This document shows, one piece after another, positions 1 to 34,175 of a stretch of 34,175 nucleotides of DNA. Location: the NCBI GenBank assembly GCA_019117485.1, contig DWZQ01000020.1:1-34175 (forward strand). The letters are read 5' to 3'. Within the stretch, counting starts at the first letter, position 1, and each line of letters starts with the position of its first letter. The translations under genes and the position numbers were made by a program. The DNA is from Candidatus Agathobaculum intestinipullorum (lineage in GTDB: Bacteria; Bacillota; Clostridia; Oscillospirales; Butyricicoccaceae). The notes below the pieces were generated by a model that was not told where the DNA came from, searched no databases, and saw only the letters and a list, made by a program, of their open reading frames with translations.

Positions 1-418
1 ACCGCCGGCTGCGTTTGAAATCCAGATAGCCCTGCAAAATCAGCGTGTCCGCGACCGCGTCCACATTTTTGCGGTGCTGTTTGCTTTTTTTGCCTGCCTG
101 GTGTAAAATATCATGCGCGGCGACCGTCGTGCGGCGCTCGTCCCACAGGACAACCGCAAGCCCTGTGCGCTCCTCAAGCGTTTTGGCCAGCGCCTCGCAC
201 TTTTTGGCGCGTTCGCCAACCGTGCCGTTCATATTTTTCGGCCAGCCAAGTACGATCTCTTCGATTTTGTTTTCTTCGATGAACGCGACCAGCTTGTCCG
301 TCAGCTTATCGTAATTCCATTCGTGGATGACGCTCGGCGAGCCGGCCAGAAAGCCCGACGGGTCGGAAACCGAAAGGCCGGTGCGCGCGTCCCCGTAATC
401 AATACCCAAAATACGCAT
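1..418 (-). CDS. ruvX: Putative pre-16S rRNA nuclease / Holliday junction resolvase-like RuvX (YqgF), 3' end outside window
   Basis: The reverse strand reads 139 codons from an ATG at 418-416 to the window edge without a stop, so the gene is cut near its C-terminus. The protein opens MRILGIDYGDARTGLSVSD, the first RNase H-fold strand with acidic Asp7. It continues with the family's LGWP(K)NMNGT segment, a WDERRTT motif and a final DAVADTLILQGYL helix carrying the last acidic residue. YqgF/RuvX proteins are usually about 140 residues, so almost all of it is here. The family matures the 16S rRNA 5' end and was earlier proposed as a Holliday resolvase. An AGGAG ribosome-binding site lies just upstream on the minus strand. 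It diverges from the rpmG-secE-nusG block. Confidence 0.93.
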   Translation of the reverse strand, partial: MRILGIDYGDARTGLSVSDPSGFLAGSPSVIHEWNYDKLTDKLVAFIEENKIEEIVLGWPKNMNGTVGERAKKCEALAKTLEERTGLAVVLWDERRTTVAAHDILHQAGKKSKQHRKNVDAVADTLILQGYLDFKRSRR

Positions 419-498
419 ATGTGAGCTCCTATATATTGTGGTTAAGCTAAGTATAACACAAAAATGCAAAAAAACCAGCACATATGCGCAAAAAAGCC

Positions 499-527
499 TT
501 GACCGGTGTCAGCCGCCGTGCTATACT
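499..527 (+). promoter_or_regulatory. SigA-type promoter for rpmG-secE-nusG
   Basis: TTGACC (499-504) and TATACT (522-527) are separated by exactly 17 bp, close to the vegetative sigma-factor consensus. Transcription would start at about 533-535 and give rpmG a leader of about 145 nt. Confidence 0.8.
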
Positions 528-529
528 TT

Positions 530-554
530 AAGAACCTATGCAGGTTCTTTTTTT
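530..554 (+). terminator. Hairpin with T-run directly at the predicted transcription start
   Basis: An 8-bp stem (AAGAACCT / AGGTTCTT) with an ATGC loop is followed by seven T residues, which looks like an intrinsic terminator. However, it starts within 3 bp of the -10 box, so it overlaps the predicted start site. No plus-strand gene in view would need terminating here. It may be a 5'-end stem-loop, an early pausing site, or the terminator of something to the left of the window. Confidence 0.4.
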
Positions 555-679
555 GCGCCCATTTTTTGTGTGTCACGGGAAATGGCGCCGGAACGCTGAC
601 AGAGGGAGGCAAATGGTCCCTCGCCCGCGCCGCAGGGGTGTGGGATGGGACGGAATAATTAAAGGAGGTGCCGTTATTC

Positions 680-829
680 ATGCGCGTTAAGATCACGCTC
701 GCCTGCACTGAGTGCAAGCAAAGAAACTATGACACAAACAAGAACAAGAAGAACAACCCCGACCGTCTGGAAATGAACAAGTACTGCCGTTTCTGCCGTA
801 AGCACACGCTGCACCGCGAAACGAAGTAA
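680..829 (+). CDS. rpmG: 50S ribosomal protein L33
   Basis: This 49-residue protein begins [19 protein letters not shown] and ends [14 protein letters not shown], a typical L33. Two CxxC pairs (CTEC at 9-12 and CRFC at 37-40) make it the zinc-binding form. The ATG follows an AAAGGAGGTG ribosome-binding site at about 661-670. L33 sits in the large ribosomal subunit near the E site. It is first in the rpmG-secE-nusG set, the usual Firmicute order, and is separated from secE by only 18 bp, so the three are probably cotranscribed. Confidence 0.96.
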
Positions 830-847
830 GAGAAAGGAAGTAGCTTC

Positions 848-1078
848 ATGGCTGAAGAAAGCAAGGCGAAAAAGCCCGGCTTCTTTGCGCGTATCGGCAA
901 GTGGTTCCGTGAACTGAAGAGCGAGTGCCGCAAGATCGTCTGGCCCACCCGCCAGCAGACGGTGAACAATACGCTGGTCGTGATCGCGTGCGTGATCATG
1001 GTCGGTATCTTCATCTGGGTGCTTGATATCGTTTTCGGTCTCGGCGTCCAGACGCTGCTCAAAGCCTTCGCCGCCTAA
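848..1078 (+). CDS. secE: Preprotein translocase subunit SecE
   Basis: This 76-residue protein has a lysine-rich cytosolic N-terminus, the conserved amphipathic segment FRELKSECRKIVWPTRQQ (about residues 23-40) and one C-terminal transmembrane helix (about 43-67). That is the short single-span SecE of Gram-positive bacteria. SecE clamps SecY in the membrane translocon. It lies between rpmG and nusG with tight spacing, and an AGAAAGGAAG ribosome-binding site precedes the ATG. The W-P-T motif and the position leave little doubt. Confidence 0.96.
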   Translation: MAEESKAKKPGFFARIGKWFRELKSECRKIVWPTRQQTVNNTLVVIACVIMVGIFIWVLDIVFGLGVQTLLKAFAA

Positions 1079-1090
1079 AAGGAGGCACTT

Positions 1091-1627
1091 ATGTCAGACG
1101 CTGCAAAATGGTATGTGGTGCACACATACTCCGGCTACGAAAACAAAGTGGCCTCTTCGATCGAAAAGGCGGTCGAAAACCGCAAGCTGCATGACCTGAT
1201 CCAGGCCGTCAACATCCCGACCGAAACGGTCACCGAAGTCAAGGACGGCAAAAGCCGCGAGGTTGAGCGCAAGCTCTTCCCGGGCTATGTGCTCGTCAAG
1301 ATGGTCATGACCGACGAAACCTGGTACCTTGTCCGCAACACCCGCGGCTGCACCGGCTTTGTCGGACAGGACAAGTCCGGCGGCTCCAAACCCATCCCGC
1401 TGACCGAGGATGAGATCGCCGCAATGGGCGTAGAAAAGCGCGAGATCGAAGTCAACTACGCTGCGGGCGACAGCGTGCGCGTTATCGACGGCGCACTGGC
1501 CGGTTTCATCGGCGTGGTGTCGTCTGTCGAGCCGGACAAGAACAAGGTAAACGTTACCGTTTCCATGTTCGGCCGCGAAACGCCGGTAGAGCTTGAGCTC
1601 GACCAGGTCGAAACGCTCGACGAGTAA
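1091..1627 (+). CDS. nusG: Transcription termination/antitermination factor NusG
   Basis: This 178-residue protein starts MSDAAKWYVVHTYSGYENKV, the signature of the NusG N-terminal (NGN) domain. It carries the FPGYVLVKM segment (about residues 62-70) and an RNTRGCTGFVG strand. A C-terminal KOW domain starts near GDSVRVIDGALAGFIG (about 132-147). The length matches the family. NusG binds the RNA polymerase clamp and modulates pausing and termination. An AAAAGGAGG ribosome-binding site lies upstream, and the gap from secE is 12 bp. No intrinsic terminator follows directly; instead a set of hairpins without T-runs fills the space before rplK. Confidence 0.97.
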   Translation: MSDAAKWYVVHTYSGYENKVASSIEKAVENRKLHDLIQAVNIPTETVTEVKDGKSREVERKLFPGYVLVKMVMTDETWYLVRNTRGCTGFVGQDKSGGSKPIPLTEDEIAAMGVEKREIEVNYAAGDSVRVIDGALAGFIGVVSSVEPDKNKVNVTVSMFGRETPVELELDQVETLDE

Positions 1628-1628
1628 T

Positions 1629-1778
1629 TGCAGAAGCCAAGCTTCTGCATATAGGGGGTATCCGATACCCCCTATATACGAAAACAAGTTCCGGAAAAAC
1701 TTGTTTTCGATACCCCCGGTTTTCGCCGCACGGGCGGCGGGTCGGGGACAAAATCCGAGGCACAGGTCCCCGGATTTT
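1629..1778. repeat. Hairpin array A (nusG-rplK spacer)
   Basis: Three near-contiguous perfect palindromes lie here. They are a 9-bp stem with a CAA loop (1629-1649), a 13-bp stem ATATAGGGGGTAT with a CCG loop (1649-1677), and a 12-bp stem CGAAAACAAGTT with loop CCGGAAA (1679-1709). A fourth unit has two interleaved, overlapping pairings: AAAATCCG (1750-1757) with CGGATTTT (1771-1778), and GGGGAC (1744-1749) with GTCCCC (1766-1771). None is followed by a T-run, so they are not ordinary terminators. The CCGAG...CCCGG core of the fourth unit and the AAGTTCCG...AAACTT pattern of the third recur in array C after rpmH. The remainder to 1860 shows only weak stems and no clear promoter. Confidence 0.75.
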
Positions 1779-1882
1779 GGAATGAAACGTCGCTTCGCTC
1801 CCGATAGAGCGTTGCGTGTGGGAGAGTTCCCGCAAACGGGACTCGCCAATCACCACATTTATTGAAGGAGGAACCTTTCAAC

Positions 1883-2308
1883 ATGGCACAGAAAGTAGTA
1901 GGTTATATCAAGCTCCAGATTCCCGCAGGCAAGGCAACCCCGGCTCCCCCGGTAGGCCCGGCCCTCGGCCAGCACGGCGTGAACATCATGTCGTTCACCA
2001 AGGAGTTCAATGAGCGCACCAAGAACGATGCCGGTATGATCATCCCGGTTATCATTACGGTCTATGCCGACCGTTCGTTCAGCTTCGTCACCAAGACCCC
2101 CCCGGCGCCCGTCCTGATCAAGAAGGCCTGCGGCATCGAGTCCGGTTCGGCTGTTCCGAACAAGACCAAGGTTGCAAAGCTGTCCAAGGCGGACTGCCAG
2201 AAGATCGCCGAGACCAAGATGCCCGACCTGAACGCCGCTTCGCTCGAGGCTGCGATGAGCATGATCGCGGGCACTGCCCGTTCAATGGGTATCACCGTCG
2301 AGGAGTAA
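1883..2308 (+). CDS. rplK: 50S ribosomal protein L11
   Basis: The 141-residue product is exactly the usual L11 length. It begins [25 protein letters not shown], the conserved N-terminal domain with its proline-rich loop that thiostrepton-class drugs contact, and ends [16 protein letters not shown]11 forms the GTPase-associated centre with 23S rRNA and is needed for RelA activation. The start at 1883 is chosen because MAQK is the family start and a GAAGGAGG site precedes it. An in-frame ATG seven codons earlier would overlap that site. It is followed by a structured leader and rplA. Confidence 0.97.
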
Positions 2309-2328
2309 CCGAAACAAGCTGAATGGAT

Positions 2329-2400
2329 TTTGACCGCGCTTTTTGCAGGCGCAGGTCAAAGTGGGAGGGTAAGGTTTAGCCTATTCCCGCATTACCACTT
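2329..2400 (+). promoter_or_regulatory. Structured rplA leader, possible L1 autoregulatory site
   Basis: The rplK-rplA spacer folds into two elements. The first is TTTGACC (2329-2335) paired with GGTCAAA (2354-2360), with an inner GCGC/GCGC. The second is closed by GTGG (2361-2364) and CCAC (2395-2398), and contains GGGA (2363-2366) opposite TCCC (2385-2388) and a GG-TTTAG-CC tip around a G-rich asymmetric loop. It ends against the AAGGAGG of rplA. Ribosomal protein L1 is known to repress its own operon by binding an mRNA mimic of its rRNA site. Assignment to L1 here is inference from position and fold. Confidence 0.45.
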
Positions 2401-2414
2401 AAGGAGGATTTATT

Positions 2415-3110
2415 GTGCATAAAGGTAAAAAGTATGTAGACAGCGCAAAGACCATCGACCGCTCCAAGCTGTACGATCCGGCAGAAGCGCTTTCCACCGT
2501 TATTTCGACCGCTAAGGCCAAGTTCGACGAGACCATCGAGCTGCACGTCAAGCTGGGCGTTGACTCCCGTCACGCTGACCAGCAGGTGCGCGGCGCGATC
2601 GTCCTGCCGCACGGAACCGGTAAGAACGTGCGCGTTGCCGTTTTCGCCAAGGGCCCCAAGGCTGACGAGGCGCTGGCTGCCGGCGCGGATATCGTTGGCG
2701 CGGAGGACCTGATGGAGCGCATCCAGAAGGAGAACTTCTTCGAGTTCGACGTAGTTATCGCTACCCCGGATATGATGGGCGTTGTTGGCCGTCTGGGTCG
2801 CGTACTCGGCCCCAAGGGCTTGATGCCGAACCCGAAGGCTGGTACGGTTTCGATGGACGTTGCCAAGGCTGTTCAGGAGTCCAAGGCTGGTAAGATCGAG
2901 TACCGTCTGGACAAGACCAACATCATCCACTGCCCGATCGGCAAGGCTTCCTTCGGTGCGGAGAAGCTGCAGGACAACTTCGATGCGCTGATGGGCGCGA
3001 TCATCAAGGCCAAGCCGGCTGCTGCAAAGGGCCAGTATGTCCGTTCCTGTGTCGTGGCTTCCACGATGGGCCCGGGCGTCAAGGTCAACGCTGCTAAGCT
3101 GATGGGCTAA
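2415..3110 (+). CDS. rplA: 50S ribosomal protein L1
   Basis: The 231-residue protein starts from GTG after AAGGAGG (2401-2407) and reads [15 protein letters not shown], the usual L1 start. Conserved landmarks are [26 protein letters not shown] in the middle domain and the [13 protein letters not shown] and MGPGVKV segments. L1 forms the mobile L1 stalk at the E site and usually represses its own mRNA. The gene is followed at once by a strong bidirectional terminator rather than by rplJ, so rplKA and rplJL are separate transcription units here. Confidence 0.97.
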
Positions 3111-3131
3111 GCCCCACGGTAATTCAATTGC

Positions 3132-3172
3132 AAAAAAAAAACACGCTGGATTTTCTCCAGCGTGTTTTTTTT
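3132..3172. terminator. Bidirectional intrinsic terminator between rplA and the convergent SLH gene
   Basis: The 10-bp stem ACACGCTGGA (3141-3150) / TCCAGCGTGT (3156-3165) is flanked by an A-run on the left (3132-3140) and a T-run on the right. It can therefore stop rightward rplA transcripts and leftward transcripts of the glycosidase gene ending at 3182. Confidence 0.93.
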
Positions 3173-3181
3173 GTTTTTCGA

Positions 3182-4840
3182 TCAGGCTACCATGCGGTAA
3201 ACCGTAATGATCGCCTGCTCACGGGTGAACATGCCCTGCGGCTCAAACTTGTTTTCGCCGGTGCCGTTCATAATGCCCGCGCCGACGACATAGTTGATGC
3301 CCTCATGCGCCCACGACGAGATCTGCGAAGCGTCCGCCCACGAGTTGGTAGACTCGCTGCCCGGCAGGCTGATCGTCTTGGCCGCGCCCATCAGGATCTT
3401 GGCCGCCTGCTCACGGGTCAGGCTTTCGTTCGGGCCAAACTTGTTGTTGCCCACGCCGTTGACGATACCGAAGCGGTAGCAGTTGATTACAGCCTCATCC
3501 CATGTATCGGTGAGCGCAGCGCGCGCTGCATCATAGCTGATGCCGGTCTTGTACAGGTCGCCGCTGTAATCCGACAGCTTCTGCCGCAGCATTGCGTCGA
3601 TGATCTGGCAGAACTCCTTGCGGGTGATGTTCTTCTGATAGCCGTTCTGCAAATCGGACGGCACGATGCCCGCCGAGATGGCGCTGCTGATATCCGCAGC
3701 CGCCCAGTCGGACTGGGTATCAAAGTCGCGCGGCTGCACGCCCTTGGGCAGCGTGCCCGAGGAATAATCGACAATGTGCAGCACGTTGCTCAGGTTGCGG
3801 CCTGCGCTGTGTACCGTCGAGCCGCCGATGCTCAGGAAGGTGGAAGCACCGCCGTCAAGTGCCATCGCGTCCACCGCGCCCAGACCCTTGAGGTACTGCG
3901 CAATGCTGCGCATGGTCGAGCCGGTTGCGCTGCCCAGCACCAGACGGCCGTCGCCCATGATCGCGGCGAACGAGCGCGAGGACGAATAATCCGGCGACTG
4001 CTTGGGATCGGTGAAATCACTATTCTGATCGCATACGTCTACGCCGTCCTTGAGCAGCAGCGGACCTGCGCCCACACCGTTGACAATGTTTGTCCACTCG
4101 GATGCGCTGTCGTGCTGCGGGGTGTAGACCGTCTGCCGAATCGCCGCGTTACCGACCTGCGGCTCCAGCGTATACTTCACCAGATTATTCCACGCATCCT
4201 GATTGATGACCAGCACCGTCGTGCCCCAATTCAGCTTGGGCACTGTGCCGCCGACCTGAATGCTCTTTACCTCGCTATCCTGCATGGTGATGACGCGCGC
4301 GCCCGAAGCGACCGTAACCGCACGGCCATACACCGGTGTGAGCAGATAGCTGGCCCAACCGTTATTCTTATCATAGGTATTCACCGCATAAGCCGTGACC
4401 GCCGAATCGCCTTCGTTGCGGAACGCGATCTTGGTTTCGATCTTGACGCGGTCGATCAGCGGCTTGCCGTCTGCGGTAAAGGCCAGCGTTGGCTTCTCGC
4501 CGCCGCCGTTAACGACCTCGCCACTCTGGATCACGGTCGCGTAAACCGTGCCGCCGCCCGAATAGGCGTCAAAGTAGCCACCGTTGATGGATGCGACGAC
4601 CGTCTTATTGCCCTCTGCCGCCTTGCTGCTGACATGGCCTGCCGCAGACTGTGCCTGAAACAGGCGGCCGTTTGCCAGCGTGACCTCGCCGGTGCGGCCC
4701 GCGCCCATTTCCAGATAGACCATCGTGCCGCCCATCGGCAGGCTGGCGCGCTGTGTTGCGCCCGCGGCGCCCGCCGAAACCGGCAGCAGACACAGCGCGG
4801 CCAATGCCGCACCGAGCAAACGTTTACATAACTTTCGCAT
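3182..4840 (-). CDS. Exported phosphodiester glycosidase (NAGPA-type) with three SLH repeats
   Basis: The 552-residue product starts MRKLCKRLLGAALAALCLLPVSAGA, a signal peptide with a likely cleavage near residues 24-28. Residues about 75-360 match the phosphodiester glycosidase (NAGPA) fold: INGGYFD at 85-91, MGDGRLVLG near 295-303 and MALDGGAST at 326-334. The C-terminus has three SLH units (about 380-420, 440-487, 500-552), including the VNGVGNNKFGP and MNGTGENKFEP turns followed by TREQA. SLH units hold proteins to pyruvylated cell-wall polymers, so it probably acts on a sugar-phosphodiester polymer at the cell surface. The substrate is not readable from sequence. An in-frame ATG 20 codons upstream was rejected because AAGGGGG sits just before 4840. 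The gene lies antisense between rplA and rplJ, which is unusual. Confidence 0.9.
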   Translation of the reverse strand: MRKLCKRLLGAALAALCLLPVSAGAAGATQRASLPMGGTMVYLEMGAGRTGEVTLANGRLFQAQSAAGHVSSKAAEGNKTVVASINGGYFDAYSGGGTVYATVIQSGEVVNGGGEKPTLAFTADGKPLIDRVKIETKIAFRNEGDSAVTAYAVNTYDKNNGWASYLLTPVYGRAVTVASGARVITMQDSEVKSIQVGGTVPKLNWGTTVLVINQDAWNNLVKYTLEPQVGNAAIRQTVYTPQHDSASEWTNIVNGVGAGPLLLKDGVDVCDQNSDFTDPKQSPDYSSSRSFAAIMGDGRLVLGSATGSTMRSIAQYLKGLGAVDAMALDGGASTFLSIGGSTVHSAGRNLSNVLHIVDYSSGTLPKGVQPRDFDTQSDWAAADISSAISAGIVPSDLQNGYQKNITRKEFCQIIDAMLRQKLSDYSGDLYKTGISYDAARAALTDTWDEAVINCYRFGIVNGVGNNKFGPNESLTREQAAKILMGAAKTISLPGSESTNSWADASQISSWAHEGINYVVGAGIMNGTGENKFEPQGMFTREQAIITVYRMVA

Positions 4841-4871
4841 GGTATTGCCCCCTTGTGTAGTTTTCAAGCTC

Positions 4872-4900
4872 AGTTTAACATATTTCCATGAATTACACAA
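4872..4900 (-). promoter_or_regulatory. Likely promoter of the SLH glycosidase gene
   Basis: On the minus strand TTGTGT (4900-4895) and TAAACT (4877-4872) are spaced by 17 bp, about 32-60 bp upstream of the start codon. The -35 is only moderately close to consensus. Confidence 0.45.
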
Positions 4901-4988
4901 TAGTGATTGAAATATTCCTGCAAAATTTGTCTTTTTTGACTGTATTCGTCCGCTGTCAGAAAAAACGAAAATTTTTGTTGCAACAGAC

Positions 4989-5017
4989 TTGACAACGCTG
5001 CGCTTTTTCGATATAAT
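4989..5017 (+). promoter_or_regulatory. Perfect-consensus promoter of rplJL
   Basis: TTGACA (4989-4994), a 17-bp spacer and TATAAT (5012-5017) match the vegetative consensus exactly. This independent strong promoter fits the separation of rplJL from rplKA. Transcription should begin at about 5024. Confidence 0.93.
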
Positions 5018-5023
5018 AGATGC

Positions 5024-5170
5024 GCTTGGTCAAAGACAGCTGGCAGCCGCATGGCTTGAAAGGCGTTCCCGCCGCCCGCCGAGGTCAACACGGAATGGTT
5101 TATACCATCTAAATGATGTTTTCTGTGTACCCTCCCTGTGTCTTTGCACCGGGAGGGTACTTTTATTTTT
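5024..5170 (+). promoter_or_regulatory. L10 ribosomal leader with attenuator hairpin
   Basis: The 160-nt leader of rplJ contains AAAGACAG near its 5' end and CCGAGGT near 5079-5085, two landmarks of the Firmicute L10 (rplJ) leader. It ends in a perfect 10-bp stem GTACCCTCCC (5127-5136) / GGGAGGGTAC (5151-5160) followed by TTTTATTTTT. In known L10 leaders, binding of L10(L12)4 to the upstream kink-turn region stabilises termination. The same mechanism is inferred here from position and layout. Confidence 0.85.
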
Positions 5171-5186
5171 ATAGGAGGTGAAAAAG

Positions 5187-5771
5187 ATGCCGAATGCAAA
5201 GGTTCTGGAAGAAAAGAAGGCTCTGGTTGCGTCTCTGGTAGAGAAGATCAAGAATTCTCCCGCTGGCGTACTGGTGGACTACAAGGGCATCAACGTGGAA
5301 GATGATACCAAGCTGCGCCGCGAGCTGCGTGAAGCAGGCGTTGAGTATATGGTCATCAAGAACACCCTGATCCGCTTTGCGGCTAAGGAACTGGGCTTTG
5401 AAGGCCTGGAGGAGCACCTGAACGGTACGTCCGCGCTGGCGATCTCCACCACGGACGATGTAATCGCCCCCGCTAAGATTCTGGGCGCGTTCGCCAAGAC
5501 CCACGAGAACTTCACCATCAAGGCCGGTTACCTCGAGGGTAAGGTCATTGATGCTGACGAGGTCAACAAGCTGGCCAACATGCCCAGCAAGGAAGTCCTC
5601 ATCGCGCAGGTTCTGTACAGCTTCAATTTCCCCATTATGCAGCTTGCTATTGCTTGCGACGCTATCGTTAAGAAGGCGGAAGGCAATGAGGAAATGAAGG
5701 TTGCCGAGCTGGTTGCTGCTAAGGCTCCGGCTGCGGAAGAGGCTGCTGAAGAAGCTCCCGCTGCGGAATAA
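5187..5771 (+). CDS. rplJ: 50S ribosomal protein L10
   Basis: The 194-residue protein starts MPNAKVLEEKKALVASLVEK and has the L10 landmarks LVDYKGI, LRRELREAGVEYMVIKNTL and LNGTSALAIS. The C-terminal helix is followed by an Ala/Glu-rich tail that extends it beyond the usual 165-175 residues. L10 anchors the L7/L12 dimers to the ribosomal stalk. A GTG at 5178 is in frame but lies inside the AGGAGGTG ribosome-binding site, so the ATG at 5187 is preferred. It is transcribed from a perfect-consensus promoter through an attenuating leader. Confidence 0.96.
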   Translation: MPNAKVLEEKKALVASLVEKIKNSPAGVLVDYKGINVEDDTKLRRELREAGVEYMVIKNTLIRFAAKELGFEGLEEHLNGTSALAISTTDDVIAPAKILGAFAKTHENFTIKAGYLEGKVIDADEVNKLANMPSKEVLIAQVLYSFNFPIMQLAIACDAIVKKAEGNEEMKVAELVAAKAPAAEEAAEEAPAAE

Positions 5772-5821
5772 GTCCGCAAAACAACACATATTAAATTTTT
5801 AAAAAACGGAGGTTTAATCCC

Positions 5822-6193
5822 ATGACTGTTGCAGAGATTATGGAAGCTGTAAAAGAGCTCAAGGTTATGGAGCTCTCTGAGCTGGTAAAGGCTCTTGAGG
5901 AAGAATTCGGCGTATCCGCTACCCCGGTTGCGGTAGCTGGTGTTGCTGGCGGCGCTGGTGAGGCTGCTGCTGCTGACGCGAAGACCGACTTCGACGTTGT
6001 TCTGGTTGACGCTGGTTCCTCCAAGATCAACGTTATCAAGGTTGTTCGCGAGATCACCGGTCTTGGCCTGAAGGAAGCCAAGGAGAAGGTTGATTCCGCT
6101 CCGCAGACCATCAAGGAAGCGGCTCCGGAGGCCGAGGCCAACGAGATCAAGGAGAAGCTCGAGGCTGCTGGCGCGAAGGTCGAGCTCAAGTAA
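5822..6193 (+). CDS. rplL: 50S ribosomal protein L7/L12
   Basis: The 123-residue protein has the N-terminal dimerisation helices (about residues 1-32), an alanine/glycine-rich flexible hinge (about 38-55) and a C-terminal factor-binding domain. The latter contains [25 protein letters not shown]7/L12 recruits translational GTPases. A CGGAGG site precedes the ATG. In most bacteria rpoB and rpoC follow. Here the gene is followed by hairpin array B, a terminator and a transporter gene instead. Confidence 0.97.
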
Positions 6194-6194
6194 G

Positions 6195-6319
6195 AGACCT
6201 TGCGGTCTTTCGATTGAAACTACAGTTTCAATCGAGTTAGATGTATCGAAAAGCCGGGCAAAGCTCGACTTTCCGATGCCGCTCACAGAACGGCTGAATG
6301 ACGCGCGCTACGGCGCGAA
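6195..6319. repeat. Hairpin array B (after rplL)
   Basis: The modules in order are as follows. AGACC-TTGC-GGTCT at 6195-6208. A 26-nt perfect hairpin with 11-bp arms starting TCGATTGAAAC and loop TACA at 6210-6235. A 33-nt hairpin with AAA loop at 6245-6277, holding the core CCGGGCAAAGCTCG at 6254-6267. A short CCG/CGG unit near 6279-6293. Finally ACGCGC(N5)GGCGCGAA at 6301-6319. The 26-nt, 33-nt and ACGCGC modules recur in the same order after rpmH (array C), with paired-arm substitutions. A true terminator follows at 6337. Confidence 0.8.
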
Positions 6320-6336
6320 AATTTCTCAAGTAAGCG

Positions 6337-6373
6337 CGGCAGGTATTGCTTTGGCGATACCTGCCGTTTTTTT
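6337..6373 (+). terminator. Intrinsic terminator of rplJL
   Basis: The 10-bp stem CGGCAGGTAT (6337-6346) / ATACCTGCCG (6357-6366) is followed by seven T residues. Confidence 0.93.
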
Positions 6374-6422
6374 GCCGTCCTACCATGGCGGAATTTGACT
6401 AAATTAGGGGAATGAGGCTAAT

Positions 6423-7553
6423 ATGCAATCCTTCCTATCCAAAGTGGGCGCTTTTGTGCGGCGCGAGGCTGTGCTGTCCATCGCGTTTATCTGCGCCCTG
6501 CTTTCGATGCTTGCTGTGCCGCCCGACGCGGCCTATTCCGGTTACATCGACCTGCGCGTGCTGTGCCTGCTGTTCTGCCTAATGGCGGTCGTGGCGGGTT
6601 TGCAGCAATGCAGCCTGTTCGCCGTGCTCGCCCAGTGGCTGCTGACCGGACGCAAACAACTGCGCCTGTTATACCTTGCGCTTGTGCTGCTGCCGTTTTT
6701 CTGCTCCATGCTGATTACCAACGATGTGGCGCTTTTGACCTTTGTACCGTTTACCGTGCTCGTGCTCGGCCATATCGGCCGGTCGGGCGCGCTCATCCGC
6801 GTGGTCGTGCTGCAAACGCTGGCCGCCAACCTCGGCAGTATGGCGACACCGGTCGGCAACCCGCAGAACCTGTTCCTGTGTTCATACTATGGCTTGTCCA
6901 TCGGTGCGTTTTTGCGCGTTGTGCTGCCGCTGACGATCGTCAGCCTGCTGGCGTTGTCAGCCGCCGCACTGTGGACAAAGGGCGAAACGATCGAGATCAC
7001 CTTCCCTTCGCATGCAACAATCGCACGGCCACGGCTGTTTGCGCTGCTGTGCGGGCTGTTCGTGCTGTGCCTGCTGTCGGTCGTGCATGTGCTGCATTAC
7101 GGCATCCTGACGGTTATCGTTGTCCTTTGCCTTGCGCTGTTCGCCCGCGGTCTGTTTGCCCGCGTCGATTACTTATTGCTCCTTACCTTTGTCTGCTTTT
7201 TTGTGTTTGCCGGCAATATGGGGCGCATCGACGCGGTGCGCGCCGCGCTTGAGCATCTGCTGAACGCCAATGCCTACTGGACAAGTGTGCTGGCCAGTCA
7301 GGTCATCAGCAACGTACCTGCTGCCGTGCTGCTTTCCGGCTTTACCGACCAGTGGCAGGCGCTGCTCGCAGGCGTGAACGTCGGCGGTTTGGGTACGCCG
7401 ATCGCGTCGCTTGCCAGCCTGATCTCGCTCAAGCTGTACCTGCGCGACGAGCATGCCTCGCTGCCGCACTATCTGGGTGTGTTCACGCTGGCCAATATTG
7501 CGGGACTGTTGCTGCTGTCCGGCGCGGCGTTCCTATTCGGCTGCACCGGCTGA
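6423..7553 (+). CDS. SLC13/CitMHS-type anion permease
   Basis: This 376-residue, almost wholly hydrophobic protein has roughly ten predicted membrane spans. The segments ITNDVALLTFVPFTVLVLG (about residues 99-117) and ANLGSMATPVGNPQNLFL (about 134-151) match the re-entrant SLC13/ArsB/CitMHS ion-transporter signature with its N-D and GNPQN elements. It is shorter than classical SLC13 carriers (450-600 residues), resembling the compact YbiR-like group. The substrate (dicarboxylate, sulfate or another anion) cannot be read from sequence. The ribosome-binding site is modest (AGGGGAATGAGG). The gene has its own downstream terminator and no obvious operon partner. Confidence 0.8.
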   Translation: MQSFLSKVGAFVRREAVLSIAFICALLSMLAVPPDAAYSGYIDLRVLCLLFCLMAVVAGLQQCSLFAVLAQWLLTGRKQLRLLYLALVLLPFFCSMLITNDVALLTFVPFTVLVLGHIGRSGALIRVVVLQTLAANLGSMATPVGNPQNLFLCSYYGLSIGAFLRVVLPLTIVSLLALSAAALWTKGETIEITFPSHATIARPRLFALLCGLFVLCLLSVVHVLHYGILTVIVVLCLALFARGLFARVDYLLLLTFVCFFVFAGNMGRIDAVRAALEHLLNANAYWTSVLASQVISNVPAAVLLSGFTDQWQALLAGVNVGGLGTPIASLASLISLKLYLRDEHASLPHYLGVFTLANIAGLLLLSGAAFLFGCTG

Positions 7554-7565
7554 CAAAGAACCATG

Positions 7566-7608
7566 AAAGCGGTTTTGTGTGCCATCTTGGCATTTAAAAC
7601 CGCTTTTT
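7566..7608 (+). terminator. Terminator after the SLC13-type permease
   Basis: AAAGCGGTTTT (7566-7576) pairs with AAAACCGCTTT (7596-7606), enclosing an inner TGCCA/TGGCA stem, and is followed by a short T-run. An imperfect palindrome with TCGATCAAAC / GGTTCGA arms follows at about 7637-7670 and may be a degenerate relative of the 26-nt module of arrays B and C. Confidence 0.8.
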
Positions 7609-7674
7609 GACGTATCCGCGATGATTTCGCGGTGCGTTCCATTCGATCAAACCCCTTTGGTTCGATGGAAAGTC

Positions 7675-7703
7675 TTGCGCAGCAGGCCAAAAAAGCGTAT
7701 ACT
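7675..7703 (+). promoter_or_regulatory. Promoter of nadE
   Basis: TTGCGC (7675-7680) and TATACT (7698-7703) are spaced by 17 bp, 33 bp before the nadE start codon. Confidence 0.75.
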
Positions 7704-7735
7704 AACCATATCTGAATACCGGGAGGAATACTGGA

Positions 7736-9661
7736 ATGCAGGACGGATTTGTCAAAATTGCAGCCGCTACGCCCACGCTGCGTGTGGCCGACTGTGCCTA
7801 TAATGCTTCGGAAATCATCACGCTGGCAAAGCAGGCCGCAGACAAGGGCGCAAAGCTGATTGTGTTTCCCGAGCTGTGCCTGACCGGCTACACCTGCGGC
7901 GACCTGTTCCTGCAACAGACGCTGCTCGACGGCGCGCTCGCTGCGCTCGAAACCGTGCGGGACGAGACGGCAAAGCTCAACGCTGCCATCGTCGTTGGCC
8001 TGCCGCTGCGCGTTTGCGGCAAGCTGTTCAACGTCGCAGCTGTGCTGTGCGACGGCGTTATCGAGGGGATTATCCCCAAGCTGTGTATTCCGGGTTATTC
8101 CGAGTTTTACGAGCAGCGCCACTTTACCTCGGGCGCGGGCATGCCGTTTCAGGCCATTTCGGTTTGCGGACAAGATACGTTGTTTTCGGGCGGCACGCCG
8201 CTGGTATTCCCTTGCAATGCAATGCCGGACTTTTCCTTCGGCGTGGAGATCTGCGAAGACCTGTGGGCGCCCGAGCCGCCGTCTGCAAAGCTCGCACAAG
8301 CAGGCGCGCACATCATCGTCAACCTGTCCGCATCGGACGAGCTAATCGGCAAGGCGGATTACCGCCGCGACCTTGTCCGGCAGCAGTCCGGCCGCCTGCT
8401 GTGCGCCTATCTGTACGCAGATGCGGGCTTTGGCGAATCCACGCAGGACTTGGTCTTTGCCGGACACAACCTGATTGCCGAAAACGGCGCGATTCTGGCC
8501 GAAAGCCGTCTGTTTGAGGGCGGTGTGATCTACACCGATATTGACGTGCAGCGTCTGGCACATGAGCGTCAGCGCATGAACACCTTTGAAGCTAAGGTAG
8601 ATCTTGGCTCCCCGATGGCGCAGCCGTTGCGGCTCCACTTGGGTGAAAATGACCTGACCGACCGCACCTTCCCGCGCACGCCCTTCGTACCGAGCAACAA
8701 GGCACAGCGTGAAGAACGTTGCGAGGAGATTTTGACCATTCAGGCCGTCGGTCTTGCTACCCGCCTGCGCGCCGCGCACGCCACGACCGCGGTGATCGGC
8801 CTGTCGGGCGGACTGGATTCGACGCTTGCGCTCATCGTTACCGCGCACGCGTTTGACCGGTTGGGGCTTGACCGCAAAGGCATCCTTGCGGTCACCATGC
8901 CGTGCTTCGGCACGACCGCACGCACGCGCGGCAATGCGGAAAAGCTGGCCGAGGCCTACGGCGCAACGCTCAAAACGGTTGATATCAAGGCCGCGGTCGA
9001 CCAGCACTTTGCCGACATCGGCCACGACTGGGACGACCACAGCGTCACCTTTGAAAACGCGCAGGCGCGTATGCGCACGCTGGTACTGATGGATCTGGCA
9101 AACAAATGCGGCGGCATGGTGGTCGGCACAGGCGACCTGTCCGAGCTGGCGCTCGGCTGGGCGACCTACAACGGCGACCACATGAGCATGTATGGTGTCA
9201 ATGCATCGGTGCCCAAAACGCTGGTGCGCTATCTGGTAGCATACGAAGCCGACCACACACTGGGCGAACTGTCGGACGTGCTCTACGACGTGCTGGATAC
9301 GCCGGTATCGCCCGAACTGCTTCCGCCCAAGGACGGCGAGATCAGCCAGAAAACCGAGGATTTGGTCGGCCCATATGAACTGCACGACTTTTTCCTCTAC
9401 TATATGCTGCGCTTTGGCTATCCGCCGCGCAAAATCTACCGTGCCGCGCGCAAGACCTTTGCAGGCGTGTACGACGATGCGACCATCAAAAAGTGGCTCG
9501 TGACCTTTATCCGCCGCTTCTTTACCCAGCAATTCAAGCGCTCCTGCCTGCCAGACGGCCCCAAGGTCGGCACGGTTGCACTGTCGCCGCGCGGTGATTG
9601 GCGCATGCCGTCGGATGCGTCCTACGCGCTGTGGCTGAAAGAAGCGGAAGCATTATCCTAA
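7736..9661 (+). CDS. nadE: Glutamine-dependent NAD(+) synthetase
   Basis: The 641-residue two-domain enzyme makes NAD from deamido-NAD, ATP and glutamine. The N-terminal nitrilase-type amidase (about residues 1-280) shows the Glu-Lys-Cys triad contexts VFPELCLTGYT, IPKLCIPGYSEFYE and FGVEICEDLW. The synthetase domain (about 325-641) carries the ATP pyrophosphatase loop LSGGLDST (about 360-367) and GTGDLSELALGWATYNGDHMSMYG. The length matches the glutaminase-fused form rather than the short ammonia-dependent one. The ATG follows a GGGAGGAAT site. The vanZ-like gene follows 31 bp downstream. Confidence 0.96.
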   Translation: MQDGFVKIAAATPTLRVADCAYNASEIITLAKQAADKGAKLIVFPELCLTGYTCGDLFLQQTLLDGALAALETVRDETAKLNAAIVVGLPLRVCGKLFNVAAVLCDGVIEGIIPKLCIPGYSEFYEQRHFTSGAGMPFQAISVCGQDTLFSGGTPLVFPCNAMPDFSFGVEICEDLWAPEPPSAKLAQAGAHIIVNLSASDELIGKADYRRDLVRQQSGRLLCAYLYADAGFGESTQDLVFAGHNLIAENGAILAESRLFEGGVIYTDIDVQRLAHERQRMNTFEAKVDLGSPMAQPLRLHLGENDLTDRTFPRTPFVPSNKAQREERCEEILTIQAVGLATRLRAAHATTAVIGLSGGLDSTLALIVTAHAFDRLGLDRKGILAVTMPCFGTTARTRGNAEKLAEAYGATLKTVDIKAAVDQHFADIGHDWDDHSVTFENAQARMRTLVLMDLANKCGGMVVGTGDLSELALGWATYNGDHMSMYGVNASVPKTLVRYLVAYEADHTLGELSDVLYDVLDTPVSPELLPPKDGEISQKTEDLVGPYELHDFFLYYMLRFGYPPRKIYRAARKTFAGVYDDATIKKWLVTFIRRFFTQQFKRSCLPDGPKVGTVALSPRGDWRMPSDASYALWLKEAEALS

Positions 9662-9692
9662 AAGACCATCCTCCATAAAGGGGTATTGACCT

Positions 9693-10343
9693 TTGAAATC
9701 CTTGATCCGCAAGCTGGCGGCGGTACTTACCGCCGCCCTGCTGTGCTTTAACCTATATTATGAGCTGGCGCCGGACTATGTGGTCGGCCCCGAGCAGAAA
9801 TTCGCATTTGCCGCAGCGGTTGCCGTACTGCTTGGCATTTCGTTTTTCTATGGCGTACCCAAAGCTGCGCGCGACAAACGGCGGCATGATTATCTGCTGC
9901 TGCTATTCTGGTATTACCTGTGGGTGCTGGCAAACGTCCTGTTTTTCGACAACGCTTTCGGCCGTGGCATTTCGATGCATGCGCAGCTGGATGCTGTCAA
10001 TCTGGAGCCGCTGCGCACCATCAAAAATTACCTGATTGCCTACGATTACGGCAACATTTCGCTGCGGCTGGTGATTCTCAACTTGCTGGGTAATCTGATC
10101 GCGTTTGCGCCGATGGGCGTATTCCTGCCCGCGCTGTTCCGCTGGCAGCGCAGTATCTTCTTTTTCAGCGCAACGCTGACGCTCGGCATCACGGCGGTCG
10201 AGGTCGCACAGGTGTACACGGGCGCAGGCTCATGCGACGTAGACGACCTGATTTTAAACCTTGCTGGGGCGCTGATCGTGTTCGTTTTCTGCCGCATTAC
10301 GCCAATCTGGAAACATATCTGCCGGGTCAACCCCCGAAAGTAA
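9693..10343 (+). CDS. VanZ-like membrane protein
   Basis: The 216-residue protein has about five hydrophobic segments. The first follows a short basic N-terminus (MKSLIRKLAAVLTAALLCF). The middle holds NLEPLRTIKNYL and ILNLLGNLIAFAPMGVFLPALF, and the end GAGSCDVDDLILNLAGALIVF. Together these form the VanZ-like domain signature. VanZ gives low-level teicoplanin tolerance in enterococci, but most family members have no known role, so resistance should not be assumed. The start codon is TTG at 9693, supported by AAAGGGG at 9677-9683. It runs directly into the next small gene, whose ribosome-binding site begins at its stop codon. Confidence 0.85.
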   Translation: MKSLIRKLAAVLTAALLCFNLYYELAPDYVVGPEQKFAFAAAVAVLLGISFFYGVPKAARDKRRHDYLLLLFWYYLWVLANVLFFDNAFGRGISMHAQLDAVNLEPLRTIKNYLIAYDYGNISLRLVILNLLGNLIAFAPMGVFLPALFRWQRSIFFFSATLTLGITAVEVAQVYTGAGSCDVDDLILNLAGALIVFVFCRITPIWKHICRVNPRK

Positions 10344-10357
10344 AGGAGTGGACTGCT

Positions 10358-10639
10358 TTGCAGAACGATATCTCCCCTATACTGCTCGATCTGGGGCAGG
10401 GCGGGTACCGTCTCATTTTAGCCCCCACGCGTGTGGCACAACGTGCAAGGGACTACCAGATCCAATTTGACGAGTGGCTGTACGCACCGGAAACCGACCA
10501 TGGCTATTGGCGCACCAGCCCGGACGGCACGCGCGCGCTGTGCTACGACGGGGCGGAAGCCTTTGTCAAATGGCTGAACGAATATGTGCTGGATGAAGCA
10601 GACTGTCGCGCATACATCGTGCCGACACTGCATTTTTAA
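10358..10639 (+). CDS. Uncharacterised 93-residue protein
   Basis: A soluble 93-residue protein with no family I recognise. It starts MQNDISPILLDLGQGGYRLI and contains an aromatic, acidic middle (FDEWLYAPETDHGYW). It ends in DEADCRAYIVPTLHF. The start is TTG at 10358, chosen because AAAGGAGTG (10342-10350) lies at normal distance; the longer frame reading from 10232 overlaps the vanZ-like gene. It sits 14 bp after the vanZ-like gene and 17 bp before tyrA, so it is probably translated from the same mRNA. There are no membrane segments or signal peptide. Confidence 0.75.
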   Translation: MQNDISPILLDLGQGGYRLILAPTRVAQRARDYQIQFDEWLYAPETDHGYWRTSPDGTRALCYDGAEAFVKWLNEYVLDEADCRAYIVPTLHF

Positions 10640-10656
10640 GAAAGGGGTTATTCCCG

Positions 10657-11493
10657 ATGTTTGACACCGTACTCATCGCCGGTCTCGGCCTGATGGGCGG
10701 CTCGATGGGCAAAACCATCAAGGCGCGCACACTCAGCCGGGTAATCGGCTGGAACCGCACCCGCCGCACCGCCGAGCAGGCGCTCGCGGACGGCGCGATC
10801 GACGCGATTGCAACCGACGCACTCTTTCGGGAAGCCGATCTCGTCATCATCGGCCTGTACCCGCAGGCAACGGTCGACTGGCTGCTGGAAAATATGAAAA
10901 AGCTCAAAAAGGGCTGCGTGGTGGTCGATATGGTTGGCGTCAAGCAGTTCATGGTCGACCGGCTGGAGCAGGCCGCGCTTGATGCAGGCGTTCACTTTGT
11001 CGGTGGGCACCCGATGGCAGGCCGCGAGTTCTCCGGCCTTGACTTCTCCTTGCCGACGCTGTTTGACGGTGCCAGCATGATCTTTGTGCCGACAAAAAGC
11101 AGCACGGAACGCGTACTCGAGCAGCTGGAAGCCTACTTTATGTCGCTTGGCTTTGGGCAGACCGTGCGCTGTACGGCCGAGCAGCACGACCGCATGATCG
11201 CGTTCACCTCGCAGCTGGCGCACGTCGTTTCCTCAGCTTACATCAAAAGCCCCGAGGCCGAGCGTCACAACGGCTACTCGGCGGGCAGCTACAAGGATTT
11301 GACCCGTGTGGCCAAGCTGAATGAAACAATGTGGAGTGAGCTGTTCCTATGCAATGCCGAACCGCTTGCGCATGAGATCGACGAGATCATCACGCATCTG
11401 GATGAATACCGCCGCGCCATCCGCGCGGGCGACCGTGAAACACTTACCGCGCTGCTGCGTGACGGCCGTGAGCGCAAAGAAGCGCTGGGATAA
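10657..11493 (+). CDS. tyrA: Prephenate dehydrogenase
   Basis: The 278-residue enzyme oxidatively decarboxylates prephenate to 4-hydroxyphenylpyruvate for tyrosine synthesis. The N-terminal Rossmann fold shows VLIAGLGLMGGSMGKTI (about residues 5-21). The substrate half has HFVGGHPMAGREFSGLDFS (about 113-131) and the catalytic-region HDRMIAFTSQLAHVVSSAY (about 177-195). There is no C-terminal ACT domain, so feedback control through one is not expected. An AAAGGGG site precedes the ATG. The gene is last on this plus-strand series and faces gyrA across a shared terminator. Confidence 0.93.
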   Translation: MFDTVLIAGLGLMGGSMGKTIKARTLSRVIGWNRTRRTAEQALADGAIDAIATDALFREADLVIIGLYPQATVDWLLENMKKLKKGCVVVDMVGVKQFMVDRLEQAALDAGVHFVGGHPMAGREFSGLDFSLPTLFDGASMIFVPTKSSTERVLEQLEAYFMSLGFGQTVRCTAEQHDRMIAFTSQLAHVVSSAYIKSPEAERHNGYSAGSYKDLTRVAKLNETMWSELFLCNAEPLAHEIDEIITHLDEYRRAIRAGDRETLTALLRDGRERKEALG

Positions 11494-11495
11494 GC

Positions 11496-11524
11496 AAAAA
11501 CCGCCCATTTCGGGCGGTTTTTTT
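11496..11524. terminator. Bidirectional terminator between tyrA and gyrA
   Basis: The stem AAAAACCGCCC (11496-11506) / GGGCGGTTTTT (11512-11522) has an ATTTC loop, T residues following on plus and an A-run on the left. It serves the two convergent genes. Confidence 0.92.
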
Positions 11525-11526
11525 AT

Positions 11527-14091
11527 TTATTCTTCGGTTGTCTGTCCGGCATCCTCGGCAGGCTCGCCGTCCCCGGCGGAATCTTCCTCCTGCTTGTCGG
11601 TGCGCGCAATTGAAATGACCTTAACGTCCTCGCTTGTACGCATCACGATAACACCTTGGCTGCCGCGGCCGCACTCGCGGATCTCCTCACAGCCCGTGCG
11701 GATGATAACACCGTCGTCGGTTATAATCATCACGTCGTTGTCGCTGTCGACAACTGCCACGCCCGCGACCAGACCGGTCTTGGCGGTCAGGTTATGCAGC
11801 ATCATGCCGCCGCCGCCGCGGTGATGGACGGTAAACTCTTCGACCGGGGTACGCTTGCCATAGCCGTTCTCGGTGACGGTGAGCACATACGCGCCCTTAC
11901 GCGCACGCGCCGCGCCGACAACATAGTCGCCCGTACCCAGACGGATACCACGCACACCGGTTGCCGCGCGTCCCATCGCGCGCACTTCGTTCTCATCGAA
12001 GCAGATCGCACGGCCTTCGTGCGTTGCAATCAGGATGTTCTGCTCGCCGTCCGTCAGGCGCACATCGACCAGCGCGTCATCCTCATTGAGGTTCAAAGCG
12101 CGCAGGCCAGCGCGGCGGATGTTCTGCAAATCCGAAAGTACAATACGCTTGGCAACGCCCTGCCGGGTGACGAAGAACAGGAACTTATCGTCTGCAAATT
12201 CCTTGATGGCGAACATTGCCGTGATCTTTTCGCCGCTTTCCAGTTCCAACAGGTTGACAATGTTCATACCCTTGGCCGAGCGGCCGGTTTCGGGAATCTG
12301 GTAGCCCTTGAGCTTGTATACCTTGCCGCGATCGGAGAAGAACAGGATGGTGTCATGCGTGGACGCAGTAAAGATATCCTTTGCAAAGTCCTCCTCGCGC
12401 GTGCTCATCGCGGACACGCCGCGGCCGCCGCGCTTCTGCGCGCGGTAGACCGATGTCGGCTGGCGCTTGATGTAACCGAAGTGGGTCAGCGTGTAAGCGC
12501 AGGTCTGCTCCTCGATCAAATCCTCGATGTCGATCTCGTCCGCGACATTGGCGATCTCGGTGTGGCGCTCGTCGCCGTATTTCTGCTTGATCTCCTGTAA
12601 TTCCGCCTTGACGACCGCAAGGATATTCCCATCGCACGACAGGATTTCTTCAAACTTTGCAATTCTGCCTTCCAGTTCCTGATATTCGTCGTTGATCTTT
12701 TCCTGCTCCAGACCGGACAGGCGGCCCAGACGCATATCGACGATAGCCTGCGCCTGCGGCTCATCAAGGTGGAACTCAAAGTGTTCCGAACCGTCGACGA
12801 TGCCGAGCAGCGCGATTTGGTCAATCCAGAACGGTTCGGCCATCAGGTTTTCCTTGGCTTCCGCTTCGTTTTTGGACGCGCGGATGATGGCGATGATACG
12901 GTCGATGTTGTCGGTCGCAACCTTGAGACCCTCCAGGATATGCGCGCGGTCGCGCGCCTTCTTCAGATCAAAGCGTGTTCGGCGCTCGACAACGTCCTTC
13001 TGGAACACAACATACTGATCGATGATCTGGCGCAGCGTCAGCACACGCGGCTGCAATTTGCCATTTGCGCCCGGCACGAGCGCAATGTGGATCATCGAAA
13101 TGGTATCCTCCAGCTGGGTGTAGGTGAACAGCTGGTTCAAAATCACCTGCGCGTTTGCGTCGCGGCGAATATCGACCACGATCTGCATGCCTTCGCGCGA
13201 GGAATGGTCCTGAATATTGGTAATGCCGTCGACGCGCTTGTCCTTGACGAGGTTTGCCATCGCCTCCACGAGACGCGCCTTATTGACCATGTAGGGAATC
13301 TCGGTGATCTGAATCTGGCTCCTGCCATTTGGCAGGTCAACAATTTCCGCCTTGGCGCGCACCTTGATCTTGCCGCGGCCGGTGGCATAGGCCGCGCGGA
13401 TGCCGCTGCGCCCCATGATAACGCCGCCGGTCGGGAAGTCCGGCCCCTTGATGAACTGACAGATCTCGTCCATCTCGGCTTCCGGGTGGTCGATGACATA
13501 GCAGATGCCGTCGATTACTTCGGTCAGGTTATGCGGCGGGATGTTGGTCGCCATGCCGACTGCAATACCCGACGAACCGTTGACCAACAAATTCGGGAAG
13601 CGGGAAGGGAGCACGACCGGCTCCTGCCGCTCTTCATCGAAGTTCGGCTCAAAATCGACCGTATCCTTTTTGATATCGGCCAGCATGTAGTTGGCGAGCT
13701 TTGCCATACGGGCTTCGGTATAACGGTAAGCCGCCGGGGGATCACCGTCGACCGAACCGAAGTTGCCATGGCCGTCGATCAGCGGGTAGTGCAGCGAAAA
13801 CGGCTGCGCCAGACGCACGAGGGCGTCGTATACCGATGCGTCGCCGTGCGGATGGTAACGGCCGAGCACATTACCGACGGTCGTTGCTGACTTGCGGTAG
13901 GGCTTATCCGAGGTCAGGCCGTCCTCGTACATCGCATACAGGATGCGCCGGTGTACCGGCTTGAGGCCGTCGCGCACATCGGGCAGCGCGCGGCCTACAA
14001 TGACGCTCATCGCATAGTCGATGTAGCTCTTTTTCATCTCTTTTTCGAGGTCGACCTGTTTGATATTTTGGTTTTCGTATTCTTGACTCAT
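11527..14091 (-). CDS. gyrA: DNA gyrase subunit A
   Basis: The 854-residue subunit has the breakage-reunion domain first. The active tyrosine is Tyr124 in AYRYTEARM. The quinolone-determining segment is [19 protein letters not shown] (residues 80-98). The C-terminal pinwheel contains the gyrase-specific GyrA box QKRGGRG (about 550-556), which separates it from ParC. The tail is strongly acidic. GyrA with GyrB introduces negative supercoils. It is the last gene of the dnaA operon, 33 bp after gyrB. Residue 85, equivalent to E. coli Ser83, is alanine, as in mycobacterial GyrA. Confidence 0.97.
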
Positions 14092-14124
14092 TCTGTGCCT
14101 CCGAAATTGTTGGCGTTATGCGGC

Positions 14125-16165
<2,041 letters not shown>

Positions 16166-16426
16166 TTATATGGCGTATTTTTTCTCCGCCCTTCGTTGCA
16201 GCGCCTGCGGCGACAGCCCGGTCAAATACAGCATTTCGCCCAGCCCGTCCTCACAGAGGACGGCCGCGCGCGGCAGGTCGTCGTAAATCTCCAAAATACG
16301 CCCTTCCTGCTGCAACCGTTCGAGCAAGGCGGCGGTGCGTTTGGAGACGGTCGCGGTATCCATATCGAACACGGCCACCACGCTTTGCGAGGGTACGATA
16401 TAATCCTGTCCCAGATGCAGATACAT
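16166..16426 (-). CDS. remB: Extracellular matrix regulator RemB (DUF370)
   Basis: The 86-residue protein MYLHLGQDYIVPSQSVVAVFD is the DUF370 family member found between recF and gyrB in Bacillus (yaaB/remB) and many clostridia. It is a small DNA-binding-type fold. Its relative RemA activates biofilm-matrix genes in Bacillus, while RemB's own role is less clear. The start at 16426 is set by AGGGGGC just upstream; a longer in-frame ATG at 16462 lacks support. The order recF-remB-gyrB is conserved. Confidence 0.88.
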   Translation of the reverse strand: MYLHLGQDYIVPSQSVVAVFDMDTATVSKRTAALLERLQQEGRILEIYDDLPRAAVLCEDGLGEMLYLTGLSPQALQRRAEKKYAI

Positions 16427-16499
16427 GGTGCGCCCCCTGTCCCTTACCGGTTTCATCTGCACGCCCGCGCCGGTTTTTCCACAGGCGGTGTGTATAATA

Positions 16500-16528
16500 A
16501 TTATACCACTTTTTCCACGTTTTGTGTA
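16500..16528 (-). promoter_or_regulatory. Possible internal promoter for remB-gyrB-gyrA
   Basis: On the minus strand TACACA (16528-16523) and a perfect TATAAT (16505-16500) are 17 bp apart. The -10 is part of the palindrome TATAATTATTATA. A DnaA-box-like TTTTCCACA (plus strand, 16475-16483, one mismatch to TTATCCACA) lies just downstream and a weaker TTTTCCACG overlaps the spacer. Confidence 0.55.
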
Positions 16529-16546
16529 CCGAAAATATGGAATGGG

Positions 16547-17647
16547 TCAAACAATTTTACCGTTTTTTATGGAGAATACCGCGCCCGCGCGCAGTTTGTC
16601 CGATACGCCGTCCTCGCAGCAGGTGATCATCACCTGTCCGGCGGCGATATGGTTCAAAACAAAGTCCTGCCGGCGGCGGTCAAGCTCGGAAAGCACGTCG
16701 TCCAGCAGCAGCACGGGATACTCGCCGTCCTCGCTGAAAAACAGCTCGCGCTCGGCGAGCTTTAAAGACAGCGTGCAGGTGCGCACCTGTCCCTGTGAGG
16801 CAAAGGACGCCGCACTGCGGCCGTCCAGCATCAGCACAAGATCGTCCTTATGCGGCCCGGAAAGGCAGCTTTTCGCTGCAATTTCCGCCTGTTTGTGCTG
16901 CAAAACATGGTCGACCAGCTGCTTCTCAATCTGCCCGGCGGATGCATAGGGGTCAGTGACCGAGGACACCGTTTGATACACGCCGGAAAGCGCTTCATGC
17001 GGCGCAATATCGGCATAGACACTGGCAGCCGCGGCCAGCAGTTTTTTGCAGTAATAAGCGCGGTAACGGATGATTTGCGCGCCAATATGCGCCATACGCA
17101 GCGAAAAATCCTCCCACATCGACAAAAGCGAGGGCTTTTGCTCGCTGTCGCGCAGGATGCGGGTTTTATGGTCGTGCAGGCGGTGGTATTCCTCCAGATA
17201 GCGCGCGTAATTCGGCCGCAGCTGACACAATGCGGTATCGAGGAAGCGCCGCCGCGCCGCCGCGCCCTGCCGAACAAGCATCAGATCCTCCGGGCAAAAC
17301 AGCACGGTTTTGAGTAATCCCTGTGCGTCGGCCTGCCGTTTCTGCCGCACGCCGTTTTTGTAAATTTCCATTGATTTTAGGCGCGAAAGGCGCAGTTCGA
17401 GCGCAAAATCACGCCCCTGCGCCTGAAATTCCGCTTGAATGCGCGCATGATCCTGCCCAAACCGCAGCCCTTCCTTTTTCTGCGCCGTGCGGAACAGGCG
17501 CATGGTCGAGCAGGCGGCTGCAGCTTCCAGAAGGTTGGTTTTGCCCTGCCCGTTTTCCCCGCAGATCAGGTTGACCGCAGGGTCGAATACAAACCGCGCC
17601 TGTTCATAATTGCGGAACTGTTCGAGTTCCAAAGAGCAGATATTCAT
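16547..17647 (-). CDS. recF: DNA replication and repair protein RecF
   Basis: The 366-residue SMC-like ATPase loads RecA at gapped DNA. It starts [21 protein letters not shown]. Walker A is [12 protein letters not shown] (residues 30-41). The signature is [16 protein letters not shown], and Walker B is [18 protein letters not shown]. The length is normal. Its start codon overlaps the stop of the S4-domain gene by 4 bp (ATGA), indicating translational coupling. The small spacer downstream carries a promoter for remB-gyrB. Confidence 0.97.
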
Positions 17648-17850
17648 ACAATTTTGACGGTTTCCCCGTCTAAACTGACGGTATCACCCGGGCGCAGTTT
17701 TTTGCCGCGCATGGTGCAGGGCACATCGTTTACCAGCACTTCACCCTCCGCAATGCGAATTTTGGCTTCCCCGCCGGACGAAACGAGGTTGGCAAACTTG
17801 AGCAGCGCGTCCAGCTTGATAAATTCCGTGTCGATTTTAATCTCAGTCAT
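17644..17850 (-). CDS. yaaA: S4-domain RNA-binding protein YaaA/YlmH-like
   Basis: The 68-residue protein consists of one S4 RNA-binding domain. It starts [20 protein letters not shown], and its core reads [19 protein letters not shown] and LRPGDTV. In Bacillus this gene (yaaA, sometimes called rlbA) always lies between dnaN and recF and contributes to 50S assembly. The frame overlaps the end of dnaN by 8 bp and recF by 4 bp, so all three are likely translated in coupled fashion. Confidence 0.9.
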
Positions 17851-18952
17851 TGGCTTTCAACCTCACGGGCAATACCAGATAGGTATATTTATCGCCTTCG
17901 AGCGGTGTGATGACAATGGGGTTGAGTGCGCCTTTCAGGTGGACGAGCACCTTGTCGTCCCCGGCTGCGCGCAGCGCGTCGAGCAGATAACGGTTGTTAA
18001 AGCCGATTTCCAGCCCCTCAATGTTGCCGTCAAACGGACATTCGTCGTAGCTTTTGCCCACGGCGGTGATGCATGACATCTGCACATAATTGCCGTCAAA
18101 GTGCAGGCGAACCGGGTTTTTCAACTTTTCGGATACGATCAGTGACACGCGCTCGATGCAGGTGATCAGGTCGTGCCGGTCGGCGGTAACCACATGCTCA
18201 AACTCTGCGGGGATAGCCGCGCGGTAGTTCAAAAACTCGCCGTCGATCAGGCGGGTAATCAGCGTAGTGTTCCCCATGCGGAACAGAATGTTCTTTCGGT
18301 CGGGGAATATCTCAACCGTTTCGTCCTCATCGGCCAGAATACGTTCGATTTCGCGCAGCGACGGGCCGGGCACAACGAATTTCATCACCCCGGAAATACC
18401 GGTGACGGTTTCGCGGCGCACGGACAGGCGGTAACCGTCAACAGCGACAACGTTAAGCTGGTTATCTTCCAGTTCAAACAGGCAACCGGTGTGGATAGGT
18501 TTGCTTTCATTGTCCGAAACGGAAAAAATTGTCTGTGCGATCATACTTTTCAGCATGGATTGGGGCATGGTAAGGCCGGTTTCTGCCGACACCTCGGCAA
18601 GTGCCGGGTATTCGTCGGCTTCGGTGGCAATGAGGTTGAATACTGCGCGGCCGCATTTGATGGTGGTCAGCAGTTTGTCGTCGGTTTCTAAATAAACAAC
18701 GTCTTGTGGAAGCTTGCGGACAATGTCAAAAAATAGCTTGGCGTTGAGTACAATGCTGCCTGATTCTACCACATCGGCTTGACCGGTGGTGCGGATGCCC
18801 ATGGAAAGGTCGTAACCGGTGATGGTAAGGGAGTCAGTGCCGGTAGTAACGAGAAGACCTTCGAGCAGTGGCATAGCGCTTTTGCCGGTAACAGCGCGGG
18901 AGGCTGTGGAGATCAGGCTGAGCAGCGTTTCTTTTTCACAGGAGAATTTCAT
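17843..18952 (-). CDS. dnaN: DNA polymerase III beta sliding clamp
   Basis: The 369-residue protein starts [21 protein letters not shown] and shows the three-domain clamp pattern: [28 protein letters not shown] in domain [13 protein letters not shown] in domain II and [13 protein letters not shown] near the end. It closes with [18 protein letters not shown], where the usual MPMR terminus is LPVR. The ring tethers DNA polymerase to its template. A frame open 70 codons further upstream would run through the dnaA-dnaN spacer. The start at 18952 is the family start and has AGAGAGGAAC before it. Confidence 0.96.
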
Positions 18953-19180
18953 CGGTGGTTCCTCTCTCTTTGCAAATCTGAAGAAAAAACAGGATAGGTT
19001 TTTATCGTCGTAGTAGAGGCTGGGGAAATTGGGGATAAACGGGAAAAAGGCAGACGTGGTGCGGGAAATGTCGTACACAGCGGGATGTGGACGGCGGTTG
19101 ACGCTTCCACAGGGCTGGCAGGGTGGACAGGTTATCCACAGGCCTGTCCTTGTGCAATCCACAGTGTATTGTGGACAGGT
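18953..19180. other. dnaA-dnaN spacer with DnaA boxes (origin sub-region candidate)
   Basis: This 228-bp spacer holds one perfect DnaA box, TTATCCACA (19132-19140), inside a palindrome with GGACAGG/CCTGTCC arms. It also has a one-mismatch box on the minus strand (TTATCCCCA, 19038-19030). CAATCCACA (19155-19163) and a minus-strand CTGTCCACA (19178-19170) are two-mismatch candidates. Bacillus oriC is bipartite, with boxes on both sides of dnaA, so this could be the downstream half. There is no strongly AT-rich stretch here. Confidence 0.6.
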
Positions 19181-20461
19181 TTATTCCCCGCGGATGTTGT
19201 TGTGGAGCTTTTTTATGACGTCCTCGGTCTCCCGTGAACCGCGGCGCTCTTCCTCGATTTTGTTGCAGGCGTGCATAACCGTGGTGTGGTCGCGTTTGAA
19301 GATTTTGGCGATATCGGGGAAGGAGTATTCCAGCTCCTGTCGAATCATGTACATGGCCATTTGCCGCGGGTAGGCGACGTCCTTGGAGCGGTTTTGTGAG
19401 ATCATCTGCTCGATCGGGATGTAGAAATAGTTGGCGACCGCTTCCATGATGCGTTCGGGCGTCGGGTTCAGGCCGGGGTTTTCGGTGCGCAGCGCGTCGA
19501 TGGCTTCCTCAGCCAGCGAAACCGTGATGCGTTCGCCCATCAGTTCGTGCATGGCTTTGATTTTTTTCACCGCGCCTTCCAGCTGACGGATATTGGCCTG
19601 TATGTTTTCCGCGATGTAGGTAGATACGTCGTCCGGCAGGTTGACCTCCATCTTGGCGGCCTTGTCGCGCAGGATGGCGATGCGGGTTTCAAAATCGGGC
19701 GGCTGGATGTCGGCCAGCAGGCCCCATTCGAAACGGGTCTTCATGCGGTCTTCAAGGGTGTTGATCTCCTTGGGCGGCCGGTCGGAGGTGAGGACGATTT
19801 GCTTTTTTGCTTCATAAAGCGCGTTGAAGGTATGGAAAAATTCCTCCTGCGTGCGCTCTTTGCCGGCGATAAATTGCACGTCGTCCAGCAGAAGCAGGTC
19901 TACCATGCGGTATTTGTTGCGGAAAGCCTGTACATTGCCCTCCTGAATGGCGGTGATCAGCTCGTTTGTGAAATCCTCGCCCTTGACGTAGATGATGCGG
20001 TATTCCGGATGGGTGCGGCGCAGCACATTCGCGATGGCGTACATCAGGTGCGTTTTTCCAAGGCCGGAGTTGCCGTAGATGAAAAGCGGGTTATTTTCCG
20101 CTGCCGGGCGTTGCGAAACGGCAAGTGCCGCGGCATGCGCAAACTTGTTGCTCGATCCGACGATGAACCGTTCGAAGGTATAGTCGTCGTAAGGGGAGGA
20201 GCTGGTCTGCGGGGCGGTGTACTCGCCTGTCACCACCACGACCGTGATCGGGTCGCCCGTCAGCTCGGCCAGCGCGTTTTGCAGCGGGTCGACGAATTTT
20301 TTTTCGATAAATTCCTTTTTGAACTGCACCGGGGAGTGCAAAATCAAACGGTTGTCCGCAAATGAAACAACCGTTGCATCGTCGAACCACGCCGAAAGGC
20401 TGGACGGTGGGAAATCGCGTTCCAGGCGTTCGAGCGCCATTTCCAGTATGTTATTGGCCAT
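19181..20461 (-). CDS. dnaA: Chromosomal replication initiator DnaA
   Basis: This is a 426-residue initiator. Domain I spans about residues 1-82. The linker (domain II) is very short, about ten residues (APQTSSSPYD), which accounts for the small total size. The AAA+ domain has Walker A GNSGLGKTHL (130-139), Walker B LLLLDDVQF and the DNA-melting/arginine-finger region. Domain IV ends with the DnaA-box recognition signature FKRDHTTVMHACNKIEEE. It binds TTATNCACA boxes, forms the initiation filament and also acts as a transcription factor. It is first in the operon, with AGGAGGC ahead of the ATG. Confidence 0.98.
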   Translation of the reverse strand: MANNILEMALERLERDFPPSSLSAWFDDATVVSFADNRLILHSPVQFKKEFIEKKFVDPLQNALAELTGDPITVVVVTGEYTAPQTSSSPYDDYTFERFIVGSSNKFAHAAALAVSQRPAAENNPLFIYGNSGLGKTHLMYAIANVLRRTHPEYRIIYVKGEDFTNELITAIQEGNVQAFRNKYRMVDLLLLDDVQFIAGKERTQEEFFHTFNALYEAKKQIVLTSDRPPKEINTLEDRMKTRFEWGLLADIQPPDFETRIAILRDKAAKMEVNLPDDVSTYIAENIQANIRQLEGAVKKIKAMHELMGERITVSLAEEAIDALRTENPGLNPTPERIMEAVANYFYIPIEQMISQNRSKDVAYPRQMAMYMIRQELEYSFPDIAKIFKRDHTTVMHACNKIEEERRGSRETEDVIKKLHNNIRGE

Positions 20462-20499
20462 GGGGCGCCTCCTGTCGATAGAGATACATAGTTATTATC

Positions 20500-20528
20500 A
20501 TAATAGCACAAGTCGGCGTGTGTTTCAA
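20500..20528 (-). promoter_or_regulatory. Promoter of the dnaA operon
   Basis: On the minus strand TTGAAA (20528-20523), a 17-bp spacer and TATTAT (20505-20500) lie 38 bp upstream of the dnaA start codon. Confidence 0.82.
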
Positions 20529-20690
20529 CCGCGGCAGTTTTGCACAGATTGGGGAAAATTTGATGGGTTTACCCGCCCTAATCGCAAGACGTGGTATGAA
20601 AATTTGACTTATCCCCAAGATGTTGAAAATTCAAAAAATCCTTGACATTTTCCACTTTGTATAGGATAATAATTATTGTCTCATATTCTG
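20529..20690. other. Default oriC candidate between dnaA and rpmH
   Basis: Divergent transcription of dnaA and rpmH marks the strand switch. The spacer contains two one-mismatch DnaA boxes in the plus orientation, TTTTGCACA (20538-20546) and TTATCCCCA (20609-20617). An AT-rich run of roughly 25% GC follows (20621-20688) and overlaps the rpmH promoter. There is no perfect box. This is the usual place for a Firmicute origin, but the box content is modest compared with the mnmE-mnmG spacer. Confidence 0.6.
20642..20670 (+). promoter_or_regulatory. Promoter of rpmH
   Basis: TTGACA (20642-20647) and GATAAT (20665-20670) are separated by 17 bp. The start at about 20677 gives a leader of roughly 100 nt before rpmH. 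Confidence 0.82.
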
Positions 20691-20780
20691 CGGACAGGCA
20701 GCGGCATATGCCCGCGTCTCGCGCCGGACGTATGCCGGTGCCCATCCGTAAATCCATCAAACAGGGAGGTGCACGAGGAA

Positions 20781-20915
20781 ATGAAGAGAACGTATCAGCC
20801 CAAGAAGCGCCAGCGCTCCAAGGAGCATGGCTTCCGCAAGCGTATGCGCACGACGAACGGCCGCAAGGTACTGGCCCGTCGCCGCGCCAAGGGCCGCGCA
20901 CGCTTGACGCACTAA
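20781..20915 (+). CDS. rpmH: 50S ribosomal protein L34
   Basis: The 44-residue basic protein reads [20 protein letters not shown] and ends [10 protein letters not shown], the full L34 pattern. The next half includes [22 protein letters not shown] site lies upstream at 20764-20769. A frame open from 20676 is only the leader read through. rpmH normally abuts rnpA, but here 431 bp intervene, filled by hairpin array C, a terminator and a separate rnpA leader. Confidence 0.97.
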
Positions 20916-20924
20916 AAAAGTGCT

Positions 20925-21116
20925 TCGATGAAAACCACGGTTTTCATCGAGAGGGGTTTTGCCGAGTAAAACCCGGACAAAACCCAAGAAGAAAAAAGTT
21001 CCGACACGCGAAACTTTTTTCTTCCCTTGTATCAAAAGACCGGGCAAAGCTCGGCCTTTTGATGAAAAGAAAAACAGGGCTTTTCTTTTCTGTTGAATAC
21101 GCGCCGGCGGCGCGAA
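20925..21116. repeat. Hairpin array C (after rpmH)
   Basis: Six modules follow one another. (1) A 26-nt hairpin, arms TCGATGAAAAC/GTTTTCATCGA with loop CACG (20925-20950). (2) GGGTTTTG/CAAAACCC around a CCGAG...CCCGG core (20954-20985). (3) A 13-bp stem GAAGAAAAAAGTT/AACTTTTTTCTTC (20988-21024). (4) A 33-nt hairpin with the core CCGGGCAAAGCTCG (21031-21063). (5) GAAAAGAAAA/TTTTCTTTTC (21064-21090). (6) ACGCGC(N4)GGCGCGAA (21099-21116). Modules 1, 4 and 6 match array B in order and length. Modules 2 and 3 resemble units of array A. Confidence 0.8.
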
Positions 21117-21126
21117 GGGGACTGCA

Positions 21127-21157
21127 ACGAGCCGCAGAGCATGCGGCTCGTTTTTTT
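21127..21157 (+). terminator. Intrinsic terminator after rpmH
   Basis: The 10-bp stem ACGAGCCGCA (21127-21136) / TGCGGCTCGT (21142-21151) is followed by a T-run to 21157. It separates rpmH from rnpA. Confidence 0.92.
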
Positions 21158-21346
21158 CTTTTGCCGCGCACGTCGGACTGGCTGCAAAAGCAGCCCCGGT
21201 GAATATCATTCGGGCCGTTACCCACCGGTATCAAGCGGTACGGCCAGCTTTGCAACCTACTTAGATGCAAAGAATGTCAGGACAACGCCCGGTCAGGGCG
21301 CTGCCTTCGGTTTTTCATGGGCATCGGAAAAAACGAGGGGACACAA
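21158..21346 (+). other. rnpA leader, structured, no clear promoter
   Basis: The 189-bp leader contains several possible stems: GGCTGC-AAAA-GCAGCC (about 21180-21195), CCGGTG/CACCGG and an alternative GGCCGT/ACGGCC in 21196-21265, then TTTGCA/TGCAAA around 21252-21274. No consensus promoter is evident even though a terminator lies upstream, and no known riboswitch or small-RNA motif was recognised. Confidence 0.35.
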
Positions 21347-21691
21347 ATGAAACACACCATATCCTTAAAGGAAAACCATGAGTTCCGGCGATTGTATCAC
21401 CGCGGGACTTCGTCGGCGGGGCGGCACCTTGTGCTGTACTGCCGGAAGAACCGGCTGGGTTATAACCGTCTGGGGCTGACGGTCAGCGCCAAGCTGGCCG
21501 GCGCGGTGCAAAGGAACCGCGTCAAACGCCTGTTCCGCGAAGCCTACCGTCTACACGAGGGGGAGTTTGCCACAGGTGTTGACCTTGTGCTCGTCGCGCG
21601 TGGCCGCGCGGTGGGCGCGACTTACTGGGAAATCGAAAAATCGCTGCTGCGTGCTTTGAAAGAAAACAAAATCGCGGCGGCGCAGCCATGA
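21347..21691 (+). CDS. rnpA: Ribonuclease P protein component
   Basis: The 114-residue basic protein starts [20 protein letters not shown]. The family signature [13 protein letters not shown] (about residues 54-66) follows a [13 protein letters not shown] strand, and the product ends in a helix with ALKENKI. It is the protein subunit that helps the RNA subunit cut tRNA 5' leaders. The start at 21347 matches the family. The frame opening at 21317 adds ten unsupported residues. GAGGGG precedes the ATG. It overlaps yidD by 4 bp. Confidence 0.96.
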
Positions 21692-21900
21692 AGCGCGCGA
21701 TGCTGGCGGTGATCCGTTTTTACCGCCGTCATATTTCGCCGGCCAAACCACCCTGCTGCCGTTATATCCCTACCTGCTCGCAATACGCGATCGAGGCGAT
21801 TGAGAAATACGGTGCGCTCAAAGGGGGCTGGCTGGCGTTCAAACGCATCTGCCGCTGTCACCCGTTTTCCAAACGCGGGCCTTACGACCCCGTGCCGTAA
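21688..21900 (+). CDS. yidD: Membrane protein insertion efficiency factor YidD
   Basis: The 70-residue protein shows the complete family pattern [29 protein letters not shown] and [15 protein letters not shown]. It is a small membrane-associated helper encoded between rnpA and yidC that assists YidC/Sec-dependent insertion. Translation is coupled to rnpA through an ATGA overlap. The length is a little below the commonest 70-85, with a clean stop after YDPVP. Confidence 0.95.
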
Positions 21901-21957
21901 AAGGGGAGGCGGCCGGTTTTCCGGTCTGATTTGAAAAATAACCTTACGGAGGTTTAT

Positions 21958-22977
21958 ATGGGAGAAATTTTCGGAATTGTCATCGTCAGGCCGCTCGGCT
22001 TGCTGCTGCTCTGGATTTTTGAGCATGTCGGTTCGTACGGCCTTGCGGTCATCCTGTTTGCGCTTTTGGTCAAGCTGGTCTGTATCCCGCTGGCCATCAA
22101 GGGCAAAAAGAATATGCTCGCAATGAGCGCGCTCAACACCGAAATGCAGCAGTTGCAGAAAAAGTACGCGAATAACCGCGTCAAACTCAACGAGGAGATG
22201 CAGAAGCTGTATGAGCGCCACGGCGTCAACCCGATGTCGGGCTGCCTGCCGCAGTTCATCCCGCTGCCCGTGATGATGGGCCTGTACTATGCCGTACAGC
22301 AGCCGCTGAAATTTATGATGGGCTTTGGCGATCAGGTTATCAGCCAGCTGGCGCAGTTGGTAGGCGTCAATATGGAAACGGCAGGTTTTTACGGTCAGAT
22401 CACGGTTGCAGAAAAGCTGGGCGATCTGTTTATGCAGAACGGCGGCGTGTGGCCGGATTCGGTCACCGCGATCACCGATGGCGCAGGCCAGCTGCTCAAC
22501 ATTGATTTCAGCTTCCTTGGTTTGAACCTTGCGCAGACCCCGTCAATCACCGACCCGAGTATCATCTGGATTATCCCGATCCTGTCGGGCGCGACCGCGT
22601 TCCTGTCCAGCTATGTGATGCAGAAGATGCAGAACACGCAGAACAGCGCGGCGGCCGGCCAGATGCGCATGCTCAACATCATGATGCCGCTCATGTCGCT
22701 CTACTTTGGTTTTATCCTGCCCGGCGCGATCGGCATTTACTGGATTTTCAACAACGTGTTCACCTGCGTGCAGGAAATCGTACTGACGACCTACCTGCGC
22801 GGTAAGAAGGAAAAGAAGGATGCCGAGGAAAGCGCGCTTGCGGCTGAGGAAAAGGAAGCAAAGCGTGCCGCGCACAAGGCTGCCCAGATTGAGCAGGCGG
22901 AAAAAGCTCGTGCCGCTGTGGCAGCGTCCGAGGCAGGCAAGGAAAAGGCCGCCAAGAAAAAGAAGGGGGCAAAATAA
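21958..22977 (+). CDS. yidC: Membrane protein insertase YidC/Oxa1 (SpoIIIJ type)
   Basis: The 339-residue polytopic protein lacks the large periplasmic domain of Gram-negative YidC, as in Gram-positives. After the first hydrophobic segments comes a cytosolic helical hairpin (LNTEMQQLQKKYANNRVKLNEEMQKLYERHGVNP), then CLPQFIPLPVMMGLYYAV. Later spans include SIIWIIPILSGATAFLSSYVMQKMQ and the final membrane region around SLYFGFILPGAIGIYWIFNNV. The C-terminus is a long Lys/Glu/Ala-rich tail. No lipobox cysteine is present at the N-terminus, unlike Bacillus SpoIIIJ. The ATG at 21958 follows ACGGAGG; an earlier in-frame TTG is ignored. Confidence 0.95.
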   Translation: MGEIFGIVIVRPLGLLLLWIFEHVGSYGLAVILFALLVKLVCIPLAIKGKKNMLAMSALNTEMQQLQKKYANNRVKLNEEMQKLYERHGVNPMSGCLPQFIPLPVMMGLYYAVQQPLKFMMGFGDQVISQLAQLVGVNMETAGFYGQITVAEKLGDLFMQNGGVWPDSVTAITDGAGQLLNIDFSFLGLNLAQTPSITDPSIIWIIPILSGATAFLSSYVMQKMQNTQNSAAAGQMRMLNIMMPLMSLYFGFILPGAIGIYWIFNNVFTCVQEIVLTTYLRGKKEKKDAEESALAAEEKEAKRAAHKAAQIEQAEKARAAVAASEAGKEKAAKKKKGAK

Positions 22978-22980
22978 TCC

Positions 22981-23967
22981 ATGCAGAAGTTCATTGAAAC
23001 CACGGGCGAAAACCGCGATGCCGCGATTGCCGCGGCGCTGAAGCAGCTCGGTTTGGATCGCGACGACGTATCTGTCGAGGTGCTGGATAACGGTAAGAAG
23101 GGTTTTCTCGGTATTGGCGCTACGCCCGCGCGTGTGCGCGTGACGTACGAAGTGCCGGATGAGCCGGTCAAGGCGCCCGAACCCGTCCACACCCCTGTGG
23201 AAAAAGCGGAAAAGCCTGCAAAGCCGCGCCATGCGGATAAACCCGCCCCGGCGCCCAAGGCAGAAAAGCCGCAAAAGCTCTCCATCACCGATGAGGACGA
23301 TACCCCCCGTCTGGTCAAGGCTGCGCCTGCGGATTTTGTGCCGGAAAAGCTGGAGATCGAGCGCCCGCCCCGTCGGGAGCGTCCGCGCCGTGAGCGCGGC
23401 GGCCGCCGTGAGCGCCGCCCGCGCGAGGATCGGCCGATCACCCCGTCCGTACCCAAGGAACGCGAGCTGATTCCGGTGTCCGAGGAGTGCATGAAAAAGG
23501 CGGAAACCCTTGCAACCGACTTTATCACCGGTCTGCTGGAAAAGATGGGCGTGGAAGGACAGGTCAAGACGTTGCCGCAGGTCGAGTGCGACCAGCTGCG
23601 TCTGGAGATCTCCGGCCCGGATATGGGCCCGATCATTGGCCGCCGCGGCGATACGCTGGATGCAATCCAGTATCTTGGCTCGCTTGTGCTTAATAACGCA
23701 CTGGACGAGCATGTCCGCCTGTCGGTCAATACGGAGAATTATCGTGAAAAGCGCGCGGAGAGCTTGGAGCGCCTTGCCCGCAAGATGGCAATGAAGGTGG
23801 TCAAGTCCCACCGCTCGATGACGCTTGAGCCGATGAACCCCTATGAGCGCCGCATCATCCATGCCGCGTTGCAGGATTTCAACGGCGTGACGACCTATTC
23901 CACCGGCACCGAGCCGGGTCGCCGTGTGGTCATTGCACCGGATAACAGCTATCGTACCCGCTCCTGA
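22981..23967 (+). CDS. jag: RNA-binding protein Jag (SpoIIIJ-associated, KhpB)
   Basis: The 328-residue protein has a Jag-N domain at residues 1-58 (MQKFIETTGENRDAAIAAAL ... GKKGFLGIGATPARV). A long charged Pro/Lys/Arg/Glu linker (about 60-155) follows, then a KH domain with GPDMGPIIGRRGDTLDAIQYL (from about 211) and a C-terminal R3H domain (about 255-325) with NPYERRIIHAAL. Jag/KhpB binds many RNAs with KhpA and affects cell elongation in pneumococcus. It starts 3 bp after yidC, and the two are usually cotranscribed. The linker includes an arginine-rich patch (about 123-142) that may add nonspecific RNA affinity. Confidence 0.94.
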   Translation: MQKFIETTGENRDAAIAAALKQLGLDRDDVSVEVLDNGKKGFLGIGATPARVRVTYEVPDEPVKAPEPVHTPVEKAEKPAKPRHADKPAPAPKAEKPQKLSITDEDDTPRLVKAAPADFVPEKLEIERPPRRERPRRERGGRRERRPREDRPITPSVPKERELIPVSEECMKKAETLATDFITGLLEKMGVEGQVKTLPQVECDQLRLEISGPDMGPIIGRRGDTLDAIQYLGSLVLNNALDEHVRLSVNTENYREKRAESLERLARKMAMKVVKSHRSMTLEPMNPYERRIIHAALQDFNGVTTYSTGTEPGRRVVIAPDNSYRTRS

Positions 23968-23986
23968 TTACAAAGAGGAGAGACCT

Positions 23987-25348
23987 ATGAACGATACGAT
24001 TGCCGCCATCTCTTCCGCAGGCGGGCCGATCGGTTTGATCCGGGTGTCGGGCGAACGTGCGATTGAAGCAGTGGATGCGGTATTCCGCACCAAAAGCGGC
24101 ATTCGCATGGCCGATGCCCCCGCGCAAAAGCTGATGTTCGGCACTCTGCTGGGGGAGAACGGTAAAGTTGCCGACTGCTGTTATGCGGTCGCATTTCATG
24201 CGCCGCATACCTATACCGGCGAGCCGATGGCCGAATTGCAGTGCCACGGTTCAACGGCGGTTTTACAACAAGGTATGGATGCGCTTTTTGCACAGGGTGT
24301 GCGGCAGGCCGAGGCGGGCGAGTTTACCCGCCGGGCGTTCCTCAACGGTAAACTGGGGCTGTCCGAAGCGGAAGCGGTACACGATCTGATCACCGCCCGC
24401 ACAGCCGAAGCCGCGCAGAACGCGGCGGCGCAGGTGATGGGTGCGGTCGGCTCGCCGGTACACGACATGCGCGAGGAACTGATCGGTATGGTCGCCCACT
24501 TCCATGCGGTCGTCGATTTCCCGGATGAGGATATTGATCCGGTGTTGTTTGACGATGCAGCCGCACTGCTGCACCGCACGACCAGTCGTCTGTATTCGAT
24601 GGCGGAAAGCTATGAGCGTGGGCGCATCTTGCGTGAAGGCGTGCCGTGCGTCATCCTTGGGCGGCCAAATGCAGGTAAGAGTACGCTGCTCAATGCGCTG
24701 CTTGGCCGTGAGCGTGCCATCGTGACCGACATTCCGGGCACGACACGCGACCTGATTGAAGAAAACGTGAAGGTAGGGCAGCTTTTGCTGCGCGTGACCG
24801 ACACCGCCGGCCTGCGCGACACGACCGACCCGATCGAACAGGCGGGCATTGACCGTGCGCTTGCCGAAGCATCGGCCTCCGCGCTTATCCTCGCCGTATT
24901 CGACGGCGCGCAGCCGATCGGTGACGAGGACATGTTGGTGCTTGCCCGTGCGGCCGGACATCGCGCGATCGCCGTGATAAACAAGGTCGACCTGCCGCAG
25001 CAGTTGGATGAAAAGCTACTGAAAAAGCATTTCCTGCATATCGTCCCGCTGTCGGCTAAGACCGGGGAGGGCATGGACAAGCTGCTTTCGCTCATCCCGC
25101 GCACGGTGGGCTTGGGGGACGGTGCGTTCGACGGCGCGCTGATTACCAACGCCCGGCAGGCCGCTGCGCTTGCCCGCGCTGCTGAGCGGTGCGAGTCGGC
25201 GCTTTATGCCGCGCAGTCCGGCATGACGCCGGATGCGGTTGTTATGGATGCCGAGGGTGCGATCGCGGCGCTCGGCGAGATCACAGGCGAAACCGTGACC
25301 GAAGCGGTCGTCACCCGCATTTTCAGCGATTTTTGCGTCGGAAAATAA
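23987..25348 (+). CDS. mnmE: tRNA modification GTPase MnmE
   Basis: The 453-residue enzyme has a tetrahydrofolate-binding N-terminal domain (MNDTIAAISSAGGPIGLIRVSG), a helical domain and an inserted G domain. The latter reads GRPNAGKSTLLNAL (from about residue 224), DIPGTTRD, DTAGLRDT and NKVD. It ends with the functional FCVGK motif, whose cysteine is typical of the family. With MnmG it makes 5-carboxymethylaminomethyl groups at tRNA U34. The start at 23987 has AGAGGAG upstream; 21 extra codons upstream overlap jag and were dropped. A terminator follows. Confidence 0.97.
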   Translation: MNDTIAAISSAGGPIGLIRVSGERAIEAVDAVFRTKSGIRMADAPAQKLMFGTLLGENGKVADCCYAVAFHAPHTYTGEPMAELQCHGSTAVLQQGMDALFAQGVRQAEAGEFTRRAFLNGKLGLSEAEAVHDLITARTAEAAQNAAAQVMGAVGSPVHDMREELIGMVAHFHAVVDFPDEDIDPVLFDDAAALLHRTTSRLYSMAESYERGRILREGVPCVILGRPNAGKSTLLNALLGRERAIVTDIPGTTRDLIEENVKVGQLLLRVTDTAGLRDTTDPIEQAGIDRALAEASASALILAVFDGAQPIGDEDMLVLARAAGHRAIAVINKVDLPQQLDEKLLKKHFLHIVPLSAKTGEGMDKLLSLIPRTVGLGDGAFDGALITNARQAAALARAAERCESALYAAQSGMTPDAVVMDAEGAIAALGEITGETVTEAVVTRIFSDFCVGK

Positions 25349-25366
25349 AACCGACAGAACGACGCC

Positions 25367-25399
25367 AAAGGGCCGCTTGCCGCGCGCAGCGGCCCTTTT
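25367..25399 (+). terminator. Intrinsic terminator of mnmE
   Basis: AAAGGGCCGCT (25367-25377) pairs with AGCGGCCC and its TTTT extension (25388-25399), so the four T residues partly close the stem. Confidence 0.82.
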
Positions 25400-25404
25400 C
25401 TGTT

Positions 25405-25523
25405 GGATAAAATAGTATACTATCTGTAATATATTAATTTAGTATTTCGATATGGTAATCAACATTTTGCGCAAAAGCGCAAGTTATCCAAAGTTTACAC
25501 AGAGTTATCAACAGGTATGCACA
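25405..25523. other. AT-rich region plus four tandem DnaA-box-like sequences upstream of mnmG (possible origin)
   Basis: A 64-bp stretch (25405-25468) has 13 G/C, about 20%, in a GC-rich genome. It is followed by a palindrome TTGCGC-AAAA-GCGCAA (25467-25482). Four same-strand 9-mers then follow at 9-12 bp spacing. They are TTATCCAAA (25484-25492, one mismatch to TTATNCACA), GTTTACACA (25493-25501, two), TTATCAACA (25505-25513, one) and GTATGCACA (25515-25523, one). The unwinding-region-plus-box-cluster layout is what bacterial origins look like. In E. coli oriC lies beside mnmG (gidA). A DnaA-controlled mnmG promoter is the main alternative. Confidence 0.6.
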
Positions 25524-25588
25524 ATGGGACAGCTGTCAATCCCTTTGGGCAAAATACCGATGTGCAAATATCAAAAGGAGGGGACAGC

Positions 25589-27475
25589 ATGACGGGCTTT
25601 GCAGCTGAACCATATGATATTGCCGTGGTAGGGGCGGGTCATGCAGGCATTGAGGCCGCGCTGGCCGCTGCACGGCTGGGGATGAAAACCGCCTGTTTTA
25701 CAATCAACCTGGACGCGGTCGGCAATATGCCCTGTAACCCGGCGATCGGCGGAACGGCCAAGGGGCATCTCGTCCGCGAGATCGATGCGCTGGGCGGCGA
25801 AATGGCGCGTGCAGCGGATGCGGCATGCATCCAGTACCGCATGCTCAACCGCGGCAAAGGCCCGGCCGTACACTCGCTGCGTGCACAGGCTGACCGCGTC
25901 GCCTACCGCACCTATATGAAGCATGCGCTCGAGCGGCAGGAAAATCTGTATCTGATGCAGGATGAGATTGTGTCGGTCGAAACGGAAAACGGCGCGGTGT
26001 GCGCAGTCGTTACCGCGATCGGCGCGCGCCATCCGGTGAAGGCTGTTATCATTACGTCGGGTACGTTCCTTGGCGGGCGCATTATCATCGGGGATTATGC
26101 CTGTGAGAGCGGCCCGGACGGTATGGCGGCGGCAAAGCCGCTGACCGATTCGCTGCGCGCGCTCGGCCTGCGACTGCAACGGTTTAAAACCGGTACGCCG
26201 CCGCGCATCCACCGCCGATCGGTCGACTTTTCCGGATTGGAATTGCAGGCGGGGGAGAAGGAGATCATCCCGTTCTCGTTTGAGACCGAGCGCCCGCCCG
26301 AGAACCGCGCAGTCTGCTACCTGACCTATACGACTGACCGCACGCATGAGCTGATTCGTGCCAACCTCGATCGTTCGCCGCTTTATGGCGGCAAGATCGA
26401 CGGTGTAGGGCCGCGTTATTGCCCGTCGATTGAGGACAAGGTCGTGCGCTTTGCCGATAAGCCCCGTCACCAGTTATTCCTTGAGCCGATGGGGCTGGAC
26501 ACGGAAGAAATGTATGTGCAGGGCTTTTCCTCCTCGATGCCGTTCGATGTGCAGCGCGATATGCTGCACACGGTCAAGGGGCTGGAGCATGCCGAAATCA
26601 TGCGCCCGGCCTATGCCATCGAGTACGACTGCATTGACCCGCTGGAGCTGAAGCCGACGCTGGAGACGAAAAAGGTCAAGGGTTTGTATGGCGCGGGGCA
26701 GTTCTGCGGTTCGTCCGGCTATGAGGAGGCGGCGGCACAGGGGCTCGTCGCGGGTGTCAATGCGGCGCTGGCGCTGAAAGGCGAAGAGCCGCTCATCCTT
26801 GACCGCGCGGACGGCTATATTGGAACGCTGATCGACGATCTGGTCACGCGCGGAACCAACGAGCCGTACCGCATGATGACCTCGCGGTCGGAGTACCGTC
26901 TGCTGCTCCGGCAGGACAACGCGGATGAGCGGCTGGTGCCGATCGGTGTGCGCATCGGACTGAACCCGCCGTCGCGCGGGGAAAAGGTGCGGCGCAAGTA
27001 CGAGTTGGTTCAGCAGGAGATCGACCGCGTCGCGTCGGTCGGCATTGCGCCGGGCGATGCGCTCAACGGATTCCTTGCAGGCAAGAACAGTGCGCCGGTC
27101 AAGGCGGGCTGTAAGCTGATTGACCTGCTGCGCCGTCCCGAACTTGGTTATGACGACCTTGCGCGGTTCGACCCCGACCGTCCGGCGCTGCCGGCAGTCA
27201 TCCGCGAGCAGGTAGAAATCCGCATTAAGTATGCGGGTTATATCGAACGCCAGCAGCGCGATGTCGAGCAGTACCGCAAATTACAGTCGCGGCCGCTGCC
27301 CGCCGATTTGGATTATGAGCAGATCGACTCGCTGCGGCTGGAAGCGCGGCAAAAGCTGGGTCAGGTAAAGCCGCTGAACTTCGGACAGGCGGCACGCATT
27401 TCCGGCGTATCGCCCGCCGACATCACCGCGCTGATGATCTATCTGGAAACCCGTTGGAAGGAGGGCAGGGCATGA
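25589..27475 (+). CDS. mnmG: tRNA uridine-5-carboxymethylaminomethyl synthesis enzyme MnmG (GidA)
   Basis: The 628-residue flavoprotein begins with an FAD Rossmann motif [17 protein letters not shown] (from residue 13), then [26 protein letters not shown]. It also has the second signature [17 protein letters not shown] and an [14 protein letters not shown] segment. The C-terminal helical domain closes with [24 protein letters not shown], which contacts MnmE. The ATG at 25589 is preceded by AAAAGGAGGGG. An open frame 24 codons longer runs into the DnaA-box-like cluster and is not believed. Its end overlaps rsmG by 4 bp. Confidence 0.97.
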
Positions 27476-28176
27476 CCGCATATGAAATGCTGGCATCCGG
27501 GCTGCAACAGCTCGGCCTGTCTGTCAATCCACAGGCTGTGGAAAAATTGCTGCAATTCTCCGACCTGTTATTGGAGAAAAACAAGGTGATGAACCTGACC
27601 GCTGTGACCGACCCGAAGGAGGTCGTCACCCGGCATTTCCTTGACTGCGCGGCGCTTGCGTCCCATATCGGGTCGGGGAAGACGGTGTTGGATGTCGGCA
27701 CAGGCGCAGGCTTTCCCGGTATCCCGCTGGCGATCCTGTGTCCGGGCACGCAGTTTACGCTTCTCGACGCGCAGCGCAAGCGTATCGACTTTTTGAAAGA
27801 GGTTGTAGAGGAGCTGTCGCTTTCCAATGTTATGCCGGTGCATGCCCGCGCCGAAGAATTTGCCGCACTGCACCGTGCCTCGTTTGACCTTGCGGTGTCG
27901 CGGGCGGTAGCCGACCTGCGTGTGCTGGTCGAGCTGACGTTGCCGATGGTCAAAAAGGGCGGCATGTTCTATGCGATGAAAGCCGCCGACTGTATGGACG
28001 AGGTCGGCTCTGCATCACAGGCGTTTGCCATCCTCGGTGCGCCCGCAGCGGAACTTCTGCGGTACATTGTGCCGCATGATGGGGTGGAGCGCGTGCTCGT
28101 GCGACTGCAAAAGACAGGTGATACGCCGGACAAATATCCGCGCCGGTTCAAGAAGATACAGACCGACCCCTTATAA
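27472..28176 (+). CDS. rsmG: 16S rRNA (guanine-527-N7) methyltransferase RsmG (GidB)
   Basis: The 234-residue SAM-dependent methyltransferase has motif [18 protein letters not shown] (about residues 71-87), the [14 protein letters not shown] helix and the VSRAVADL segment. It methylates G527 of 16S rRNA; loss in other bacteria gives low-level streptomycin resistance. The start at 27472 (ATGACC) overlaps the mnmG stop and has AAGGAGG upstream, so translation is coupled. A clear terminator ends this unit. Confidence 0.96.
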
Positions 28177-28189
28177 TAACAAATCGTTT

Positions 28190-28224
28190 ACCCTCCGTAT
28201 GGAAATTACGGAGGGTTATTTTTT
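28190..28224 (+). terminator. Intrinsic terminator of mnmG-rsmG
   Basis: The 10-bp stem ACCCTCCGTA (28190-28199) / TACGGAGGGT (28207-28216) is followed by TTA and six T residues. Confidence 0.92.
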
Positions 28225-28329
28225 GTCCGAAAATGCGTGGAAATGTGGGTTTTCTGGTTGGAAATGACAGAGGTTCGTCGAAGCAGGCGGGTTTTGCGGT
28301 CGATTTTGCTTGCCAAAATGTAATAATAT

Positions 28330-28379
28330 GGTAATCTATTACCGAAGGATAACCGGCGCTGCTCGTTTCCGCCGGTTTT
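28330..28379 (+). promoter_or_regulatory. Two hairpins directly before noc, possible attenuator
   Basis: GGTAAT-CT-ATTACC (28330-28343) is followed by AACCGGCG (28351-28358) / CGCCGGTT (28370-28377) with a short TTTT tail. This lies just ahead of the AAGGAGG of noc (28388-28394). It resembles a weak terminator in the 5' leader. I could not place a convincing promoter upstream. Confidence 0.4.
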
Positions 28380-28401
28380 GACAGCACAAGGAGGAGATGG
28401 C

Positions 28402-29229
28402 ATGATGTCGGTTTTGACGTTGGTGACAGGAAAAGAGGACAGGACGCTGCGGCGTGTGCGGGTGAGCGACATCGTGCGCAATCCCAACCAGCCGCGCAAA
28501 TATTTTGATCCGGAAGCGATTGCACAGTTGGCGGAAAGCATCCGGCAATATGGTGTGTTGAACCCGTTGACCGTGCGCCGCGCGCCGGGCGGCGGTTATG
28601 AATTGGTGGCAGGGGAGAGGAGGCTGCGCGCCGCGCGTGTTGCCGGGCTAAACGACGTGCCCTGTCTGGTCATCGCTGCTGACAATGAGGATTCTTCTGC
28701 AATCGCGCTGGTTGAAAACTTGCAGCGTCGCGACCTTGATTTTTTTGAGGAAGCCGAAGGCTTCAAGCGTCTGATCGACCAGTATGGCCTGACGCAGGAG
28801 GAAGCCGCGCGCAAGGTTGGCAAAACGCAGTCTGCTGTCGCCAATAAGCTGCGCCTGCTGCGTCTATCTGAGCAGAACATGGAGCTAATCCGCAGCGCGG
28901 GTCTGACCGAACGCCATGCGCGCTGCCTGTTACGGTTGGACGATGAAACCGACCGCATCAACGCGACGAACTACATCATTGAGCACGATTTGAATGTCAG
29001 CCGCGCCGAGCAGTATGTGGATGCGCTTCTGCTGGAAAAGCAGTCGCCGCCGGTACCCGGCGGGGAGCGTAAAGTCGTACGGCTCATTAAGGACGTGCGC
29101 TTTTTCCTCAACACCCTCAACCGCGCAGTCGGCGTGATGGTTGACGCGGGCATCGGTGCAACGGTCGACCAGACGGAGGAGGACGACTGCTTGACGCTCA
29201 CCATTCAAATTCCACACGCGCGGGCGTAG
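28402..29229 (+). CDS. noc: Nucleoid occlusion protein Noc (ParB-family paralogue)
   Basis: The 275-residue ParB-family protein has the NPNQPRKYF start of the N-terminal domain, the CTP-binding GERRLRAAR motif (71-79) and ENLQRRDL. A central helix-turn-helix LTQEEAARKVGKTQSAVANKL spans 130-150. At the four positions known to switch ParB from parS to Noc sites it has Gln143, Lys149, Arg154 and Arg171, the Noc-like set (Q/K/K/R in Bacillus). The true ParB in this window has R/A/A/G. Position after rsmG also fits noc. The N-terminus MMSVLTLVTG is hydrophobic but lacks an obvious copy of the Bacillus membrane-binding helix. Start at 28402, after AAGGAGG. Confidence 0.88.
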   Translation: MMSVLTLVTGKEDRTLRRVRVSDIVRNPNQPRKYFDPEAIAQLAESIRQYGVLNPLTVRRAPGGGYELVAGERRLRAARVAGLNDVPCLVIAADNEDSSAIALVENLQRRDLDFFEEAEGFKRLIDQYGLTQEEAARKVGKTQSAVANKLRLLRLSEQNMELIRSAGLTERHARCLLRLDDETDRINATNYIIEHDLNVSRAEQYVDALLLEKQSPPVPGGERKVVRLIKDVRFFLNTLNRAVGVMVDAGIGATVDQTEEDDCLTLTIQIPHARA

Positions 29230-29260
29230 GAGAGGGGACATATTTTGATGCTATGCAAAT

Positions 29261-29276
29261 TGTTTCACGTGAAACA
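29261..29276. promoter_or_regulatory. parS site 1
   Basis: TGTTTCACGTGAAACA is a perfect 16-bp palindrome matching the bacterial parS consensus, located just after noc and upstream of parAB. ParB loads here and slides as a CTP clamp. Confidence 0.97.
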
Positions 29277-29290
29277 AGAATAATTGACCA

Positions 29291-29319
29291 AGGAGCTGCC
29301 ATCCGGCAGTTCCTTTTTT
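29291..29319 (+). terminator. Terminator of noc, between the two parS sites
   Basis: AGGAGCTGCC (29291-29300) pairs with GGCAGTTCCT (29305-29314) with one G-T pair, and runs into a T-run ending at 29319. Confidence 0.88.
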
Positions 29320-29320
29320 G

Positions 29321-29336
29321 TGTTTCACGTGAAACA
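29321..29336. promoter_or_regulatory. parS site 2
   Basis: A second perfect TGTTTCACGTGAAACA, exactly 60 bp after the first. The noc terminator lies between them. Confidence 0.97.
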
Positions 29337-29360
29337 TTTGAAAAAATTGACCGTGCGCCT

Positions 29361-29388
29361 TTGCAATCCCACATGGGTGTGCTATAAT
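29361..29388 (+). promoter_or_regulatory. Promoter of parAB, extended -10
   Basis: A perfect TATAAT (29383-29388) with TGC directly upstream (extended -10) and TTGCAA (29361-29366) at 16 bp. It starts 25 bp downstream of parS site 2, so ParB spreading could silence it. Confidence 0.8.
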
Positions 29389-29428
29389 GAATCCCGTAGG
29401 AAAATCAAATAGATAAGAGGGAACCGTT

Positions 29429-30205
29429 ATGGGGAAAATCATTGCGTTCGCCAACCAAAAAGGCGGCGTAGGCAAAACCACTACGGCTATCAATCTGGCG
29501 GCTGCGCTGTATGAGCGCGGCAAGCGCATGCTGTTGTGCGACTTTGATCCACAGGGCAACGCGACCTCAGGCTTTGGCGTCGACCCACGCACGCTGAAAA
29601 CCTCGGTGTACGACCTGATTGTGGCCGACGACCCGGATGTAAAGAGCGCGATCGTCTCGACCAAGTGGGTCGACCTGATCGGCTCGAATGTCAATCTCGC
29701 GGGCGCGGAGCTTGACCTGATTTCGATGGAGGGACGGGAAAACCGTCTCAAGTCGGTGCTCGACCGTGTGCGCGACGACTATGATTACATCTTTATCGAC
29801 TGCCCGCCGTCGCTTGGGCTGCTGACGCTCAACTGCCTGTGTGCATCGGACAGCTTTCTGGTGCCGCTTCAGTGTGAGTATTACGCACTCGAGGGCTTGA
29901 GCCAGCTGATGACGACCGTGCGCATGGTGAAAAAGTCGATGAACCGGTCGCTGGAACTGGAAGGCGTGCTGCTGACCATGTTCGACGGCCGCACCAACCT
30001 GTCCATTCAGGTGGTGGAGGAGGTTAAAAAGCACTTTCCGGGCGAGGTGTATTCCTCGGTTGTGCCGCGTAACGTGCGTCTGAGCGAAGCGCCCAGCCAC
30101 GGCAAGCCGATCACCGATTACGACCGCATGTGCCGCGGTGCGGAAGCATATCTGGCGCTTGCGGATGAAATGCTTAAAAAGGCAGAAAGGAAGGGGAGGG
30201 CCTAA
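29429..30205 (+). CDS. parA: Chromosome partitioning ATPase ParA (Soj)
   Basis: The 258-residue deviant Walker ATPase starts MGKIIAFANQKGGVGKTTTA, with the P-loop at residues 11-18 and the signature lysine. LLCDFDPQGNATSGFG and FIDCPPSLGLLTLNCL follow. It lacks the N-terminal helix-turn-helix of plasmid ParA proteins, so it is the short chromosomal (Soj) type. With ParB-parS it separates origins, and in Bacillus it also regulates DnaA. A GAGGGAAC site precedes the ATG. parB starts 2 bp after the stop. Confidence 0.96.
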   Translation: MGKIIAFANQKGGVGKTTTAINLAAALYERGKRMLLCDFDPQGNATSGFGVDPRTLKTSVYDLIVADDPDVKSAIVSTKWVDLIGSNVNLAGAELDLISMEGRENRLKSVLDRVRDDYDYIFIDCPPSLGLLTLNCLCASDSFLVPLQCEYYALEGLSQLMTTVRMVKKSMNRSLELEGVLLTMFDGRTNLSIQVVEEVKKHFPGEVYSSVVPRNVRLSEAPSHGKPITDYDRMCRGAEAYLALADEMLKKAERKGRA

Positions 30206-30207
30206 GC

Positions 30208-31080
30208 ATGGCCACAGCAAAAAAAGGGCTGGGCGGCGGCTTATCCAATCTGTTCGGCATGGATGCGGATGATTTGGATGCAACCGCTACACCGGATAGC
30301 GTTTCGCAGCTGGAGTTGTCCAAAATCGAGCCAAATCCTAACCAGCCGCGCAAGAAGTTCGATCAGGCAGCGCTGGAGGAGTTGGCCGAGAGCATCCGCC
30401 TACACGGTGTGATCACACCGATCACCGTGCGGCCAGGGGATAAGTCGGGGTATTATCAGATTATCGCGGGTGAGCGCCGGTGGCGCGCCGCGCGTCTGGC
30501 GGGCTTGAGTGAGATCCCGGCGATGGTGCTCGAAGCGCATGAGAGCGAAGTCATGGAGCTGGCGCTGATCGAGAACTTACAGCGGCAAGACCTCAATCCC
30601 ATTGAGGAAGCAGAGGGCTATGACATGCTGATGCAGCGCTTCGGCCTGACACAGGAGGAAGTCGCGCGGCGCGTGGTCAAATCCCGTCCAGCGGTGGCAA
30701 ACGCCTTGCGGTTGCTTGCCCTGCCTGACGAGGTGCGCACCATGGTTGCGGATGGCAAGCTGTCCGGCGGGCATGCGCGCGCGGTCTTGTCCGTCAGCGA
30801 GGAGGACAAGCGCGTCGAAGCGGCCAAGCAGATGGCAGGTATGAGCGTGCGGCAGGCCGAAGCGCTTGCCAAGCGCTTGAACAAAAAACCCGTGCCCAAG
30901 CCGCAGCCGACAGGTTTTTCGGTTGACTATGTCGCTGAGGTGGAAAAAGAGCTGGAAAGCGTGCTCGGTCGTAAGGTCAATATTGAGCAAGGCAAAAACA
31001 GCGGAATGCTCAAGCTGGAATACTACGGTGCAGACGATTTGGAACGTCTGATTGATGCGCTGCGTGGTCTGCGTGTATAA
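30208..31080 (+). CDS. parB: Chromosome partitioning protein ParB (Spo0J)
   Basis: The 290-residue CTP-dependent DNA clamp starts MATAKKGLGGGLSNLFG, the short N-terminal motif that stimulates ParA ATPase. It has NPNQPRKKF (43-51), the CTP-binding GERRWRAAR (88-96), ENLQRQDLNPIEEAEGY and a helix-turn-helix at about 147-170. Specificity residues are Arg160, Ala166, Ala171 and Gly188, the parS type apart from Ala in place of Thr at the second position. The C-terminal domain (about 225-290) would dimerise. Two perfect parS sites lie within 1 kb upstream. Confidence 0.96.
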   Translation: MATAKKGLGGGLSNLFGMDADDLDATATPDSVSQLELSKIEPNPNQPRKKFDQAALEELAESIRLHGVITPITVRPGDKSGYYQIIAGERRWRAARLAGLSEIPAMVLEAHESEVMELALIENLQRQDLNPIEEAEGYDMLMQRFGLTQEEVARRVVKSRPAVANALRLLALPDEVRTMVADGKLSGGHARAVLSVSEEDKRVEAAKQMAGMSVRQAEALAKRLNKKPVPKPQPTGFSVDYVAEVEKELESVLGRKVNIEQGKNSGMLKLEYYGADDLERLIDALRGLRV

Positions 31081-31092
31081 GGAGGGAATGCC

Positions 31093-31638
31093 ATGGACGA
31101 ACAGAAAAAGCCCGGGCCGAAGCCCGAAAAGAAGCTCAGCCGCACAACGTTGACCTTTTATATTGTCGGCTTGTTCTCGGTCGCGATTGCGCTGATCCTG
31201 ATCAGCTATGTCGCACAGACGCGAGCCGACCGGCAGCTGGATACGTTGACCGATCAGCTGAACGAGCAGCAGACGGTCGCACAGGGAGCGACCCAAAAAA
31301 TGGAAGATTTGCAAAAGCAGTATGATGCCATCAGCGCGTCGATCGACGAGGTGCGGACTGTGCTGGACTGCGAGCTTGCCGAGACTGATGTAGTCGCGGC
31401 GGTGGAGCAGCGCATGGAGGAGCGCGAGGTGTATGCGCTGCTGGCGCGTATCAATGCACAGCTGCTGGCAAATAATGATGCCGAGGCCAAGCAGGCATAC
31501 GATGAGCTGGTGCAGGCCTACGGCGAGGACCGTTTGCTCGGCAACACAGAGGACGGCTTTGACGCGGATATCAACAAGCTGTTCGAAGCTGTACAGCAAA
31601 ACTTTTCTTCGCAGCAGATGATCGACATTACAGAGTAA
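31093..31638 (+). CDS. Uncharacterised single-span membrane protein with coiled coil
   Basis: The 181-residue protein has a Lys/Pro-rich cytosolic N-terminus (residues 1-24) and one transmembrane helix (about 26-45, FYIVGLFSVAIALILISYV). The remainder is mostly helical. Residues 47-85 look like a coiled coil (TDQLNEQQTVAQG, MEDLQKQYDAIS), then a helical domain with REVYALLARINAQLLANNDAEAKQAYDEL, which resembles a tetratricopeptide-type pair. I recognise no family. The basic N-terminus and topology suggest the bulk lies outside the membrane. It follows parB by 12 bp with AAGGAGGG, so it is probably cotranscribed with parAB. A role in segregation or division is possible but unproven. Confidence 0.8.
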   Translation: MDEQKKPGPKPEKKLSRTTLTFYIVGLFSVAIALILISYVAQTRADRQLDTLTDQLNEQQTVAQGATQKMEDLQKQYDAISASIDEVRTVLDCELAETDVVAAVEQRMEEREVYALLARINAQLLANNDAEAKQAYDELVQAYGEDRLLGNTEDGFDADINKLFEAVQQNFSSQQMIDITE

Positions 31639-31673
31639 ACCAATCCATTGGAGATAAAGGAGAAGAACAAACC

Positions 31674-32969
31674 ATGCTGGATATCAAATTTGTCCGACAG
31701 AACCCGGACGCAGTCAAGGAGAACATCAAGAAGAAGTTCCAGGACGAGAAGCTGCCGATGGTCGACGAGGTCATCGAGTTTGACGCGAAGTTCCGCGCAG
31801 CCAAGACCCGCTGCGACGAGCTGCGCGCCATGCGCAATAAGAAGTCCAAGGAGATCGGCGGCCTGATGGCCAAGGGCCAGAAGGACGAGGCCGAGAAGGT
31901 CAAGGCTGAGGTCAAGGCGATGGCTGACGAGATGGCCAAGCTCGAGGAGGACGAAAAGACCTATGCGGAGGAAGTCAAGAGCCGTATGATGGTCATTCCG
32001 AACATCATCGACCCGTCCGTCCCGATCGGCAAGGACGATTCCGAGAACGTCGAGATCGAGAAGTTCGGCGACCCGGTCGTGCCGGATTATGAGATCCCCT
32101 ACCATGTGGATATCATGGAGTCGTTCGACGGCATCGACCTCGATGCCGCGCGCCGCACCTCGGGCAACGGCTTCTACTACCTCAAGGGCGATATCGCGCG
32201 CCTGCATTCGTCCATCCTGTCCTACGCACGCGACTTCATGATCGACCGCGGCTTCACCTACTATATCCCGCCGTTCATGATTCATAGTGACGTGGTCAAG
32301 GGCGTTATGTCCTTCAAGGAAATGGAGAACATGATGTATAAGATCGAGGGCGAGGACTTGTACCTGATCGGTACCTCCGAGCACTCGATGATCGGCAAGT
32401 TCATCGACACCATCAACGACGAGGCTACCCTGCCGCAGACCCTGACCAGCTACTCGCCCTGCTTCCGCAAGGAAGTCGGTGCGCACGGCATCGAGGAGCG
32501 CGGCGTGTACCGTATCCACCAGTTTGAGAAGCAGGAGATGGTCGTCGTCTGCAAGCCGGAAGAATCCCCGATGTGGTACGACAAGCTGTGGCAGAACACG
32601 GTTGACTTCTTCCGCACGCTGGATATCCCGGTGCGCACGCTCGAGTGCTGCTCGGGTGACCTGGCTGACCTGAAGGTCAAGTCCTGCGACGTGGAAGCAT
32701 GGTCGCCGCGTCAGAAGAAGTACTTCGAGGTCGGCTCGTGCTCCAACCTCGGCGATGCGCAGGCGCGCCGTCTGGGCATCCGCGTCCGTCCGAAGGACTC
32801 CAAGGAGCTGTACTTCGCACACACGCTGAACAACACCGTTGTTGCGCCGCCGCGTATGCTGATTGCCTTCCTCGAAAACAACCTGCGCGAGGACGGCTCG
32901 GTCGCAATCCCGAAGCCGCTTCAGCCGTATATGGGCGGCATGACCGAGATCCGTAAAAAGGGAGAGTAA
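31674..32969 (+). CDS. serS: Seryl-tRNA synthetase
   Basis: The 431-residue class II enzyme has an N-terminal tRNA-binding coiled coil (about residues 28-105) that begins MLDIKFVRQNPDAVKENIKKK. The catalytic core has motif 2 SPCFRKEVGAHGIEERGVYRIHQFEKQE (from about 260). Motif 3 lies at about 386-403 and reads NNTVVAPPRMLIAFLENN where common bacterial SerRS has a GSGLAVGR-like sequence. It is followed by LREDGSVAIPKPLQPYMGG. Codon use is strongly biased to G/C-ending codons like the ribosomal proteins, suggesting high expression. AAAGGAG lies 12 bp before the ATG. Only 35 bp separate it from the preceding gene, too little for a T-box. Confidence 0.95.
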   Translation: MLDIKFVRQNPDAVKENIKKKFQDEKLPMVDEVIEFDAKFRAAKTRCDELRAMRNKKSKEIGGLMAKGQKDEAEKVKAEVKAMADEMAKLEEDEKTYAEEVKSRMMVIPNIIDPSVPIGKDDSENVEIEKFGDPVVPDYEIPYHVDIMESFDGIDLDAARRTSGNGFYYLKGDIARLHSSILSYARDFMIDRGFTYYIPPFMIHSDVVKGVMSFKEMENMMYKIEGEDLYLIGTSEHSMIGKFIDTINDEATLPQTLTSYSPCFRKEVGAHGIEERGVYRIHQFEKQEMVVVCKPEESPMWYDKLWQNTVDFFRTLDIPVRTLECCSGDLADLKVKSCDVEAWSPRQKKYFEVGSCSNLGDAQARRLGIRVRPKDSKELYFAHTLNNTVVAPPRMLIAFLENNLREDGSVAIPKPLQPYMGGMTEIRKKGE

Positions 32970-32973
32970 AATA

Positions 32974-33366
32974 ATGGAAATTGGAGTCAAGGGTGAGCAG
33001 AAGTTCGTCGTCACGAATGACAAGCTCGCATGCAATGTCGGCAGCGGTCTGGTGTCGGTTTACGCGACGCCCATGATGATCGCGGCGATTGAGAATACAG
33101 CGGCGGGCAGCGTCGCGCCCTATCTCGAGGAGGGCAAGACGACCGTCGGCACGCTGGTCAATGTCAGCCATGTCGCCGCCACGCCCGAGGGCATGGAGGT
33201 GCGCGTCGAGACCGAGCTTGTGGAGATCGCGCCGAACGGTAAAATGCTGACCTTTAAGGTTGCGGCGTATGATGAGGCCGGTTTGATCGGCGAGGGCACG
33301 CACCAGCGCGCTATCGTCGCCAAGGAGCGCTTCGAGCAGAAGGCACAGGCCAAGAAAAACGCATAA
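32974..33366 (+). CDS. Hotdog-fold thioesterase, FlK-like
   Basis: The 130-residue protein reads MEIGVKGEQKFVVTNDKLAC, then VYATPMMIAAIENTAAGSV and VGTLVNVSHVAATPEGM, and ends with a GEGTHQRAIV strand. This is the fluoroacetyl-CoA thioesterase-like (FlK) hotdog family. The Thr-Pro start of the helix, the Glu-Asn near its end and the NVSHVAATP segment hold the positions of the catalytic Thr/Glu/His set. Substrate in most species is unknown, probably a short acyl-CoA. It starts 4 bp after serS and is likely cotranscribed. A hairpin follows. Confidence 0.85.
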   Translation: MEIGVKGEQKFVVTNDKLACNVGSGLVSVYATPMMIAAIENTAAGSVAPYLEEGKTTVGTLVNVSHVAATPEGMEVRVETELVEIAPNGKMLTFKVAAYDEAGLIGEGTHQRAIVAKERFEQKAQAKKNA

Positions 33367-33373
33367 ATGCAAA

Positions 33374-33399
33374 AAAGGGCGGGGGAGACCCCGCCCTTT
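33374..33399. terminator. Strong hairpin after the thioesterase gene
   Basis: AAAGGGCGGGG (33374-33384) / CCCCGCCCTTT (33389-33399), 11 bp, with a GAGA loop. Only three T residues follow on plus, while the minus strand would see a run of six, so it may work better against leftward transcripts. Confidence 0.65.
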
Positions 33400-33417
33400 G
33401 TCGTAAGGGGGATTCAC

Positions 33418-34032
33418 ATGGGACAGCAATTTTTTCGTTATGGCAAGACGGAGACCGATTACCTTACCGCGCATGACCCTGTGCTCGGCGCAGAGATCGC
33501 GCGAATTGGCCATATCGACCGGGAAGTCATTCCCGACCTGTTTGCCGCACTCATCAACTCGATCGCCGGGCAGCAGATTTCAGGCAAAGCGCTTGCGACC
33601 GTGTGGGCGCGGTTGTGTGACCGACTGGGGGAAATCACACCCACGGCGGTGCTGTCGGTAGGGGAGGATGGTCTGCGCGCTTGCGGATTATCCGGCCGCA
33701 AGGCGGGATATATGCTGGCGGCGGCGCGTGCCGTGCAGGATGGCAGCCTGCCCATCCACAGTCTTGTGGAAAAATCAGATGAGGAGATCATCCGCATCCT
33801 GACCGCGTTGCCGGGCGTCGGACGCTGGACGGCGGAAATGCTGCTGATTTTCTCGCTCGAGCGGCCGGACGTGCTGGCGTTCGACGATCTGGGCATCCGC
33901 AAAGGTCTTTGCCGTCTGTACGGCTGGGATGAAGTCACGCGCGCGCAGTTTGAGGACTGCCGCGCAAGGTTTTCGCCCTATGGTACGGTCGCATCACTTT
34001 ACCTGTGGCACATCGCAGCGGAAGGAACATAA
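33418..34032 (+). CDS. DNA-3-methyladenine glycosylase (AlkA-like, HhH-GPD)
   Basis: The 204-residue base-excision repair glycosylase consists of the HhH-GPD domain without the N-terminal beta domain of E. coli AlkA. LINSIAGQQISGKAL (about 46-60) opens the fold, the helix-hairpin-helix is LPGVGRWTAEM (131-141), and the catalytic aspartate lies in AFDDLGIRKG (Asp156/Asp157). It removes alkylated purines. It lacks the C-terminal Cys cluster of Nth/MutY. The ATG at 33418 follows AAGGGGG. A frame starting at 33367 would translate through the preceding hairpin and was dropped. It may have its own promoter or read through from the serS unit. Confidence 0.9.
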   Translation: MGQQFFRYGKTETDYLTAHDPVLGAEIARIGHIDREVIPDLFAALINSIAGQQISGKALATVWARLCDRLGEITPTAVLSVGEDGLRACGLSGRKAGYMLAAARAVQDGSLPIHSLVEKSDEEIIRILTALPGVGRWTAEMLLIFSLERPDVLAFDDLGIRKGLCRLYGWDEVTRAQFEDCRARFSPYGTVASLYLWHIAAEGT

Positions 34033-34133
34033 AAAGGACGGCGAAAAACCAGCCTGAGACAGGAAAACAAAACTAAATCAATATGTTTTTAGGCAGCGGT
34101 CAAACAGGTTTCGTCAAATTTTCAAACTAAAAA

Positions 34134-34142
34134 TGCTATAAT
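34134..34142 (+). promoter_or_regulatory. Extended -10 promoter at the right edge
   Basis: TGC plus TATAAT (34137-34142) form a good extended -10, with no convincing -35. It points out of the window to the next gene. The preceding 100 bp hold no gene that I can support. Confidence 0.5.
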
Positions 34143-34175
34143 CACAAACAAAGGGATAGGTTTTCTCACATTCGA

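What the first reader, a model, noticed from the sequence alone, without database searches (positions are those of the whole stretch)
6195..6319. Composite palindromic element B shares module order with element C 14.7 kb away, with compensatory changes in the stems
Seen: the 26-nt hairpin (B 6210-6235, C 20925-20950) differs at arm positions 6 and 7, and both opposite-arm bases change to restore pairing. The 33-nt hairpin (B 6245-6277, C 21031-21063) has the same length, loop AAA and 14-nt core CCGGGCAAAGCTCG. A G-C pair in one copy is A-T in the other. ACGCGC(N4-5)GGCGCGAA follows in both. Order is the same and C has extra hairpins inserted between. Covariation between copies means the fold, not the sequence, is maintained, so this looks like a mobile or amplified structured element rather than chance. 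I do not recognise it as a named repeat family.
Basis: seen in the sequence. Interest (0 to 1): 0.75.

Follow-up and report, generated by a model that had tools for sequence, protein, structure and literature searches.

The report
Modular hairpin repeats after stop codons
Two similar strings of DNA hairpins in a gut bacterium belong to a larger family of repeated hairpin modules that sit just behind genes, keep their folds while their letters change, and in one form appear to jump into gene-end signals like a small transposon.

Summary
B (behind rplL) and C (behind rpmH) share hairpins H1, H4 and H6 in order; a third relative lies at 1650-1780. They belong to a dispersed family, probably of Agathobaculum: 17 places here carry an H4 model match plus the other modules, 3 more came from an H1 pattern. 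A model of one subtype matches 25 of 25 genus genomes and 6 of 62 others of the family. In 16 copies, 30 of 43 base pairs changed on both sides.

A 3' half (H4-H5-H6) is combined with different 5' halves, even at one and the same rpmH site. A third form has inverted-repeat ends resembling those of an IS1182-type transposase fragment in this genome and lies between two copies of a whole terminator stem-loop. 8 of 19 IS1182-like loci examined show the same duplication, a pathway drawn in a 2017 model.

B and C show no such ends. B looks like a recent gain: 16 of 16 relatives read lack it. Function is unproven. Covariation could come from DNA template switching as well as RNA selection. New variant of a known kind.

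The parts
1650..1780 (+). third family member (gamma subtype), in the gap between the ORFs at 1091-1627 and 1862/1883-2308
   Evidence: model R2, E 3e-20; sequence
5822..6193 (+). rplL (L7/L12), gene upstream of B
   Evidence: TIGR00855, E 4e-42
6195..6208 (+). short hairpin AGACC-TTGC-GGTCT at the left of B; possibly the rest of a longer terminal hairpin
   Evidence: read, placed; homology is inference
6210..6235 (+). B, H1 (26-nt hairpin)
6245..6277 (+). B, H4 (33-nt hairpin)
   Evidence: R1 match 6243-6278, E 6.3e-10 in the genome
6278..6294 (+). B, H5 (GCCGCTCACAGAACGGC), near-identical to H5 of the beta subtype
6301..6317 (+). B, H6 (ACGCGC...GGCGCG)
6185..6194 (+). left copy of a 10-nt direct repeat CTCAAGTAAG (other copy 6325-6334); not above chance
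   Evidence: C has an equally long repeat, score 10, p95 of cross pairs 9.0
6325..6334 (+). right copy of the same 10-nt repeat
6337..6366 (+). terminator hairpin of rplL, followed by a T run
20781..20915 (+). rpmH (L34), gene upstream of C
   Evidence: TIGR01030, E 9.6e-21
20925..20950 (+). C, H1
20953..20985 (+). C, H2
20988..21024 (+). C, H3 (AAGTTCCG...CGAAACTT type)
21031..21063 (+). C, H4 (33-nt hairpin)
   Evidence: R1 match 21029-21064, E 6.7e-12 in the genome
21064..21090 (+). C, H5
21099..21114 (+). C, H6
   Evidence: H6 alone remains at the rpmH site of 8 genomes
21126..21152 (+). terminator hairpin of rpmH, followed by a T run

Best explanation
B and C are copies of a dispersed, non-coding, modular palindromic element of this genus. 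A shared 3' module (H4-H5-H6) is joined at GTATC to one of several 5' modules (alpha: H1-H2-H3, as in C; gamma: Ha-Hb-Hc; beta: H1 alone, the core that B resembles). Shown by sequence: the copies, the covarying stems, different 5' halves at one rpmH site, and a beta form with terminal inverted repeats lying between two copies of a terminator stem-loop. Inferred: beta is a MITE moved by an IS1182-type transposase that joins its ends at the feet of a terminator stem-loop, so that the whole hairpin is duplicated; the left copy loses its T run, the right copy keeps it, so the gene still has a terminator. Inferred: B and C are uncapped copies, spread earlier or by recombination between copies, whose stems are kept paired by template switching, by selection, or both. 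Most likely effect, a guess: as part of the 3' end of the mRNA they slow 3'-to-5' exonucleases. Odds: dispersed modular family 0.95; beta moved by an IS1182-type transposase 0.85; barrier function 0.3.
For: Copies: 16 places at E <= 2.8e-4 in the own genome, 24 of 25 genus genomes with R1 at E <= 0.01, 53 matches in G009 and 52 in G016, reverse-strand double counts included; R2 in 25 of 25 genus genomes and 6 of 62 other family genomes. Covariation: 30 of 43 pairs changed on both sides, 95.3% of cells paired against 78.6% shuffled and at most 50.0% slid. Modules: at the rpmH site alpha in G000, G004, G012, G007 and, degenerate, G022; gamma in G016, G014, G023; G012 and G014 share 116 of 135 aligned columns in the 3' part but only 38 of 57 in the best local match of the 5' part. 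Beta: 13 of 16 elements with both ends found have flanking repeats scoring above every one of 240 cross pairs, and the repeats are mostly a whole stem-loop 0-2 nt from the ends; 19 of 23 above p95 in a second count. Transposase: an IS1182 N-terminal fragment in the own genome at a contig edge begins with CAGTCTGTCGAAAAAG next to a hairpin, 15 of 16 letters the same as the reverse complement of the common beta right end and 13 of 16 the same as the left end (compared by eye). Duplicated stem-loops at 8 of 19 IS loci. B absent at the rplL site in 16 relatives, no model match there.
Against: B and C have no recognisable right end of the beta kind, and alpha (3 of 36) and gamma (0 of 24) copies mostly lack it and lack flanking duplications (7 of 35 and 1 of 23), so how they spread is not shown. 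No transposition was observed. The own IS1182 copy is only a fragment, below the curated cut-off; PF13751 found none in the own genome, and loci L167-L177 showed no matching ends. No RNA data.
Confidence: 0.6

Rival explanations
1. A true structured cis-acting RNA of mRNA 3' ends or intercistronic gaps, with a regulatory or protein-binding role, kept by selection on the RNA fold; the mobile form is a later capture.
For: Strong covariation with conserved linkers (ATATAC, GATACCC) in gamma. Alpha and gamma copies begin a median of 5 and 1 nt after an upstream stop where a same-strand ORF was called; 53 of 74 alpha and gamma entries with a called left neighbour are sense (p 0.00026; crude longest-ORF rule, some loci counted in two sets). 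A G.T pair is kept at one H4 position in 51 of 58 distinct sequences, G-C in 7.
Against: G.T 8 and A.C 14 of 1142 cells, no excess of RNA-tolerated wobble (tRNA control 20 and 0 of 264). Antisense copies exist, and at the infB-rbfA gap the own copy lies opposite to those of relatives. The alternative GATACCC:GGGTATC helix has no covariation support. Copies are absent from orthologous sites in many relatives.
Confidence: 0.25
2. Selfish or neutral DNA only: palindromes kept perfect by template switching and conversion between copies, with no host function.
For: Equal rarity of G.T and A.C; G012 and G007 share 128 of 130 columns of the 3' part at rpmH while H1 and H2 differ in both arms and still pair; template switching is described to create and repair stems (PMC8794818, passages).
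Against: Terminator-like hairpins in the same loci show similarly few G.T (53) and A.C (39) of 2194 cells, and the difference from the elements is not significant (p 0.096), so the wobble test does not decide. The stop-proximal position is not explained by mutation alone.
Confidence: 0.3
3. Ordinary terminators or chance hairpins that happen to look alike.
For: B and C lie beside terminators, and G+C-rich intergenic regions hold many hairpins; the weaker rows were of this kind.
Against: H1 and H4 have no T run and a separate terminator follows both B and C; model statistics.
Confidence: 0.02

Closest known systems
IS1182 family (IS1272, TnSha1) and its expected MITEs
   Same: Structure-directed insertion at stem-loops, often terminators; terminal inverted repeats; own genome holds a transposase fragment of this family with near-identical end (PMC5678879 and PMC4923244, passages).
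   Different: IS1272 and TnSha1 delete or replace the target stem-loop and make no target duplication; here the whole stem-loop is duplicated, the pathway b that PMC5678879 draws as a model. Only the beta form has the ends; B and C do not.
BOX elements of Streptococcus pneumoniae
   Same: Modular composition, intergenic, variable number of inner modules, stable folds (recalled; PMC3049150 seen only as listing and start of abstract; BOX, RUP and SPRITE mentioned in PMC10969869, passages).
   Different: Unrelated sequences; here 5' modules are exchanged in front of a fixed 3' module and stems covary throughout.
REP/BIME elements
   Same: Extragenic palindromes at 3' ends of genes, possible exonuclease barrier (recalled).
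   Different: Ordered multi-hairpin units of about 110-200 nt; a RAYT transposase was not searched for.

Membership tests
MITE of the IS1182 family (beta subtype) | terminal inverted repeats shared with an autonomous element of the same genome | tested here: met
   15 of 16 (right) and 13 of 16 (left) letters, compared by eye; the partner is a fragment at a contig edge
MITE of the IS1182 family (beta subtype) | same target behaviour as autonomous relatives | tested here: met
   stem-loop duplication in beta and at 8 of 19 IS loci; 1 had unlike hairpins on its two sides, 2 were cut by a locus end, 8 had other ends or none found
MITE of the IS1182 family (beta subtype) | mobilisation by the transposase | not testable with these tools
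   needs an experiment
MITE of the IS1182 family (B and C) | terminal inverted repeats | tested here: not met
   right-end matrix scores -1.4 and -1.2, shuffled p99 7.0
MITE of the IS1182 family (B and C) | target site duplication | tested here: inconclusive
   10-nt repeat at B, but also a 10-nt repeat at C
Rfam family | match above gathering score | tested here: not met
   0 in the window; 17 weak matches in 10 loci, all below gathering
REP/BIME with RAYT | Y1 (RAYT) transposase in the genome | not tested
BOX element | boxA, boxB, boxC sequences | not tested
   no sequence comparison was made

The most novel reading that the evidence does not exclude
A genus-wide family of stop-codon-proximal DNA palindrome cassettes that evolve by swapping whole 5' modules in front of a fixed 3' module at the same site, keep perfect pairing at the DNA level, and were captured by an IS1182-type transposon whose structure-directed insertion duplicates the entire terminator, so that each insertion leaves the gene with a working terminator and a new folded 3' end.
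Probability: 0.3. Interest if true: 0.75.

Novelty: new variant of a known kind. Interest (0 to 1): 0.62.

Why it matters
It offers a natural data set for two open questions. First, whether compensatory changes in hairpins always mean selected RNA structure, or can be made by replication: hundreds of copies with known orthologous sites could tell. Second, how structure-directed transposons treat their target: the duplication of a whole stem-loop, drawn as a model for IS1272, is visible here at many insertions. It also warns that covariance evidence for new bacterial RNAs can come from mobile palindromes.

Tried and rejected
PF13751 transposase search: none in the own genome; 9 of 25 genus genomes, whose 11 loci showed no matching ends. 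The IS1182 model NF033551 then gave the lead. Target duplication at B: rejected as not above chance. Alternative helix GATACCC:GGGTATC: no covariation support. Wobble asymmetry as proof of a DNA-level process: undecided, because terminator-like hairpins behave alike (p 0.096); the tRNA control (20 to 0) is biased, since the tRNA finder prefers paired stems. The hit L012 in another family was set aside as chance after reading its surroundings. Two false H1 picks (L071, L116) were dropped before the count; they are still. In one search, G018 (wrong match) and G021 (no rpmH found) were dropped, leaving 23 of 25. In one search, 2 of 85 copies were left unclassified. In one search, copies whose H4 is not 36 nt were left out (76 rows, 58 distinct). 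The matrix was built from beta ends, so its 21 of 23 for beta is by construction. Literature: 8 searches. In one search, 10 of 151 papers were listed and none of the 10 held Agathobaculum or Butyricicoccus. I found no description of this family in these searches; this is no proof of absence.

Full report
Observation. B and C are as described, with corrections: three compensated differences in the 26-nt hairpin, and in the 33-nt hairpin two compensated pairs but three uncompensated ones. B lies between rplL and its terminator, C between rpmH and its terminator.

Host. 

Copies. The exact core occurs 3 times in the own genome and in 10 of 40 relatives, 9 of them of the same genus. A model of the 33-nt hairpin (R1) gives 29 rows in the own genome at E <= 10, 16 of them at E <= 2.8e-4. 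By eye, 17 places carry the wider module order. A pattern for the first hairpin added three places, one of them without H4. In the genus, 24 of 25 genomes match R1 at E <= 0.01. A model of the gamma subtype (R2) matches 31 of 87 genomes of the family: 25 of 25 of the genus, with 3 to 35 matches each and 19 in the own genome, and 6 of the other 62. R2 also matches the alpha copy C, so its counts are not of gamma alone, and only 38 candidates per genome were scored.

Anatomy. The 85 copies analysed fall into alpha 36, beta 23, gamma 24 and 2 unclassified by a simple rule; B was put in alpha by that rule, but its H5 is that of beta. Units: alpha H1-H2-H3-H4-H5-H6; gamma Ha-Hb-Hc-H4-H5-H6; beta terminal hairpin-H1-H4-H5-H6-right end. 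Some copies carry an alpha-like core inside a beta-like shell (L106, L124, L126). Some G016 copies have extra sequence inside the loop of H4 (L144-L146) or of H6 (L129, L144).

Covariation. In 16 gamma copies, 30 of 43 pairs have changes on both sides; 95.3% of cells are paired, against 78.6% in 500 shuffles (0 of 500 reach it) and at most 50.0% after sliding. RNAalifold on the same alignment predicts 49 pairs, 31 with both-sided changes. In 58 distinct H4 sequences, 345 of 348 cells of the outer stem are Watson-Crick. In 34 distinct H1 sequences, 334 of 340 are.

What the covariation means. G.T and A.C pairs number 8 and 14 of 1142 cells. For 12 tRNAs the numbers are 20 and 0 of 264, for 254 terminator-like hairpins 53 and 39 of 2194. 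The elements differ from the tRNAs (p 7e-6) but not significantly from the terminator-like set (p 0.096). So nothing here shows strand-specific RNA selection, and nothing excludes it. Template switching can create and mend stems in one step (PMC8794818, passages).

Module exchange. In the rpmH gap, 23 of 25 genomes could be read: alpha in G000, G004, G012, G007 and, degenerate, G022; gamma in G016, G014, G023 (also by model); H6 alone in G020, G006, G005, G015, G019, G017, G003, G001; H6-like only in G009 and G008; other remnants in G013 and G010; nothing in G002, G024, G011. G012 and G007 agree in 128 of 130 columns of the 3' part, while their H1 and H2 differ in both arms. G014 keeps a similar 3' part (116 of 135 with G012) behind a gamma 5' part (38 of 57 in the best local match). 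The own copy and G016, the closest by RnpA (97%), also differ in 5' half; their 3' parts agree in 88 of 130 columns, with an extra hairpin in G016. I read this as replacement of 5' modules at a fixed 3' module; independent gains are not excluded.

Mobility. Beta copies are bracketed by two copies of a terminator stem-loop: 16 of 24 elements had both ends found, and 13 of these 16 have flanking repeats scoring above the best of 240 cross pairs; in a second count 19 of 23 lie above p95. By eye, left copies run into the element instead of a T run, and many right copies keep it. The own genome holds IS1182 transposase fragments; one at a contig edge starts with CAGTCTGTCGAAAAAG beside a hairpin. 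Of 19 related IS loci inspected out of 30 fetched, 8 lie between two copies of a whole stem-loop, 1 has unlike hairpins, 2 are cut off and 8 show other ends or none. [quoted passage not shown] PMC4923244 (passages) reports terminator targets and partial deletion. That some IS1182 members have long direct repeats is recalled, not from a call.

B and C. Neither shows the beta right end, and the 10-nt repeat flanking B is matched by one at C. B is absent behind rplL in 16 relatives read, and no model match lies there. C belongs to a site occupied in several species.

Position. Where a same-strand ORF was called on the left, alpha copies start a median of 5 nt (n 23), gamma 1 nt (n 19; a second set 5 nt, n 11) and beta 43 nt (n 15) after its stop; the gamma start was set at a fixed offset. 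53 of 74 alpha and gamma entries are sense; the neighbours were picked by a longest-ORF rule that errs (it picked antisense ORFs at rplL and rpmH), and some loci occur in two sets. At infB-rbfA the own copy is antisense and those of G003, G012, G016 and G017 are sense (rbfA by NCBIfam; infB recognised by eye).

Verdict. A real, little-studied family: modular palindromic repeats with an IS1182-type MITE branch. The parts are of known kinds; the combination, the module exchange and the clear stem-loop duplication are unusual.

Noticed in passing
window 1650-1780: A third family member, gamma subtype, lies upstream of the ORF at 1862-2308; model E 3e-20.
   Followed up: partly
L205, L206, L209, L210, L211, L214, L227, L232: Full or near-full IS1182-type elements of other genomes of the order lie between two copies of a whole terminator stem-loop.
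   Followed up: partly
L207: One IS copy of G220 has unlike hairpins on its two sides, as if two copies had recombined.
   Followed up: no
L072 against L008, L009, L010, L014: At the infB-rbfA gap the own element lies opposite to those of four relatives: inversion in place or independent insertion.
   Followed up: no
L144, L145, L146 of G016: Extra sequence with its own inverted repeat inside the apical loop of H4, as if hairpins were inserted into hairpin loops.
   Followed up: no
L018 of G016: Parts of two elements in tandem, each with a similar terminator hairpin behind it.
   Followed up: no
L211: The two copies of the target hairpin differ by an apparent inversion of the loop, a mark described for template switching.
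   Followed up: no
L155 of G009 and L120 of G002: Behind what looks like the same gene (pheS, recognised by eye), one genome has an alpha-like and the other a gamma element.
   Followed up: no
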